Made by a program: the position numbers and the translations under genes. A DNA stretch of 58,105 nt, from NCBI GenBank assembly GCA_016869735.1, contig VGDL01000018.1, positions 1-58,105 of the forward strand. Direction: 5' to 3'. The notes below the pieces were generated by a model. That model saw only the letters and a list, made by a program, of their open reading frames with translations, was not told the DNA's origin and searched no databases. The stretch is from Alphaproteobacteria bacterium. GTDB taxonomy: Bacteria; Pseudomonadota; Alphaproteobacteria; Acetobacterales; Acetobacteraceae. Below are positions 1 to 58,105 of the stretch, in pieces; the first letter of the stretch is position 1; each line of letters starts with the position of its first letter.

Positions 1-872
1 CGGCAGCGGTAGCGGCGCGGCTGCTACGCCTATCGGCGGAAGAAACCGCGCACGCACTTGGCATCGCCGCCAGCCAATCCGGCAGCATTGTCGAAAACCT
101 GACAACGGCTGCGAAGAATATCGGCGTGGGCAATGCCGCGCGCAATGGCATTCTGGCCGCGCGTTTTGCCGCGCGTGGCTATCGTGCTGCGCCGCTTGCC
201 ATTGAAGGGCCTCTGGGTTGGGCGCGCGCCATGGGTGATGAGGCAAAGTTGCCTGAGATCATCGAAGGGCTCGGCCAGCACTGGGAAATCGGGCGCAACA
301 CCTACAAACCTTATGCAGCGGGGATTGTCTTTCATGCGGTGATTGATGCCTGCCTGGCGCTGCGCGAACAGCTTGGCGATGCGGTCAAACAAATCAAAAG
401 CGTGACGGTTGCCGGCGATGCGCTGTTGCTGGCGCGCGGGGATCGCGTGGTACGCAATGAACGCGACACGCGCGTCAGCATTCGTCACTGTGCCGCGATT
501 GCCCTGCTGCTGGGTCACGCCGATGTGGCGGATTTTGAAATGCCTGCGGTGCAGGACCCCGCCCTTGCGGCGCTGCGCGCCAAGGTGGTCGCGGAATGCG
601 ATGCCAGCCTGCCGCGCGGCGCTGCGCGTGTGACAATCACGCTCGCTGATGGCGGCACTTATCAGCATTATGTCGAACATCCGCGCGGCAGCGCGGAACG
701 CCCGTTGAATGATGCGGAACTCGCCGCCAAATACCGCGCCAATGTGGCGCTTGGTGGCACGACTGCCGATGTCGAAGCGCAAATAGCGGCACTTTGGAAA
801 CTGGATCAGGCGACCAGCATCGCGCCGTTGATGGCGCTGCTCAGTAGCCCGGCGCGCAATGCAGTAGCGTAA
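1..872 (+). CDS. MmgE/PrpD family protein (5' partial)
   Basis: The gene enters from the left edge; the first complete codon is at position 3 and 289 residues are visible before TAA at 870-872. It shows the MmgE/PrpD (2-methylcitrate dehydratase superfamily) pattern: the helical stretch with GIAAS, the K-x-G-x-x-N-A-A-x-N-G-x-x-A-A segment, the KPYAAGIVFHAVIDA segment, and the C-terminal PLNDAELAAKYRAN block that usually reads PL-x-x-x-EL-x-x-K. Family members dehydrate 2-methylcitrate or related hydroxy acids, or have unknown substrates, so no specific reaction can be assigned. The last 32 bases overlap the convergent gene on the other strand. Confidence 0.85.
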   Translation, partial: AAVAARLLRLSAEETAHALGIAASQSGSIVENLTTAAKNIGVGNAARNGILAARFAARGYRAAPLAIEGPLGWARAMGDEAKLPEIIEGLGQHWEIGRNTYKPYAAGIVFHAVIDACLALREQLGDAVKQIKSVTVAGDALLLARGDRVVRNERDTRVSIRHCAAIALLLGHADVADFEMPAVQDPALAALRAKVVAECDASLPRGAARVTITLADGGTYQHYVEHPRGSAERPLNDAELAAKYRANVALGGTTADVEAQIAALWKLDQATSIAPLMALLSSPARNAVA

Positions 873-1296
873 AACCAGCCGAGGTGACCACCAGATCAAT
901 CTTGTCGGGCGTGGTCCAGCCGATATCCTGTTCTCCGCTGCGCGGGTGCTGATCATCAAACTCCGGCGGGCCGAAGCGCGAGATCAATCTTTGGCGCAGC
1001 ACATCGCCTTGCGCCGCAACACCGCGCCCTGAAACACAGGCAAGCGCGCCGCTTTTGATATCGAAGCCGAAGGCGATATTCATGCGCAGCCCTTCAACAC
1101 TAAAGGTGCCGCGCGCGCGATATTCCACCCGCGCATCCATCATTCGCCGTTCCGCCGCCGGCAGGCTCCGCACCGCGCGGCGCGATGCGGTGACGGCCTG
1201 CGCTTCTGTCATGCCCCAGCGCGTATATTCCCAAGCGGCATGCGCTGGCGCGACTGACGCCAGCAGCAAAAGAACCAAAAGCGCCGCGCGCAGCAT
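841..1296 (-). CDS. small exported protein of unknown function
   Basis: A 151-residue protein with an N-terminal Sec signal peptide: MLRAALLVLLLLASVAPAHA, with likely cleavage after AHA. The mature part has WEYTRWGMTEAQ near its start, a pattern common in small periplasmic proteins of unknown function, and two cysteines (in ALACVSG and LLHCAPGY) that could form a disulfide. It starts 6 bp after the secA stop codon, so it is probably co-transcribed with secA. Its tail overlaps the convergent PrpD-type gene by 32 bp. I do not recognise a characterised family. Confidence 0.7.
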   Translation of the reverse strand: MLRAALLVLLLLASVAPAHAAWEYTRWGMTEAQAVTASRRAVRSLPAAERRMMDARVEYRARGTFSVEGLRMNIAFGFDIKSGALACVSGRGVAAQGDVLRQRLISRFGPPEFDDQHPRSGEQDIGWTTPDKIDLVVTSAGFTLLHCAPGY

Positions 1297-1302
1297 GCGC
1301 GC

Positions 1303-4032
1303 CTATACCCGCCCGTGACAGGCCTTGAACTTCTTGCCACTGCCGCAAGGGCAGGGCGCATTGCGCGGTGTGCGGGCCCAGGTGCTCGGGTCATTCGGGT
1401 CCACCGCTTCGGGCAAGGAACGCGCTGAAGCCGTGCCGATCGGCGCGATGACAGGCGGGCCATCCAGTTCCATCATCTCGCCCCCGGCAAGCGCCGGGTC
1501 CGGGTGGCGCATGTCAAACACACCAATCCCTTCTGGCGCGGGCGGTGGCGCGTCCGGGCGGATTTCAATGCGCAGCAGCAGGCTGGTCACGCGTTCCCGA
1601 AGGTTTTCCAGCATGGAATTGAACAGGCGGAAGGCTTCGCTTTTGTATTCATTCAGCGGATCGCGCTGCCCATAGGCGCGCAGCCCAATGCCCTGGCGCA
1701 AATGATCCAGAGACAGCAAATGTTCCTTCCAGGATTGATCGAAAATCTGCAGCAGCAGAGATTTTTCGATCTGGCGCATGAACTCCGGCCCCACATTGGC
1801 CGCACGGGACGCATAGGCCTGCGCCGCCGCCTGCATCAGGCGTTCGCGCACCGCGTCATCATCAATGCCTTCTTCGCGCGCCCAATCCGCCACCGGCAGA
1901 TCGAGGTTCAGGATATCCTTGACCTCGCGATCCAGTTTTTCCAGATCCCATTGCTCAGGATAGGCGTTTTCAGGAATGGCGCGGGCCACGATATCCGTGA
2001 TGGTCTCCTCACGCATTTCCGTGATGGTTTCAGCCACCTCATTCGCCATCATGAAGGCGCGGCGCTGGGCATAAACTTCCCGGCGCTGGTCATTCATCAC
2101 ATCGTCGTATTTCAGCAGGTTCTTGCGGATGTCGAAGTTGCGCGCCTCAACCTTCTTCTGCGCGCGTTCCAGTGCCTTATTGATCCAGGGGTGGACAATC
2201 GCCTCCCCGTCCTTCAGGCCAAGCTTTTGCAGCATCCCGCCCATGCGATCAGACCCGAAGATGCGCATCAGATCATCTTCAAGCGAAAGGAAGAAGCGCG
2301 AAGCGCCGGGGTCCCCCTGGCGGCCCGAACGGCCACGCAGCTGATTGTCGATGCGCCGGCTTTCATGGCGTTCCGTGCCAATCACGAAAAGCCCGCCCGC
2401 TTCACGCACGATGGGCCGCGCCTCATCCACTTCGACCTTGTGGCGCGCCAGCGCCGTTTGATATTCCGGGCCTTCGGATGCCTTGGCTTCCTGACGCGCC
2501 AGCATCTCAAGATTGCCGCCCAATTGAATATCCGTGCCGCGCCCCGCCATATTGGTCGCAATCGTCACAGCGCCAGCACGCCCCGCCTGCGCCACAATCT
2601 CGGCTTCCTGTTCATGGTAGCGCGCATTCAGCACCTGATGCGGGATATTTTTGTTCTTGAGTAGCGTTGAAATCAGTTCCGATTTTTCGATGCTGGTCGT
2701 ACCCACCAGGCAAGGCTGGCCGCGCCCGCGCGCTTCTTCGATCAGCTTCGCCACTGCCTCGTATTTTTCCTCGGCGCTGCGATAGACCTCATCATCCTGG
2801 TCATTGCGCGCGACAGGCACGTTGGTCGGGATTTCCACCACATCCAGCTTGTAGATTTCGGCGAATTCATCCGCCTCTGTCGCCGCCGTCCCGGTCATGC
2901 CGGCAAGCTTCGGGTAAAGCCGGAAATAGTTCTGGAATGTGATGGAAGCGAGCGTTTGATTCTCTGGCTGCACCGTCACATGTTCTTTGGCTTCCAAAGC
3001 CTGATGCAGGCCATCGGAATAGCGCCTTCCTTCCATCATGCGGCCGGTGAATTCGTCAATGATCACAATCTTGTCCTGTCGGACAATATATTCGACATCG
3101 CGGGTGAAAAGTGTATGCGCCCGCAGGGCCTGGTTCACATGATGCACAAGTGACACGTTTTCCGTGTCATACATATTGCCTTCGGTCAGCAGGCCGAATT
3201 GGCGGAGCAATTCTTCCACCCTTTCGCCGCCCAATTCCGTCAGGCTCACGGTGCGCTGCTTTTCGTCCTTCTCATAGGTTTCCTTATCCTTCACCAGCTC
3301 CTTCATCACTTCATCGGTGCGGCGGTAAAGGTCGGAAGTGTCATCAGTGGGACCGCTGATGATGAGCGGCGTGCGCGCCTCATCCACCAGGATGCTGTCA
3401 ACCTCGTCCACGATGGCATAGGCGAAATCGCGCTGGACCATATCTTCCAGCCGATACTTCATATTGTCGCGCAGATAATCAAAGCCGTATTCATTATTGG
3501 TGCCATAGGTGACATCGCAGACATAGGCGGCCTGGCGCTGTTCATCCGTCAGCCCATGCACAATCACGCCAACGGTCAGGCCCAGGAAGGAATAGATGCG
3601 CCCCATCCATTCGGCATCGCGCTTCGCCAGATAGTCATTCACCGTCACCACATGCACGCCCTTGGCGGGCAGCGCATTCAGGTAAACCGGCAGGGTCGCG
3701 ACCAGCGTCTTGCCTTCGCCGGTCTTCATTTCGGCGATCTTGCCTTCATGCAGGACCATGCCGCCGATCATCTGCACATCGAAGTGGCGCAGGCCCAGCA
3801 CGCGGCGCGAAGCTTCCCGCACGGTCGCGAAGGCTTCCGGCAGCAGCGCATCCAGGGTCTCGCCCTTGGCCAGCCTTTCGCGGAACAGCGCGGTCTGGCC
3901 TGCCAGCGCTTCATCTGAAAGCGCCTGCATGCGCGGTTCCAGCGCATTGATCGCGGGCACACGGGATTGATAGCGCTTCAAGGCGCGGTCGTTGGAGGTG
4001 CCGAAAATAGCGGCTGCAAGGCGGGCAAACAT
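1303..4032 (-). CDS. secA: preprotein translocase ATPase SecA
   Basis: SecA is the cytoplasmic ATPase that drives unfolded preproteins through SecYEG. The 909-residue protein carries the Walker A segment [13 protein letters not shown], the [15 protein letters not shown] Walker B region, the preprotein-binding and helical scaffold domains, and the C-terminal zinc motif [14 protein letters not shown] that contacts SecB and ribosomes. I chose the ATG at 4032 ([11 protein letters not shown]) because SecA proteins begin this way; an upstream in-frame start at 4092 would add 20 basic residues that do not look like SecA. It is divergent from the parvulin gene and probably leads an operon with the small exported protein. 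Confidence 0.97.
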
Positions 4033-4209
4033 CTGGGGCGTCAGTCTCCGGCGGGCGGGCGCCCGGTCGCGGCGCCGCAGCGCCTGAAGCATGTTTCGGA
4101 TTGGCCGCAGAAATAGGCTTCCCCGGGGGGCGGGTCAACGCTTGCGCCTTGTGGGGAAGGGGCGCTTCGGCCATGTTCCGGGCCAATCACCTATTTGGGA
4201 TCATCCCTT

Positions 4210-5145
4210 ATGCGCCATCCGCGCGGCCCTGCCGCCTCTGCCCCCCTTCGCGCCACCCTGGCGCTGCTGCTGGGGGTGGCTTTTGCCCAGCCAGGCGAGG
4301 CGCAGCCCGCCCAGGCCACCCCGCCCGGCGACCCCGTGGTGGCCAAGGTAGATGGGGAGGAGATTCGCTTTTCAGACCTTGCCAATGCTGCCCAGGAATT
4401 GCCCGAGGAATTGCGCGGCGCGCCGGCGCAAATGCTCTATCCTTTGCTGCTCGATCAAATGATTGCGGGACGCGCCGTGGCGGCCGCTGCCCGCCGGGCA
4501 GGGCTTGATAAGGATGATGCGGTGCGTGCGCGCATCCGCCGCGCCGAAGAACAGGAATTGCAGCAGGCCTATCTTTCGCGGGAATTGGCCGGGCGCGTGA
4601 CAGAAGAACGCATCCGCGCTGCTTATAATGCCGAAATCCGCGCCCGCCCTGCGGAAGAAGAAGTACGCGCCCGCCATATTTTGGTCCCGACCGAAACAGA
4701 AGCCCGCGAAGCCTTGGCCGAAATCCGCGCCGGGGCTGATTTCAACGCCGTGGCGCAGCGCCGCTCAGCCGGGCCAGGGGCGCGGGAAGGCGGTGATCTT
4801 GGCTTCTTCAAGCGCGGCGATATGGTGCCGGAATTCGCCGAAGCCGCCTTCGCGCTCCCGGCAGGACAAATGAGCGCGGCGCCGGTGCGTAGCCCCTTTG
4901 GCTGGCACATTATCCGCGTGGATGAACGCCGTGCCTCAGCGCCGCCAAGCTTTGAAGAAGCGCGGGAAGTGCTGCGCCAGCGCCTGTTCGAAGGCGAAAT
5001 CAACGCCGTGGTGCAACAGGCCCGCGGCGCCGCGAAGATTGAACGCTTCAACCTGGATGGTTCCACCCCCCGCGCGCTTGATGCGGCGGAACCGCCCGCC
5101 CCAGCCGCCCCAGCGGGCCGCCCCGCCGCCCCTACCCGTCGTTAG
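4210..5145 (+). CDS. exported parvulin-type peptidylprolyl isomerase (SurA/PpiC-like)
   Basis: A 311-residue periplasmic prolyl isomerase/chaperone. A signal peptide occupies about residues 1-31. A SurA-N-like helical chaperone region (about 40-130) precedes a single parvulin domain (about 151-243) with VRARHILVPT, the GGDLGFFKRGDMVPEFAEAAF block and FGWHIIRVDE. The C-terminal tail is rich in Ala and Pro. I chose ATG 4210; a TTG five codons upstream is less likely. Its position divergent from secA and upstream of argJ suits a role in folding exported proteins. Its stop codon TAG (5143-5145) lies inside the left copy of the repeat described separately. Confidence 0.88.
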   Translation: MRHPRGPAASAPLRATLALLLGVAFAQPGEAQPAQATPPGDPVVAKVDGEEIRFSDLANAAQELPEELRGAPAQMLYPLLLDQMIAGRAVAAAARRAGLDKDDAVRARIRRAEEQELQQAYLSRELAGRVTEERIRAAYNAEIRARPAEEEVRARHILVPTETEAREALAEIRAGADFNAVAQRRSAGPGAREGGDLGFFKRGDMVPEFAEAAFALPAGQMSAAPVRSPFGWHIIRVDERRASAPPSFEEAREVLRQRLFEGEINAVVQQARGAAKIERFNLDGSTPRALDAAEPPAPAAPAGRPAAPTRR

Positions 5146-5244
5146 TGCATGTCCGCTTCACATCCGTTCAGCGAACACGCACTAACCAATTGTTTGATCG
5201 CATTTTCCGAGTCGCCAAGTGATTCCACTTAGCTTGAAAATGCT
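5142..5244 (+). repeat. 103-bp palindromic repeat, left copy
   Basis: The element begins TTAGTGCA and ends GAAAATGCT. It contains two nested palindromic modules: TTAGTGC with GCACTAA (about 5142-5185), and GCATTTTC with GAAAATGC (5200-5207 and 5236-5243) around an inner CCAAGTG-ATTC-CACTT hairpin. The reverse complement of 6515-6617 aligns along the full 103 bases without gaps, with about 84 identities by hand count; the last 54 bases differ at only three places. The element starts in the stop codon of the parvulin gene and ends 20 bp before argJ. It resembles REP/BIME-type or non-autonomous palindromic repeats; I cannot name a family. Confidence 0.85.
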
Positions 5245-5264
5245 CAGATTTCGGAGGAATTCCC

Positions 5265-6503
5265 ATGGCCGGACATGATATCCCCACCTCACCACTCGCC
5301 CTTCCGCTGCCGGAAATGCCGGCGGTGCCGGGGGTGCGCGTTGCCTCGGGCCGCGCCGCGATTCGCTACAAGGATCGCGATGATGTGACCGTGATGGCCT
5401 TCCCCACTGGGACCACGGTGGCGGGAGTTTTCACCCGCAATCGCTGCCCCGGCGCGCCGGTGGATTGGTGCCGCAGCGCCCTACCTGGTGGCAAGGCGCG
5501 CGGCCTGGTGGTGACAGCCGGCAATTCCAATGTCTTCACGGGCCGCGCCGGGCGCCAAACCTGTGAGGAAACCGCCAAGGCCGCCGCCGCGATCCTCGGC
5601 TGCAAGCCCAAGGAAGTGTTTCTGGCTTCCACCGGCGTGATTGGCGAAAAACTGCCAACCGAAAAACTGATCGCCGCCCTGCCGCGTATTTTTGAGGCGG
5701 CGGCAGAACGTGATTGGCAGGGCGCGGCGAAAGCCATCATGACCACCGATACCTTCCCGAAAGGCGCCATCCGCAAGGCGCGTATCGGTGAAACCGAAGT
5801 CACCGTCGCGGGCATCGCAAAAGGCAGCGGCATGATCGCGCCTGATATGGCGACGATGCTGTCCTTCCTGGCGACCGACGCAAAAATCCCCGCCGGCGCG
5901 CTGCAAGCGCTGCTGAAGAAAGGCGTTGACCGTTCCTTCAATTGCGTGACGGTGGATTCCGATACCTCCACTTCCGACACCGTGATGGTGTTTGCCACCG
6001 GCACCGCCAAGCATCCGCGCGTGCCGGCGGAAGGCGGCGCAGTGCTGAAGGATTTCGTCCGCGCCTTGAATGAAGTGCTGATGGAATTGGCACTGATGGT
6101 GGCACGCGATGGTGAAGGCGCGCAGAAGCTGATCCAGATCAACGTAACCGGTGCGACCACGGCGCGCTCCGCGCATCGCATTGCCATGTCAATCGCCAAT
6201 TCGCCCTTGGTGAAAACCGCGATTGCGGGTGAGGACGCGAATTGGGGCCGCATTGTCATGGCGGTTGGCAAGGCAGGCGAACCCGCGGATCGTGACAAGC
6301 TTTCGGTCAATGTCGGCGGTGTCTGGATGGCACGCAATGGCGGCGTGGTGGATGGTTATGATGAAGCGCCCGTCGTCCAGCACATGAAGGGCCGCGCAGT
6401 GGAAATCACCGTGGATATCGGCCTCGGCAAGGGCAAATCCACGGTTTGGACCTGCGATCTGACGCATGGCTATATTGACATCAATGGCAGTTATCGGAGC
6501 TGA
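5265..6503 (+). CDS. argJ: bifunctional glutamate N-acetyltransferase / N-acetylglutamate synthase ArgJ
   Basis: ArgJ transfers acetyl from N-acetylornithine to glutamate and in bifunctional forms also acetylates glutamate from acetyl-CoA, so it both starts and recycles arginine biosynthesis. At 412 residues it is full length. It shows TGVIGEKLP, the TTDTFPK segment, and the autoproteolysis site in APDMATMLSF, where cleavage is expected before Thr197 to give alpha and beta chains. The C-terminus YIDINGSYRS is typical. A GGAGG ribosome site lies about 8 bases before ATG 5265. The gene is bracketed by inverted copies of a 103-bp repeat. Whether it is bifunctional cannot be read from sequence alone. 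Confidence 0.96.
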   Translation: MAGHDIPTSPLALPLPEMPAVPGVRVASGRAAIRYKDRDDVTVMAFPTGTTVAGVFTRNRCPGAPVDWCRSALPGGKARGLVVTAGNSNVFTGRAGRQTCEETAKAAAAILGCKPKEVFLASTGVIGEKLPTEKLIAALPRIFEAAAERDWQGAAKAIMTTDTFPKGAIRKARIGETEVTVAGIAKGSGMIAPDMATMLSFLATDAKIPAGALQALLKKGVDRSFNCVTVDSDTSTSDTVMVFATGTAKHPRVPAEGGAVLKDFVRALNEVLMELALMVARDGEGAQKLIQINVTGATTARSAHRIAMSIANSPLVKTAIAGEDANWGRIVMAVGKAGEPADRDKLSVNVGGVWMARNGGVVDGYDEAPVVQHMKGRAVEITVDIGLGKGKSTVWTCDLTHGYIDINGSYRS

Positions 6504-6514
6504 TGTGTCACCGG

Positions 6515-6617
6515 AGCATTTTCAAGCCAAGTGGAATCACTTGGCGCCTCGGAAAATGCGACCAAACAGAGATTTAGCGCATGTCCGGTGAGCAAACGCG
6601 AAGCGGGCTTGCACTAA
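6515..6617 (-). repeat. 103-bp palindromic repeat, right copy (inverted relative to the left copy)
   Basis: Read on the minus strand this matches 5142-5244 base for base in length, with about 84 of 103 positions identical. Its palindromes are better preserved than in the left copy: CCAAGTG-ATTC-CACTTGG and the outer GCATTTTC/GAAAATGC are perfect. On the plus strand it starts 11 bases after the argJ stop and extends through 6617, so it includes the ATG at 6581 and the first 12 codons of the downstream GNAT-NUDIX gene. The two copies make a 1.48-kb unit: inverted repeat, argJ, inverted repeat. Confidence 0.85.
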
Positions 6618-7585
6618 AGACGGAACGCTTGCGGCTTCGCCCCTTGCAGGTTGACGATGCCGCGGCCCTGCATCGGCTGGTGAATGATTGGGAAGTGGCG
6701 AAAACCCTCGCCCGCGTGCCCTTCCCCTATCCGCGCGATCTGGCGGATGAATGGATCGCTTCCACGCACGCGCAAATTGCCGCCGGCACTGCCTGGCATT
6801 TGGCGATAACGCGTGATGAAGATGGCGCGGAAGCGCTACTTGGCTGTGTTGGCCTGACGCTTGATGCGAAGAACCCACGCGAAGCAGAGCTTGGCTATTG
6901 GATTGGCCGCCGCCATTGGGGCCAGGGGCTTGGGCCGGAAGCGGCGGGGAGACTCGCGCATTGGGCGCTCGCCAATCTGGATATTGATCGGCTGGTGGCC
7001 TCAGCGCTCGTGGATAATGAACGCTCGGCAGCGGTATTGCGGCGCATCGGCTTCAAGGAAACCGGCGCGGGCAGCCAGGAATTTATCTCGCGCGGTGGGC
7101 TCATGCCCGTCAGGCTGTTCAGCGCCACGCGCATGGATGTAGCGGTGGAGGCCCCGGCGCCGGTCGAAGCCGCGCCCGCCACTGGCAAGCCGACACTATT
7201 GGTGGCAGCGGTCGCGCTGATCGATTCGGAAAACCGCGTGTTGCTGGCGCGCCGACCGGAAGGCAAGCCACTCGCCGGCTTGTGGGAATTTCCGGGCGGC
7301 AAGGTGGCGCCGGGCGAAACGCCAGAAGAAGCGCTGATCCGCGAATTGCGTGAGGAATTGGGCATAGATGTCAGCGCCGCCTGTCTTGGCCCCTTCACCT
7401 TTGCGTCCCACACCTACGAAAAATTTCATCTGCTGATGCCGCTTTATTTGTGTCGGCGCTGGCAGGGGCAAGTGACCGCCATGGAAGGGCAAGCACTCGC
7501 CTGGGTGCGCCCGGCCCGGCTTGGCGATTACGCCATGCCGCCCGCCGATATCCCCCTGGTTGCCATGCTGCGCGATTTCCTTTGA
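6581..7585 (+). CDS. GNAT acetyltransferase-NUDIX (MutT-type) fusion protein
   Basis: A 334-residue two-domain protein. Residues about 13-180 form a RimJ/RimL-type GNAT domain (TERLRLRPL start, GYWIGRRHWGQGLGPEA acetyl-CoA loop, NERSAAVLRRIGF). An Ala/Pro linker (about 188-203) leads to a MutT-like NUDIX domain with the complete box GX5EX7REUXEEXGU at residues 240-262, expected to hydrolyse 8-oxo-dGTP or another nucleotide. ATG 6581 is the only ATG start: an in-frame TAG sits at 6575-6577, and the next candidate, TTG 6629, would cut into the first GNAT strand. The start codon and first 12 codons lie in the palindromic repeat, with no clear ribosome site. A secA-argJ-mutT neighbourhood is common in alphaproteobacteria. 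Confidence 0.88.
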   Translation: MSGEQTRSGLALKTERLRLRPLQVDDAAALHRLVNDWEVAKTLARVPFPYPRDLADEWIASTHAQIAAGTAWHLAITRDEDGAEALLGCVGLTLDAKNPREAELGYWIGRRHWGQGLGPEAAGRLAHWALANLDIDRLVASALVDNERSAAVLRRIGFKETGAGSQEFISRGGLMPVRLFSATRMDVAVEAPAPVEAAPATGKPTLLVAAVALIDSENRVLLARRPEGKPLAGLWEFPGGKVAPGETPEEALIRELREELGIDVSAACLGPFTFASHTYEKFHLLMPLYLCRRWQGQVTAMEGQALAWVRPARLGDYAMPPADIPLVAMLRDFL

Positions 7586-7612
7586 GATTATGCCCCAAGA
7601 CAGGAGAAACCC

Positions 7613-8380
7613 ATGCCGAACCCGACCGCCTGCCTGCTGATCATCGGCAATGAGGTACTTTCCGGCCGCACGCGGGATGCCAATCTGCAATTCCTGGCGA
7701 CACGCCTTGGCGAGATTGGCATTCCCATGAAGGAAGTGCGCGTGATCCCCGATGTGCCGGAAGTGATCATCAACACGGTCAATGAAGTGCGCGCAAAATT
7801 CGATCATGTCTTTACCACGGGCGGCATTGGCCCAACCCATGATGACATCACCAGTGAATGCGTCGCGCGCGCCTTTGGCGTGCCTTGGGAACCGCAGCCG
7901 GAAGCCTGGCATGCTTTGGAATCCTACTACGCGAAGCAGACCCCGCCCGGAGATTTCAACGCGGCGCGGCAACGCATGGCCACCATGCCGCGTGGCGCGA
8001 TTTTGATCGAGAATTCAGTTTCCATCGCGCCGGGTTACACTATCGGCAATGTGCATGTGATGGCGGGCGTGCCACGCATCATGCAATCCATGTTCGAAGC
8101 CCTTGCCCCGCGTCTGCAAGGCGGCCCGCCCATCCTGTCGCGCAGCGTACATGCGCATGGCGTGGTGGAAGGCGCGATTGCCGAAGGGCTTTCCGCCATT
8201 CAGCAGCGCTATGCCGATTTGGATCTTGGTTCCTACCCCTATTACCGCCAGGGCGGCGGGGGTGGCGTGGCGGTGGTGGCGAAGGGCACCGATCTGCCAG
8301 CGATTGAAGCCGCCGTGCAGGAAGTATTCGCGCTGATGCAAAAATGCGGCGGCACGCCGACGATGGGGGAACCTGGGTAG
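7613..8380 (+). CDS. CinA/MoaB-type molybdopterin-binding domain protein
   Basis: A 255-residue single-domain protein of the MoCF_biosynth/CinA N-terminal family. Diagnostic segments are the GNEVLSGRTRDANLQFLA start, the FTTGGIGPTHDDIT loop that binds pterin or nucleotide in this fold, and the VHVMAGVPRIMQSM segment. The CinA C-terminal deamidase domain is absent. Such short alphaproteobacterial proteins are usually labelled competence/damage-inducible protein A; the role is not established, and CinA relatives act as ADP-ribose or FAD pyrophosphatases. It follows the GNAT-NUDIX gene after 27 bp with a good AGGAG site, so both may be one operon. Confidence 0.88.
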   Translation: MPNPTACLLIIGNEVLSGRTRDANLQFLATRLGEIGIPMKEVRVIPDVPEVIINTVNEVRAKFDHVFTTGGIGPTHDDITSECVARAFGVPWEPQPEAWHALESYYAKQTPPGDFNAARQRMATMPRGAILIENSVSIAPGYTIGNVHVMAGVPRIMQSMFEALAPRLQGGPPILSRSVHAHGVVEGAIAEGLSAIQQRYADLDLGSYPYYRQGGGGGVAVVAKGTDLPAIEAAVQEVFALMQKCGGTPTMGEPG

Positions 8381-8409
8381 TCAACTCAGGCGCCGCTGAT
8401 GGGGCGCTT

Positions 8410-8829
8410 TCACACCGCCCGGCGTTCCGGCGGCAGGCGCGACAGGCGGCGAAACACGGAATAGGCCGCCGCCGCACTCGCTTCCTGCATCGCGCCTTCG
8501 CGCACTTCCGCCTGGTTCCACATCCAGCTTTGCGGCGGGTCGTCGCGCATGGTCCAATCCGGGAAGATGCGCTCCGGCGTATCGCCCACATGCAGCAGCG
8601 CCACATCCACATGGCGGTCATCGGCCAGGATGCGACCAAAGGTTTCGGTCACCGCTGCGCGCGGGCCTTCCAGCATTTGCATGAACATATCGGCGCGGCA
8701 GATCAGCGCGCCGGTGATGCCATTTTCGGCATTCAGGCTGCGCGCTGCGGTCAGAATATCATCCAACATCGGGCCATTGAAGCCGAAGGGGCGAGAGGTA
8801 TAGATAAGCTGGCAAAGCCGCATCGGCAT
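8410..8829 (-). CDS. short BLUF-domain blue-light sensor
   Basis: A 139-residue protein made almost entirely of a BLUF (FAD-binding blue-light sensor) domain. The residues that define the photocycle are present at the spacing of AppA: Tyr10, Asn33, Gln51, Trp92 and Met94, corresponding to AppA Tyr21, Asn45, Gln63, Trp104 and Met106. About 45 residues follow as a helical cap, and no fused output domain is present, so signalling must go through a partner. I chose ATG 8829, preceded by GGGGAG, over upstream in-frame starts that would run into the divergent FkbM gene. ATG 8823 is possible. Confidence 0.9.
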   Translation of the reverse strand: MPMRLCQLIYTSRPFGFNGPMLDDILTAARSLNAENGITGALICRADMFMQMLEGPRAAVTETFGRILADDRHVDVALLHVGDTPERIFPDWTMRDDPPQSWMWNQAEVREGAMQEASAAAAYSVFRRLSRLPPERRAV

Positions 8830-8899
8830 GGTTTTTCGCTCCCCGGATATTGTTTCGGCGAGCATAGGCTGAGCCAAGGGCAAAGGGGAAGCGTTCATC

Positions 8900-9634
8900 G
8901 TGAATGAGGAAAATTTCCACTCGCTTCTGCATCGCCCCGGCACGCTGGTGGATATCGGCGCGCATGATGGCTTGCTGACCATCCCACTTGCGCGCCTGCC
9001 CGATAGCCGGGTGCTGGCCTTCGAACCCCTGCCCAGCGCCTATGCCCGGCTGCAAGCAGCGCTGCGGGCGACCTTTGGCAAGGCGCCTGCCAATGTTGAC
9101 TGCCACCATCTGGCTTTGGGTGATCATCAGGGCAGCATCACGCTTGCCATGCCCGTGCTGGATGGGGTGGCGCAGGAACAATGGGCCAGCACCGCCAAGG
9201 ATTACGCGGCGCATGTCTCGGGCCGTGTGGCGGTGGAACGCTTCACCGTGCCGCTCCGTCGCTTGGATGATTTTGCGCTAGCTGATGTCACCGCCATCAA
9301 GCTGGATGCCGAGGGCGCCGAATATGAAATTCTGCGCGGTGCGCGGGAAACATTGCTGCGCTGCCGCCCGGTGCTGACTTTGGAAGTGGAAGAACGCCAC
9401 CGCGCGGGCAGCACCTATGCGGTGCCGGCCTTTCTGGATGCACTCGGCTACGATGTATTCTTCGAATTGAACGGCGCCTGGCATCCCATGGCCGATCTGG
9501 ATCGCGCGACCATGCAACGCGCTTCGCCTGACCCTTCGGTGTTTGAAGCCTCAGACCCTTATGTTTTTGTATTCTACGCCCTGCCGCGTGAAGAAAGTGC
9601 CGCAATGCTCGCCACGCTGCGCCGCGCGGGTTAA
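8900..9634 (+). CDS. FkbM family SAM-dependent methyltransferase
   Basis: A 244-residue methyltransferase with a Rossmann SAM-binding motif I (VDIGAHDG, about residues 17-24), an acidic strand end at VLAFEP, and the FkbM signature KLDAEGAEYEIL (about 132-143). FkbM enzymes O-methylate sugars, polyketides or lipids; the substrate here is unknown. The start is GTG 8900; the nearby ATG at 8904 is out of frame. It is divergent from the BLUF gene across a 70-bp shared promoter region, and its stop overlaps the end of epmA by 4 bp. Confidence 0.85.
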   Translation: MNEENFHSLLHRPGTLVDIGAHDGLLTIPLARLPDSRVLAFEPLPSAYARLQAALRATFGKAPANVDCHHLALGDHQGSITLAMPVLDGVAQEQWASTAKDYAAHVSGRVAVERFTVPLRRLDDFALADVTAIKLDAEGAEYEILRGARETLLRCRPVLTLEVEERHRAGSTYAVPAFLDALGYDVFFELNGAWHPMADLDRATMQRASPDPSVFEASDPYVFVFYALPREESAAMLATLRRAG

Positions 9635-10644
9635 AGCCACAGCACATCGCCAATCTCACGCGCGCCGGAAACGAGCATCGCCAGCCGATCAAAGCCAAGC
9701 GCGATGCCGCTGGTGGCCGGCATGCCGTGTTCCAGGGCCGCCAGGAAATCCTCATCAACCTCCCAGCCATGTTCTCCACTGATGCGGCGGCGTTCGACCG
9801 CATCAGCAACGAAGCGGGCGCGTTGTTCGCCAGCATCGGTCAACTCATCAAAGGCATTGGCGAGTTCGAGGCCGGCGACAAACAATTCAAAGCGCAGAGC
9901 GGCGCGCGGGTCCGCCGGGTCACGTCGCGCAAGGGCCGCCTGCGGCGCGGGCCAATGGGTCAGGAAGGTCGCGCGCCCACGCCCGAGATTTGGTTCGATG
10001 TGTTCAAGCAATAGGCGGAAGAACACATCCTCCCACCCCTCATCGGCGCGGGGTGCGAAGCCGGCAGCCTGGGCGGCGGCATGGAGCCGCGCGGCATCAC
10101 CCTCGGTCGCCAGAATATCCAACCCATTGCACCAGCGATCAAAAGCTTCCGCCATGGTGATGCGTTCAAAGGGCAGGCTGAGATCGGTGGTGACAGCGCC
10201 ATGCGCCACAATGCGCGGCGCGACGCAGCGCACATAATCCTCAGTCTCAGCGATCAAACCTTCAAAGCCAAGGTCAGGGCGATACCATTCCAGCATGGTA
10301 AATTCCGGCGCGTGGCGGGGAGATTTTTCGCCATTCCGCCACACCCGCGCCAATTCAAAGATCGGCCCCGCGCCCGCCACCAATAGCCGCTTCAGCGCTA
10401 ATTCCGGAGAGGTACGCAGCCAAAGATCGCGCGACGCACCCTGGCCCAAATGCGCTTCATACCTGGTCGCGAAAGCGCGCAAATGCACTTCCGCCCCCGG
10501 GGCGGGGACCAAAGCGGGCGTTTCCACCTCGCGGTAGCCGCGGGCATAGAAAAAGGCGCGTGTTTCGGCGGTAAGCCGCGCGCGGCGTTCCAAAAAGGGC
10601 AGCCGCGCGGCAAAAGCTTTCGGGTGCCAGGGGGGCAGGGGCAT
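9631..10644 (-). CDS. epmA: elongation factor P lysine ligase EpmA (GenX/PoxA)
   Basis: EpmA is a paralogue of the class II lysyl-tRNA synthetase catalytic core that attaches (R)-beta-lysine to a conserved lysine of EF-P. The 337-residue protein has only the catalytic core (no anticodon-binding domain), with motif 2 near RVWRNGEKSPRHAPEFTMLEWY and motif 3 GIALGFDRLAML. ATG 10644 (MPLPPWHPKAF) is chosen because the 41 upstream residues in the same frame would overlap the divergent epmB. Since the window also encodes a class I LysRS, this gene is unlikely to be the housekeeping synthetase. Confidence 0.92.
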   Translation of the reverse strand: MPLPPWHPKAFAARLPFLERRARLTAETRAFFYARGYREVETPALVPAPGAEVHLRAFATRYEAHLGQGASRDLWLRTSPELALKRLLVAGAGPIFELARVWRNGEKSPRHAPEFTMLEWYRPDLGFEGLIAETEDYVRCVAPRIVAHGAVTTDLSLPFERITMAEAFDRWCNGLDILATEGDAARLHAAAQAAGFAPRADEGWEDVFFRLLLEHIEPNLGRGRATFLTHWPAPQAALARRDPADPRAALRFELFVAGLELANAFDELTDAGEQRARFVADAVERRRISGEHGWEVDEDFLAALEHGMPATSGIALGFDRLAMLVSGAREIGDVLWL

Positions 10645-10681
10645 TGCTGCGCTTTCAGGGCTGGTATAGGCGCAGGGGACC

Positions 10682-11662
10682 ATGCCCCAGCCCATCGCCC
10701 AGGACCAGACCCGCACGCTCCGCAGCCCGCAAGACCTTATGCGCGCTGGCTTGGTGGCACCAGCCACCGTACCCGCCCTAGAAGCTATTGCCGCGCGCTA
10801 CGCCACCGCCATCACGCCTGCCATGGCCGCGCTGATCAAGCCCGATGATCCCGCTGATCCGATCGGGCTGCAGTATATCCCCGATGCGGCGGAGCTGATT
10901 ACTGCGCCGCATGAGTTGGAAGACCCGACCGCGGATGCGCCCTTCACGCCGGTGAAGGGCGTTGTGCATCGCTACCCGGACCGTGCGCTGCTGAAGCCCC
11001 TACTCGCCTGCCCGGTTTATTGCCGATTTTGTTTTCGGCGCGAAAAGGTGGGCCCGGATGGAGGCTTGCTCACGGAAGCGGAATTGCAGGAAGCGCTCGC
11101 GTGGTTTGAAGGCAATACCGCGATCCGAGAGGTAATCCTGACCGGCGGCGATCCGCTGATGCTTTCAGCCCGGCGGCTTGGCGAGATACTCGGGCGGCTG
11201 GCCGGCTTGGCGCATATTGAAACGCTGCGCATCCACACGCGTGTGCCGGTGGCTGATCCTGCGCGGGTAACGGCGCCGCTGGTCGCGGCCATGCGGCAGG
11301 CCAAGCCAGTTGTCATCGCCGTGCATGCCAACCACGCGCGCGAATTCACGTCGGATGCAGGGGTAGCGCTGGCGCGGCTGGCGGATGCGGGCGTTCCCCT
11401 GCTTGGGCAGACGGTCCTGCTGCGCGGGGTAAATGCTGATGCTGCCGCGATGGAGGCATTGCTGCGCGCCATGATCCGCAACCGTATCAAACCTTATTAT
11501 TTGCACAGCCTGGACCCGGCGCCAGGTACGGCGCGGTTTCAGGTGCCAGAAGCCGATGGCTTGGCGCTGATGGCGGCATTGCGCGGGCGGCTGCCCGGCC
11601 ATGCGCTGCCGCTTTTTGTGCGCGAAACGCCGATGGGGGGCGGGAAGAAGCCGGTCGCTTAA
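10682..11662 (+). CDS. epmB: EF-P lysine 2,3-aminomutase-like radical SAM protein EpmB
   Basis: A 326-residue radical SAM enzyme of the lysine 2,3-aminomutase family that makes (R)-beta-lysine for EF-P modification. The [4Fe-4S] cluster motif CPVYCRFC gives C110-x3-C114-x2-C117. Other family marks are GVVHRYPDRAL before the motif, EVILTGGDPL, and NRIKPYYLHSLDPAPGT near the PLP lysine region. It is shorter than clostridial aminomutases (about 415 residues), as expected for EpmB. It is divergent from epmA with only 37 bp between start codons, so the two share a regulatory region. Confidence 0.92.
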   Translation: MPQPIAQDQTRTLRSPQDLMRAGLVAPATVPALEAIAARYATAITPAMAALIKPDDPADPIGLQYIPDAAELITAPHELEDPTADAPFTPVKGVVHRYPDRALLKPLLACPVYCRFCFRREKVGPDGGLLTEAELQEALAWFEGNTAIREVILTGGDPLMLSARRLGEILGRLAGLAHIETLRIHTRVPVADPARVTAPLVAAMRQAKPVVIAVHANHAREFTSDAGVALARLADAGVPLLGQTVLLRGVNADAAAMEALLRAMIRNRIKPYYLHSLDPAPGTARFQVPEADGLALMAALRGRLPGHALPLFVRETPMGGGKKPVA

Positions 11663-11688
11663 AGGGAACGAATCGATTGGTAGTTTTA

Positions 11689-12834
11689 TCACACCAAAGG
11701 CAGCGCCAGCAATTCCTTCAGCAATTCCACCGTGCGCGCGGGTTGTTCCTGTTGCACCCAATGCCCAGCCCCCGGCACCAGATGCGCCGCCGCCATGCGA
11801 GTGCAGGCGATGCCCTGCATACGCTCAAACGCGCCCGGTGCTTGAAACACTCCCCAATCCGCGGCACCGGCGATGAAGACCGAAGGCACATCAATGCTGC
11901 GCCCGGCAAACAGCGCCAAATCCGCATTCACTTCCGGCGCGAAGCGCGTCCGATACCAATTGAGACCACCCTGAAATCCGGTCCGGCCATATTCATGCGC
12001 ATAAACGGCCATTTCCGCTTCCGTCATCCAGGCGCAACCCGCAACCTCAGCAGCGCTTGGCATTTCATGCGCGACGGTCTCCGGCATCGTCTCGGCCCGG
12101 TCCATAACGTAATAGGTCGGCAGTTTCGCCATTTCCTCGGCCGACCAATCGCGCAGCTTATGCGGTTTGTTGGCGGCCCAATCAGCGCTTTTGTGGTGGT
12201 AATAGGCGCGGAAGAATGCATGCAGCCCCTGCGCCGCGCCCATCATATCCGCATTAGCCGGGCGTGTAGCGTAATAGGCATGGTAGTGTTTGCGCGGGCG
12301 CGGCAGTGCGGCCAAAGCCTCATCCAGCCCCGGCATGGCGGAAGAACCGCTGGAAGCCTGCCCGGGCTTCGGCCAATCCAGCCCGCCGGCGAAAGGCGCG
12401 CTCATGAGCGCAACCCGGCGAAACACATCGGGGCGCGTCAGCGCGCACCAGGCGGCCACGGGCGATCCAAAATCATGCCCAATCACCGCCGCCACGTCGC
12501 GGTAGCCGAGCGCCGCCACCACCCCCAGCGCATCACGTACCAGATTGGTCAGGCGAAATGGCGCCAGCGGCGCGTCATAATCCGTATCGCAGCCCGTCGT
12601 GCGGCCATAGCCGCGCTGATCCGGCGCCACCACGTGATAGCCCATCGCCGCCAAGGGCAGCATCACATGGCGCCAGGAGTAAGCAAGTTCCGGAAAGCCA
12701 TGCAGTAGCAAAAGACACGGCCGCCCCGGCGTTTCATGCCCCGCTTCCAGCATATGGACGCGAAGCCCATTGATGCCTTCCAGAAAACGGGCGCGGATGC
12801 CCTGCGGCAGGGTTGGTGAGCTCAGCGGTTCCAT
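11689..12834 (-). CDS. alpha/beta hydrolase, epoxide hydrolase-like
   Basis: A 381-residue alpha/beta hydrolase. LLHGFPELAYSWRH carries the HGxP oxyanion motif at about 45-48. The nucleophile elbow is GHDFGS (119-124) with Asp121 as nucleophile, the form seen in epoxide hydrolases and haloalkane dehalogenases rather than serine esterases. The acid is probably in the IAGAADWGVF region and the base is His in GAGHWVQQE. ATG 12834 has AAGGAAGG about 9 bases upstream; the frame stays open upstream but those residues look non-coding and overlap the divergent ligase. The substrate is unknown. Confidence 0.85.
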   Translation of the reverse strand: MEPLSSPTLPQGIRARFLEGINGLRVHMLEAGHETPGRPCLLLLHGFPELAYSWRHVMLPLAAMGYHVVAPDQRGYGRTTGCDTDYDAPLAPFRLTNLVRDALGVVAALGYRDVAAVIGHDFGSPVAAWCALTRPDVFRRVALMSAPFAGGLDWPKPGQASSGSSAMPGLDEALAALPRPRKHYHAYYATRPANADMMGAAQGLHAFFRAYYHHKSADWAANKPHKLRDWSAEEMAKLPTYYVMDRAETMPETVAHEMPSAAEVAGCAWMTEAEMAVYAHEYGRTGFQGGLNWYRTRFAPEVNADLALFAGRSIDVPSVFIAGAADWGVFQAPGAFERMQGIACTRMAAAHLVPGAGHWVQQEQPARTVELLKELLALPLV

Positions 12835-12931
12835 GGCGGTGTTTCCTTCCTTGCCCCCCATCCGGCCCGAAGCGCGCCCCACAATCAAGCCCCGCATTGA
12901 CGCGCGCCCCGGCTGGCGAGACTCTGCCCCC

Positions 12932-14476
12932 ATGCAGGATGGTATCCCCTGGTCGTCTGACCTTCTGATTCTGGCGCAACGCTTCGGCCCGCGTAGCGCA
13001 ATCACCGATGGCACCGCCACCATCACCTATGCCGCGCTATCGGCCCGCGCCCATGGCCTGGCGCGGCGCTTGATCGCGGAAGGCTTCAAGCCCGGCCAGC
13101 CGGTCGCGACCTTTGTGCCCAATGGCTGCGATGCGCCCTGGGTCAGCTACGGCTTGACGATGGCGGGTGTGGCCGAAACGCCCTGCAATACGGGCTCGAC
13201 CGATGCGGAACTTGGCTGGTTTGCACAGCTTACTGGCTTCAAGCGTATTGTCGCGCCGCAAGCATTCTGTGCGCGGCTGGCGGGGCTTGGGTTTGAACCC
13301 CTCGCGCTGGAAGACATCGCCCCAGATGAAAGCGGGGCGCCGCTGCCCCCTGTGCCAGCCGATGCCTGGGGGCGGATCATTTTCACCTCTGGCACCACGG
13401 GCAAGCCGAAAGCCATTCTGCACAGCCATGGCGGGCGCTACCTTGCCAATATCCTGCAACGCGCCGTTTTGCCCTTCACGCCGGAACCGGGGGAGCGTGT
13501 GCTGCTCATGACGCCCTTCACCCATGGTGCGGCGCTGATCACCTATGCCTGGCTTGATCATGGGGGCGAGGTTGTCTTGCAGGATGGTGTGCGGGCGGAG
13601 CGCATCGCGCCGGTCCTCGCCGCACCCAGGCTTGCCGCGATTTTCGCCCCGCCCACTGTGCTGGCCAAGCTTTTGGCGCTATTTCCGGGCCGGGCAGTGC
13701 CGGGGCTGAAGGTGATTTTCTGCGGTACGCAGACGCTCACGCGCGATCTTTACGCACGTGCGGCGGCGCAATTCGGCCCGGTGGTGCGCGTGACCTATGG
13801 CATGAGTGAATGTTTCAACCCCATCACGGTGCTGGAAGGCCCGGATGTGGCGGCAGCGATGGAAGAAGCCGAGGATGGCCTGGGCGCCAATCTTGGCTGG
13901 CCGGCGACCGGGGTTGAAATCGCCATCCGGGATGAAGCCGGCGTGCCCCTGCCCCACGGCGATTCCGGCGATATCTGGCTGCGCGCCCGGCATATGAATA
14001 TCGGCATGATCGGCGCGGATGGCTTTGTGCCGCGCCCTGCCGGCGCCTGGCACCGCACTGGCGATCTGGGCGCGGTGGATGCGCGCGGGCGGCTGCGGCT
14101 GGCGGGCCGGGCTTCGGATGTGATGAAAAGCGGCGGCTACCGCGTCCACCCGGCAGAAATCGAAATGGTGCTGGAAGAAGCCGGCCAGGGCCGCGCGATT
14201 TGCGTGCTGGGCCTAGCTTCCGATTACTGGGGCGAAGTCATCATCGCGGTCGCAGATGGCCTGGCTTCCGGCTGGGAAGTTGCGGCACTACCCTTGGCGG
14301 AACAATTGGCGCGTCATAAACGCCCCCGCGCTTGGGTCAGCCTGCCGGAATTGCCTCGCAATGCGCAGGGAAAGGTGGTGCGCGCGCGCGTGCGGGATGC
14401 GGTGCTGGAGCGCTGGCGGCTGGAAGATGGGCCGCATCCACGCCTGATACCGGCCCCTGCCGGAAAGGATGAATGA
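12932..14476 (+). CDS. AMP-dependent acyl-CoA synthetase/ligase
   Basis: A 514-residue ANL-superfamily enzyme that activates a carboxylic acid with ATP and usually passes it to CoA. The P-loop FTSGTTGKPKA is at about residues 151-161; VTYGMSECFNP carries the A5 motif, HRTGDLGAVDARGRL the A7 hinge aspartate region, GYRVHPAEIE the A8 motif, and NAQGKVVR the A10 catalytic lysine. All core motifs are intact; acyl specificity is not evident. The ATG at 12932 is chosen because family members start just before this point. It ends 3 bp before hemJ, so the two are probably co-transcribed. Confidence 0.9.
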   Translation: MQDGIPWSSDLLILAQRFGPRSAITDGTATITYAALSARAHGLARRLIAEGFKPGQPVATFVPNGCDAPWVSYGLTMAGVAETPCNTGSTDAELGWFAQLTGFKRIVAPQAFCARLAGLGFEPLALEDIAPDESGAPLPPVPADAWGRIIFTSGTTGKPKAILHSHGGRYLANILQRAVLPFTPEPGERVLLMTPFTHGAALITYAWLDHGGEVVLQDGVRAERIAPVLAAPRLAAIFAPPTVLAKLLALFPGRAVPGLKVIFCGTQTLTRDLYARAAAQFGPVVRVTYGMSECFNPITVLEGPDVAAAMEEAEDGLGANLGWPATGVEIAIRDEAGVPLPHGDSGDIWLRARHMNIGMIGADGFVPRPAGAWHRTGDLGAVDARGRLRLAGRASDVMKSGGYRVHPAEIEMVLEEAGQGRAICVLGLASDYWGEVIIAVADGLASGWEVAALPLAEQLARHKRPRAWVSLPELPRNAQGKVVRARVRDAVLERWRLEDGPHPRLIPAPAGKDE

Positions 14477-14479
14477 CCC

Positions 14480-14932
14480 ATGGTGATTGAGGCTCTGGCC
14501 CCCTTTTATGCCTGGACCAAGGCTTTGCATCTGATCAGCGTTTTCGCCTGGATGGCAGGGCTTTTCTACCTGCCCCGGCTTTACGTCTATCACACGCAGC
14601 AGGCGCCCGGCTCCGCCCAGGTGGCGCTGTTCAAGACAATGGAACGGCGCCTGCTGCGGGCCATTATGAACCCTGCCATGATCAGCGCCTGGGTCTTTGG
14701 CCTGCTGTTGATCCTGACCCCCGGCGTGGTGGATTGGCGCGCTGGCTGGTGGCACGGCAAGCTTTTGGGCCTTTTGGGCATGACGGCCTTTCACATGGAT
14801 TTGGCCCGCGCCCGGCGGCTTTTCGCCGAGGAGCGCAGTACCCGCAGTGAAAGATCCTGGCGCATCGCCAATGAGGTGCCGACCCTGCTGCTGATCCTGA
14901 TTGTCATCATGGTGATCGTGAAGCCCTTCTGA
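14480..14932 (+). CDS. hemJ: protoporphyrinogen IX oxidase HemJ
   Basis: HemJ is a small membrane protein that oxidises protoporphyrinogen IX to protoporphyrin IX, the penultimate step of haem synthesis, in bacteria lacking HemG/HemY. The 150-residue sequence has about four hydrophobic helices and the conserved N-terminal segment W-x-K-x-x-H-x-x-x-x-x-x-W-M-x-G-x-F-Y-L-P-R (residues about 12-33), including the histidine thought to bind haem. Basic residues in TMERRLLRAIMNPA and the WWHGKL segment also fit. hemJ directly before rho is a recurrent alphaproteobacterial arrangement. Confidence 0.93.
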   Translation: MVIEALAPFYAWTKALHLISVFAWMAGLFYLPRLYVYHTQQAPGSAQVALFKTMERRLLRAIMNPAMISAWVFGLLLILTPGVVDWRAGWWHGKLLGLLGMTAFHMDLARARRLFAEERSTRSERSWRIANEVPTLLLILIVIMVIVKPF

Positions 14933-14939
14933 TCCGTGG

Positions 14940-14968
14940 TTGACGCGAGGCCGCGGGCTTCATACATA
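14940..14968 (+). promoter_or_regulatory. sigma-70-type promoter for rho
   Basis: A TTGACG -35 box (14940-14945) and a TACATA -10 box (14963-14968) are separated by exactly 17 bases, just after the hemJ stop. Transcription from here would give a leader of about 150 nt before the rho ATG at 15127. Rho is autoregulated in several bacteria by termination within such a leader, but I see no specific element that proves it here. Confidence 0.6.
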
Positions 14969-15126
14969 AATGGTCCTTCCTTTCGCGGCCCCGGCGATCC
15001 CTGATCGGCGCTGCCGCATTTCCCTTCTACCCGATAACGGGACATTCATGGATGCGCCGCGTTCTGCGTTTTGCATCGTGATTCAGATCCTGCTTTCTCA
15101 AGCTTCACGGAACGCCAAGGCACCAA

Positions 15127-16401
15127 ATGCATCTTTCAGAACTCAAGGCGAAAAGCCCCGCGGACCTCCTCGCATTCGCTGAGGAATTGCAGATTGAAAA
15201 CGCGTCATCGCTGCGCAAGCAGGATATGATGTTCGCGATCCTGAAGACCCTCGCGGATAATGATCAGGCGATTTTCGGCGAAGGGACGCTTGAAATCCTT
15301 TCGGATGGTTTCGGCTATCTGCGCAGCCCGCAAGCGAATTTCCTGCCGGGCCCGGATGATATTTATGTCTCCCCCGCCCAGGTGCGCCGCTTTGGCTTGC
15401 GCACGGGCGATACGGTGGAAGGCCAGATCAGGGCGCCCAAGGATGGGGAGAGGTATTTCTCCCTGCTCAAGGTCAATGCGATCAATTTCGAAGACCCGGA
15501 AAGCCTGCGGCATCGGATCAATTTCGATAACCTGACGCCGCTTTATCCGAACCGTCGGCTCAAGATGGAAAATCCGGAGGTTGAAAGCGTCGCGAAAGGG
15601 CCGACCAAGGACAATACGCATCGCGTCATTGATCTGATCTCCCCGATCGGGATGGGTCAGCGCGCCTTGATTGTAGCGCCGCCGCGCACGGGTAAAACCG
15701 TGATGCTGCAGAATATCGCCAAATCCATCACGGCGAATAACCCCGAAGTCTTCCTGATGGTGCTGCTAATTGACGAACGGCCCGAGGAAGTGACCGACAT
15801 GGCCCGCACCGTGCGCGGTGAGGTTGTGGCGAGCACCTTTGACGAACCAGCGACTCGCCATGTGCAAGTGACCGAAATGGTGCTGGAAAAAGCCAAGCGC
15901 TTGGTGGAACACAAGCGCGATGTGGTGATTTTGCTGGATAGCATCACGCGTCTGGGCCGCGCCTATAACTCCGTAGTGCCGTCATCGGGCAAGGTGCTAA
16001 CCGGTGGTGTGGATGCCAATGCGTTGCAGCGCCCGAAGCGTTTCTTTGGTGCCGCGCGCAATATTGAAGAAGGCGGGTCGCTGACGATCATCGCGACCGC
16101 GCTGATTGATACCGGCAGCCGCATGGATGAAGTGATCTTCGAAGAATTCAAAGGCACCGGCAATTGCGAAATCGTGCTGGATCGGAAGCTTTCCGACAAG
16201 CGCACCTTCCCCGCGATTGACATCACCAAATCCGGCACGCGTAAGGAAGAATTGCTGGTGGATCGCGGTACGCTTTCCAAGATGTGGGTGCTGCGCCGTA
16301 TCCTGAACCCGATGGGCACACAGGATGCGATGGAATTCCTGTTGGACAAGCTGAAATACAGTAAGACCAACCAGGATTTCTTCGACGCGATGAATACTTG
16401 A
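15127..16401 (+). CDS. rho: transcription termination factor Rho
   Basis: Rho is the hexameric RNA-dependent ATPase that terminates transcription. The 424-residue protein has the N-terminal Rho_N helix bundle (about 1-45), the cold-shock-like RNA-binding domain containing [22 protein letters not shown] (about 61-82), the Walker A motif APPRTGKT (184-191), a Walker B region [16 protein letters not shown], and the secondary RNA site around [18 protein letters not shown]. It is full length. It is preceded by its own strong promoter and followed after 18 bp by the rhamnose operon, so some read-through into rfbB is possible. Confidence 0.98.
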
Positions 16402-16419
16402 TCTGGGGAGGGTGGCGTC

Positions 16420-17481
16420 ATGGTCATTCTGCTGACAGGCGGGATGGGCTTCATTGGATCGGCGGTGGTGCGGCATTTGCTGGCGACCACCGATGCGATT
16501 GTCGTGAATATTGACAGGCTGACCTATGCCGCGAGCCCTGAATCCCTTGGTGATTGGCTGAAATCCCCGCGCCATCAGCATCTGGCGCTGGATATTTGCG
16601 ACCCGGCCGCGATGCGCGATGCCTTCGCCCGCTTCAAGCCCGCGCGCGTGATGCATCTGGCGGCCGAATCCCATGTGGATCGTTCGATTGATGGGCCGGC
16701 GGAATTCATCCAGACCAATGTTGTGGGCACGCAAGTTCTGCTGGAAGCGGCGCGGGAATATTGGCAAGGGCTGGAAGGTAGCGCCAAGGCTGATTTCCGC
16801 TTCCATCATGTCTCAACCGATGAGGTGTTCGGGTCCCTGGAAAGCGCCGATGATGCGCCTTTTGATGAGCATACGCGCTACGATCCGCGCAGCCCTTATT
16901 CGGCTTCAAAAGCAGCGTCGGATCATTTGGTGCGCGCCTGGCGGCACACTTACGGCTTTCCATCATTCGTATCCAACACCACAAACAATTACGGGCCGTG
17001 GCAGTTTCCGGAAAAACTCATTCCCCTCGTCACGCTGAATGCTTTGGAAGGCCGGCCTTTGCCCGTGTACGGCGATGGGTCGAATATCCGCGATTGGATC
17101 CATGTGCAGGATCACGCTGAGGCCTTGGTGCTGGCGCTGATGCGCGGCGTGCCGGGTGCCACCTATTGCATCGGCCCGCGCCAGGAACGGACCAATCTGC
17201 AAGTGGTGCAGGCGATTTGCCGCACGCTGGATCGGCTGCGCCCTGATCCTGCCGGCCCGCGAGAGCGCCTGATCACTTACGTCAAAGACCGCCCCGGCCA
17301 TGATTTCCGCTACGCCATGGACCCAAGCGGCGCGGAAGCGGCGCTCGGCTGGAAGGCGCGTTATGATTTTGAGGCCGGGCTTGATCAGACCATTCGCTGG
17401 TATCTGGATAATGAAGCCTGGTGGCGGCCAATCCGCGATAAACGCTATGCGGGGCAAAGGCTCGGGGGGGTGAAATCGTGA
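16420..17481 (+). CDS. rfbB: dTDP-glucose 4,6-dehydratase
   Basis: This short-chain dehydrogenase/reductase converts dTDP-glucose to dTDP-4-keto-6-deoxyglucose, step two of dTDP-L-rhamnose synthesis. In 353 residues it has the NAD-binding [11 protein letters not shown] (about 7-17), [12 protein letters not shown], the STDEVFGSL segment with the catalytic Asp-Glu pair, and the catalytic [11 protein letters not shown]. The gene ends in a run of seven G that forms part of the ribosome site for rfbA; GTGA at 17478-17481 is a 4-bp stop/start overlap. First gene of rfbBACD. Confidence 0.96.
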
Positions 17482-18359
17482 AGGGCATTCTGCTCGCAGG
17501 CGGGTCCGGCACACGCCTGCATCCCATGACACTGGCAGCTTCCAAGCAATTGCTGCCGGTCTATGACAAGCCGATGGTCTATTACCCGCTGGGCACGCTG
17601 ATGCTGGCGGGCATCAAGGATATTCTGCTGATCTCAACGCCGGCTGATCTGCCGGCATTCAAGCGCCTGCTTGGCAATGGCGCGCAATTCGGCATTCGCA
17701 TCAGCTATGCGGAACAGCCAAGCCCCGATGGCATCGCACAAGCCTTTCATATCGGCGCCGATTGGATTGGCGGCGAAGCCTGCGCTTTGGCTTTGGGCGA
17801 TAATATCATCTACGGCCATGGCCTGGTGGAAAGCCTGAAGGCGGCGGCGACTAATGCTGAAAATGGCCTCGCTTCCGTCTTCGGCTATCGCGTGGCGGAT
17901 CCGGAACGCTATGGTGTGGCGGAATTCGATTCAGCCGGGCGCGTGTTGTCCATTGAAGAAAAACCCGCCAAGCCGAAATCCGATTGGGCGGTGATTGGGC
18001 TTTATTTCTACGACAAGCGCGTGACGCAAATGGCGCGCGATTTGAAGCCATCCGCGCGCGGTGAATTGGAAATCACCGATCTGAACAAGGACTATCTGGC
18101 TGATGGCAGCCTGCGGGCCGAGCAATTGGGCCGTGGCTGCGCCTGGCTTGATGCCGGCACACCCGCTTCCCTGCTGCAGGCAGCGCTGTTTGTGCAGACG
18201 GTGCAAGAACGCCAAGGCTTGCAGGTCGGCTGCCCGGAAGAAATCGCCTTTCGCATGGGCTTTATTGATGCGGCGGCCTTGCGCGCTCAGGCGGATCGTT
18301 TGGGCAAGACCGCCTATGGCGTCTATTTGCGCGATTTGGCGGAAGGGCGGCTTTCGTGA
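17478..18359 (+). CDS. rfbA: glucose-1-phosphate thymidylyltransferase
   Basis: RfbA makes dTDP-glucose from dTTP and glucose-1-phosphate, the first step of dTDP-rhamnose synthesis. The 293 residues show the nucleotidyltransferase signature [16 protein letters not shown] at the N-terminus, [17 protein letters not shown], the metal-binding LGDNIIYG aspartate, and [16 protein letters not shown]. The GTG start at 17478 overlaps the rfbB stop. The 4-bp overlap with the next gene (18356-18359) points to translational coupling. Confidence 0.96.
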
Positions 18360-18916
18360 AAGCAGAACGCCTTGCGATTCCTGATCTGATCCTGATTGAA
18401 CCGGCACGTTTTGGTGATGCGCGCGGCTTTTTCAGCGAAGTCTGGTCGCGTCGGGCACTCTCCGCGCACGGAATTACCGCGGATTTCGTGCAGGATAATC
18501 ATTCGCTCTCGCGCCAAAAGGGTGTGGTGCGCGGCCTGCATTTCCAACGCCCGCCTTCTGCGCAAGGCAAGCTGGTTCGCGTGGCGCGCGGTTCCATCCT
18601 GGATATCGCGGTGGATATCCGCGAAGGCTCCGCCACCTATGGCCGGCATGTGGCCTGCGAGCTTTCATCCGCCAATTGGCAGCAGCTTTGGATCCCTGCC
18701 GGCTTTGCGCATGGTTTCGTAACACTCGAAGAAGATACCGAAGTCCTCTACAAGGTTGATGCCTATTATGATCGGGAAACTGATGCCGGCATCGCCTGGA
18801 ATGATCCAGCGCTTGGCATTGATTGGCCGGTGGACACGCCAATCCTATCGGACAAGGACCAGAAGGCACCGCGCCTTGCCGATATCGCGCCACCCTTCCC
18901 GAAAGGAACTTGGTGA
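18356..18916 (+). CDS. rfbC: dTDP-4-dehydrorhamnose 3,5-epimerase
   Basis: RfbC epimerises C3 and C5 of dTDP-4-keto-6-deoxyglucose. At 186 residues it is normal length. It has the cupin-like core with [18 protein letters not shown] (catalytic His in GLHFQ), [18 protein letters not shown], the [22 protein letters not shown] block, and the conserved [21 protein letters not shown] near the end. It overlaps rfbA by 4 bp and its TGA shares one base with the rfbD ATG. Confidence 0.96.
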
Positions 18917-19803
18917 TGCGCCGCATCCTCGTCACCGGTCGTGGCGGGCAATTGGCAACCGGGCTTGAAGCCGCCCTGCCCGTGCAGGGTTTTGAGGCAC
19001 TTTTGGTCGGCCAGCCGGAATTTGAATTCGACAAACCCGAAAGCGTGATCGCCGCCTTCCAGGCGCTGAAACCCGACGCGGTGGTGAATTGCGCTGCCTG
19101 GACGGCAGTGGATGCCGCCGAAGATGATGAAGCCGGCGCCTTTCGCGCCAATGCGCTGGGGCCGGCCTTGCTCGGCCAACTCACGCGCGAAGCCGGGATC
19201 CCGATCATCCAGATTTCCACCGATTATGTCTTTGATGGGCTGAAGGGCGCGCCTTATCTGGAAACCGATGCGCCCAATCCGCTTGGCGCCTATGGCCGCA
19301 CCAAGCTTGCGGGCGAATGGGCCGCGCAGGCGGCCAATCCGCGCTGCATCGTTTTGCGCACGGCCTGGGTCTTCGCACCGATGGGCCGGAATTTCCTGCG
19401 GACCATGCTGGCACTCGGCGAAACGCGCCCCGAACTTCGCGTCGTGGCGGATCAATGGGGCAGCCCCACCGCGGCGCCTGATTTGGCCGATACCATTGCC
19501 GCCATCCTGGCCCGGCTACGCAATCATGGCTGGCATGATGATCTCGCCGGCACTTATCACGCGACCGGGGGTGGCTTCACCAATTGGCATGCCTTTGCTG
19601 AGGCGATTTTCACCGAAGCCGCCCGCCATGGCGCGCCGCGCCCCAAGGTGCAGGCCATCACCACCGCCGATTACCCGACCAAGGCCAAGCGCCCGGCGGA
19701 TGGATGGCTGGACAACAGCAAACTGGCGCAGGTTTTCGGCTTGGCCCTGCCGCCCTGGGAAGCCGGGCTTGCCCGCGTGATGGCCGCGCTACGCCAAGGC
19801 TGA
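18916..19803 (+). CDS. rfbD: dTDP-4-dehydrorhamnose reductase
   Basis: RfbD reduces dTDP-4-keto-L-rhamnose to dTDP-L-rhamnose with NAD(P)H. The 295-residue protein has RILVTGRGGQLATGLE at the N-terminus (cofactor loop), NCAAWTAVDAAEDD, STDYVFDG, and the catalytic YGRTKLAGE, followed by RTAWVFAPMGRNFLRTML. ATG 18916 is chosen because it overlaps the rfbC TGA and gives the usual N-terminus; an in-frame start at 18823 would overlap rfbC by 94 bp. It is the last gene of the operon; a weak AAGGG/CCCTT hairpin follows the stop. Confidence 0.95.
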   Translation: MRRILVTGRGGQLATGLEAALPVQGFEALLVGQPEFEFDKPESVIAAFQALKPDAVVNCAAWTAVDAAEDDEAGAFRANALGPALLGQLTREAGIPIIQISTDYVFDGLKGAPYLETDAPNPLGAYGRTKLAGEWAAQAANPRCIVLRTAWVFAPMGRNFLRTMLALGETRPELRVVADQWGSPTAAPDLADTIAAILARLRNHGWHDDLAGTYHATGGGFTNWHAFAEAIFTEAARHGAPRPKVQAITTADYPTKAKRPADGWLDNSKLAQVFGLALPPWEAGLARVMAALRQG

Positions 19804-19870
19804 AAAGGGCGCTTTCCCTTCTTGCCAGGAAGCGGCATTCTGCGGACAAGACTTCTGGGAGGACCAAATA

Positions 19871-20854
19871 ATGACCAATCTCTCGCGCCGCACTGCGCTG
19901 GCGCTCCCCCTGCTCGCCACCCCTGCCATCGCCCGCGCGCAATCCTGGCGCCCATCGGGGCAGGTGCGCATCATTGTCCCCGCTGCGGCGGGTGGCACCA
20001 CGGATATCATGGCCAGGCTGCTCGCGCAGTTTCTGCAGCCGCGCTGGGGCACTGCCGTTGTCGTCGAAAACCGCGCCGGCGCGGGCGGTACCATCGGCAC
20101 GGTCGAAATGGTCCGCGCGCGGCCCGATGGCTTGTCACTCCTCATGGGCAATATCGGCCCGCAAGCCATTGGCTATTCCCTGTTCCGCAACCTGCCCTAT
20201 CGCGCGGATCAGATCGCCCCCATCGCTGGCACCATTGCCGGGCCGAATGTACTGGTCGTGAACAATAACGTGCCGGCGCAGAATGTGGCGCAGCTGGCCG
20301 CCATGCTGCGCGCCAAGCCGGGCGAAATCCCCTATGTCTCAACGGGTGTTGGTCAATCCACGCATCTTTCGCCGGTGTTGTTTCTGCAAATGCTCAACGC
20401 CCAGGCGATTCACGTGCCAACGCGCGGTTCTGCTCCAGCGCAGATTGAATTGCTGGCCGGCAATGTCGCCTTCCTGATTGATAACCTGACCGGCATCATG
20501 GGCCATATCCAGGCGGGCCGCGTGCGCGCCCTGGCTGTCACCAGCAAGGAACGCCACCCGCTGCTGCCCAATGTGCCGGCGATGCGGGAAACCATGCCAG
20601 AACTCGCGAATTACGAAGTGAATACCTGGTTCGGTGTCTTTGGCCAGGCCGCCATGCCAGCCGAGGTGATCAACAGCATCAATGCCGATGTCATGGCAAT
20701 GCTCGCCTTGCCGGAAACAGTGAAGCGCTTCGAAGAATTGGGCGGCCTGCCCATGATCGGAAATCCGCGGCAATTCGGCAGCTTTGTTGCCGGCGAAATC
20801 ACCAAATGGTCTGATGTGATCAAGAAGGAAGGCTTGCAGATAGACGCGAATTGA
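19871..20854 (+). CDS. Bug family tripartite tricarboxylate-type solute receptor
   Basis: A 327-residue periplasmic binding protein of the Bug/TctC family. The N-terminus has twin arginines and a cleavable signal (SRRTALALPLLATPAIARAQ). The mature protein starts VRIIVPAAAGGTTDIMARLL, followed by VVENRAGAGGTIGT and the family block around PLLPNVPAMRETMPELANYEV. Bug proteins bind carboxylates, amino acids or related ligands. No TctA/TctB membrane genes are nearby, so this is an orphan receptor with unknown ligand. GGAGG precedes ATG 19871. Confidence 0.92.
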   Translation: MTNLSRRTALALPLLATPAIARAQSWRPSGQVRIIVPAAAGGTTDIMARLLAQFLQPRWGTAVVVENRAGAGGTIGTVEMVRARPDGLSLLMGNIGPQAIGYSLFRNLPYRADQIAPIAGTIAGPNVLVVNNNVPAQNVAQLAAMLRAKPGEIPYVSTGVGQSTHLSPVLFLQMLNAQAIHVPTRGSAPAQIELLAGNVAFLIDNLTGIMGHIQAGRVRALAVTSKERHPLLPNVPAMRETMPELANYEVNTWFGVFGQAAMPAEVINSINADVMAMLALPETVKRFEELGGLPMIGNPRQFGSFVAGEITKWSDVIKKEGLQIDAN

Positions 20855-20858
20855 CGCG

Positions 20859-21419
20859 TTAATTTTTCGCGCCGGCCAAATGCGCGACACAGCGGGTAAA
20901 GCCGCCAAGGTCGCGCCAGCGCAACGCCTCCGTCACCGGGTTCACCACAAGAATACCGGCGGCGGCGGCGATGCCGCCATCAAGCATAAGGTTATCGGTC
21001 AGGCCGAAATCCTCCACCTCCATGCCGTCGGCATCTTCCCAGACACCTGATGCCCGCCGATGCACCGCGCCGCGCAGAAACGCCAGGCTACGCATGGTGA
21101 AATTGCCGCCCACATTGCTGTAGCCCAATACCGGCCGACCCAAGGCGCGCATGAAGCCAAGCTCATACGCCGTGCCAGGATCGGCCGAGGCACCACGAAA
21201 CGGCGTGAGGTTTGCAATCAGCGCAGCGCAGCCCTGGATATGCGCCTCATTGCCCAGATAAATCCGCATCCAATCGGTATCAGCCTGGGGCGTGGCGGGC
21301 GCGGGGTCGGTCGGGAAAACACCCTCCATCCCATATTGCGCGCATATCGCCTTCTTCGCCGCCGCGATGGCGTCACGATCCGCCAGAAATACCTCCGGCC
21401 CCGCCAGATAAATCCGCAT
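20859..21419 (-). CDS. nucleoside 2-deoxyribosyltransferase family protein
   Basis: A 186-residue protein of the nucleoside 2-deoxyribosyltransferase/DNA 5'-nucleotide hydrolase fold. The N-terminal MRIYLAGPEVFLADR and the catalytic-loop region DPGTAYELGFMRALGRPVLGY, with the expected nucleophilic Glu in YELGF, are diagnostic. Family members swap bases between deoxynucleosides or cleave N-glycosidic bonds for nucleotide salvage. ATG 21419 is preceded by AAGGAGGGG; a GTG one codon upstream is also possible. It is convergent with the Bug receptor gene (4 bp gap) and divergent from the following hydrolase. Confidence 0.85.
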   Translation of the reverse strand: MRIYLAGPEVFLADRDAIAAAKKAICAQYGMEGVFPTDPAPATPQADTDWMRIYLGNEAHIQGCAALIANLTPFRGASADPGTAYELGFMRALGRPVLGYSNVGGNFTMRSLAFLRGAVHRRASGVWEDADGMEVEDFGLTDNLMLDGGIAAAAGILVVNPVTEALRWRDLGGFTRCVAHLAGAKN

Positions 21420-21464
21420 CACCCCTCCTTGCCTGTCATGGCTTTCTCATGCGCAGATAGGCGC

Positions 21465-22298
21465 ATGGATGCCGAACGGGAGTACAATAATCGGGCCCGC
21501 GTGCCCGAAAGCGCGGAAATCATCGCCGCCTGGGCGCGCGATGCCGCCGCCTTCCGCGCCAGTGGCGTGCGGGCCGAGCTGGGTCTTGCCTATGGCGAGG
21601 GTGAGCGGGAGAAGCTCGACCTATTCCTGCCGCCCGATGCCGAAGCCGCACCGACCGCGCTTTTCATCCATGGCGGCTATTGGCAGGCGCTGGATCGGTC
21701 CTTTGTCAGCCATTGCGCGCGTGGCCTGCTGGGCCAGGGGGTGGCGGTGGCGGTGCCATCCTATAGCCTCTGCCCAGCCGTGACGCTGGGTGACATTGCC
21801 GAAGAAATGCGTCGCGCCGCAGCCTTTCTGCACCGGCGCCGGGGCGGGCGGCTGCTGGCGGCGGGGCATTCCGCTGGGGGGCAGCTTGCCGCACTGCTGC
21901 TGGCGACCGATTGGCCCGCCTGGCAGCCCGGCCTGCCAGCCGGCATGGTGGGGGCGGCGCTGCCGGTTTCTGGCGTTTTCGAATTGGGGCCGCTCAAGGA
22001 CACCAGCCTTGCCCCGGCGCTCCGCCTGACGGGGCAGGATATCGCCACGCTATCGCCGCGCCTGATCCCCCCGCCGGCCTTTGAGGCGCTGCATGTCGTA
22101 GTGGGCGGGGCCGAGAGCGATGAATTCATCCGCCAAAGCCGCGATTTCGCCACCCATTGGGGGGGCAGTTTTGAAGCCCTGCCCGGCGCCAACCACTTCA
22201 CCGTGCTGGACCCCTTCACTGACCCCAGCCATCCACTGATGATTCGTGCTGGCAATATGGCGCGCCGCCTTGCCTTGCGCCCAGGCTTCGCGCAGTAA
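21465..22298 (+). CDS. alpha/beta hydrolase, kynurenine formamidase-like
   Basis: A 277-residue esterase/lipase-type hydrolase. REYNNRARVPE at the N-terminus is a hallmark of the kynurenine-formamidase-like branch. The oxyanion motif HGGYW (about 72-76) and the serine nucleophile elbow GHSAGGQ are intact; the acid probably lies in VVVGGAESDEF and the base is His in GANHFTVLD. Substrate is unassigned; no other tryptophan-degradation genes are adjacent. ATG 21465 is chosen from the conserved N-terminus; ATG 21438 would add nine residues. Much longer upstream extensions are antisense to the deoxyribosyltransferase gene. Confidence 0.82.
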   Translation: MDAEREYNNRARVPESAEIIAAWARDAAAFRASGVRAELGLAYGEGEREKLDLFLPPDAEAAPTALFIHGGYWQALDRSFVSHCARGLLGQGVAVAVPSYSLCPAVTLGDIAEEMRRAAAFLHRRRGGRLLAAGHSAGGQLAALLLATDWPAWQPGLPAGMVGAALPVSGVFELGPLKDTSLAPALRLTGQDIATLSPRLIPPPAFEALHVVVGGAESDEFIRQSRDFATHWGGSFEALPGANHFTVLDPFTDPSHPLMIRAGNMARRLALRPGFAQ

Positions 22299-22331
22299 GG
22301 CTCTACAGGGTTTTCAAACGGGGAGGCTTTC

Positions 22332-23513
22332 ATGAACTTGATTTCGCGTCGTGGCGCCATGGGCGGCGCCTTGGGGCTGCTTTCAGCGCCCGCCATTCTG
22401 CATGCGCAGCCGGCAGGCGGGGTGAAGATTGGTCTGGTCGCGGTGCAGACCGGGCCGCAAGCCGCGCTTGGCAGCCAACTGCGTGACGGCTTCCTGATGG
22501 GGCTGCGCCATTTGAATGGCCGGCTTGGTGGCCTGACCGCCGAGACCGTGATGATTGATGATGAATTGAAGCCTGATGTGGCCGTGACCAAGGTGCGCAC
22601 GGCGCTTGAACGCGACCGCTGCGATTTCATTGTTGGCGTGGTGTTCTCCAACATTCTGCAAGCCATTATCCGCCCGGTGACGGAAGCCAATACCTTCCTG
22701 ATCAGCACCAATGCCGGTCCTTCCACCTTTGCCGGGCGCGGCTGCAATCCGTTTTTCTTCACCACGTCCTATAACAACGACCAGGTGCATTCCGTGATCG
22801 GCCAGGTCTGCGAAGACCAGGGCTATAAGCGCGTTTTTGTCATGGTGCCGAATTACCAGGCCGGACGCGATGCGGTTGCCGGCTTCAAGTCCCGCTTCAA
22901 GGGCGAAGTGGTAGATGAGGTTTATGTGCCGCTGACGCAGCTTGATTTCGCCGCTGAGCTTGCGAAGATCGCTGCCGCCAAGCCGGATGCGATTTTCACC
23001 TTCATGCCGGGTGGGCTTGGTGTGAATTTGGTGCGTCAATATCGCCAAGCGGGGCTAGCGCATATCCCGTTCCTTTCCACCTTCACGGTGGATGAAGCTG
23101 TGCTGCCAGCGCAGCAGGATGCGGCGGTGGGTTTATTCTCGGCAGCAAGCTGGGCGCCGAATATGGATAATGCGGCCAATCGCCGCTTCGTGACCGACTT
23201 CGAAGCGGCCTTCAATTACGTGCCGGCCAGCTACGCGGCGCAAGCCTATGATGGCGCCATGCTGCTTGATTCCGCCATTCGTCGTGCGGGTGGCCGCTTG
23301 GCTGATAAGGATGCGATCCGCGCCGGGTTGCGCGCGGCGGATTTCGCTTCCGTGCGCGGCAATTTCAAATTCGGCGTGAACCATTACCCGGTGCAGGATT
23401 TCTGGCTGCTCAAAGTCGCCAAGCGCGCCGATGGCAAGTTCCAGACTGAAACCGTGCGCAAGGTTTTGGAAAACAACGTGGACCCCTGGGCCGCCGAATG
23501 CCGCATGCGCTAA
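22332..23513 (+). CDS. Liv-type ABC transporter substrate-binding protein
   Basis: A 393-residue periplasmic binding protein of the branched-chain amino acid (LivK/LivJ) family. The N-terminal signal contains RR-GAMGGALGLLSAPAILHAQ and is followed by VKIGLVAVQTGPQAALG, the standard first strand of type I periplasmic receptors. NAGPSTFAGRGCNPFFFTTSYNNDQ and the SYAAQAYDGAMLLDSAI helix also match. Members of this family bind leucine, aromatic acids, urea or other small organics; the ligand is not evident. It opens a five-gene transporter operon with a cupin at its end. Confidence 0.93.
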   Translation: MNLISRRGAMGGALGLLSAPAILHAQPAGGVKIGLVAVQTGPQAALGSQLRDGFLMGLRHLNGRLGGLTAETVMIDDELKPDVAVTKVRTALERDRCDFIVGVVFSNILQAIIRPVTEANTFLISTNAGPSTFAGRGCNPFFFTTSYNNDQVHSVIGQVCEDQGYKRVFVMVPNYQAGRDAVAGFKSRFKGEVVDEVYVPLTQLDFAAELAKIAAAKPDAIFTFMPGGLGVNLVRQYRQAGLAHIPFLSTFTVDEAVLPAQQDAAVGLFSAASWAPNMDNAANRRFVTDFEAAFNYVPASYAAQAYDGAMLLDSAIRRAGGRLADKDAIRAGLRAADFASVRGNFKFGVNHYPVQDFWLLKVAKRADGKFQTETVRKVLENNVDPWAAECRMR

Positions 23514-23520
23514 TTCGCGC

Positions 23521-24444
23521 GTGAGCACTGGTCTTTTCCTGGTGCAGGCCTTGAATGGCCTGCAACTTGGCATTCTGCTTTTCCTGGTGGCGGCGGGCCT
23601 CACGCTGGTGTTCGGCGTGATGGATTTCATCAACCTGGCCCATGGGGTGCAGTATATGCTGGGGGCCTATCTGGGCGCTGCCTTGGCGGCAGCGACCGGG
23701 TCCTTCTGGCTGGGATTGTTGTGGGCGCTGCCGGCGGCGTTGATTTTTGGGCTATTGCTGGAAGTGCTGGTGTTTCGACACCTTTATGATCGCGATCATT
23801 TGTCGCAAGTGCTGGCGACCTTCGGCGTGATCCTGTTTCTCAATCAGGCGGTAAAAGCCATTTGGGGTGCCGCACCGCTGCAAGTGCCGGTACCCGCGCT
23901 GCTTGAAGATGGCGTGGTGCTGATGCCGGGGCTGCAATATCCGCTTTATCGCATTGCCGTATTATGTGCCGGCATCGCGACCGCGCTTGGCCTGTGGTTT
24001 TTGGTGGAACGCACGCGCCTTGGCATGCTGGTGCGTGCGGGTGCCACCAATGCGCCCATGGTCTCCGCGCTTGGCGTGGATATTCGCAGGCTTTTCATGC
24101 TGGTCTTTGCCTTTGGCGCCATGCTGGCAGGTTTCGCTGGCGTATTGGCCGGGCCGATTTTTTCAGTAGAACCTGGCATGGGGGATCACGTGCTGATCCT
24201 GGCCTTTGTGGTGATTGTGATTGGCGGCATCGGTTCCATTCGCGGCGCCTTCATTGCGGCGCTGATCGTGGGGCTTACGGATACGCTCGGCAAATCGCTG
24301 ATGCCTGATCTGATGCGGCTTTTCCTGGACCCTTCTGCCGCGCGCCAAACAGGCGCGGCGCTCGCTTCCATGCTGGTCTATATCGCTATGGCGGCGATCC
24401 TGGCTTTCCGTCCGCGTGGCCTTTTTCCGGCCAGGAGTGGTTAG
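23521..24444 (+). CDS. livH: Liv-type ABC transporter permease LivH
   Basis: A 307-residue inner-membrane permease with about eight hydrophobic helices. The block VFGVMDFINLAHGVQYMLGAY and the cytoplasmic loop with ERTRLGMLVRAGATNAPMVSALGVDI are typical of LivH; IVIGGIGSIRGAF near the C-terminus is the EAA-like coupling segment. The start is GTG 23521, 7 bp after the receptor stop; the longer frame upstream overlaps that gene and looks unlike LivH. It pairs with LivM to form the translocation channel. Confidence 0.92.
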   Translation: MSTGLFLVQALNGLQLGILLFLVAAGLTLVFGVMDFINLAHGVQYMLGAYLGAALAAATGSFWLGLLWALPAALIFGLLLEVLVFRHLYDRDHLSQVLATFGVILFLNQAVKAIWGAAPLQVPVPALLEDGVVLMPGLQYPLYRIAVLCAGIATALGLWFLVERTRLGMLVRAGATNAPMVSALGVDIRRLFMLVFAFGAMLAGFAGVLAGPIFSVEPGMGDHVLILAFVVIVIGGIGSIRGAFIAALIVGLTDTLGKSLMPDLMRLFLDPSAARQTGAALASMLVYIAMAAILAFRPRGLFPARSG

Positions 24445-24445
24445 C

Positions 24446-25381
24446 ATGCCGCGCCTGCGGCTTGATGTGGCGTTGACCTTGCTGGTACTGGCCGCGCTGG
24501 CGCTGGCGCCGCTGCTGGGCTTCGGCGCCAATCATTACCTGACACTATTTGCGCGCATCATGATCCTGGCCGCCGCTGCGGTTTCGCTTTCCTTCCTGGT
24601 GGGCGGTGCTGGGCTTGCCAGCCTTGGCCATGCGGCGGCGATGGGTGTGGGCGCCTATGCCGTTGCCATTCTGGATGCGCATCGGCTGACCGATATCACC
24701 ATCGTGCTGCCAGTCGCCATTGTCGCCGCCGCGCTGTTTTCCCTGCTGACAGGCGCGATTGCGATCCGGACCGAGGGTGTGAATTTCATCATGATCACGC
24801 TCGCTTTCGGGCAGATGGCGTTTTTCACCGCGTCATCATTGGCGCCCTATGGCGGCGATGATGGCTATACGCTGTATGATCGGACCGAGATTTTCGGTTT
24901 GCGTTTGATGGAAAACCGGCTGTTCTTTCATTACCTCTGCCTTGGTTTTCTGCTGTTCTGCTGGGGGTTTTGCGCCATGCTGCTCGCGTCCCGCTTTGGG
25001 CGGGTATTGCGCGCGGCGCGGGAAAATCCACTGCGCGTGCAAGCGGTGGGCTTTGCGCCCTATCCCTTCCGGCTTCTGGCCTATGTGATTGCCGGCACGC
25101 TCGCGGGCTTGGCCGGTGTGCTGTTTGCCAATGCAACGGAGTTTGTCGCACCCGCCTACATGGGCTGGCAGCGTTCCGGTGAATTGATTTTCATGGTGAT
25201 CCTGGGCGGGCTGGGGCGGCTTTCTGGCGCCATCCTGGGCGCGGTGCTTTTCGTGCTGCTAGAAACTTGGCTGCCCAACCTGACCACGCATTGGAAAATG
25301 ATCTTCGGCCCGCTGCTGATCTTGGCCGTGCTGTTCATGCGCGGCGGGTTGATTGGTTTTCTGGGGGCACGCCGTGGCTGA
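24446..25381 (+). CDS. livM: Liv-type ABC transporter permease LivM
   Basis: A 311-residue inner-membrane permease with multiple hydrophobic helices. LivM marks include SLGHAAAMGVGAYAVA, the TEGVNFIMITLAFGQM segment, RAARENPLRVQAVGF (coupling region to the ATPases) and VILGGLGRLSGAILGAV. ATG 24446 begins 1 bp after the livH stop, while an in-frame start at 24416 would overlap livH. The end overlaps the livG GTG start by 8 bp. Confidence 0.92.
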   Translation: MPRLRLDVALTLLVLAALALAPLLGFGANHYLTLFARIMILAAAAVSLSFLVGGAGLASLGHAAAMGVGAYAVAILDAHRLTDITIVLPVAIVAAALFSLLTGAIAIRTEGVNFIMITLAFGQMAFFTASSLAPYGGDDGYTLYDRTEIFGLRLMENRLFFHYLCLGFLLFCWGFCAMLLASRFGRVLRAARENPLRVQAVGFAPYPFRLLAYVIAGTLAGLAGVLFANATEFVAPAYMGWQRSGELIFMVILGGLGRLSGAILGAVLFVLLETWLPNLTTHWKMIFGPLLILAVLFMRGGLIGFLGARRG

Positions 25382-26132
25382 GGCTTTGCTCAGCGTCCAA
25401 GGCTTGCGCAAGCATTATGGCGGGCTTGCGGTGACGAATGATGTCAGCCTGGAAGTACTCCCTGGTGAAATTCACGCACTGATCGGCCCGAATGGCGCTG
25501 GCAAAACCACGCTGATTCACCAAATCACCGGCACCGTCGCGCCGGATGCCGGGCGCGTTGTGTTCGCAGGTACGGACATCACGCGCCTTTCCCTGCCGCG
25601 CCGCGTGCAGGCGGGGCTAGCGCGCAGCTTTCAGATCACCAGCATCATCGCGGGCTTTTCGGTACTGGAAAATGTCGCTTTGGCCGCGCAGGCACAAAGC
25701 GGTTCTTCCTTTGGCTTTCTACGCCCCGCCGCCGGAGAAACCGTACTGAATGACGCAGCGCGCAATGCCCTGAATGAGGTCGGCCTGGCTGATCGCGCCA
25801 TGATCATCGCCGGCGCACTCAGCCATGGCGAAAAACGCGCGCTTGAAATCGCCATCGCCTTGGCCACGCGCCCGCGCTTGCTGTTGCTGGATGAACCATT
25901 GGCTGGTGCGGGGCCAGAGGAAACCGAACGCCTGATCGCGCTACTGCGGCGGCTGAAATCGCGCTACGCGATTCTGCTGGTGGAACATGACATGCAGGCA
26001 GTGTTTGCGCTCGCGGATCGGATTTCCGTGCTGGCCGAGGGCCGCATTATCGCCAGCGGTGGCACCACCGAAATCCGCGCGAGTGACGAAGTGCGCGCGG
26101 CCTATCTTGGCGAAGAAGAAATCCCATGCTGA
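25374..26132 (+). CDS. livG: Liv-type ABC transporter ATP-binding protein LivG
   Basis: A 252-residue cytoplasmic ATPase. Walker A GPNGAGKTT is at about 39-47; the ABC signature is LSHGEKRALEIAIAL, Walker B LLLLDEPLAGAGPEET, and the H-loop VEHDM. The serine-histidine form of the signature (LSHGEKR rather than LSGGQ) is common in LivG. The GTG start at 25374 overlaps the livM stop. It acts as a heterodimer with LivF. Confidence 0.94.
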   Translation: MAEALLSVQGLRKHYGGLAVTNDVSLEVLPGEIHALIGPNGAGKTTLIHQITGTVAPDAGRVVFAGTDITRLSLPRRVQAGLARSFQITSIIAGFSVLENVALAAQAQSGSSFGFLRPAAGETVLNDAARNALNEVGLADRAMIIAGALSHGEKRALEIAIALATRPRLLLLDEPLAGAGPEETERLIALLRRLKSRYAILLVEHDMQAVFALADRISVLAEGRIIASGGTTEIRASDEVRAAYLGEEEIPC

Positions 26133-26827
26133 CGCTGGAGGGTATTGTCGCCGGCTATGGCGAAAGCCAGGTGCTGAACGGCATCAGCTTTGGCGTGGGC
26201 GTGGGCCAGGTGGTGTCGCTGCTTGGCCGCAATGGCATGGGCAAGAGCACTACCGTGCGCGCCATTATGGGGCTGATCCGCCCAAGCGCTGGGCATATCC
26301 GCTTTGATGGGCAGGAGATTACGGGCGCCGCCCCCTATCGCATCGCGCAGCGCGGCATTGGCTTGGTGCCGGAAGGACGGCAGATATTCCCGACCCTGAG
26401 CGTCGAGGAGAACCTTATCGCCACCGCCACCAATCGCGCGGGCGGTGCGCCGCGTTGGGATTTGGCGGCGATCTATGCGCTGTTCCCGCGGCTTGCCGAA
26501 AGGCGCCGCCAATCCGGCGCCAAGCTTTCGGGCGGCGAACAACAAATGCTCGCAATCGGGCGCGCGCTGATGACCAATCCGCGCCTGCTGGTGCTGGATG
26601 AGGCGACTGAGGGTTTGGCGCCGCTGATCCGTGCCGAGATTTGGCAGGTCTTGGCGAAGCTGCGCGCCGAAGGCCAGGCGATCCTATTGATTGACAAGAA
26701 CCTGGCCGCCGTGATGCGCCTTGCCGATTGGCATGTGGTGATCGAAAAGGGCCGCGTGGTCTGGCAGGGCGATAGCGCGGCACTCGCCGCCGCGCCCGAA
26801 ATTCGTGATACCTATTTGCATGTCTGA
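26126..26827 (+). CDS. livF: Liv-type ABC transporter ATP-binding protein LivF
   Basis: A 233-residue ATPase, partner of LivG. It has GRNGMGKSTTVRAIMGL (Walker A), the LivF-specific RGIGLVPEGRQIFPTLSVEENL block, the signature LSGGEQQMLAIGRALM, and Walker B LLVLDEATEGLAPL. The usual H-loop histidine position reads LIDKNLAAV, without His: LivF proteins normally have EQN/EHN-like forms here, so this is a small deviation. It overlaps livG by 7 bp. Confidence 0.94.
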   Translation: MLTLEGIVAGYGESQVLNGISFGVGVGQVVSLLGRNGMGKSTTVRAIMGLIRPSAGHIRFDGQEITGAAPYRIAQRGIGLVPEGRQIFPTLSVEENLIATATNRAGGAPRWDLAAIYALFPRLAERRRQSGAKLSGGEQQMLAIGRALMTNPRLLVLDEATEGLAPLIRAEIWQVLAKLRAEGQAILLIDKNLAAVMRLADWHVVIEKGRVVWQGDSAALAAAPEIRDTYLHV

Positions 26828-26845
26828 AACAGGGAGGCTTGGAAC

Positions 26846-27286
26846 ATGAGCATGACAGCAGGTGTAACCCCCGCCGGCACGGGCGAAGGTGGCGTTGTAT
26901 GGTCCATTCTCGGCCAGACTTACAAACCCGTGGCGCATAGCGAAAGCTGTTTCGCTTTCGATACACTCTTCCCGCCCGGCACCTTTGTGCCGCCGCATAT
27001 CCACACGACGCAGGATGAATTCATCCGCGTGCTGGAAGGGCAGTTTGATCTTTTCCTGGATGGCCAGGCCGCTACCGCCAAGGCGGGTGATTTGATCCGC
27101 CTGCCGATGGGTATTGCCCATGGCATCTTCAACAAAACCGAAGCGCCCGTGCGCGCGCTGTTTTGGGTGAGCCCTGCGCGTGGGCTCTACACGCTGTTCA
27201 CTCGCATCCATAACGTGCCAGACCCGGCCGAAGTGGTGCGGCTAGCGGCGGAGCATGAGGTGAATTTCCTCCCCCCCCCGGGCTGA
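26846..27286 (+). CDS. cupin-domain protein
   Basis: A 146-residue single-cupin protein. Metal-binding motif 1 is seen in PPHIHTTQDEFIRVLEGQF (two His and a Glu) and motif 2 around PMGIAHGIFN. Such small cupins are dioxygenases, isomerases or binding proteins; no reaction can be assigned. It starts 18 bp after livF behind an AGGGAGG site and is therefore probably the last gene of the transporter operon, perhaps acting on the imported compound. The final codons contain a run of nine C (27268-27278 region) immediately before the stop. Confidence 0.83.
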   Translation: MSMTAGVTPAGTGEGGVVWSILGQTYKPVAHSESCFAFDTLFPPGTFVPPHIHTTQDEFIRVLEGQFDLFLDGQAATAKAGDLIRLPMGIAHGIFNKTEAPVRALFWVSPARGLYTLFTRIHNVPDPAEVVRLAAEHEVNFLPPPG

Positions 27287-27288
27287 AT

Positions 27289-28071
27289 TCAGCGCTGCTT
27301 TTTGCGTGCCTTCTGTTCTGCCAGGAAGGAACGCATCATGCGCTTTGGTTCGTCGGTCTGCCAAGATGCCGCGAAGGCATCTATGCCGGCCGCAATGGCT
27401 TCACTGATTGGCCGATCTTCCCATTGCCTGATCAGGGCTTTTTGGGCGCGTATCGCCTCAGGCCCTGCAGCCAGCACATGCGCCAACCATTCTTCCAGCC
27501 GCGCATCAATCGCATCGCGCGGCGCCACTTCTTCCAGCAGACCCCAGGCGAGCGCATCGGCGGCGGTAATCGTCTCCGCCAACAGCAATAGGCGCCTGGT
27601 ACGGCCCCAACCAATCAGCCCCGGCAATAAGGCCGCTTCCACGACAGAAGGAATGCCAACGCGCACTTCCGGCATACCGAATTTCGCATCCCGCACCGCG
27701 ATACGCATATCGCAAGCGGCAGCCACTTCCAGCCCAGCGCCCAGGCACCAGCCATTGATGCGCGCGATCACCGGCACGGGCAAATCACGGATCGCAGCAC
27801 AAATGCCATGCACGCGACGAATGAAGGCTTCCGCTTCTGCCGGTGTTTCCAACGCTGCCATTGCGCCAATGTCAGCCCCGCCAATGAAGGCGCGTTCGCC
27901 TTCACCCGTGAACACCGCCACGCGCAGGCCCGGTTGCTTTGCAAGATCACGCAGCGCCGCAATTGCTGCATCAAGAAGCGCTGGGTTCAGCGTATTCAGC
28001 TTGGCATCATGCGCGACCGTGAGCCGAGCCACACCGCGCGCATCCATATTGATATCGAACCGCCCGGTCAT
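27289..28071 (-). CDS. enoyl-CoA hydratase/isomerase (crotonase) family protein
   Basis: A 260-residue crotonase-fold enzyme. The oxyanion-hole segments are ERAFIGGADIGAM and INGWCLGAGLEVAAACD. The first active-site position in the helix after AGLEVAAACDMRIA and the PEVRVGIPSVVEAALL segment keep family form, with Val where many hydratases have the second Glu, so the exact reaction (hydration, isomerisation or other) is uncertain. It is the last gene of a minus-strand run and overlaps the upstream FAD monooxygenase by 4 bp. It is convergent with the cupin gene, 2 bp away. Confidence 0.88.
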   Translation of the reverse strand: MTGRFDINMDARGVARLTVAHDAKLNTLNPALLDAAIAALRDLAKQPGLRVAVFTGEGERAFIGGADIGAMAALETPAEAEAFIRRVHGICAAIRDLPVPVIARINGWCLGAGLEVAAACDMRIAVRDAKFGMPEVRVGIPSVVEAALLPGLIGWGRTRRLLLLAETITAADALAWGLLEEVAPRDAIDARLEEWLAHVLAAGPEAIRAQKALIRQWEDRPISEAIAAGIDAFAASWQTDEPKRMMRSFLAEQKARKKQR

Positions 28072-29285
28072 GCCCGTTTCCCCGCCGCAAACCCGGCCAT
28101 TTGCGCATAGCCGCCGGCAATGGCAGCGAGTTCTTCGCGTGAGATCACATCTTCCAACCGCGCAAAACCATCCGGTGCGCGTGCGCTGACTTCATCTACC
28201 ACGCGTTCCGGCCCGCCCTTGCGATTGGCGTGCACAATCTCGGCTGTTTTGGGCAGGCGTTCCGCGGCATAGGCTTGAAGCGCTGCTTCCGGCGCCTGGG
28301 ATGCCAGCAAATCCGCAAGGCAACGCGCATCCAAAACGGCTTGCGATGCGCCATTCGATCCAACCGGATACATGGGATGCGCGGCATCACCCAGAAGCGT
28401 CACGCGGCCTTGCGTCCAAAAGGGCAAGGGATCGCGGTCACACATCGGGTATTCCCAGAATTCAGGCGTGGCGCGCACCAGAGCGGCGACATCCAGGAAA
28501 GGAATGCGAAACCTGGTAACATGCGCCAGCACTTCATCAAGCTGGCCGGGGCGCGACCATTCTTCACGCCGAGGCGGCGGTTTGCTCGCATCACCAATCT
28601 GCGTGCAAACAACCCAATTCGTGAGCCGCGTTTCAGCCGAACCGCCAGCGCCGATGGGGTAGAGCACCAGCTTTTCCTTCATATCGCCAGCGACAATCAT
28701 GGTGTCGCCACCTTCAAAGGCCGGCCATTCCACCGCACCGCGCCACATCTGAATGCCATTCCATCGAATGCCGCCGTCATCCGGATGCAGTGCCGCGCGA
28801 ATGGTGGAATGAATGCCATCGGCGCCGATCAGCACATCACCAGAAAGCTTGCGCCCATCCGCCAGATGCGCCGTGATGTCGCCCGCATCCTGCGTGAAGC
28901 CTTGCAGCCGTGCATTGCGAAGCAGAGCAGCTTTCGGCAGGCGAGCCTCTGCCGCCTGCCACAGCACCTGATGCAAATGGCCGCGATGGATGGAAAATTG
29001 CGGCACCTCATGGCCCGCCCAAGTGCCGCGCGGTTCCTTCCAAATCTCCTGGCCGAAGCGATTCAAATAGCGCAATTCACACGTGCGAATGCCAACCGCA
29101 TCCAGCGCCGGCAGCAGATCAAGCGCGGCCAATTCGCGAATGGCATGCGGCAGGGTATTGATGCCAACCCCAAGCGGCTTCACCTCTGGCGCCGCTTCCA
29201 GCACGGTGCATCCAATGCCGCGCTGATGCAGCATCAGCGCCAGCGCCAAGCCACCAACACCTCCGCCCGCAATCAGCGCATGCAT
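28068..29285 (-). CDS. FAD-dependent aromatic-type monooxygenase
   Basis: A 405-residue group A flavoprotein hydroxylase related to salicylate and 3-hydroxybenzoate 6-hydroxylases. It has the GxGxxG dinucleotide motif IAGGGVGGLALAL at the N-terminus, the DG motif VLIGADGIHSTIR, and the GD motif TLLGDAAHPMYPVGSNGASQAVLDA. These use NAD(P)H and O2 to hydroxylate aromatic or similar substrates; the substrate is unknown. ATG 29285 is chosen; GTG 29297, overlapping the asparaginase TAG, would add four residues. It is translationally coupled to the crotonase gene. Confidence 0.88.
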   Translation of the reverse strand: MHALIAGGGVGGLALALMLHQRGIGCTVLEAAPEVKPLGVGINTLPHAIRELAALDLLPALDAVGIRTCELRYLNRFGQEIWKEPRGTWAGHEVPQFSIHRGHLHQVLWQAAEARLPKAALLRNARLQGFTQDAGDITAHLADGRKLSGDVLIGADGIHSTIRAALHPDDGGIRWNGIQMWRGAVEWPAFEGGDTMIVAGDMKEKLVLYPIGAGGSAETRLTNWVVCTQIGDASKPPPRREEWSRPGQLDEVLAHVTRFRIPFLDVAALVRATPEFWEYPMCDRDPLPFWTQGRVTLLGDAAHPMYPVGSNGASQAVLDARCLADLLASQAPEAALQAYAAERLPKTAEIVHANRKGGPERVVDEVSARAPDGFARLEDVISREELAAIAGGYAQMAGFAAGKRA

Positions 29286-29296
29286 CGGCGCCACCA

Positions 29297-30304
29297 CTAT
29301 GCCGGCAGCGTCACGGCAATGCGCCCAACGGGGTTGCCATTGCTGTCTGCGATATCGCCTTCCACTGCCTGCACCATCGCATCAGTCGCCGCCGCATCCA
29401 GCAGGCCAAGCCGGCCGAGCAGCGCCGCGAAAACCCCCATCTTGGCGCGCGATGCGCCATCGGCGAGTTTCACTGCAATCCCCAAACCCTGATCCGGCAC
29501 AAAACCCACCACAAAACCTTCCGCGCCACCCTTCAGCAGCACACGGCCATTGGTGGCGCGCACAATCCGGCTGGTCGCCTGATCCCGCCCGGAAAGATGA
29601 TCCGGATACTTCGCAATAGCTGCCTGCAATCTTTCAATCGCAGCCCGCCGCGCGGGGCTTGCCACCTTGCGTGCCGCCCAACGCGCGGCTGCTTGCGCCA
29701 TGGCTTCCATGGAAAGTGCTAGCGCCGGCAAGCCACAGCCATCCACACCGGCTTGCAAACGCCCCGCATCCTGGCCCAGCAATTCCGATAGGATTTCCAG
29801 ATAAAGCTTCTGCGTCGCATGCGCGGGATCACCATAGCCAGCGACTGGTGCGCCGAGCTTCTGTGCAACACTCAAGAAACCGCAATGCTTGCCGGAACAA
29901 TTATGATAGATGCGGGACCGATCACCCCCCGCGCGATAAATCTTCGCCTGATCCGCGGCAGCGCGCGGCATATCCGGCCCGCATACCAGCGCCGATTCAG
30001 AAAGCCCCATGCGCGCCAACCAATCGCGCACCAAAGCCACCTGAAAATCCTCAGCACTATGGGACGCGCAGGAAAGTGCAAGGTGCTCCTCGCTCAACCC
30101 CAAAGCATCCGCAGCACCGGTCTCCACCAGCGCCACCGCCTGATAAGGCTTCAATGAGGATCGCGGAAAGGTGACGAAGGCCGGATCACCCATCGCGAGC
30201 ACCTGGCGCCCATCGCTATCCATCACCACGGCGATACCGTGATGAATACTCTCAACCGCCGGGCCGCGATGGATTTCAGCGAGCTTTACAAAGGGGTTTT
30301 GCAT
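29297..30304 (-). CDS. L-asparaginase of the Rhizobium etli ReAII type (class 3)
   Basis: A 335-residue asparaginase of the PF06089 family, unrelated in sequence to E. coli AnsA/AnsB. The catalytic signature SSLKPYQA (Ser and Lys of the reported Ser-Lys tandem) is at about 47-54, and the metal/substrate cysteine lies in HNCSGKHCGF. ASHSAEDFQ and GVDGCGLPALALSM also match. It would hydrolyse asparagine to aspartate and ammonia. ATG 30304 fits the family N-terminus MQNPFVKLAEI. Confidence 0.88.
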   Translation of the reverse strand: MQNPFVKLAEIHRGPAVESIHHGIAVVMDSDGRQVLAMGDPAFVTFPRSSLKPYQAVALVETGAADALGLSEEHLALSCASHSAEDFQVALVRDWLARMGLSESALVCGPDMPRAAADQAKIYRAGGDRSRIYHNCSGKHCGFLSVAQKLGAPVAGYGDPAHATQKLYLEILSELLGQDAGRLQAGVDGCGLPALALSMEAMAQAAARWAARKVASPARRAAIERLQAAIAKYPDHLSGRDQATSRIVRATNGRVLLKGGAEGFVVGFVPDQGLGIAVKLADGASRAKMGVFAALLGRLGLLDAAATDAMVQAVEGDIADSNGNPVGRIAVTLPA

Positions 30305-30334
30305 CGTCACTACCTTGTCAAAGTCACGAAGATT

Positions 30335-31345
30335 TTAGAAATCTTCCAGCACAACCTTGCCGATCATGCCGCCGCTTTCCACCAACGCATGCGCTTGCGT
30401 CAGATTGGCCGCTGATATCTTGCCCAGGTTCCGCGTCATAGTGCCGCGCATCCGCCCGGCTTCGATCAAGCCCGCAACCTCATTCAGCAGGCGATGCTGT
30501 TCGATCATGTCGGGCGTGTTGAACAAAGGCCGCGTGAACATCAATTCCCAATGGATGGAAACCGATTTGCGCATCACATCGCGCGCATCCACCGGCGCTT
30601 TGCTTTCAATCAGCACAATGCGGCCTTGCGGCGCCACAGCTTCCACCATCGCGGCCCAATTCTTCGCCGTGGTATTGGCGGAATAGATGTAATTGGCGCT
30701 GCGCAGGCCAAGCGCCTTCATCTGTGCCGCGATATCACCGTGATGATCCACCACGTGATGCGCGCCCAAATCGCGGCACCATTGCACGCTTTCCGCGCGC
30801 GATGCAGTCGCCACCACCGTCAACCCGGTCAGCGCGCGCGCCATTTGGATCACCATGGAACCAACGCCGCCCGCGCCAGCAATCACCAGCAGCACCTGCC
30901 CCTGCCCGCCGCCCTGCGGCACGCCCAGGCGATCAAACATGCCTTCCCAGGCAGTAATCGCCGTCAGCGGCATGGCGGCAGCTTCGGGAAAGGTCAGGTT
31001 GCGAGGCTTCCGCCCAACGATGCGTTCATCCACCAGATGCAATTCCGCATTGGTGCCGGAACGATTGATCACGCCGGCGTAAAATACCTCATCACCTGGG
31101 CGAAACAGCGTGCAATCAGGCCCGACCGCGCGCACCACGCCAGCGCCATCAAAGCCAAGGATGCGCGGTGCCTCACCGGGGTCATCGCGGCGACGCACCT
31201 TGGTATCCACCGGGTTCACCGATACGGCATGGATTTCCACCAGCAGATCGCGCCCAGTAGGCGCGGCGGGGGCCGCGATGTCCAGATCAATCAGCGCATC
31301 CGCCTGATCAATCGGCAGGCATTTCTTGTATCCTACAGCTTTCAT
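30335..31345 (-). CDS. zinc-type alcohol dehydrogenase-like (MDR) protein
   Basis: A 336-residue medium-chain dehydrogenase/reductase. The N-terminal catalytic domain has VEIHAVSVNPVDTKVR and LGFDGAGVVRAVG; the Rossmann domain has VIAGAGGVGSMVIQMARAL. The paired cysteines of classical zinc ADHs are not visible, so it is closer to NADPH:quinone-reductase-type members of the zinc-binding alcohol dehydrogenase family. It probably reduces a quinone, enone or aldehyde. ATG 31345 has GAGGGG just upstream; ATG 31357 is an alternative. Confidence 0.87.
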   Translation of the reverse strand: MKAVGYKKCLPIDQADALIDLDIAAPAAPTGRDLLVEIHAVSVNPVDTKVRRRDDPGEAPRILGFDGAGVVRAVGPDCTLFRPGDEVFYAGVINRSGTNAELHLVDERIVGRKPRNLTFPEAAAMPLTAITAWEGMFDRLGVPQGGGQGQVLLVIAGAGGVGSMVIQMARALTGLTVVATASRAESVQWCRDLGAHHVVDHHGDIAAQMKALGLRSANYIYSANTTAKNWAAMVEAVAPQGRIVLIESKAPVDARDVMRKSVSIHWELMFTRPLFNTPDMIEQHRLLNEVAGLIEAGRMRGTMTRNLGKISAANLTQAHALVESGGMIGKVVLEDF

Positions 31346-31369
31346 CGCACCCCTCATCCCTTTGGTGGT

Positions 31370-32089
31370 TCAGCCCACACGCAGCAATGCCGGCCCTTCT
31401 TCGCGCAGCCAGGTCTCTGCTTCCTCACGATGCGGGGCCAGCGCCGCGACATGCGCCCAGAAGCGCGGAGAATGGTTCAATTCCCGCAAATGCGCGACCT
31501 CATGCGCGACAACATAATCCAGCACTGCATTCGGCGCCATGACCAGGCGCCAGGAAAACGCCAGCGTGCCATCCGGCGCGCAAGACCCCCAACGGCTTTG
31601 CGTATCCTTCACGCGAATGGCCTTAATGGCGACACTCAGCTTTTCCGCATGCGTCGCAGCCAAAGGCAGTATGCGCCGCTTTGCCTCAGCGCGCAGAAAA
31701 TCACGCAAGCGCCGCGGCAGGAATTCAACCGCACCCGTCACAATGATGGCGCCATTTTCAACAAAGGCACCGCCACGCCGATTGGGTTCATGCAGCACGG
31801 GATGCGGCACGCCACCAAGCGGCACCGCCGCACCATGCGCCAGAGAAATGCTGGGCGCCAAAGCCTTGATACGCTTCAGCACCCAGGCGGCATGGGCCGT
31901 GAGAAGTTCCAGCCCCGCACGGCGGCTCGCGCGCATGGGCAATGTCACCACCACATCACCCGCGCGGGGATCTATGCGCAAACTGACCGAACGCGCTCGT
32001 TCAGAACGCCGCCACCGCACCGGGCAAAGCTCGGCTGGCCCCAGAAGGCCAGGGCGCAGCGGCACCATTTCCGAATCGGGCAGGGACAT
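31370..32089 (-). CDS. YgjP-like (DUF45) metallopeptidase-fold protein
   Basis: A 239-residue protein of the YgjP/WSS1-like group. The metal motif HEVAHLRELNHSPRFW gives HExxH followed by a third His, and the preceding SRWGSCAPDGTLAFSWRL block (RWGSC) is the family hallmark. E. coli YgjP has been described as a UTP pyrophosphatase, while other relatives are peptidases, so the activity is open. It starts the minus-strand series (this gene, dehydrogenase, asparaginase, monooxygenase, crotonase) and faces the EamA gene across a 75-bp region holding repeated half-sites. Confidence 0.85.
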   Translation of the reverse strand: MSLPDSEMVPLRPGLLGPAELCPVRWRRSERARSVSLRIDPRAGDVVVTLPMRASRRAGLELLTAHAAWVLKRIKALAPSISLAHGAAVPLGGVPHPVLHEPNRRGGAFVENGAIIVTGAVEFLPRRLRDFLRAEAKRRILPLAATHAEKLSVAIKAIRVKDTQSRWGSCAPDGTLAFSWRLVMAPNAVLDYVVAHEVAHLRELNHSPRFWAHVAALAPHREEAETWLREEGPALLRVG

Positions 32090-32103
32090 CACGGCACAAT
32101 GCC

Positions 32104-32146
32104 GTCAAGCGGGTTCATTTTTCAACCGCTTGACACTGAAGCGGTT
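32104..32146. promoter_or_regulatory. three alternating half-sites (AAGCGGTT-like) between divergent genes
   Basis: The intergenic region contains AAGCGG-GTT (from 32107), AACCGCTT (32124-32131) and AAGCGGTT (32139-32146). The first two lie in a perfect 9-bp inverted repeat, GTCAAGCGG (32104-32112) with CCGCTTGAC (32126-32134), and the last two form a perfect 8-bp inverted repeat with a 7-base spacer. A TTGACA box (32130-32135) overlaps. The layout suggests an operator for a dimeric regulator controlling the YgjP and EamA genes, by inference only. Confidence 0.55.
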
Positions 32147-32164
32147 TCACGCGCGAGTGTCGCC

Positions 32165-33055
32165 ATGCGTTTCGCGCTCAACGCCATTCTGCCGCTGTTG
32201 TTGCTTGGCACCATTTGGGGCGCCACGCCGATTTTCGTGAAGACCTTGGGTGGCATGGGCTGGCCGCCACTCATGATCGCGCTGGGCGCCTCCGGCTTCA
32301 GCACCATCACGTTATTGGCGGTCTGTTTTGCGCGGCGCGAAATCCCCGCGCTGAAGCGGCCTTATCTGATCCATTACGCAGTTTCGGGGCTGACAGGGCT
32401 TGTGCTGTCCAACCTTTTTGGCTTCATAAGTTTGCAGCATATTCCAGCGGGTTTCTTTTCCCTGCTGATCCCGCTTTCGCCGATGCTGACGGTGGTTGGC
32501 GCCATGATGCTGAAGATGGAACGCGTTTCATGGCGGCGCATTGGCGGCAGTATTTTGGGGTTGATCGGCATTGGGCTTGCCATGGCGCCAGGTGCTGCCT
32601 TGCCGGACCCCGAGGCTTTGCCCTGGGCTTTGCTCGCGGCCTGCACGCCGGTTTGGTATGCCGTTGCGAATATCGCCGGCGTGAAGCTCGCGCCACGCGG
32701 TGCGGCACCCTTGGCGCTGGCGGCCGGCACGTGTGGCGCGGCAGCGCTGATGATGGCGGTTATTGCGTTTTCAACCGGGCAAATCCGCGCCGTGGATATT
32801 GCCGGGCTGCCCATCACCATGGCGCAGGGCGTGCTGCTGGCGCTTGCCTATCTGATTTATTTCCGATCACTCGCCACACAGGGCGGCGTGGTGACATCAC
32901 AAGTCGGCTATATCGTGACCATCACCGGGCTGATCTGGGGTTTTGCTATTTTTGGGGAGGTGCCGGGCTGGCTCACCATCCCGGCTGCGGCCTTGGTCTT
33001 TATCGGGCTCGCGATGGTCACGCTGCCTTCGAAGATCAGCCGATCAAATGCTTGA
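32165..33055 (+). CDS. EamA/DMT family membrane transporter
   Basis: A 296-residue inner-membrane protein with ten predicted hydrophobic helices and two EamA repeats: LLLGTIWGATPIFVKTL opens repeat one and the WALLAACTPVWYAVANI region opens repeat two. DMT permeases export or import metabolites such as amino acids or purines; the substrate is unknown. The same frame is open for 1.67 kb upstream, but that part is antisense to two real genes. ATG 32165 is the sensible start. The stop overlaps the convergent cupin gene by 20 bp. Confidence 0.9.
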   Translation: MRFALNAILPLLLLGTIWGATPIFVKTLGGMGWPPLMIALGASGFSTITLLAVCFARREIPALKRPYLIHYAVSGLTGLVLSNLFGFISLQHIPAGFFSLLIPLSPMLTVVGAMMLKMERVSWRRIGGSILGLIGIGLAMAPGAALPDPEALPWALLAACTPVWYAVANIAGVKLAPRGAAPLALAAGTCGAAALMMAVIAFSTGQIRAVDIAGLPITMAQGVLLALAYLIYFRSLATQGGVVTSQVGYIVTITGLIWGFAIFGEVPGWLTIPAAALVFIGLAMVTLPSKISRSNA

Positions 33056-33350
33056 TCTCGGTTTCCACGAAGGATAGCGGCGCGGTGCCGCCATTGACGA
33101 CATTATGTTCAACGCCGGCTGCGCGCGCATAAGCAACGCCGGCCTTCAATTCGGCGGTCATGCTCTCACCGCCCGGCAATTCCACGAGCAGCGAGCCATC
33201 TGTCACCGGCACCACCACATAAGCCATGCCGTGGCGATGCCAGCCGGTTTCCGCGCCGGGTTCGAAATCCCAGCGCGTCACCCGCACATTGGCATCATCA
33301 ATCTGCACGGTCGCTACCGCGGGCGGGCGGCAGCGCAGCGGTTCCCGCAT
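33036..33350 (-). CDS. small cupin-domain protein
   Basis: A 104-residue cupin. The metal-binding motif is GWHRHGMAYVVVPVTDGSL (two His) with the second motif at GVEHNVVNGG. Length and motif order fit the small, single-domain cupins whose function is usually unassigned. ATG 33350 is chosen because the upstream 32 codons belong to the preceding aldolase gene. It starts 4 bp after the DapA-like stop codon and is probably co-transcribed with it. Confidence 0.82.
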   Translation of the reverse strand: MREPLRCRPPAVATVQIDDANVRVTRWDFEPGAETGWHRHGMAYVVVPVTDGSLLVELPGGESMTAELKAGVAYARAAGVEHNVVNGGTAPLSFVETEIKHLIG

Positions 33351-33354
33351 GCGC

Positions 33355-34293
33355 CTATTCCGCTGCCTTGGCGGGGGAAAGCCCCGGCAGAGGCAGCGCG
33401 CCTGCAGCACCCCAAGCCGCCCAAACCGCTTCGGCCTGCTGCGCATTCAACGGCAGATGCGGCGGGCGAATGGTGCGCCAACCGGCATCGCCCGTGCTGC
33501 GCGCAATAATCTCACGCAGGCCCGGAATCAGCGGCACGGAAGTGGCAGCCTTGCGCGTCGCGTTCAGCACGGCCTGCGCCGCATCGGCTTCAGCACCGGT
33601 GCGCTTGGTATAGACAATACCGCCCCAATGCGAATTGCCGTTGGACGCTGCCGTGATGCAGCCCGCGCCACCTTCAGCCAGGATGCGCTGCAGGAATTCA
33701 TCGCTGCCCGAATAAACCTCAAACCCATCCTTGGCGAAGGCCTGCACCATGGCCTGCATATTGGCGTAATCGCCCGATGAATCCTTCACGCCCTTGATGG
33801 TGCCGGGGAAGGCCTTGATCAGGCGTTCCAGCAGCGCAAGGCTGAAGGGCACCGCTGATTGCTGCGGGAAGTGATACAAATAAACCTTCACGCCCCCACC
33901 GATGCGGTTCAAGGCTTCCGAGAAATAGGCGAACAGCCCATCATCGGACGGACCCTTGTAATAGAATGGCGGCAGCATCAGCACGCCAGGGCAGCCGGCA
34001 TCGCGCGCATGCTTCGTTAGTTCCACACTATCCATCAGGCTGGCGCAGCCCGTACCTGGCATCATGCGCGCCGCCGGAATGCCGCGCGCAATCAGCCCTT
34101 CCAGAATGGCCTTGCGTTCATGCAGGCCGAAGGAATTCGCCTCACCGGTTGTGCCCAGCACGCCAAGCCCGGTGCAGCCATTGGCCAGCAGCCATTTGGC
34201 ATGCGCCGCCATGCGATCCAGATCAGGGGTCAGATCGGGCTTCATTGCCGTCAGCACCGCGGCATTCACGCCGCCATAAATCGCGTCCTTCAT
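33355..34293 (-). CDS. dihydrodipicolinate synthase family aldolase
   Basis: A 312-residue class I aldolase of the DapA/NanA superfamily. It has GVLGTTGEANSF (substrate carboxylate loop), the catalytic tyrosine in VYLYHFPQ, and the Schiff-base lysine in TIKGVKDSSGDY. Divergence elsewhere and pairing with a cupin suggest a catabolic lyase or dehydratase rather than housekeeping DapA. ATG 34293 sits about 9 bases after AGGAAGG; ATG 34302 is directly against it and so less likely. Confidence 0.88.
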   Translation of the reverse strand: MKDAIYGGVNAAVLTAMKPDLTPDLDRMAAHAKWLLANGCTGLGVLGTTGEANSFGLHERKAILEGLIARGIPAARMMPGTGCASLMDSVELTKHARDAGCPGVLMLPPFYYKGPSDDGLFAYFSEALNRIGGGVKVYLYHFPQQSAVPFSLALLERLIKAFPGTIKGVKDSSGDYANMQAMVQAFAKDGFEVYSGSDEFLQRILAEGGAGCITAASNGNSHWGGIVYTKRTGAEADAAQAVLNATRKAATSVPLIPGLREIIARSTGDAGWRTIRPPHLPLNAQQAEAVWAAWGAAGALPLPGLSPAKAAE

Positions 34294-34348
34294 TGGGGGC
34301 ATCCTTCCTAGGTCTAGGCTATCTTAGTCGCGCGGGGAGCGCGCCCCG

Positions 34349-34819
34349 TCAATCAGGCGCCTTCACCTTCCGCGGCATCATCCCAGGCCAGCGCACCACG
34401 TGATCTTCCAGCGCCCCGGCATGGCGTTCATCCACCGCGCGCCCGCGCACTGATACCCCGGCGCGATGCACGGTTTCCGGATCTCCCGAAACCAAAGGGT
34501 GCCACCAGGCCAAATCCCGCCCCTCTGCCACCATCCGGTAAGCACAGCTCGGCGGCAGCCAATCAATCGCGGCGAGCTTCTTGGGCGTGAGTTTCACGCA
34601 ATCCGGCACGCGCTTCTTGCGCCCCGCATAATCGGAACATTGGCAGCTACGCAGGTCCAGCAACCGACACGCCACTTCCGTATAGGCCAGCGCATCGGTT
34701 TCCTCATCGCGCAGCTTATGCAGGCAGCAGCGCCCGCAGCCATCGCAAAGGCTTTCCCATTCTGCCCGAGACATCTCAGGCAGGGATTTCTCTTTCCAGA
34801 AAGGCGCTTTGTCCGTCAC
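34349..34819 (-). CDS. YcgN/UPF0260 cysteine-cluster protein
   Basis: A 156-residue protein of the YcgN family. The N-terminal [26 protein letters not shown] block is diagnostic, with CDGCGRCC and further cysteines at RSCQCSDY and PDCVKLTP that could bind a metal or Fe-S cluster; WLPPSCAYR is also conserved. The function is not established. It lies 27 bp downstream of the SYLF protein gene and 55 bp upstream of the aldolase. Confidence 0.9.
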
Positions 34820-34846
34820 GCCGGGTTTCGGGCAGCCTGGATCGCC

Positions 34847-35662
34847 TCAGCGCCGGTTGGTTGGTGGCAGGCTTTCCGTCTGCACGCGGCCCGTGCCAGC
34901 GCTGCCGGAACTGGTGCCGCCAGAAGAAGAAGAAGGCGCCGGCGCGGCAGAACTACCGCCAACGCCACTACCCGGCGCGCCCAGGCGCGTGAGCGCGCTA
35001 CGCAGCGGGTCGCTGCCGGGGTTATGCACTTCCATCGCCACCACCACTTGGCGCGCGCCCACTTCGCGCCCGAAATAGGCGCGCATCTTGGCGCTATCGG
35101 CAGAAAGCAGCGCACCATCCAGTGTAATGCCGGCAAACAGCCCACGGCTTCTGCCGATGGTGACAATATCCGCCCCCACCGCCGCCGTTGTGGCGCCCTG
35201 GATGCTGCGCCCACGGGTTGCGAAAGCCAGCCCCGCCTCAGCACCGAATTTGATTTGGCTATCCAGAACGGCGTTCAGCCCCTTCTGGGTCATGATCAAT
35301 GAAACCACCTGTGCATCCTGCAGCCCGGCCTGAAAGCCGAAACTGCCCCCTGCGAGCGTATAAAAAGCGGGGGAGGACCAGGAACCGCCACCATCACGGG
35401 CGGAAAGGACGCATTCGCCAAACTCACCCCCAAAGAAAAAGCCGGCACGAAAGACCCTCGGGCAGATCAACACTGCCTTGGCATTGCGGAGCAAAGCCCG
35501 CGCATCGCCGGTATTATCCGCCGGCCCCATCATTTCCTGCAGCGTCAAGGTGGCGCGATCCACCAAAGCCTGTTCTTCGGCCTGGGCGCGGGCGCTGCCG
35601 GAAAAGCCAAACAAGGCAAGGAGTAAGGCGCTGAACAGCATCATAAGGCGCATGAAATTCAT
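34847..35662 (-). CDS. exported SYLF-domain (Ysc84-like) lipid-binding protein
   Basis: A 271-residue protein with a signal peptide (cleavage probably after SARA, about residue 26). The SYLF domain spans about 70-225: AKAVLICPRVFRAGFFFGGEFG, YTLAGGSFGFQAGLQ, LIMTQKGLNAVLDSQIKFGAEAGLA and the GLFAGITLDGALLS segment. SYLF domains bind phosphoinositides or other lipids in eukaryotes; bacterial roles are unclear. The last 45 residues are a low-complexity Gly/Ser/Ala tail. A TTGTAT/ATACAA inverted repeat lies just upstream. Confidence 0.9.
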   Translation of the reverse strand: MNFMRLMMLFSALLLALFGFSGSARAQAEEQALVDRATLTLQEMMGPADNTGDARALLRNAKAVLICPRVFRAGFFFGGEFGECVLSARDGGGSWSSPAFYTLAGGSFGFQAGLQDAQVVSLIMTQKGLNAVLDSQIKFGAEAGLAFATRGRSIQGATTAAVGADIVTIGRSRGLFAGITLDGALLSADSAKMRAYFGREVGARQVVVAMEVHNPGSDPLRSALTRLGAPGSGVGGSSAAPAPSSSSGGTSSGSAGTGRVQTESLPPTNRR

Positions 35663-35673
35663 TTCCTAACCCG

Positions 35674-35696
35674 TTGTATCATCTGATTCTATACAA
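35674..35696. promoter_or_regulatory. 6-bp inverted repeat upstream of the SYLF gene
   Basis: TTGTAT (35674-35679) and ATACAA (35691-35696) form a perfect inverted repeat with an 11-base spacer, 12 bp upstream of the SYLF start codon, in a locally AT-rich stretch. On the coding strand the left arm contains a TATAGA that could act as a -10 box. It may be a promoter with overlapping operator; there is no further support. Confidence 0.3.
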
Positions 35697-35734
35697 GGAT
35701 TCGTCTGGGGGAAAGACTTTCTTCAAGCGCCTGA

Positions 35735-36373
35735 TCAAGCCTCCAGCGCCGGCGGCGTCCAAGGTTCCTCATTCACCGACGCCACGCGCCAATCCAGCCC
35801 GTGTTTTTCAATGCGCGTCAGGGACAGGTTCTTGATGCTGAAGACCAAGGCCTGATCAGGCGAAAGCCCCATGGCATGGGCAAGGGCGGCGCGGATGGAC
35901 CCGCCATGCGCCACAATCACAATATCCTGGCCTTCCAAAAGGGTCGCCAGGCGCTCCAACACGGCGGCAACGCGCGCCCGCACTTCACGAAAGCTTTCCC
36001 CGCCCGGCGGGTGTTCTTCCCCGGCATGCGGCCAGAAAGGGTGCGCGGGGCGGGTCAGCAGCGCGGGCAAGGCGTCATGCGGAATGCCTTGCCAATCGCC
36101 CAAATGCTGTTCGGCGAAATCGGGCTCCGTTTCCAAATCCGCCTCAGCATAGCCCGCCGCGAAAACCGCCGCTGCCGTGGCACGCGTGCGGGAAAGATTC
36201 GTGACAAACCAACGCGCCGGCTGTGGCAGGCGCTGTGAAAGCCAGCGATAGGACGCCGCTTCCTCCTGCAACGCCAGATCACACAAGCCAACATCCATGC
36301 TGCCATAAAGCACCGCGCGGGCGGATGGTTCCACGAGCGCATGGCGCACCAGGAAAAAGCGCGTGGGCGTCAT
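35735..36373 (-). CDS. histidine phosphatase (phosphoglycerate mutase-like) family protein
   Basis: A 212-residue member of the RHG phosphatase superfamily. The catalytic histidine is in FFLVRHALVE (RHA in place of the classical RHG), the second conserved Arg in NLSRTRATA, the acid region near PDFAEQHLGDWQG, and the second His in VIVAHGGSIRAAL. The pattern fits alpha-ribazole phosphatase/CobC-like or PGM-like enzymes; the substrate is unknown. Its start overlaps the DUF2237 stop by 4 bp, making it the third gene of a pckA operon. Confidence 0.87.
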   Translation of the reverse strand: MTPTRFFLVRHALVEPSARAVLYGSMDVGLCDLALQEEAASYRWLSQRLPQPARWFVTNLSRTRATAAAVFAAGYAEADLETEPDFAEQHLGDWQGIPHDALPALLTRPAHPFWPHAGEEHPPGGESFREVRARVAAVLERLATLLEGQDIVIVAHGGSIRAALAHAMGLSPDQALVFSIKNLSLTRIEKHGLDWRVASVNEEPWTPPALEA

Positions 36374-36783
36374 GCGGGCGCATCCAGCGCATGGGATATC
36401 AAATCATCCAGCCCGCAAATCTCCAGCGCTGCTTCATGGGTTGCTTCCAGCAATACCGGCGGAGCTGCACCCGCACGGCGCGCTTCTTCCCAGCGTGCGG
36501 CGCAAAGGCACCAGCGATCCCCGGGCGAAAGCCCAGCAAAGCCATATTCCGGGCGCGGCGTGGAAAGATCATTCCCCGCCGCCTTGCTGAATTCCAGAAA
36601 CGCGGCGCTCACTTCGGCGCAAACCACATGCAGCCCGATATCCTCAGGCCCGGTATTGCAGCAGCCATCACGGAAAAACCCCGTGAGCGGCGCCACCGAA
36701 CAGGGCAGCAAAGGCCCGCCCAGCACATTGCGCTTGCCGGCCTCAGCCGAGGCCGGCTTCAGCCACTCAAAGCCACCACTCAT
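36370..36783 (-). CDS. DUF2237 family protein
   Basis: A 137-residue protein of the DUF2237 family: NVLGGPLLPCS, the GFFRDGCCNTGPEDIGLHVVCAE block, and GLSPGDRWCLCAARWEEA with PPVLLEATHEAALE are typical. Five or more conserved cysteines (PC, CC, VC, WCLC) suggest metal binding, but no activity is known. It sits between pckA and the histidine phosphatase with 4-bp overlaps on both sides, so it is translationally coupled. Confidence 0.88.
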   Translation of the reverse strand: MSGGFEWLKPASAEAGKRNVLGGPLLPCSVAPLTGFFRDGCCNTGPEDIGLHVVCAEVSAAFLEFSKAAGNDLSTPRPEYGFAGLSPGDRWCLCAARWEEARRAGAAPPVLLEATHEAALEICGLDDLISHALDAPA

Positions 36784-38375
36784 GCGGCGGCGCGAATGGC
36801 GGCCGCCTTCACATCCTCACCCACTGTATCGGCATAGGTGGCGAAATTCGCTTCAAACCGCGCCACCAGATCACGCGCCGTGCGATCATAGGCGGCCTTA
36901 TCGGCCCAGGTATCGCGCGGGTTGAGCATTTCGCTCGGCACGCCAGGCAGCGCCTTTGGCACCATCAGGCCGAAGAAGGGATCGCGCACAAATTCAACAC
37001 GGGCCAGGCTGCCATCAAGCGCCGCACGCAGCAGGGCGCGCGTGACGCGAATGGGCATGCGGTTGCCGGTGCCATAGCTGCCACCCGTCCAGCCGGTATT
37101 CACCAGCCAGCAATCCGCGCCGTGCCGCGCCATCAAATCCGCCAGCATCCGGCCATAGACTTCCGGGCGGCGCGGCAGGAAGGGCGCACCGAAACAGGTG
37201 GAAAATGTCGCCTGCGGTTCCTTGCCCATGCCCTTTTCCGTGCCCGCAACCCGCGCGGTATAGCCCGACAGGAAGTGATACATGGCCTGCGCCGGAGAAA
37301 GCTTCGCAATCGGCGGCAGCACGCCGAAGGCATCGGCGGTCAGCATGACAACATTGCGCGGCAGGCCAGCAGCGCCGCTTTCCACGATGTTCGGAATATA
37401 GGGCAGCGGGTAGCAGGACCGCGTGTTTTCGGTAAGCGTACCATCATTCAGGTCAAGCCGGCCCGCTTCATCGGCAATCACGTTTTCCAACACGGCGCCG
37501 AAACGATGCGACGCATCCCAGATTTGCGGTTCGGCCTCACGGCTCAGTTTGATCACCTTGGCATAGCAGCCGCCTTCAAAATTGAAGACGCCGGCGTCCG
37601 ACCAGCCATGTTCATCATCGCCGATCAGATTGCGTTCTGTGTCGGAAGACAGCGTGGTTTTGCCGGTGCCAGACAGGCCAAAGAACAGCGCGACATCGCC
37701 CTTGTCGCCCACATTGGCGCTGCAATGCATGGGCAATACGCCCTTGGCCGGCAGCAGCCAATTCATGACGGTGAAAATGCTTTTCTTGATTTCCCCGGCA
37801 TAGGATGTGCCGGCGATCAGGATGGTTTTCGCGGCGAAGGAAAGCGCGATCACGGTTTCAGACCGGCAGCCATCCTGTGCAGGGTTCGCCTGGAATTCCG
37901 GCGCATGCAGAATGGTGAAATCCGGCTGGAAATTCGCCAATTCTTCTGCCGCCGGGCGGATGAACATATTGCGGGCAAACAGCGCATGCCAGGCATTGGT
38001 GGTAACCAGGCGCACGCGCACGCGATGCGCGGGATCGGCGCCGGCATAAAGATCCTGGGTGAAAAGCTCGGGCTTGGCGCCGAGCCAGCCGCGCACGCGC
38101 GCCGCCAGGCCCGCAAAACGTTCCGGCGCCATGGGCTGATTGACCTTGCCCCACCAGATATCGGCGCGGGTTTCAGGGTCTTCCACCACAAACTTGTCCT
38201 GCACGGAACGGCCGGTATGGGTGCCGGTCACGGCAATGAAGGCGCCATCAGCAGAAAGCCGGCCTTCATGGCGGCGCAGCGCATGGGAAATCAGCGCGGG
38301 CGGCAACAGATTGGCATGAACGGTCTCAGTCCCGGTGACGCCGGTCCCGGCCAAAGCTTGTGCAGCAAGACTCAT
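36780..38375 (-). CDS. pckA: phosphoenolpyruvate carboxykinase (ATP)
   Basis: PckA converts oxaloacetate and ATP to phosphoenolpyruvate, the first committed step of gluconeogenesis. At 531 residues it is full length. It has the kinase P-loop FGLSGTGKTTLSSD, the DDEHGWSDAGVFNFEGGCYAK block with metal and substrate residues, NTGWTGGSYG, and the N-terminal HTGRSVQDKF. The ATP-type is evident. A GGAGGGG site precedes the start, though about 14 bases away. pckA lies near chvI in this genome as in many alphaproteobacteria. Confidence 0.97.
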   Translation of the reverse strand: MSLAAQALAGTGVTGTETVHANLLPPALISHALRRHEGRLSADGAFIAVTGTHTGRSVQDKFVVEDPETRADIWWGKVNQPMAPERFAGLAARVRGWLGAKPELFTQDLYAGADPAHRVRVRLVTTNAWHALFARNMFIRPAAEELANFQPDFTILHAPEFQANPAQDGCRSETVIALSFAAKTILIAGTSYAGEIKKSIFTVMNWLLPAKGVLPMHCSANVGDKGDVALFFGLSGTGKTTLSSDTERNLIGDDEHGWSDAGVFNFEGGCYAKVIKLSREAEPQIWDASHRFGAVLENVIADEAGRLDLNDGTLTENTRSCYPLPYIPNIVESGAAGLPRNVVMLTADAFGVLPPIAKLSPAQAMYHFLSGYTARVAGTEKGMGKEPQATFSTCFGAPFLPRRPEVYGRMLADLMARHGADCWLVNTGWTGGSYGTGNRMPIRVTRALLRAALDGSLARVEFVRDPFFGLMVPKALPGVPSEMLNPRDTWADKAAYDRTARDLVARFEANFATYADTVGEDVKAAAIRAAA

Positions 38376-38475
38376 TTAAAGGACACCCCTCCAACCAACC
38401 TTCGATAGCGCCGCCCATACGGCTTACGCGCGCCATATCGGCGCTGGTCGCGGCAGAATTGCGGCAGTTTCGGGC

Positions 38476-39216
38476 TCAGCCGGGGGGCTTCCCGGCCAGG
38501 GCCGCCCGCCCCTCCCGCGCCGCGCGAATCAGCGCCATACGCACGGCATCCGCATCGCCCACCGGCGCGGGGAAGGCAAGGCGGCGGGATGCTTCGCCAT
38601 CCGAAATATCGCAGCCATCCGGGTCCACCGTCACCAGCCGCCAAGGGCCGGGGGCGCCGCCCAATAGCCCGGTCGCGATGGCCGCGACCGCATCGGCGTG
38701 GTCCTGGTTCACATGGGCGATGATCTCGGCCTCCGCCGCCGCCACGGCCGCCACCGCCCCTTCATCCGGCGCCAGCGCGCTGGCCTTGAGCCGCACCGCC
38801 CGGGCAAAGCCCCCCACCAAAAGCGCACCGCCAATGGTCACGCGCCAAAGCGCGAAATCGCCGAAATCGGCGTAAAGCGCCGCGTAGGGATGCACCGCAA
38901 GCCAACGGGCTTTCAGCGCCGCCACCTGATCCGCCGGTACGATTTCAGCGATGCCGGTCACGGTCACACGGGGCGCGGTTTGCGGATTGGGGCCGGTCGG
39001 CACGCCGGTGATCAGCAGAGCGCAGCGCGGATCGGCCTGCAAATGGCGCGTGTGTTCAGACAGCGAGGATAGCAGCATCAGCGGGGAGAGATCCGGGGCG
39101 CTGGCCGGCGTCACCAGGCCGGCAAAGGGCTGGCCATCCTGGCCGGTCGCGAGGCTCGCCGCCCGCCCCGCGCGGATCAGCCGCCGCGCTTCCATTATGG
39201 CATCATACTGTTCCAT
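38476..39216 (-). CDS. HugZ-like pyridoxamine-phosphate-oxidase-fold protein
   Basis: A 246-residue protein with an N-terminal split-barrel PNPOx-like domain (about 1-150: [42 protein letters not shown]) and a C-terminal DUF2470-type domain (about 160-240) with the [10 protein letters not shown] motif. This order is that of the HugZ/HutZ haem-utilisation family, in which His in the C-terminal part contributes to haem binding or degradation. Iron acquisition genes are not adjacent. It is upstream of pckA on the same strand with a 100-bp gap, and divergent from chvI. Confidence 0.83.
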
Positions 39217-39311
39217 CGCCCTTCTCCGGCCCGCCTACTGCCACAATTCAATCGCACTATATCCACTGTCGCGGCAAAAGAATGTCACCGCCGCGTCAGA
39301 GGTACACAGCA

Positions 39312-40013
39312 ATGCCGCAAACCATCGCCCTTGTGGATGATGACCGCAATATCCTCACTTCCGTTTCCATGACTCTGGAACAGGAAGGCTATCAGGTGCG
39401 CACCTATACGGATGGGGAAAGCGCGCTGCAGGGCCTGATGGCCAAGCCCGCCGATCTGGCGGTGCTGGATATCAAAATGCCACGCATGGATGGCATGGAA
39501 TTGCTCCAGCGGCTTCGCCAGCGCAGCAATATGCCGGTGGTCTTTCTCACCTCCAAGGATGAGGAAGTGGATGAGCTGATGGGCCTTAGGCTTGGCGCGG
39601 ATGATTACATCACCAAGCCCTTTTCGCAGCGCCTATTGTTGGAACGCATCCGCGCCCTGCTGCGCCGGAATGAAGGCGCGCGCGCGGAAGGTTCAGGCGC
39701 CCCGCCCGGTGGCGTGCTGGCACGCGGTGATCTGATGCTGGATGAGACAAAGCATACCTGCCTGTGGAAAGGTAAGCCCGTGCAATTGACTGTCACGGAG
39801 TTCTTGCTGGTGAAGGCTCTCGCGCTCCGTCCCGGCATGGTGAAGAACCGCGACCAGCTGATTGATGCCGCTTACGGCGAGAATATCTATGTGGATGACC
39901 GCACGATTGACAGCCACGTGAAGCGCATCCGCCGCAAATTCCGCCACACGGATGAAGATTTCGACCAGATCGAAACCCTCTACGGCATCGGCTATCGCTA
40001 CAAGGAAAATTGA
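39312..40013 (+). CDS. chvI: OmpR-type response regulator, ChvI-like
   Basis: A 233-residue two-component regulator. The receiver domain has the acidic pocket D9-D11, phospho-acceptor Asp53 in [10 protein letters not shown], Thr80 and Lys102 in ITKPFS. The winged-helix DNA-binding domain (about 135-233) ends with [17 protein letters not shown] and [10 protein letters not shown]. Closest known type is ChvI/ExoR-pathway regulators controlling envelope, acid response and gluconeogenesis in alphaproteobacteria. No chvG histidine kinase gene follows, since the next gene is convergent. ATG 39312 has AGAGGT upstream. Confidence 0.9.
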
Positions 40014-40061
40014 GGCGCGGCATCGCCACGCCCGCTTTCCTGTGTATCCTGCAGGGGTTCG

Positions 40062-41078
40062 TTAGCCGAACATTGCCTGAATAGCCGCCTGATCCACCGC
40101 CGCAATGCTGGCCGGCTGCCATTGCGGCTTGTGGTCCTTATCCACCAGCACGGCGCGCACGCCTTCGCGGAAATCCGGGTGGTCATTTACCACCACGCGC
40201 GTCAGCGCCAATTCCATGGCAAGGCAGCCGGCCAGATCATGCTGGGCGCCGCGCGTCAGCAATTCATGCGTGACGAACAGCGAAGTGGGTGAGGCATGGT
40301 GCAAAACCCCAAGCTGTTCGCGCGCCCAATCCGTGCCTTCCGCTTCCAGGGCCGCCAGAATGGCCGGGATGGAACCTGCCCCAAAGCAGCGATCAATCGC
40401 CACGCGATGCGGCGCGAAGCTCGCCTCAGGCGCGGCTTCGCAAAAGCGCGCAACCGCCCCGATATCGCCCGCGATCAGCGCCGCGCGCAACGCCGGCAGC
40501 GCTTCTCTCGTTGTGAAATGCGTGGCCAGCCCCGCATGCACCGCATCCGCGCCATTCAAGCGCGCGCCCGTCAGCGCCAGCCACATGCCAAGCGCGCCTG
40601 GCAGCCGCGGCAGCGCGAAGGACGTGCCGACATCCGGAAATAGCGCAATCGCGGTTTCCGGCATGGCAAACATGGCGTGGTTCGTGACGATGCGATGCGT
40701 TCCATGCACCGAAACACCAATGCCACCGCCCATGCAAACGCCATCAATCAGGCTGACCCAGGGCTTGCCCAAAGCGGCAATGCCGGCATTCACGGCATAT
40801 TCTTCTGAGAAAAACGCCTCCACCGCCGCACGATCACCCGCAACCGCCGAAGCACGCACAGCGCGCACATCGCCGCCCGCGCAAAAGGCACGGCCACCCG
40901 CGCCTTCCAGCAATACCAGCTTCACCGCCGGATCATGTCGCCAATCGCGGATGGCGGCAGCGAAGCCCCTGATCATGTCCTGATTGAGCGCATTCAGCGC
41001 CTTTGGCCGGTTCATCAGAATAATGCCGGCGGCGCCTTCGCGTGTGGCAATCAGGCTGGCTTCGGGGGCTTCGGTCAT
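40062..41078 (-). CDS. 3-hydroxyisobutyryl-CoA hydrolase-like crotonase
   Basis: A 338-residue crotonase-family protein, longer than hydratases and typical of HIBYL-CoA hydrolases of valine catabolism. Features: ILMNRPKALNALNQDMI, oxyanion segments GGRAFCAGGDVRA and DGVCMGGGIGVSVHG, FAMPETAIALFPDVGTSFALPRL with the catalytic Glu, and the C-terminal region with DFREGVRAVLVDKDHKPQW. This last block, with the DKD sequence before the Pro and Trp, marks the hydrolase branch. ATG 41078 lies 8 bp past the preceding Bug gene end and is chosen over a start 12 bases upstream. Confidence 0.9.
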   Translation of the reverse strand: MTEAPEASLIATREGAAGIILMNRPKALNALNQDMIRGFAAAIRDWRHDPAVKLVLLEGAGGRAFCAGGDVRAVRASAVAGDRAAVEAFFSEEYAVNAGIAALGKPWVSLIDGVCMGGGIGVSVHGTHRIVTNHAMFAMPETAIALFPDVGTSFALPRLPGALGMWLALTGARLNGADAVHAGLATHFTTREALPALRAALIAGDIGAVARFCEAAPEASFAPHRVAIDRCFGAGSIPAILAALEAEGTDWAREQLGVLHHASPTSLFVTHELLTRGAQHDLAGCLAMELALTRVVVNDHPDFREGVRAVLVDKDHKPQWQPASIAAVDQAAIQAMFG

Positions 41079-41086
41079 GGGTATTC

Positions 41087-42064
41087 TCACTCCGGCTTCA
41101 ATTGTACACTCGCCACCAAGTCGCGGATTTTCGCGGCCTGGGCGCGCACCATGGCGCCGAAGCTTTCGGAATCAGACCCCACGGCTTCTGCGCCCACTTC
41201 ATCACAGCGGCGGATGAAATCAGGCTGGGCCGCAGCGGCGGCGATTTCGCGTTGCAGCCGCGCCATGATGGGCGCTGGTGTGCGCGCCGGGGCGAAGAAG
41301 CCGTTCCAGCCTTCCAATTCCAGCGACGCAAAACCCTGTTCGCGCACGGTTGGCACATCGGGGAGCACTTTGGCGCGCTTGGATGCGGTGGTGGCAAGAC
41401 CCTTCAGCGCGCCGGAGCGGACATGGCCAAAGCAGGTGGAAATCTGGTCGCCCCCGAATTGCACGCGCCCGGCGATCAATTCCTGCACCATGGGCGCCGC
41501 GCCGCGGAAGGGCACATGTTCCATGGCAAGACCGGCATCGCGCTTCAGCACTTCGCCCACCATATTCATGAAGGAACCAGGCCCGGTGGAGCCATAAAAG
41601 GGCGGTGAGGATTGCGCCTTGGCCCAGGCAGCAAAGCCTTTCAAATCCGCCACCGGCACGGCAGGATTGGCCAAGATCACCAGCGGCACATTGGCGCCGA
41701 GCGACAGCGGCGCAAAATCCCGTTCAATGTCATGCGGCGGGCGCCCCGCCAGCGTCATCGCCGCCGTGGTGGTCGGGAAGGTGATGTTGTGCATCAACAG
41801 CGTATAGCCATCGGGCGCTGCCTTCGCGACAACATCGGCACCGATTGAACCGCCGCCACCACCGCGATTTTCCACCACAACAGACTGACCCATTGTTTCG
41901 GTCATGCGCTGCGCGAAAAGCCGCGCGAGCAAATCCGTCGTGCCGCCGGCAGGAAAGGGCACAATGATGCGAATGGGCCGCGTTGGAAAATCCTGTGCGC
42001 GGAGCGTGGCCGGCGCCGCCAGCACAGCGCCCGCGATCAAGACATGACGACGATTGAACTTCAT
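41087..42064 (-). CDS. Bug family tripartite tricarboxylate-type solute receptor (second)
   Basis: A 325-residue periplasmic receptor. The signal peptide MKFNRRHVLIAGAVLAAPATLRAQ carries twin arginines, and the mature start is FPTRPIRIIVPFPAGGTTDLLARL, the common Bug signature, with VVENRGGGGGSIGADVVAKAAPDGYTL following. It differs clearly from the receptor at 19.9 kb. No transporter membrane genes are adjacent. ATG 42064 is preceded by GGGAAGGAA. It probably lies in one transcript with the hydrolase downstream, hinting at a shared carboxylate or branched-chain substrate. Confidence 0.92.
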   Translation of the reverse strand: MKFNRRHVLIAGAVLAAPATLRAQDFPTRPIRIIVPFPAGGTTDLLARLFAQRMTETMGQSVVVENRGGGGGSIGADVVAKAAPDGYTLLMHNITFPTTTAAMTLAGRPPHDIERDFAPLSLGANVPLVILANPAVPVADLKGFAAWAKAQSSPPFYGSTGPGSFMNMVGEVLKRDAGLAMEHVPFRGAAPMVQELIAGRVQFGGDQISTCFGHVRSGALKGLATTASKRAKVLPDVPTVREQGFASLELEGWNGFFAPARTPAPIMARLQREIAAAAAQPDFIRRCDEVGAEAVGSDSESFGAMVRAQAAKIRDLVASVQLKPE

Positions 42065-42122
42065 CCCCGGTTCCTTCCCTTGTTCAAGTTTAAGGAACCG
42101 TAACCTGAATAGCCGCGCGGCC

Positions 42123-43535
42123 TCAATGCCCCGCATTGGCGCCGGAAAAATCCGGCACCGCCAAGCCACTTGCGGTGATCTGGCGCGCCAGATCGGCCTT
42201 CAGCCGTTCCAGCCCTGCCTCGCTGGAAGCCTCCACCCGCGCGACCAGCACGGCCTGGGTATTGGAAGCGCGCAGCAGCCACCAGCCATCATCGGTCAGC
42301 ACGCGCACGCCATCCACATCCTGCACCTTGGCCCCTGCGGCGGCGAGGCGTTCCTTCACTTCGCGCACCACTTCAAATTTGCGCGCCTCCGTGCAGTCAA
42401 AGCGCAATTCTGGCGTATTGATCACTTGCGGAAGTGCTGCGCGCAGCGCGGAAAGCGGGCCGGAAAGCCGTGCCACAATGCCAAGCAGCCGGACAGCGGA
42501 ATAGGGCGCATCATCAAAGCCGTACCATTTATCGGCAAAGAAGATGTGGCCCGACATTTCACCCGCCAGCGGGCTGCCGGTCTCGGCCATCTTCGCCTTG
42601 ATCAGCGAATGCCCGGTCTTCCACATCAAGGGCTGCCCGCCCGCCTTGGCGATTTCATCGAACAGCACTTGCGATGCCTTCACATCCGCGATGATGGTGG
42701 CACCCGGCTTTGCCTTCAGCACATCGCGCGCCAGCACGATCATCAGCTGGTCGCCAAACAGCACATGGCCTTCATTATCCACAATACCAATACGATCCCC
42801 GTCACCATCAAAGGCAATGCCAAGATCAGCGCCTTCGCGTGCCACGGCCGCAATCAATTGCTCCAGATTTTTCGGTACGGTCGGATCAGGATGATGGTTC
42901 GGGAAGCGCCCATCCACATCGGCATTGATCACCATGTGATGCCCCGGCAGCCGCGCCGCCAAAGCCTTCACAATCGGCCCCGCTGAGCCATTGCCCGGAT
43001 CCCACACCACTTTCAGCGCGCGGTCCCCACCATCCCAATCCTGCAAGACGCGGTCAGCATAGCGCGTGGCGATATCCACGGCGCGGTCACTGCCGGCGGC
43101 TTCCGGCACTACATCGCCCTCAGCGGCCATGCGGCCAATTTGTTGAATCTGCGCGCCGTAGAAGGGCTTCTTGCCGATCATCATCTTGAAGCCGTTATAG
43201 TCGGGCGGGTTATGGCTGCCGGTGACCATCGCCGCGCCATCGGCTTCCAAAGCATAGGCCGCGAAATAGAGCATCGGTGTCGCGCAAAGCCCAATCCGCA
43301 CCACTTCCAAGCCGCAGGCGCGCAAGCCCGCGACCAATTGCGCTTCCATCTCAGGCGAATGCAGCCGGCCATCATAACCAACCGCGACCCGCGTGCCGCC
43401 GCTGCGGCTGACCACGCTGCCAAAGCAGCGGCCAATCGCGTAGGCATCTTCCGGGTTCAGGGTTTTGCCGACAATGCCGCGAATATCATATTCGCGGAGC
43501 ACTGTGGGGTCGAAGCGATGATTGAATCCGGTCAT
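42123..43535 (-). CDS. phosphomannomutase/phosphoglucomutase
   Basis: A 470-residue alpha-D-phosphohexomutase of the AlgC/ManB type, interconverting hexose-1- and 6-phosphates for envelope and exopolysaccharide sugars. The phosphoserine loop is [15 protein letters not shown], the Mg-binding loop is [13 protein letters not shown], the sugar-specificity loop includes GEMSGHIFF, and the phosphate-binding RASNTQ is near the end. Located 11 bp after the UDP-glucose dehydrogenase gene, it fits a nucleotide-sugar supply operon. Confidence 0.93.
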
Positions 43536-43546
43536 GATGCGGGCTC

Positions 43547-44851
43547 TCAGGGGCGGCCAATGGAAGAATAGGTGAAACCGGCAACGCGCATCGCCGCCGG
43601 GTCCCAGATATTGCGAAGATCCATCACAATACTGCCCTTCATGGCGGATTTCAGGCGCGCGGGCGCAAGGGCGCGAAATTCATTCCATTCCGTCAGCACC
43701 ACCAGCGCATCAGCGCCTTCCGCCGCCGCCAGCGGGCTATCGGCGTAATGCACCGCCTGCGGCAGCACCTGGCGCGCATGGCCGGGCTGCGGATCAAAGG
43801 CGCGCAAAGCGACGCCCGCGGCCGCCAGCCTGGGCAGGATCACGAGTGATGGCGCATCACGCATGTCATCGGTTTCCGGCTTGAAGGTCAGGCCCAGCAC
43901 GGCAACGGTTTTGCCCGCCGGGTTCGGGCCAAGCGCTGCCAGAATACGATCCGCCATCTGCACCTTACGCGCCTCATTCACCGCAATGGTGGCTTCCACC
44001 AGCTTGAGCGGCGCACCGGCATCCTGCGCGGTATGCGCCAAAGCGAGCGTATCCTTCGGAAAGCAGGAACCGCCATAACCGGGGCCGGGATGGAGGAATT
44101 TGCGCCCGATCCGCCCATCCAACCCCATGCCGCGCGCCACATCATGCACATCGGCGCCGACTTTCTCGCATAGATCAGCGATTTCATTGATGAAGGTGAT
44201 CTTCGTCGCAAGGAAGGCATTGGCCGCGTATTTGATGAGTTCCGCCGTCTCAAGGCTCGTTGCCAGCACCGGCGCTTCAATCAGATAAAGCGGGCGATAG
44301 AGCTGCCTCAGTACCGCCAGGCCCTGTTCATCCTCAGTGCCGATCACCACGCGATCCGGGCGCATGAAATCGCCAATCGCGCTGCCTTCACGCAAGAATT
44401 CGGGGTTGGAGGCAACACTGATGGCAAGATCAGGCCGCACACGGCGCACAATGGCGCGCACTTCCCGCCCGGTGCCAACCGGCACGGTGGATTTCGTCAC
44501 CAAAACCAGCGGGCCGGTCGCGGCGCGGGCCACTTCCTCGGCGGCGGCGTAAACATAGGAAAGGTCAGCATGGCCATCGCCGCGCCTGGTTGGCGTGCCA
44601 ACGGCCAGAAACACCGCATCAGCGCCAGCAATGGCGGCTTTCAGATCGGTGGTGAAGCCAAGCCGGCCTGCCGCGACATTCTCCGCGACCAGCTTATCAA
44701 GCCCCGGTTCAAAGATCGGCATGCGCCCTTCATGCAGCGCGGTGATCTTGGCCGGGTCCACATCCATCACCGAGACATCGACGCCGAACTCCGCGAAGCA
44801 GGCGCCGGATACCAGGCCGACATAGCCGGCCCCAATCATGGCAACGCGCAT
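43547..44851 (-). CDS. ugd: UDP-glucose 6-dehydrogenase
   Basis: Ugd oxidises UDP-glucose to UDP-glucuronate with two NAD molecules. The 434-residue protein has the Rossmann start [38 protein letters not shown], the [16 protein letters not shown] block, the catalytic cysteine in [16 protein letters not shown], and the C-terminal [20 protein letters not shown] 44851 matches the universal family start; an in-frame start 11 codons upstream is unlikely. It follows mprF in the same operon and feeds capsule or lipid decoration. Confidence 0.95.
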
Positions 44852-44914
44852 AGTGATCTCCTTCTTCCCGAAGCGCGCCTGCAATGACGCGGCAATCCGG
44901 GGCTGGCAAGGGGT

Positions 44915-46870
44915 TTAACTGCCCTCTCCGCCATGGGGCAGCAGAGGGCGCAAGCCCTCCAGGTCCCGCTCCGCCCGGCAGACCAGATAGCGTGGCGCGG
45001 CGCCATCGGGGTCAAGCGGCAGGGCCGTCAGGCCGATATCACTGTAAATACGTAATAATTCCGGCCCAACGCGCCAAAACGCGGCTTCAACCTGCGCGGC
45101 TTCACACAAATCCCGAAAGCGCCAAATGGCGGAAACCCTGTCCCGAGCCTCACCTGCTGGATCGCCCAGCGCCAGCCACACCCCATCCCGCTTCAGGAAG
45201 CCAAAGCCCGAGCGACCTGCCTCGCCAAACACTGCCCCATCCGCGGCGGAGAGCGCCGGCGCCATGGCGCCAAGGGCCAAAAGCCTCTCCCGCACCGCTT
45301 CCGAATAGGCAAGCATCGGCGGGCGCGCTGGCAGCAGCAGCCGAAATACCGCAACCAGCAGCAGCAGCGCCGCCAATCCAACTGTGAAGCGGAGCGATTC
45401 CGGCGCATCTGCCGCCAGCACCACACCCCACCAGGCGCGGTCGGCCAACTCGCTCTGATAGGCAACGGTCGCCAGCGTCAGCCCACAAATGGCGCCTGCG
45501 GCAAGTGCGCCCAGGCCATCGGCGGAAACCGCTTCGCCGATCAGCCGCGCGTGGCGATAAAAGGCGCCGCGCGCGGTCATCAGCAACAGCGGCACCAGCA
45601 GAAAGACCGCGATCAGCCATAGCGGTTCCCCGCGCAGCACCAGAATCAAGGCGCCATTGACCAGCAGAAAGACCGAGCCCCACCAGGCCAGCACCAGCCG
45701 CCGCACCAGCCCATAAGCCGCCGCCAGCAGCAGCGAACCCACAACGGAAGCGGCAAAATGGCTTGCGGCTTCTTCCAGAAAATCCGGCACAGGGCCAAGC
45801 AGGCTGGGTTTCGGCGGCAGCGCACCGATGAAGATCAGCACAAGCGCGGCAAGACCCGTCAGCCCCGCCAGCACCGGCACTTCGAAGGAAACCGCGATGC
45901 CCCGATCGGGCGCGAGCCGCGCCACCAGCTTGCGCCGCTGGCTGACCTCAAACCCCGCGAAAAGCGCACCGGCCAGGAAAAGCGGAATGATGTAGTAGAA
46001 CAGCCGGAACAGCAGCAGCGCGCCGACAATCGCAGGGGTGGGCATGAAGCCCGCAAGCGCGAATAGGATCGCGCCATCAAATACGCCAATGCCGCCCGGC
46101 ACATTGGCCGCCAGCCCGGCCATATAGGCGGCGATGTAAATCCCAAGAAAATGCAGAAAGCCAAGCCCTTCCGTCGGTGGCAGCAAGGCAAAGAAGATCA
46201 TCGCGGTCACCGCGACATCAGTTGTCGCCAGCGCCACCTGCGCGAGCGCGATACGAAAGCCGGGCAGGTCAATTTCATACCCGAAAAGCCGAATACGCGG
46301 CACGAAGCGCGCCAACACCACATAGGTGATCACAATCGCCCAGCAGCAAAGCCCGAGCAGCGGCAGGATCCAGCGCGGCGCCCCTTCGCCCAAAAAGCTC
46401 AAAAGCTCGGGTTCCAGCACCAGCACCATGCCCGCAATGGCAAAGCCGCCCAGCCCGAAAGTGAGCGAGGTGATGGCAATCACCTTCGCAATCGCAACTG
46501 GTGCTAGCCCCCAACTGGCATAGAAGCGGTAACGCACCGCAGCCCCAGACACCGTGGCGAAGCCGATATTATTCGCGAGCGAATAGGCGCAGAAGGAAGC
46601 AAGCAGGGACCTCCGCCAGGAAACCGGATGCCCGGCATAAATGGATCCCAGCCGATCATAGGCTGAAAGAAGCAAATAGGCGCCAAGCGTACAGCCCGCC
46701 GCCAGCCAAAGCGCGGCAGGTGGTGTGGCATGCAGCGCGGTTTGGATATCGCGCCAGGAAAGGCCGCGAAATTCGCGCTGCACCACATAAAGCGCACCCA
46801 CCAACAGGATCAGCCCGAAACAGGTCGGGCCGTAACGTTTCAAAAGGGACAGTATCCCCTGCCGCGTCAC
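44915..46870 (-). CDS. mprF: MprF-like phosphatidylglycerol flippase with truncated synthase domain
   Basis: A 651-residue membrane protein; full MprF is about 850-880. The N-terminal flippase region (about 1-330) is intact, with [21 protein letters not shown] and the [12 protein letters not shown] signature. More hydrophobic helices run to about residue 505. The cytoplasmic DUF2156 synthase domain starts ([29 protein letters not shown]) but stops after about 135 residues at [16 protein letters not shown], where complete relatives enter the second GNAT half that binds aminoacyl-tRNA. It overlaps lysK by 4 bp. Aminoacyl-phosphatidylglycerol synthesis therefore looks doubtful; lipid flipping could remain. 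Confidence 0.87.
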
Positions 46871-48489
46871 GCGCCTTCACTCTCCGCCCGCGCCAGCGCG
46901 GTTTCAATCAGGCCGATGGTGCCGGCCACGCCATAAAGCGCGATGAAGCCGCCAAAGCGCGGGCCTTCTTCCTGGCCAAGCAGCACCTGATAGAGCGCAT
47001 TGAACCAGGCACGCGAAACACCCATTCGGCCGTCTTTGGTCGGCTCCAGGAAGGGTTCCCGCCGCCCGGCATCAAACACCAAATCCTGCGCGGCCTTGGC
47101 GCGTTCTTCCGCCGGCATGGCTTCAAGATCCGCCGCGCGGTCACGCAAGGCCGCCATTAGCGCATTCAGCGCTTCACGCTCAGCCGCGCTTGGGGAGCGG
47201 AAGCGCTTCATGGGCGCCACGAAATCCCGGTAATAGGCAACAGCGTAAGTCACCAGCTTGCCGAGCAAGGGTTGTGTCGCTTGTGTCGCGCCCGGCGCGT
47301 AACGCGCCAGAAAACCCCAGAGCAAATCAGGATCATCCGCATTCACCACACTCGCCAAATTAAGCAGCATGGTGAAGGAAACCGGGGGTTCCGGGTCATT
47401 CGGTGCGGCGCCGCCATGGATATGCCAGGCCGGGTTCGCGGCATCCGGCGCGGTGCGGAGCCTTGTCCGGTGTTGCAGATATTCATCCACGGCGCGTGGG
47501 ATTTGATCGAAGTAAAGCCGCTTGGCGCGTTGCGGCTGATTATACATGAAAAGCGAAAGGCTTTCCGGCGGCGCATAGCGCAGCCATTCTTCAATCGTCA
47601 GGCCATTGCCCTTGGATTTGGAAATTTTCTGGCCCTGTTCATCCAGGAAATGTTCGTAAGTGAAGCCCTCAGGCGGTGGGCCACCCAACACGCGGCAAAT
47701 CGCGGAAGACAGCCGGACAGAATCAATCAAATCCTTGCCCGACATTTCGTAATCCACGCCCAGCGCATACCAGCGCAAAGCCCAATCCGCCTTCCATTGC
47801 GCCTTGCAATGCCCGCCCGTGATACGCGTGCCGAATTTTTCCCCGCTTTCGGGATCGCGCCAGACCAGCATGTCCTGATCCGGGCGGACTTCATCCATCG
47901 GCACCTGCATCACCACGCCGGTTTTCGGGTGAATGGGCAGGAAGGGCGAATAGGTGGCGCGGCGATCAGGGCCAAGGGTGGGCAGGATCACTTCCAGCAC
48001 CTTGGCGTGATTTTCGGCCATCCTCAGCAGCGCCGCATCAAACCTGCCGGAACGATAGTAATCGGATGAGGACGCGAATTCGTAATCAAAGCCGAAGGCA
48101 TCCAGAAAGGCGCGCAGCCGCGCGTTATTGTGGTGTCCGAAGCTTTCATGTGTGCCGAAAGGGTCCGGGATCGCCGTGACGGGCCGGCCGAGATGCGTGG
48201 CCAGCATGTCCTTATTCGGCACATTATCCGGCACCTTGCGCAGCCCATCCATGTCATCGCTGAAGGCGATCAGGCGCGAAGGAAGCCCCGTGAGCTGCGT
48301 GAAGGCATGCCTGATCCAGCTGGTGCGCGCGACTTCGCCGAAAGTGCCGATATGCGGCAGGCCGGAAGGGCCATAGCCCGTTTCAAACAGCGCCGATTTC
48401 TTGCCGGAAGCGGCCAGACGGGCTGCGACCTTCCGCGCCTCCTCAAAGGGCCAGGCCTTCACGGCGGAAAAATCAGCGGCGGCGGACAT
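46867..48489 (-). CDS. lysK: class I lysine--tRNA ligase
   Basis: A 540-residue class I lysyl-tRNA synthetase of the archaeal/alphaproteobacterial type, unrelated to class II LysS. The HIGH motif appears as [16 protein letters not shown] near residue 45, and the KMSKS loop as [27 protein letters not shown] and the DYYRSGRFD segment are also specific to this class. It charges tRNA-Lys. ATG 48489 fits the family. Its end overlaps mprF by 4 bp, linking Lys-tRNA production with a potential consumer. Confidence 0.95.
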
Positions 48490-48635
48490 TGGCAGTGATT
48501 ATCCTTAAGCGTTGGAAGGGCTGCTTATAGGCAGGCCGCGCGCAGGTGGCGAGGCCCAAGCCCCGCTACCTGTTCCATCTTTGTGCTTTCTGCGTTAAAC
48601 CGCCCGCCTTCAAGCTTTACCACGGGAAAATTGCA

Positions 48636-49634
48636 ATGCGTGTCGGCGTGATTGGGGCCTCCGGTGCGGTGGGCCGCGAATTGGTGGATGTGCTGGGGCG
48701 TCGGGCTTTTCCGATGACCTCGCTCAGGCTTTTTGCCTCTGCCCGTAGCGCCGGCACCAAACTGAATACCCCGCTGGGTGAGGCCGAGATCGAGACCTTC
48801 AGCGATGCCGCCATGCGTGATCTTGATCTCGCGCTGCTCGCGGTCTCGGGCGATTTCGCCAAGGCGCATGCGCCGGCCATGGTGGCGGCGGGCGTGCATG
48901 TGGTGGATAATTCCTCCGCATTCCGGTTGCAGGATGACGTGCCGCTGGTGGTGCCGGAAGTGAATGCTGGTGCCATTGGCGGCGCCAAGCTGATCGCCAA
49001 CCCCAATTGCACCACGGCCATTCTGGTGGTGGCGCTGGAGCCTTTGCGCCAGGCTTTCGGCCTGAAGCGCGTGATTGTTTCCACCTATCAGGCGGCCTCC
49101 GGCGCCGGGGCGGAAGGCATGACGGAATTGGAACGCGAAACCCGCCGTGTGTTGGTGGATGGGGCGAAGGCGGGGCATGAAGTGTTCCGCTACCCGCTGC
49201 CCTTCAACGTCATTCCGCAAATCGATAGCTTCCAGCCCAATGGCTATACGCGCGAGGAAATGAAGGTGGTTTGGGAAAGCCGGAAGATCATGGGCATGCC
49301 CGATCTGCCGATTTCCTGCACGGCGGTGCGTATCCCGACCTTCCGCGTGCATGCCGAAGCGGTGACGATTGAAACCGAACGCCCCGTAACGCCAGAAGCC
49401 GCGCGCGACGTGTTGCGCAAGGCGGCGGGCGTAAAGGTGGTGGATGACCCGGAAGCAGGCCTCTATCCCATGCCGCTGACCGCAACGGGCCAAGATGATG
49501 TGGAAGCCGGGCGCATCCGCGCGAATCCGGTGTTTGGTGACCGGGGCCTCGATTTCTTCCTGTGCGGTGATCAATTGCTGAAAGGTGCCGCGCTGAATGC
49601 GGTGCAGATCGCCGAAAGGCTGCGCGCAGCGTGA
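48636..49634 (+). CDS. asd: aspartate-semialdehyde dehydrogenase
   Basis: Asd reduces aspartyl phosphate to aspartate semialdehyde on the way to lysine, threonine, methionine and diaminopimelate. In 332 residues it has the NADP loop VGVIGASGAVGRELVDVL, the VDNSSAFRL block, the catalytic Cys125 in ANPNCTTAIL, the YQAASGAGAEGM segment, and the catalytic His in IPTFRVHAEAV. Start at ATG 48636 gives the standard N-terminus; the in-frame start 30 codons upstream is not family-like. Confidence 0.95.
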   Translation: MRVGVIGASGAVGRELVDVLGRRAFPMTSLRLFASARSAGTKLNTPLGEAEIETFSDAAMRDLDLALLAVSGDFAKAHAPAMVAAGVHVVDNSSAFRLQDDVPLVVPEVNAGAIGGAKLIANPNCTTAILVVALEPLRQAFGLKRVIVSTYQAASGAGAEGMTELERETRRVLVDGAKAGHEVFRYPLPFNVIPQIDSFQPNGYTREEMKVVWESRKIMGMPDLPISCTAVRIPTFRVHAEAVTIETERPVTPEAARDVLRKAAGVKVVDDPEAGLYPMPLTATGQDDVEAGRIRANPVFGDRGLDFFLCGDQLLKGAALNAVQIAERLRAA

Positions 49635-49667
49635 GGCAAGGGCTGCGCGCCCTTTCGCCTGAACCGC

Positions 49668-52460
49668 ATGGCTGAAAAGCCCGTCGCGCCGCGTTTGTTA
49701 TTGCCCGATGTGCCCGCTTTGGTGGCGGGGCAGGGGCGCGCGGTGGTGCTGGATACCGATGGCAGCATTGAAACCTTGCCGGCGCGCGCAGCGGCGGCGC
49801 GGTTGACCGAGGCCGCGCCATTGCTGGTGCATGCGCCCGCGACAGCGCGGCGCCTTGGCGTGGCGGGCATTGGTCTGACGCATGACCTGCTGGAGCTTTT
49901 CGCCTTCGCCCTGCCTGCCGCTTCCTGCGCGCCGACCCCGCGCGGCCTTGCCCTGGCGCTTGGCCTGCCCGCGCCGCGCGATGATGAAGCGGCGGTGGCA
50001 TTGCTGCCCGATATCGCCACCGAATTGCTGCGCCGCTTGGCCGATGATCGCGCCGCGCCGCTCAATCGCGACGCTGCAAGCCTCGCCGCGCGCATGGGTG
50101 AAGCCGGCTGGCCCTGGGCGCGTTCGGTGTTGGCGGCGCTGGGTGCACCGGCCGCGCGTTCCGGCATGGAGGGTTTGCGCGTCTGGCGCCGCCTGCCGGA
50201 ATGGGAGGAAGCCGCACCTGGCAATCCGCCATCCTCCTTCGGGATAGAGCCGCATGAGGCGCGCACGCGGCTCGCGCAGATCTTGGGCGAAGGCGCAGAA
50301 CAACGCCCGCAACAGGCGGATTATGCCTCGGCCGCCGCAGCGGCTTTTGCACCGCGGGAAGATCAGGGCGCTCCGGCGCTGGTGCTGGCGGAAGCCGGCA
50401 CGGGCACGGGCAAGACGCTTGGCTATGTGGCGCCGGCCAGTCTTTGGGCGGAACGCAATGGCGCGCCGGTGTGGATTTCGACCTTCACGCGCAATCTGCA
50501 ACGCCAGATAGATCAGGAAACCGCGCGGCTTTTTCCTGATGCGGAAGACCGCCGCCGCCGCGTGGTGCTGCGCAAAGGGCGCGAAAATTACCTCTGTCTT
50601 CTGAATCTGGAAGATGCGCTGGGCTTTTCAGCCATGCCGGGGCAGGGTGTCGCGCTTGGCCTGGTGGCGCGCTGGGCGGCTGCGACGCGCGATGGCGATA
50701 TTCTGGGCGGTGATTTTCCCGGCTGGCTTTCGGAACTATTCGGCACCAATACCATCATGCCGCTCGCGGACCGGCGCGGTGAGTGCATCCACGCAGCCTG
50801 TCCGCATTACCGCAAATGCTTTGTTGAACATTCCATCCGCCGCGCACGCGGCGCTTCGATTGTGATTGCCAATCACGCGCTGGTGATGATCCAGGCCGCA
50901 CTCGGTGGTGGTGAGGATGGCCGTGCGCTGCGCCTCGTGTTCGATGAAGGCCATCATTTGTTCGATGCCGCCGATAGCGCCTTTTCTGCTGACCTGACGG
51001 GTGCGGAAATGGCGGAGCTGCGCCGCTGGATTCTGGGTGCGGAAGGCGGGCGGTCCCGTGCGCGGGGCCTCAAGCGGCGCTTGGAGGAATTGGTCGGCGA
51101 AAGGCCGGAATTGCAGGCGCCTTTGGAAGCCGCCCTGCAAGCGGCGCGTGCCTTGCCCGCGGGCGGTTGGTCTGGCCGGCTGAACGAAGAAGGCGCAGTT
51201 GATCTGGCGGGCGCGCCGGCCAATCCGGCCGAGGCGTTTTTGAGCGCCGTGCGCCGGCAAGTGCGCGCCCGCAATGCAGAAGCGGAAGAAGCCGGGTTTT
51301 ACGATGCGGAATGTGATCTTTTCCCGCTGAACGCGGATATGGCGGAAGTCGCAGGCGGGCTTGAACGCGCGCTGCAACGCCTGGAAGCGCCGGTGCGGCA
51401 TTTGCGGGAAAAGCTGCTGGCCCGCATGGAAGATGAAGCGGCCGAGATTGAAGCCAATGACCGGCTGCGGATTGAAGCGATTTGCGGGTCGCTCGAACGC
51501 CGCGTGGTGATGCCGCTGGCTGCCTGGCGCGCGATGCTGACGCGCATTGGCGGCGAGGAACCCGCACCGGGCGCGCGGCCCGATATGGTGGATTGGCTTT
51601 CGATTGAACGGCGCGGCGGGCAGGATGCCGATGCGGGTATGCATCGCCATTGGCTTGATCCGACAATCCCCTTCGCGATGCAGGTGGCAGCGCCCGCGCA
51701 TGGTGTGCTGATTACCTCAGCCACCTTACGCGATGCGGCGGAGGCTGAGGAAGATGACCCCGAAGCCGCCTGGCGCGAAGCGGAAGGCCGCACGGGTGCG
51801 GCGCATTTGCCGCTGCCCGCCATTCGTGCCGCTGTGGCTTCGCCCTTCGATTACGCCGCGCGCACGCGCTGCATTGTGGTGACCGATGTGGCGCGGGAGA
51901 ACACCGCGCAAATCGCCGGTGCGATGCGGGAATTGTTCCTCGCATCCGGCGGCGGCGCACTGGGGCTATTCACCGCCATTCGTCGCCTGCGCGATGTGCA
52001 TGCGCGCATTGCCCCCACCTTGGAAGAAGCCGGCTTGCCGCTTTATGCGCAGCATATGGATGCAATGGATAACGCCACTTTGGTGGATGTGTTTCGGGCC
52101 GAGGAAAATTCCTGTCTGCTGGGCACGGATGCCATGCGCGATGGCGTGGACGTACCGGGGCGGTCCTTGCGCCTTTTGGTGTTTGACCGCGTGCCTTGGC
52201 CGCGGCCGAGCATTCTGCACCGCGAAAGGCGCCTTCATTTATCCGAGGGTAGGCCGAAGGATTATGATGACCGCATCACGCGCCATCGGCTGCGGCAGGC
52301 TTTTGGCCGTTTGATTAGACGCGCCGATGACAAGGGCGTGTTTGTGATACTCGATCGGTCCTGCCCATCGCGCCTGCTGGCCGGGCTGCCATCCGGCGTA
52401 TTGCTGCGCCGCATGGGGCTGGCCGATGCGGCGCGGGAAGTGCGGGAGTTTCTCCGTTAG
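49668..52460 (+). CDS. DinG-type superfamily 2 ATP-dependent DNA helicase with Fe-S cluster
   Basis: A 930-residue XPD/DinG-type helicase. Walker A AEAGTGTGKT is at 241-250, and the four-cysteine Fe-S site is C310 with C373-x4-C378-x5-C384. The DEAH box reads DEGH (426-429), followed by the C-terminal helicase half with DRVPWPRPSILHRER and the motif VI-like RQAFGRLIRRADDKG. Residues about 1-230 look like a decayed DnaQ exonuclease fold: VVLDTDG, HDLLELFAFALP and LALALGLP in order, but lacking the catalytic acids. A role in repairing forked or R-looped DNA is inferred. It ends with a 4-bp convergent overlap. Confidence 0.88.
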   Translation: MAEKPVAPRLLLPDVPALVAGQGRAVVLDTDGSIETLPARAAAARLTEAAPLLVHAPATARRLGVAGIGLTHDLLELFAFALPAASCAPTPRGLALALGLPAPRDDEAAVALLPDIATELLRRLADDRAAPLNRDAASLAARMGEAGWPWARSVLAALGAPAARSGMEGLRVWRRLPEWEEAAPGNPPSSFGIEPHEARTRLAQILGEGAEQRPQQADYASAAAAAFAPREDQGAPALVLAEAGTGTGKTLGYVAPASLWAERNGAPVWISTFTRNLQRQIDQETARLFPDAEDRRRRVVLRKGRENYLCLLNLEDALGFSAMPGQGVALGLVARWAAATRDGDILGGDFPGWLSELFGTNTIMPLADRRGECIHAACPHYRKCFVEHSIRRARGASIVIANHALVMIQAALGGGEDGRALRLVFDEGHHLFDAADSAFSADLTGAEMAELRRWILGAEGGRSRARGLKRRLEELVGERPELQAPLEAALQAARALPAGGWSGRLNEEGAVDLAGAPANPAEAFLSAVRRQVRARNAEAEEAGFYDAECDLFPLNADMAEVAGGLERALQRLEAPVRHLREKLLARMEDEAAEIEANDRLRIEAICGSLERRVVMPLAAWRAMLTRIGGEEPAPGARPDMVDWLSIERRGGQDADAGMHRHWLDPTIPFAMQVAAPAHGVLITSATLRDAAEAEEDDPEAAWREAEGRTGAAHLPLPAIRAAVASPFDYAARTRCIVVTDVARENTAQIAGAMRELFLASGGGALGLFTAIRRLRDVHARIAPTLEEAGLPLYAQHMDAMDNATLVDVFRAEENSCLLGTDAMRDGVDVPGRSLRLLVFDRVPWPRPSILHRERRLHLSEGRPKDYDDRITRHRLRQAFGRLIRRADDKGVFVILDRSCPSRLLAGLPSGVLLRRMGLADAAREVREFLR

Positions 52461-53254
52461 TCTTGCTCTATCTCCGGCATGCGGTAGCGATCCGCCGGGT
52501 CATTCCACCCCTTGAAATTCGGCGTGCGTTTTTCGGCAAAAGCAGCGCGGCTTTCCAGCAGATCGGACTTGTCGCCATGTTCATGCAGCCTGGCGGCGAG
52601 CCGCTGTTGCGCTGCCGTTGGCGCCGGGCGCATGCGGCGCATCATATGGATGGTGTTGACCCGCGCGGCAGGCGGCAGGGTCAGCATGTGCCGCGCCATT
52701 TCAAGCGCAGTTTCCATCAGCGCTTCGGGTTCCACCAGGCGATTGACGAAACCAAGCTGATAAAAGCGTTCCGCCGTGAAGCGAAAACCAAGCGCCATTT
52801 CCATTGCGACGGGATAGGCAAGATTGGCAAGGTGCCCGTGATTATAGCCGCCAAGCAGCCAGCGCTTTGCCTCCGACACTCCGAAAATCGCGGTAGTGGC
52901 CGCCACGCGCAGATCAGTGCGTTCCACCAGCATGAAGCCGCCGCCCATGGCAAAGCCATTCACTGCGGCAATCACGGGCTTTTCCAAAGTGCCCGCATTG
53001 AAGGGGTCTTCCATGTCAATGCGCCGCCCGCCGGGGCTTTTATCGGCGAGCGATTCCTTCATATCCTCGCCCGCGCAAAAGCCGCGCCCGGTGCCGGTCA
53101 GGATCGCGACTTCAAGCTTCGGATCGGTGCGAAACGCGGTCCAGATGCGTGCCAATTCCAGGCGCATTTCATGGTTCAGTGCATTCAGCCGTTCGGGCCT
53201 ATTCATACGCACCACCAGCACCTGCCCATGGGTTTCGGTTTCAACAACGGCCAT
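52457..53254 (-). CDS. enoyl-CoA hydratase/isomerase family protein
   Basis: A 265-residue crotonase. It has VVRMNRPERLNALNHEMR, the oxyanion segments GRGFCAGEDMKES and VNGFAMGGGFMLVERTD, and the SEAKRWLLGGYNHG segment. The usual Glu-containing P-E-x-x-x-G helix is altered to VSEAKRWLLGG, so the second catalytic acid may be shifted or missing; reaction uncertain. ATG 53254 is chosen because the upstream 26 residues are not family-like. It is convergent with the helicase gene and divergent from the metallo-hydrolase, with a 121-bp spacer. Confidence 0.87.
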   Translation of the reverse strand: MAVVETETHGQVLVVRMNRPERLNALNHEMRLELARIWTAFRTDPKLEVAILTGTGRGFCAGEDMKESLADKSPGGRRIDMEDPFNAGTLEKPVIAAVNGFAMGGGFMLVERTDLRVAATTAIFGVSEAKRWLLGGYNHGHLANLAYPVAMEMALGFRFTAERFYQLGFVNRLVEPEALMETALEMARHMLTLPPAARVNTIHMMRRMRPAPTAAQQRLAARLHEHGDKSDLLESRAAFAEKRTPNFKGWNDPADRYRMPEIEQD

Positions 53255-53375
53255 GACGTTCCCCTTCGATTTTGGGGCATGATGGGCGGGGTCAGCGCGG
53301 CTGACCAGGGGGTATTTCCCAAACCCCCGCATCCTGTTCTAGCCTCGCCCCATAACCCAACCAGGCAGGAAACCC

Positions 53376-54254
53376 ATGCGCAAGCTCACCATTGGCGATG
53401 TCACCATCACCAGCATCATTGAACGCGATGGCCCCTGGCGCGCGCCGGGGCAGATGTTCCCCAATGCGCCGGCGGACCAGATCGAAGCAACGCTGAAGGA
53501 GCTGGAGCCGGAGACCTATGATGTCGCCTCCGGCAAGATGGTGATCACCTATCAAACCTATGTGGTGCGCACGCCGCGCCATACGATTCTGGTGGATACC
53601 TGCACCGGCGAAGACAAGGGCTATCCCGCGCCGATGGATTTCCCGAAGCAGCCCTGGCTTGATGGGCTGAAGGCCGAGGGGCTTTCCTTCGATGACATTG
53701 ATTATGTCATGTGCACCCATCTGCATATTGACCATTCCGGCTGGAATACCGTGCTGCGCGATGGCCGTTGGGTGCCGACCTTCCCGCGCGCCAAATATGT
53801 TTTCCACAAGCGCGAATATGCTGCGTGGGAAGCTTCAACCAAGGCCGGTGAAACCCGCCCGGGTGGCGGTGGTTCCGTTTTCACCATGAATTGCGAACCG
53901 GTGGTGGCGGCGGGGCACGCCATGCTGGTGGATGATGACTTCAGCCTGGATGATTGCATCACCATCGAACCCACACCGGGCCACACCCCCTGCCATTGCT
54001 GCGTGCATATCAAATGCCGCGGCCAGCATGCCGTGATCACGGGGGATCTGATGCATCACGCGCTGCAAATTCATCGCCCTGCCTGGTCCACCATGTTCTG
54101 CTGGGACCCGAATGAGGCCGCCGATAGCCGCACCCGCTTCCTGGCCAATGTCGCCGATACGGATACCAAGCTGCTGCCGATCCATTTCCCCAACCCCTCG
54201 GTCGGGCGGGTGGAATCGAATGGTGATCGGTTCCGCTGGCGCTATATGCGCTGA
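53376..54254 (+). CDS. metallo-beta-lactamase-fold hydrolase
   Basis: A 292-residue MBL-fold protein. The zinc motif THLHIDHSGW lies at 114-123; further ligands are the His in TPGHTPCH and the Asp in VITGDLMHH, with a C-terminal His in LPIHFPNP. This pattern resembles lactonase/AidC-like and quorum-quenching-type MBL members, but many are general esterases. The substrate is unknown. A structured spacer follows its stop codon. Confidence 0.88.
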   Translation: MRKLTIGDVTITSIIERDGPWRAPGQMFPNAPADQIEATLKELEPETYDVASGKMVITYQTYVVRTPRHTILVDTCTGEDKGYPAPMDFPKQPWLDGLKAEGLSFDDIDYVMCTHLHIDHSGWNTVLRDGRWVPTFPRAKYVFHKREYAAWEASTKAGETRPGGGGSVFTMNCEPVVAAGHAMLVDDDFSLDDCITIEPTPGHTPCHCCVHIKCRGQHAVITGDLMHHALQIHRPAWSTMFCWDPNEAADSRTRFLANVADTDTKLLPIHFPNPSVGRVESNGDRFRWRYMR

Positions 54255-54260
54255 ACCATG

Positions 54261-54296
54261 ACCATGCCCGCGCTGCAGGGTTTGCGCGGGATGGTG
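54261..54296 (+). promoter_or_regulatory. strong hairpin after the metallo-hydrolase gene
   Basis: CCCGCGC (54267-54273) pairs with GCGCGGG (54284-54290) around a 10-base loop, and the outer ACCAT/ATGGT extends the stem to 12 bp with one bulged G. It begins seven bases after the stop codon at 54254. There is no U tract, so it could be a Rho-assisted terminator or an mRNA-stability element rather than a classical intrinsic terminator. Confidence 0.5.
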
Positions 54297-54314
54297 CAAA
54301 AGGATGGAAGGTCT

Positions 54315-54355
54315 TGGGCGATGGTTGGGGGGATTAAGAACCCCTCCTGCGCCCA
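54315..54355 (+). promoter_or_regulatory. second hairpin in the cysteine desulfurase leader
   Basis: TGGGCG (54315-54320) can pair with CGCCCA (54350-54355), and an inner GGGG/CCCC pair closes around ATTAAGAA. It lies 38 bp upstream of the cysteine desulfurase ATG at 54393. Together with the preceding hairpin it makes a highly structured 138-bp spacer. Whether it is regulatory is unknown. Confidence 0.35.
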
Positions 54356-54392
54356 TCTAGCCCCACACCCCATTCCGCCCCATCTTCCCCCC

Positions 54393-55580
54393 ATGTCTTT
54401 GCCCAACCACCCCGTCTACCTGGATAACCACGCCACGACCCCGGTGGACCCGCGCGTGATCCAGGCCATGCGCCCCTTTTGGGAAGCGCAATTCGCCAAT
54501 CCCGCCAGCGCGGAACACGTCATGGGCCGCGCCGTGGCCGAAGCCGTGGAAGCCGCGCGTGAGCACATCGCGGAACTGATCGGCGCCTCGGTGGCTGAAA
54601 TCATCCTGACCTCCGGCGCGACCGAGGCGAATAACCTCGCCATCAAGGGTGCCGCGCGCTTTGCCGCCAGCCAGGGCGATCCGCGCCGGCGTATCATCAC
54701 TGTCGCCACCGAACATAAATGTGTGCTGGAATCCGTGCGTGACCTGGCGCAAGAAGGCTTCGAACCCGTCATCCTGCCGGTCGGCGCTGATGGGCTGCTT
54801 GCCCCCGAAGTGCTGCGCGCCGCCTGTGATGAAAACACCCTGCTGGTGTCCATCATGGCGGTGAATAATGAAATCGGTGTTATTCAGGACCTCGCTGCAC
54901 TCGGCGCCATCGTGAAGCAAGCGGGTGCGGCCTTTCATACCGATGCAGCGCAGGCAGCCGGGCGCATTCCGCTTGATGTCGGGGAAATCCAGGCCGATCT
55001 GCTGTCGCTGTCGGGCCATAAGGTCTATGGCCCGCGCGGCATTGGCGCGCTTTATGTCCGCCGCCGGCCCCGCATGCGCTTGGCGCCCCTGTTTTCCGGC
55101 GGCGGTCAGGAAAGAGGCCTCAGGTCCGGCACGCTGCCCGCGCCCTTGGTGGTGGGCTTTGGGGAAGCCTGCCGGATCGCCGCCATTGAAGGGCTGCTCG
55201 ATTCCGGGCGCATCGCCGGGCAGCGAGAGGTCTTCCTGAACCGGCTCCGTACTGAAATTCCTGGCCTGATCATCAATGCCGAAGCCGCACCCCGGGTTTC
55301 GGGCAATCTGAACCTGACCTTTCCGGGCGGCGTCTCCGCCCAGGCCATCATGGAAGGCGCGCCGCTTGTGTGTGTCTCGACCGGTTCGGCCTGTTCATCG
55401 GCTGAGATTGAGCCGTCTTACGTGCTGCAAGCCATAGGGCTTGAACCCGCCGCCGCCCGGGCCACCTTGCGGATTGGGATGGGACGCTTTACCTCGCCCG
55501 CCGAAGCGGAACTCGCCGCGGCAACCTTGGCCGCTGCTTGGCACCGCGCAGTTTCCGCAACAGACAAGGCAAGTGATTAG
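54393..55580 (+). CDS. cysteine desulfurase (NifS/IscS type)
   Basis: A 395-residue PLP enzyme that removes sulfur from cysteine as a persulfide for Fe-S clusters and thio-modified tRNA. PLP-binding Lys210 is in [13 protein letters not shown], His109 in [10 protein letters not shown], and the catalytic loop cysteine is Cys334 in [14 protein letters not shown], the group I form. The start [14 protein letters not shown] is typical, so ATG 54393 is chosen over an in-frame start at 54258 inside the structured spacer. It opens a sulfur-handling cluster with ferredoxin, TenA and MnmA. Confidence 0.93.
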
Positions 55581-55582
55581 CC

Positions 55583-55912
55583 ATGCCGAAAATGGTATTC
55601 ATCGAACGCGACGGAACGCAAAAGGAAGTGGAAGCCCCGCTTGGCCTTTCCGTGCTGGAAATCGCGCATCGCAATAGCGTTGATATTGAAGGCGCCTGCG
55701 AAGGATCGCTGGCGTGCTCCACCTGCCATGTGATTGTGGACCCTTCCTGGTTCGGCAAGCTCGCCAAGCCGACCGAGGATGAGGAAGACATGCTCGATCT
55801 TGCTTTCGATTTGCAGGAAACCAGCCGGCTTGGCTGCCAATTGATCATGACGGATGCGCTGGATGGGCTGGTGGTGAAACTGCCCGCCGGTTCGCGCAAC
55901 GCGGGCGGCTGA
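55583..55912 (+). CDS. adrenodoxin-type [2Fe-2S] ferredoxin
   Basis: A 109-residue ferredoxin of the Isc/adrenodoxin type. Cluster ligands are C39-x5-C45-x2-C48 and C85, with the diagnostic [10 protein letters not shown] and DMLDLAF segments. It starts 2 bp after the cysteine desulfurase stop, so it is expected to supply electrons for Fe-S assembly or a related reaction together with that enzyme. Confidence 0.94.
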
Positions 55913-55915
55913 GGC

Positions 55916-56617
55916 GTGGCCGCACCATGGGATGAATTCGGCGCGGAAGGCGGCTTGTTTCGCAAGCTGTCGGCCGCCGCTGCATCCGAATGGCGCGATT
56001 ATACCTGGCATCCCTTTGTGCAGCAGCTTTCGGCTGGAACGCTGCCGCTGAAGGCGTTTCAGCATTACCTCGTTCAGGATTACCTATTCCTGATCCACTT
56101 CGCCCGCGCCAAGGCGCTTGCGGTGCTGAAGGGCGAAAGCCTGGCGGCAATGCGTGAGAAGGCCGCTGCCGTGTTGGCCATTCTGGATGAAACCAAGCTC
56201 CATCTGAAATACTGCGCCGAATGGGGGCTTTCGGAAGCGGATGTGGTTTCCGTGCCTGAAACGGCCGAGACAGTTTCCTACACCCGCTGGGTGCTGGATC
56301 GCGGCTATGCCGGCGATATTCTGGACCTGGAAGTGGCTTTGGTGCCCTGCACGGTGGGCTACGCTCAAGTGGCGTTGCGCATCCTGGCCGACCCGGCGCG
56401 GCAGCGCGATGGCAACCCGTATCAGTCCTGGATTGATACCTATGGCGCCGCTTCCTATCAGGAAATGGCGCATGCCGCGGCGCGGCGGATTGATGCGCTT
56501 GGTGTGTCCCATGGTGGGGAGGCGCGTTTCGCGCGGCTGGCCGCGGATTTCGCCGAAGCGGCGCGGCTTGAACAGCGCTTCTGGCAGCAGGGGCTTGATG
56601 CGGTGGGGCGGGCCTGA
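55916..56617 (+). CDS. tenA: TenA family protein (thiaminase II-like)
   Basis: A 233-residue TenA-fold protein. The active-site cysteine is Cys145 in ALVPCTVGYAQ; the Asp of LVQDYLFL (about residue 55), the Tyr of the same helix and a C-terminal Glu in RLEQRFWQQ complete the TenA pocket. TenA salvages thiamin pyrimidine by hydrolysing aminopyrimidines. No other thiamin gene is near. It starts with GTG 55916, 3 bp after the ferredoxin stop, and ends 2 bp before mnmA, so it is co-transcribed with sulfur-transfer genes. Confidence 0.9.
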   Translation: MAAPWDEFGAEGGLFRKLSAAAASEWRDYTWHPFVQQLSAGTLPLKAFQHYLVQDYLFLIHFARAKALAVLKGESLAAMREKAAAVLAILDETKLHLKYCAEWGLSEADVVSVPETAETVSYTRWVLDRGYAGDILDLEVALVPCTVGYAQVALRILADPARQRDGNPYQSWIDTYGAASYQEMAHAAARRIDALGVSHGGEARFARLAADFAEAARLEQRFWQQGLDAVGRA

Positions 56618-56619
56618 CG

Positions 56620-57723
56620 ATGCGCGTGCTGGTGGCCATGTCGGGCGGGGTGGATAGCAGCGTGGTCGCCGCGCTGTTGCAGGAAGCCGGGCATGAGGTG
56701 ATTGGCGCCACCTTGCAGCTTTATGATCACGGCGCGGCCTTGCAAAAGAAAGGCGCCTGCTGTGCGGGGCAGGATATTCTGGATGCGCGGCGCGTGGCGG
56801 ATCGGCTCGGCATTGCGCATTATGTGCTGGACCGCGAGGAGATTTTCCGCCGCGATGTGATGCGTGATTTCGCCGATAGCTATGCGCGCGGCGAAACGCC
56901 GGTGCCCTGCATTCGCTGCAACCAGACCGTGAAGTTCCGCGACATGGTGGCGATGGCCGAGGATTTGGGCTGCGAAGCACTCGCCACCGGCCATTACGCA
57001 AGGCGCATTGAAGGCCCGGATGGCGCGGAATTGCACCGCGCCGTGGACCCCGAACGGGACCAAAGCTACTTCCTGGCCGCGACCACAAGCGCGCAGCTTG
57101 CCATGGCCCGCTTTCCTTTGGGTGACATGCCGGACAAGGCAACCGTGCGCGCTGCCGCCGCGCGGCTTGGCCTGGCGGTCGCGGAAAAGCCCGACAGCCA
57201 GGACATCTGCTTCGTGCCCGCCGGGCGTTACGACGCGCTGGTGGGGAAGCTTAGGCCCGATGCGGCGCAACCGGGCGAGTTTATCCATGCCGATGGCCGG
57301 GTTTTGGGCCAGCATGGCGGGGTTTCCGGCTTCACTGTCGGCCAGGGACGGGGCCTGGGGCAGGCTTCCTGGGATGGGGAGCAGAAGCTTTACGTGGCCG
57401 CAGTGGATGCGCCGAAGCGCCGGATTGTGTTGGCGCCACGTTCGGGCCTTGAACACCGCGATGCCGAGGTGGCTGAGGTGAATTGGCTGATCGCCCCGCC
57501 CGCCGCGCCGCTGCGCTGCGCCGTGAAACTCCGCGCCCGCGAAGTGCCGCGCGCCGCTGAGGTTACTTGGGACGCGGCGGCAGGGCTGTTGCGGGTGGTC
57601 TTGGACGAACCCGGCGTGATCGCGCCCGGCCAGGCCTGCGTGATGTATGATGGGGACCGCGTTTTGGGCGGCGGCTTCCTGCGCACGCGGCTTTCGGTTG
57701 ACACTGACCGGGCAGCGGCCTAA
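56620..57723 (+). CDS. mnmA: tRNA-specific 2-thiouridylase MnmA
   Basis: MnmA makes 2-thiouridine at wobble position 34 of tRNA-Lys, -Glu and -Gln using persulfide sulfur from a cysteine desulfurase. The 367-residue protein has the PP-loop AMSGGVDSSV (6-15), catalytic Cys97 in VPCIRCNQTVKF, the ATGHYAR segment, the second catalytic Cys197 in DSQDICFVP, and the C-terminal beta-barrel. The linked desulfurase and ferredoxin suit its sulfur supply. It ends 16 bp before tRNA-Met. Confidence 0.96.
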   Translation: MRVLVAMSGGVDSSVVAALLQEAGHEVIGATLQLYDHGAALQKKGACCAGQDILDARRVADRLGIAHYVLDREEIFRRDVMRDFADSYARGETPVPCIRCNQTVKFRDMVAMAEDLGCEALATGHYARRIEGPDGAELHRAVDPERDQSYFLAATTSAQLAMARFPLGDMPDKATVRAAAARLGLAVAEKPDSQDICFVPAGRYDALVGKLRPDAAQPGEFIHADGRVLGQHGGVSGFTVGQGRGLGQASWDGEQKLYVAAVDAPKRRIVLAPRSGLEHRDAEVAEVNWLIAPPAAPLRCAVKLRAREVPRAAEVTWDAAAGLLRVVLDEPGVIAPGQACVMYDGDRVLGGGFLRTRLSVDTDRAAA

Positions 57724-57739
57724 CTCCCCGTTCCAAATT

Positions 57740-57816
57740 GGCGGCGTAGCTCAGCTGGTTAGAGCACGGCACTCATAATGCCGGGGTCAGCGGTTCAAGT
57801 CCGCTCGCCGCTACCA
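57740..57816 (+). tRNA. tRNA-Met (CAU anticodon, elongator type)
   Basis: A 77-nt cloverleaf with encoded CCA. The acceptor stem is GGCGGCG paired with CGCCGCT (G1-U72 wobble), discriminator A then CCA at 57814-57816. The D-arm is GCTCAGCTGGTTAGAGC, the anticodon arm CGGCA-CTCATAA-TGCCG with CAT as anticodon, and the T-arm contains GGTTCAAGTCC. The loop CTCATAA is the same as in E. coli elongator tRNA-Met; a tRNA-Ile2 reading AUA after lysidine modification also has CAU but usually differs in the acceptor. Confidence 0.93.
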
Positions 57817-57958
57817 AATTTTCCGCTTTATATCTCAGGAAAATATAAAAGCGCCGATCAGGCGCAAGGGACAATTCGGGTCAAATGGACCAGCCCCCAA
57901 TTCGACCGGACAGCTGGCGTAACCGTGAGGGCCTAGGTGTAAGCCTAGGCATACGCCT
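57817..57958. other. tRNA-flanking segment with hairpins and a 12-bp repeat array
   Basis: This 142-bp stretch has no gene. Directly after the tRNA, CGCTTTATAT (57824-57833) pairs with ATATAAAAGCG (57843-57853), a probable terminator stem, followed by GCGCC/GGCGC (57851-57865). From 57931, three degenerate 12-mers starting GCCTA follow in tandem, with a fourth weaker copy reaching into the IS reading frame. A GTAACC (57919-57924), similar to some IS66 family ends, may mark the left edge of the insertion sequence. Base composition is lower in GC than upstream. Confidence 0.45.
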
Positions 57959-58105
57959 ATGTCTAAGCCCATTGAGCATGTTGAAATCATCACCGGCATT
58001 CAGCGCCGTCGGCGGTATACTGCCGAGGAGAAGGTCCGGCTGGTCGAACAGACCATGCAGCCTGGCATGACGGTTTCAGCCGTTGCCCGGCTTTATGGCG
58101 TCGCC
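57959..58105 (+). CDS. IS66/IS3-type transposase accessory protein, 3' partial
   Basis: Forty-nine codons starting with ATG 57959 are visible before the right edge of the window. The sequence has the basic RRRRYTAEEK stretch followed by a helix-turn-helix: VRLVEQTMQPGMTVSAVARLYGV, characteristic of IS66 TnpA and IS3 OrfA DNA-binding domains. The pattern EIITG followed by an Arg run and (S/T)-x-E-EK fits IS66 TnpA. The rest of the element lies outside the window. No ribosome site is clear upstream. Confidence 0.8.
   Translation, partial: MSKPIEHVEIITGIQRRRRYTAEEKVRLVEQTMQPGMTVSAVARLYGVA

Follow-up and report, generated by a model that had tools for sequence, protein, structure and literature searches.

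Two inverted copies of a dispersed two-palindrome repeat flank argJ in an alphaproteobacterial genome

Two inverted copies of a 103-bp repeat flank argJ in the stretch of DNA analysed here (58,105 nucleotides, called the window below). Did the pair bring the gene to this place, as the two ends of a cassette, or did repeats come to lie on either side of a gene that has not moved? An earlier note, made from the sequence alone, had proposed either a mobilised cassette or a paired REP/BIME-like element formed around the gene. We searched for further copies in the window, in the genome from which it comes (G000), in congeners and across the class.

The repeat pair and its neighbours

The pair was found as the note had described it. 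The left copy on the plus strand and the right copy on the minus strand (Table 1) are inverted, align without gaps and are identical at 84 of 103 positions (82%). An inverted-repeat search recovered the same pair, as 110-nt arms that are 82% complementary and separated by 1268 nt. The two palindromic modules claimed for each copy are also present, and are named here arm A and arm B. In the left copy, arm A reads TTAGTGC...GCACTAA and arm B GCATTTTC...GAAAATGC, with a T-rich linker between them. No third copy lies in the window, in agreement with the note: besides the pair, blastn yielded scraps of 10-18 nt only. A covariance model gave 109-114 bits to both copies (E ~1e-23), a match that holds by construction since both are among the model's 57 training sequences. 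Three of the four remaining rows were opposite-strand readings of the same two places (E 0.012-0.16) and the fourth was a weak match at 22383-22459 (E 0.71). An Rfam scan of the window found no known RNA at the repeats; Rfam models of Brucella sRNAs stayed below threshold (17.1 bits at best against 59.8), which is a lead at most. The only match to reach the gathering score in the window was a tRNA gene at 57740-57813. The closest named relatives by ArgJ, among them Roseococcus and Falsiroseomonas, are 77-78% identical.

Table 1. Features at the argJ locus, in window coordinates.
Feature	Position	Strand	Basis or remark
ppiC-like peptidyl-prolyl isomerase gene	4195..5145	+	PF00639; start uncertain
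Left copy, two-palindrome 103-bp element	5142..5244	+	repeat searches; 45 matches genome-wide; site empty in 12/15 close-group genomes
Left copy, arm A (TTAGTGC...GCACTAA)	5142..5185	+	fold; covariation across 57 aligned copies
TAG stop of the ppiC-like gene	5143..5145	+	spelled by the element end TTAG
Left copy, arm B	5199..5244	+	CcrM site GATTC in loop, 5221-5225; second GANTC (GAGTC), 5209-5213
argJ	5265..6503	+	PF01960, E 8e-141; unmoved relative to its neighbours by synteny
Right copy of the element	6515..6617	-	repeat searches; occupied in 2/15 close-group genomes (G000, G036)
Right copy, arm B	6515..6560	-	CcrM site GAATC in loop, 6534-6538
Right copy, arm A	6574..6617	-	fold; alignment of 57 copies
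GNAT/NUDIX fusion gene	6581..7585	+	PF13302, PF14815
Start and first 12 codons of the GNAT/NUDIX reading frame (MSGEQTRSGLAL)	6581..6616	+	inside arm A of the right copy

Copies elsewhere in the genus, and argJ without them

The genome is a 3.25-Mb draft of 131 contigs. A search with the left copy (E up to 1) returned 45 matches, of which 11 were near full length, starting at position 3 or before and ending at position 99 or beyond; many matches consisted of arm B alone, some of them in tandem. Among 16 congeners, seven had at least 33-46 matches each, four had 1-6 and five had none. As 30 candidates were scored per genome, the high counts are lower bounds. This search of the genome and of its relatives, which the earlier note had suggested, thus reveals a dispersed family. 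G012 holds just one match to the left-copy sequence family, and on a contig of G008 (C39, 46618-48600) tandem arm-B units with a spacing of 56-58 bp lie beside a nearly full element.

Mapping of the elements in the home genome gave 47 rows for 46 places, the plus-strand row at L022 being an opposite-strand reading of another. Eighteen rows lay between convergent genes, 22 between co-directional and four between divergent genes, and three were left unassigned; the gene calls came from a simple codon-usage finder without annotation, which starts argJ late. At 12 of 13 loci other than argJ, at least one element-free relative was present among four congeners. One locus (L028), whose flanks map to distant places, was set aside, and another (L002) was read in three genomes instead of four. 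At L019, an element-free relative was not found among the congeners examined. At many sites some congeners have the element and others lack it, and we infer that it is mobile. At one site with a B-only element in the home genome (L016), the same two genes are separated in two congeners (L177 in G015 C1 and L178 in G007 C4) by roughly 0.8-0.95 kb of different DNA, in which a reading frame of 179 aa looks acetyltransferase-like by eye.

We then compared the argJ locus itself. The gene was found in 32 of 35 genus genomes and 30 loci were read, 15 of which form a close group with ArgJ proteins 94-100% identical. Throughout this group, argJ is flanked by the 3' end of ppiC and the start of the GNAT/NUDIX gene. 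Three of these genomes (G000, G015 and G036) have the left copy, and two of the three, G000 and G036, also have the right one; the same gene order is kept in the 12 genomes without the left copy and the 13 without the right one. The presence of the left copy alone in G015, together with the 12 genomes that have neither, points to two separate insertions. An argJ tree of 16 rows contained one well-supported branch, joining G036 to G007 (100/99), and G007 has neither copy. The copies common to G000 and G036 are thus not explained by the argJ tree and may reflect loss, exchange or separate gain.

These data bear directly on the idea that the two copies are the ends of a mobile cassette that carried argJ. 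Their inverted orientation around one gene, their 82% identity and their joint presence in G036 would fit such a history. However, wherever the repeats are missing in the close group, argJ is neither absent nor elsewhere, G015 has the left copy only, and single copies of the element abound at many unrelated loci. We therefore consider a cassette very improbable, and this part of the earlier note does not stand: single copies occur at unrelated loci and synteny is kept without repeats around an unmoved gene. Nor does the bracket require a special cause, as about 0.6 doubly flanked genes are expected by chance. With 45-47 copies in approximately 3,250 gaps, the chance model gave 0.60-0.66 expected doubly flanked genes and a probability of 0.46-0.49 for at least one; with only 28 copies these values were 0.23 and 0.21. 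The finding at argJ is in itself ordinary, one instance of a genus-level family of a known kind.

Element ends and stop codons

The placement of the copies relative to gene ends was followed in 124 elements from several congeners, mostly the best-ranked among the matches listed, which were reduced to 84 independent loci. In 43 composites with an upstream gene pointing in, the stop codon of that gene lay exactly at the TAG of the TTAG end in 17 cases; nine other stops lay in the 21 positions outside, 12 further out and five inside. On the opposite side, 47 elements had a downstream gene pointing in. Its stop was offset from the B end by 0 or 1 in 20 of them, fell in the next 20 positions in 13, lay further away in seven and overlapped the element in seven. 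Upstream genes that end inside the element do so at 44 nt in five composites and at 35 nt in one.

The stop codons of element-free relatives were then compared at nine junctions from eight loci, which had been selected for having their own ends at stop codons. Element-free congeners shared the position of the stop codon in 36 of 37 comparisons; in the single exception the stop came two codons early, within a variable tail. This count leaves out L174, which is filled, L213, a non-homologous place, and the two loci with other DNA at the L016 site, L177 and L178, where the stop is likewise at the same codon. The stop triplet itself varies among element-free relatives (TAA, TAG or TGA), and where the site is filled it equals the spelling of the element end. 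At the ppiC-like stop next to argJ, for example, the same codon is TAG, TAA or TGA in 11 of 12 element-free congeners. As element-free relatives stop at the same codon, those genes have been neither shortened nor lengthened, and insertion at these loci hits a stop codon and leaves a stop.

The right copy touches a coding sequence at its other end. The ATG of the GNAT/NUDIX frame lies at 6581, an in-frame TAG stands directly upstream (6575-6577), and the GNAT domain starts at residue 16 of the protein. The frame begins likewise in the element in G036 (MSGEQMRSGLAL), and in element-free relatives the N-terminus, read by eye, is different (for example MENDFVPLVTERL). The right copy supplies the predicted start and the 12 N-terminal codons of this reading frame, and provides an example of a repeat within which an adjacent gene is predicted to start.

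Which target could place an element at stop codons? YTAR-type targets are known from insertion sequences of the IS5 group. When both copies were left out, the 58-kb window contained 48 YTAR sites; 25 of them lay outside coding sequence and 11 of these 25 (44%) held a stop codon. As a hypothesis, a YTAR target combined with the loss of insertions inside genes predicts about the observed share of stop codons; the looser pattern YNAR, with stops in 36 of 159 sites, predicts a smaller one. In element-free relatives, YTAR was present at the junction in 5 of the 12 loci compared, or in 11 of the 35 sequences. The left junction at argJ, with YTAR in 10 of 12 element-free relatives, brings the total to 6 of 13 sites. 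The other seven loci showed TCAA, TCAG, CCAG, CTGA, NTAR or similar, suggesting either that the target is looser or that these sites have changed since insertion. Among the filled sites, the A end was YTAG in 55 of 72 composites and the B end less often; left ends were mostly TTAG and right ends TCAR, TCTA or TCCR. No direct target duplication could be made out, the correlation between left and right ends being weak (best p 0.002, uncorrected, over 20 settings with two statistics each). In view of the YNAR share, the seven non-YTAR loci, the variety of right ends and this weak correlation, we treat the target rule as a hypothesis.

Insertion into terminator loops was considered as another rule and rejected, the enrichment being too weak (p 0.0025): at least seven complementary flanking bases were found in 4 of 60 independent composite loci against 0.8 expected. 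At one of the G008 loci (L238, C39), the host flanks CCCGGCGGG and CCCGCCGGG are complementary, as if the element lay inside the loop of a bidirectional terminator between two gene ends.

Known repeats and possible origins

The CcrM-associated intergenic repeats (CIR) of Caulobacter (Chen and Shapiro 2003, as presented in PMC2229807) are about 110 bp long and consist of two long inverted repeats and a linker, with GANTC at a terminal loop of one arm and TA at the termini. In the part of PMC2229807 that deals with them they are said not to be intragenic and their mobility is left without a mechanism; the filled and empty sites found here provide junctions for this question. The CIR section of a 2024 review of MITEs (PMC10969869) reports them as strictly intergenic. 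By these partial descriptions, the argJ element resembles CIR in its length of about 100 bp, its two arms and linker, the GANTC in the loop together with a CcrM-like gene in the host, its dispersed and mostly intergenic distribution, and its TA termini (the YTAG A ends given above, and YTA at both ends of all nine diverged elements described below). It differs from CIR in that arm B is also found by itself and as tandem units, and that copies often lie exactly at stops. Some copies also encode gene ends, and the statement in PMC2229807 that CIR are not inside genes, which reads as a description more than as a strict definition, does not hold for them. Brucella Bru-RS1 (103 bp) and Bru-RS2 (106 bp), as listed in PMC10800456, are of the same length class and are likewise palindromic, repeated and alphaproteobacterial, a likeness by description only. 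With MITEs of insertion sequences that have YTAR-type targets the element shares its short non-coding nature, filled/empty polymorphism and YTAR-like ends. The RIME of rhizobia, reportedly intergenic mosaic elements described by Osteras and colleagues in 1995, are said to have a two-palindrome layout and can be likened to it by description only. A narrow literature search returned no report of the family in Roseomonas-like bacteria, nor of a placement of CIR at stop codons.

Taken together, it is likely that the pair at argJ represents two independent insertions of a dispersed, non-coding, two-palindrome element of the CIR kind, which bracket the gene by chance. A putative transposase would move such an element in trans; it would recognise the palindromic arms, with a preference for targets resembling YTAR (CTAG, TTAG, CTAA, TTAA or close variants of these). 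As these tetramers are rare in this GC-rich genome and, outside coding sequence, are largely stops, harmless insertions would accumulate at stop codons. The element ends carry stop codons of their own, TAG on the A side and TGA, TAG or TAA on the B side, and interrupted genes would therefore keep their reading frames. Against this explanation, a search for the REP transposase (PF01797) did not bring to light a transposase linked to the family.

The 57 copies align over 105 columns, with stems of 12 and 16 pairs and a T-rich linker. The consensus has 28 pairs, and at least one double compensatory change was seen in 16 of them. These comprise 11 of the 12 pairs of arm A (one of which is U-A in 29 sequences and A-U in 22) and 5 of the 16 pairs of arm B, in which variation is scarce. 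Pairing is thus seen in both arms and covariation in arm A; the changes may have arisen because pairing is under selection, or through template-switch repair of the palindromes. The density of GANTC is 12.1 per kb across the 124 elements and 0.86 per kb in the window. It lies in the arm B loop (consensus GTGATTCCAC) in 59 of the 124 elements, or 40 of the 84 independent loci, and the home genome encodes a CcrM-like methyltransferase with a RAMA domain, a 360-aa reading frame with DPPYNLQL; the RAMA domain is present in this genome and in 33 of 34 genus genomes. Inserted copies may at most act as intergenic hairpins or terminators and as candidate CcrM-methylated sites.

The copies might instead be conserved and non-mobile, retained at argJ and other genes for a regulatory function as terminators, attenuators or CcrM-controlled sites. 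This would agree with the compensatory changes in arm A, the enrichment in GANTC, the T-rich linker after arm A and the terminator-like complementary flanks of some copies. However, the copies are patchy between close species, with empty sites, including the 12 close-group genomes that have argJ alone. Moreover, the B loop has no GANTC in 65 of the 124 copies and differs between orthologous copies, which counts against claiming selection for the site. We consider this explanation quite unlikely. Even less probable is a REP/BIME family mobilised by a RAYT (Y1 transposase). The element is indeed palindromic, mostly intergenic and seldom found between divergent genes, with a TAG-bearing tetramer at the hairpin foot and tandem B arrays, and the earlier note was right as far as a dispersed palindromic family is concerned. 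The strict assignment to REP/BIME fails, since no RAYT was found in the genome: PF01797 is absent from it and occurs in only one of 35 genus genomes, while control searches gave matches in 5 of 14. The unit of about 103 bp with two arms is also larger than a single palindrome of 20-40 bp. The sole Y1 transposase match among the 35 genomes lies in G029 (C7, 20625-20960).

The stop-codon placement could also result mainly from selection and short spacers, without any target, if elements insert at any point close to gene ends and the frame-keeping insertions are those that survive. This possibility is less probable than the explanation favoured above, though it deserves more weight than the two just discussed. 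It would accommodate the TAG or TGA found at the element ends, the 5 of 43 independent cases in which an upstream gene stops within the element, the very short spacers at several empty sites flanked by convergent genes, and the presence of YTAR at fewer than half of the junctions. It is less readily reconciled with the stops at the same codon in element-free relatives (36 of 37), and with exact positions that number 17 on the left and 20 on the right against nine and 13 in the neighbouring 20-21 nt. The filled and empty sites offer a testable rule, namely placement at stop codons, possibly via rare YTAR-like tetramers. We regard the placement as the part worth following, whether or not YTAR proves to be its cause.

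With stricter filters, a search with the covariance model gave matches with E of 0.001 or less in 8 of 142 genomes drawn from the class, the home genome included. Nine diverged elements were inspected, eight from seven loci of this search and one adjoining argJ in G012. Both termini carried YTA in all nine and the full YTAR in eight, and all had a T-rich linker with two arms whose stems differ. AGC...GCT stood inside the ends in eight. GANTC was present in seven, four of which carry it close to the arm A loop and not to that of arm B. By extension, CIR, RIME and Bru-RS-type repeats might form one class-wide mobile superfamily, with YTAR ends, two freely varying arms and a conserved T-rich linker, which would insert nearly harmlessly into tetramers that are stops on both strands, donate stops and starts, and be tied to the cell cycle through the CcrM site. 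We put this forward as a rather doubtful proposal.

When 80 named argJ loci and that of G012 (L149) were searched with the model, matches appeared in L149 only (E 8.5e-8, and an overlapping one at 0.015), apart from a weak match in L063 (E 0.99). The L149 element is diverged, has two arms, and begins and ends with CTAG; it lies at 1394-1497, just downstream of argJ.
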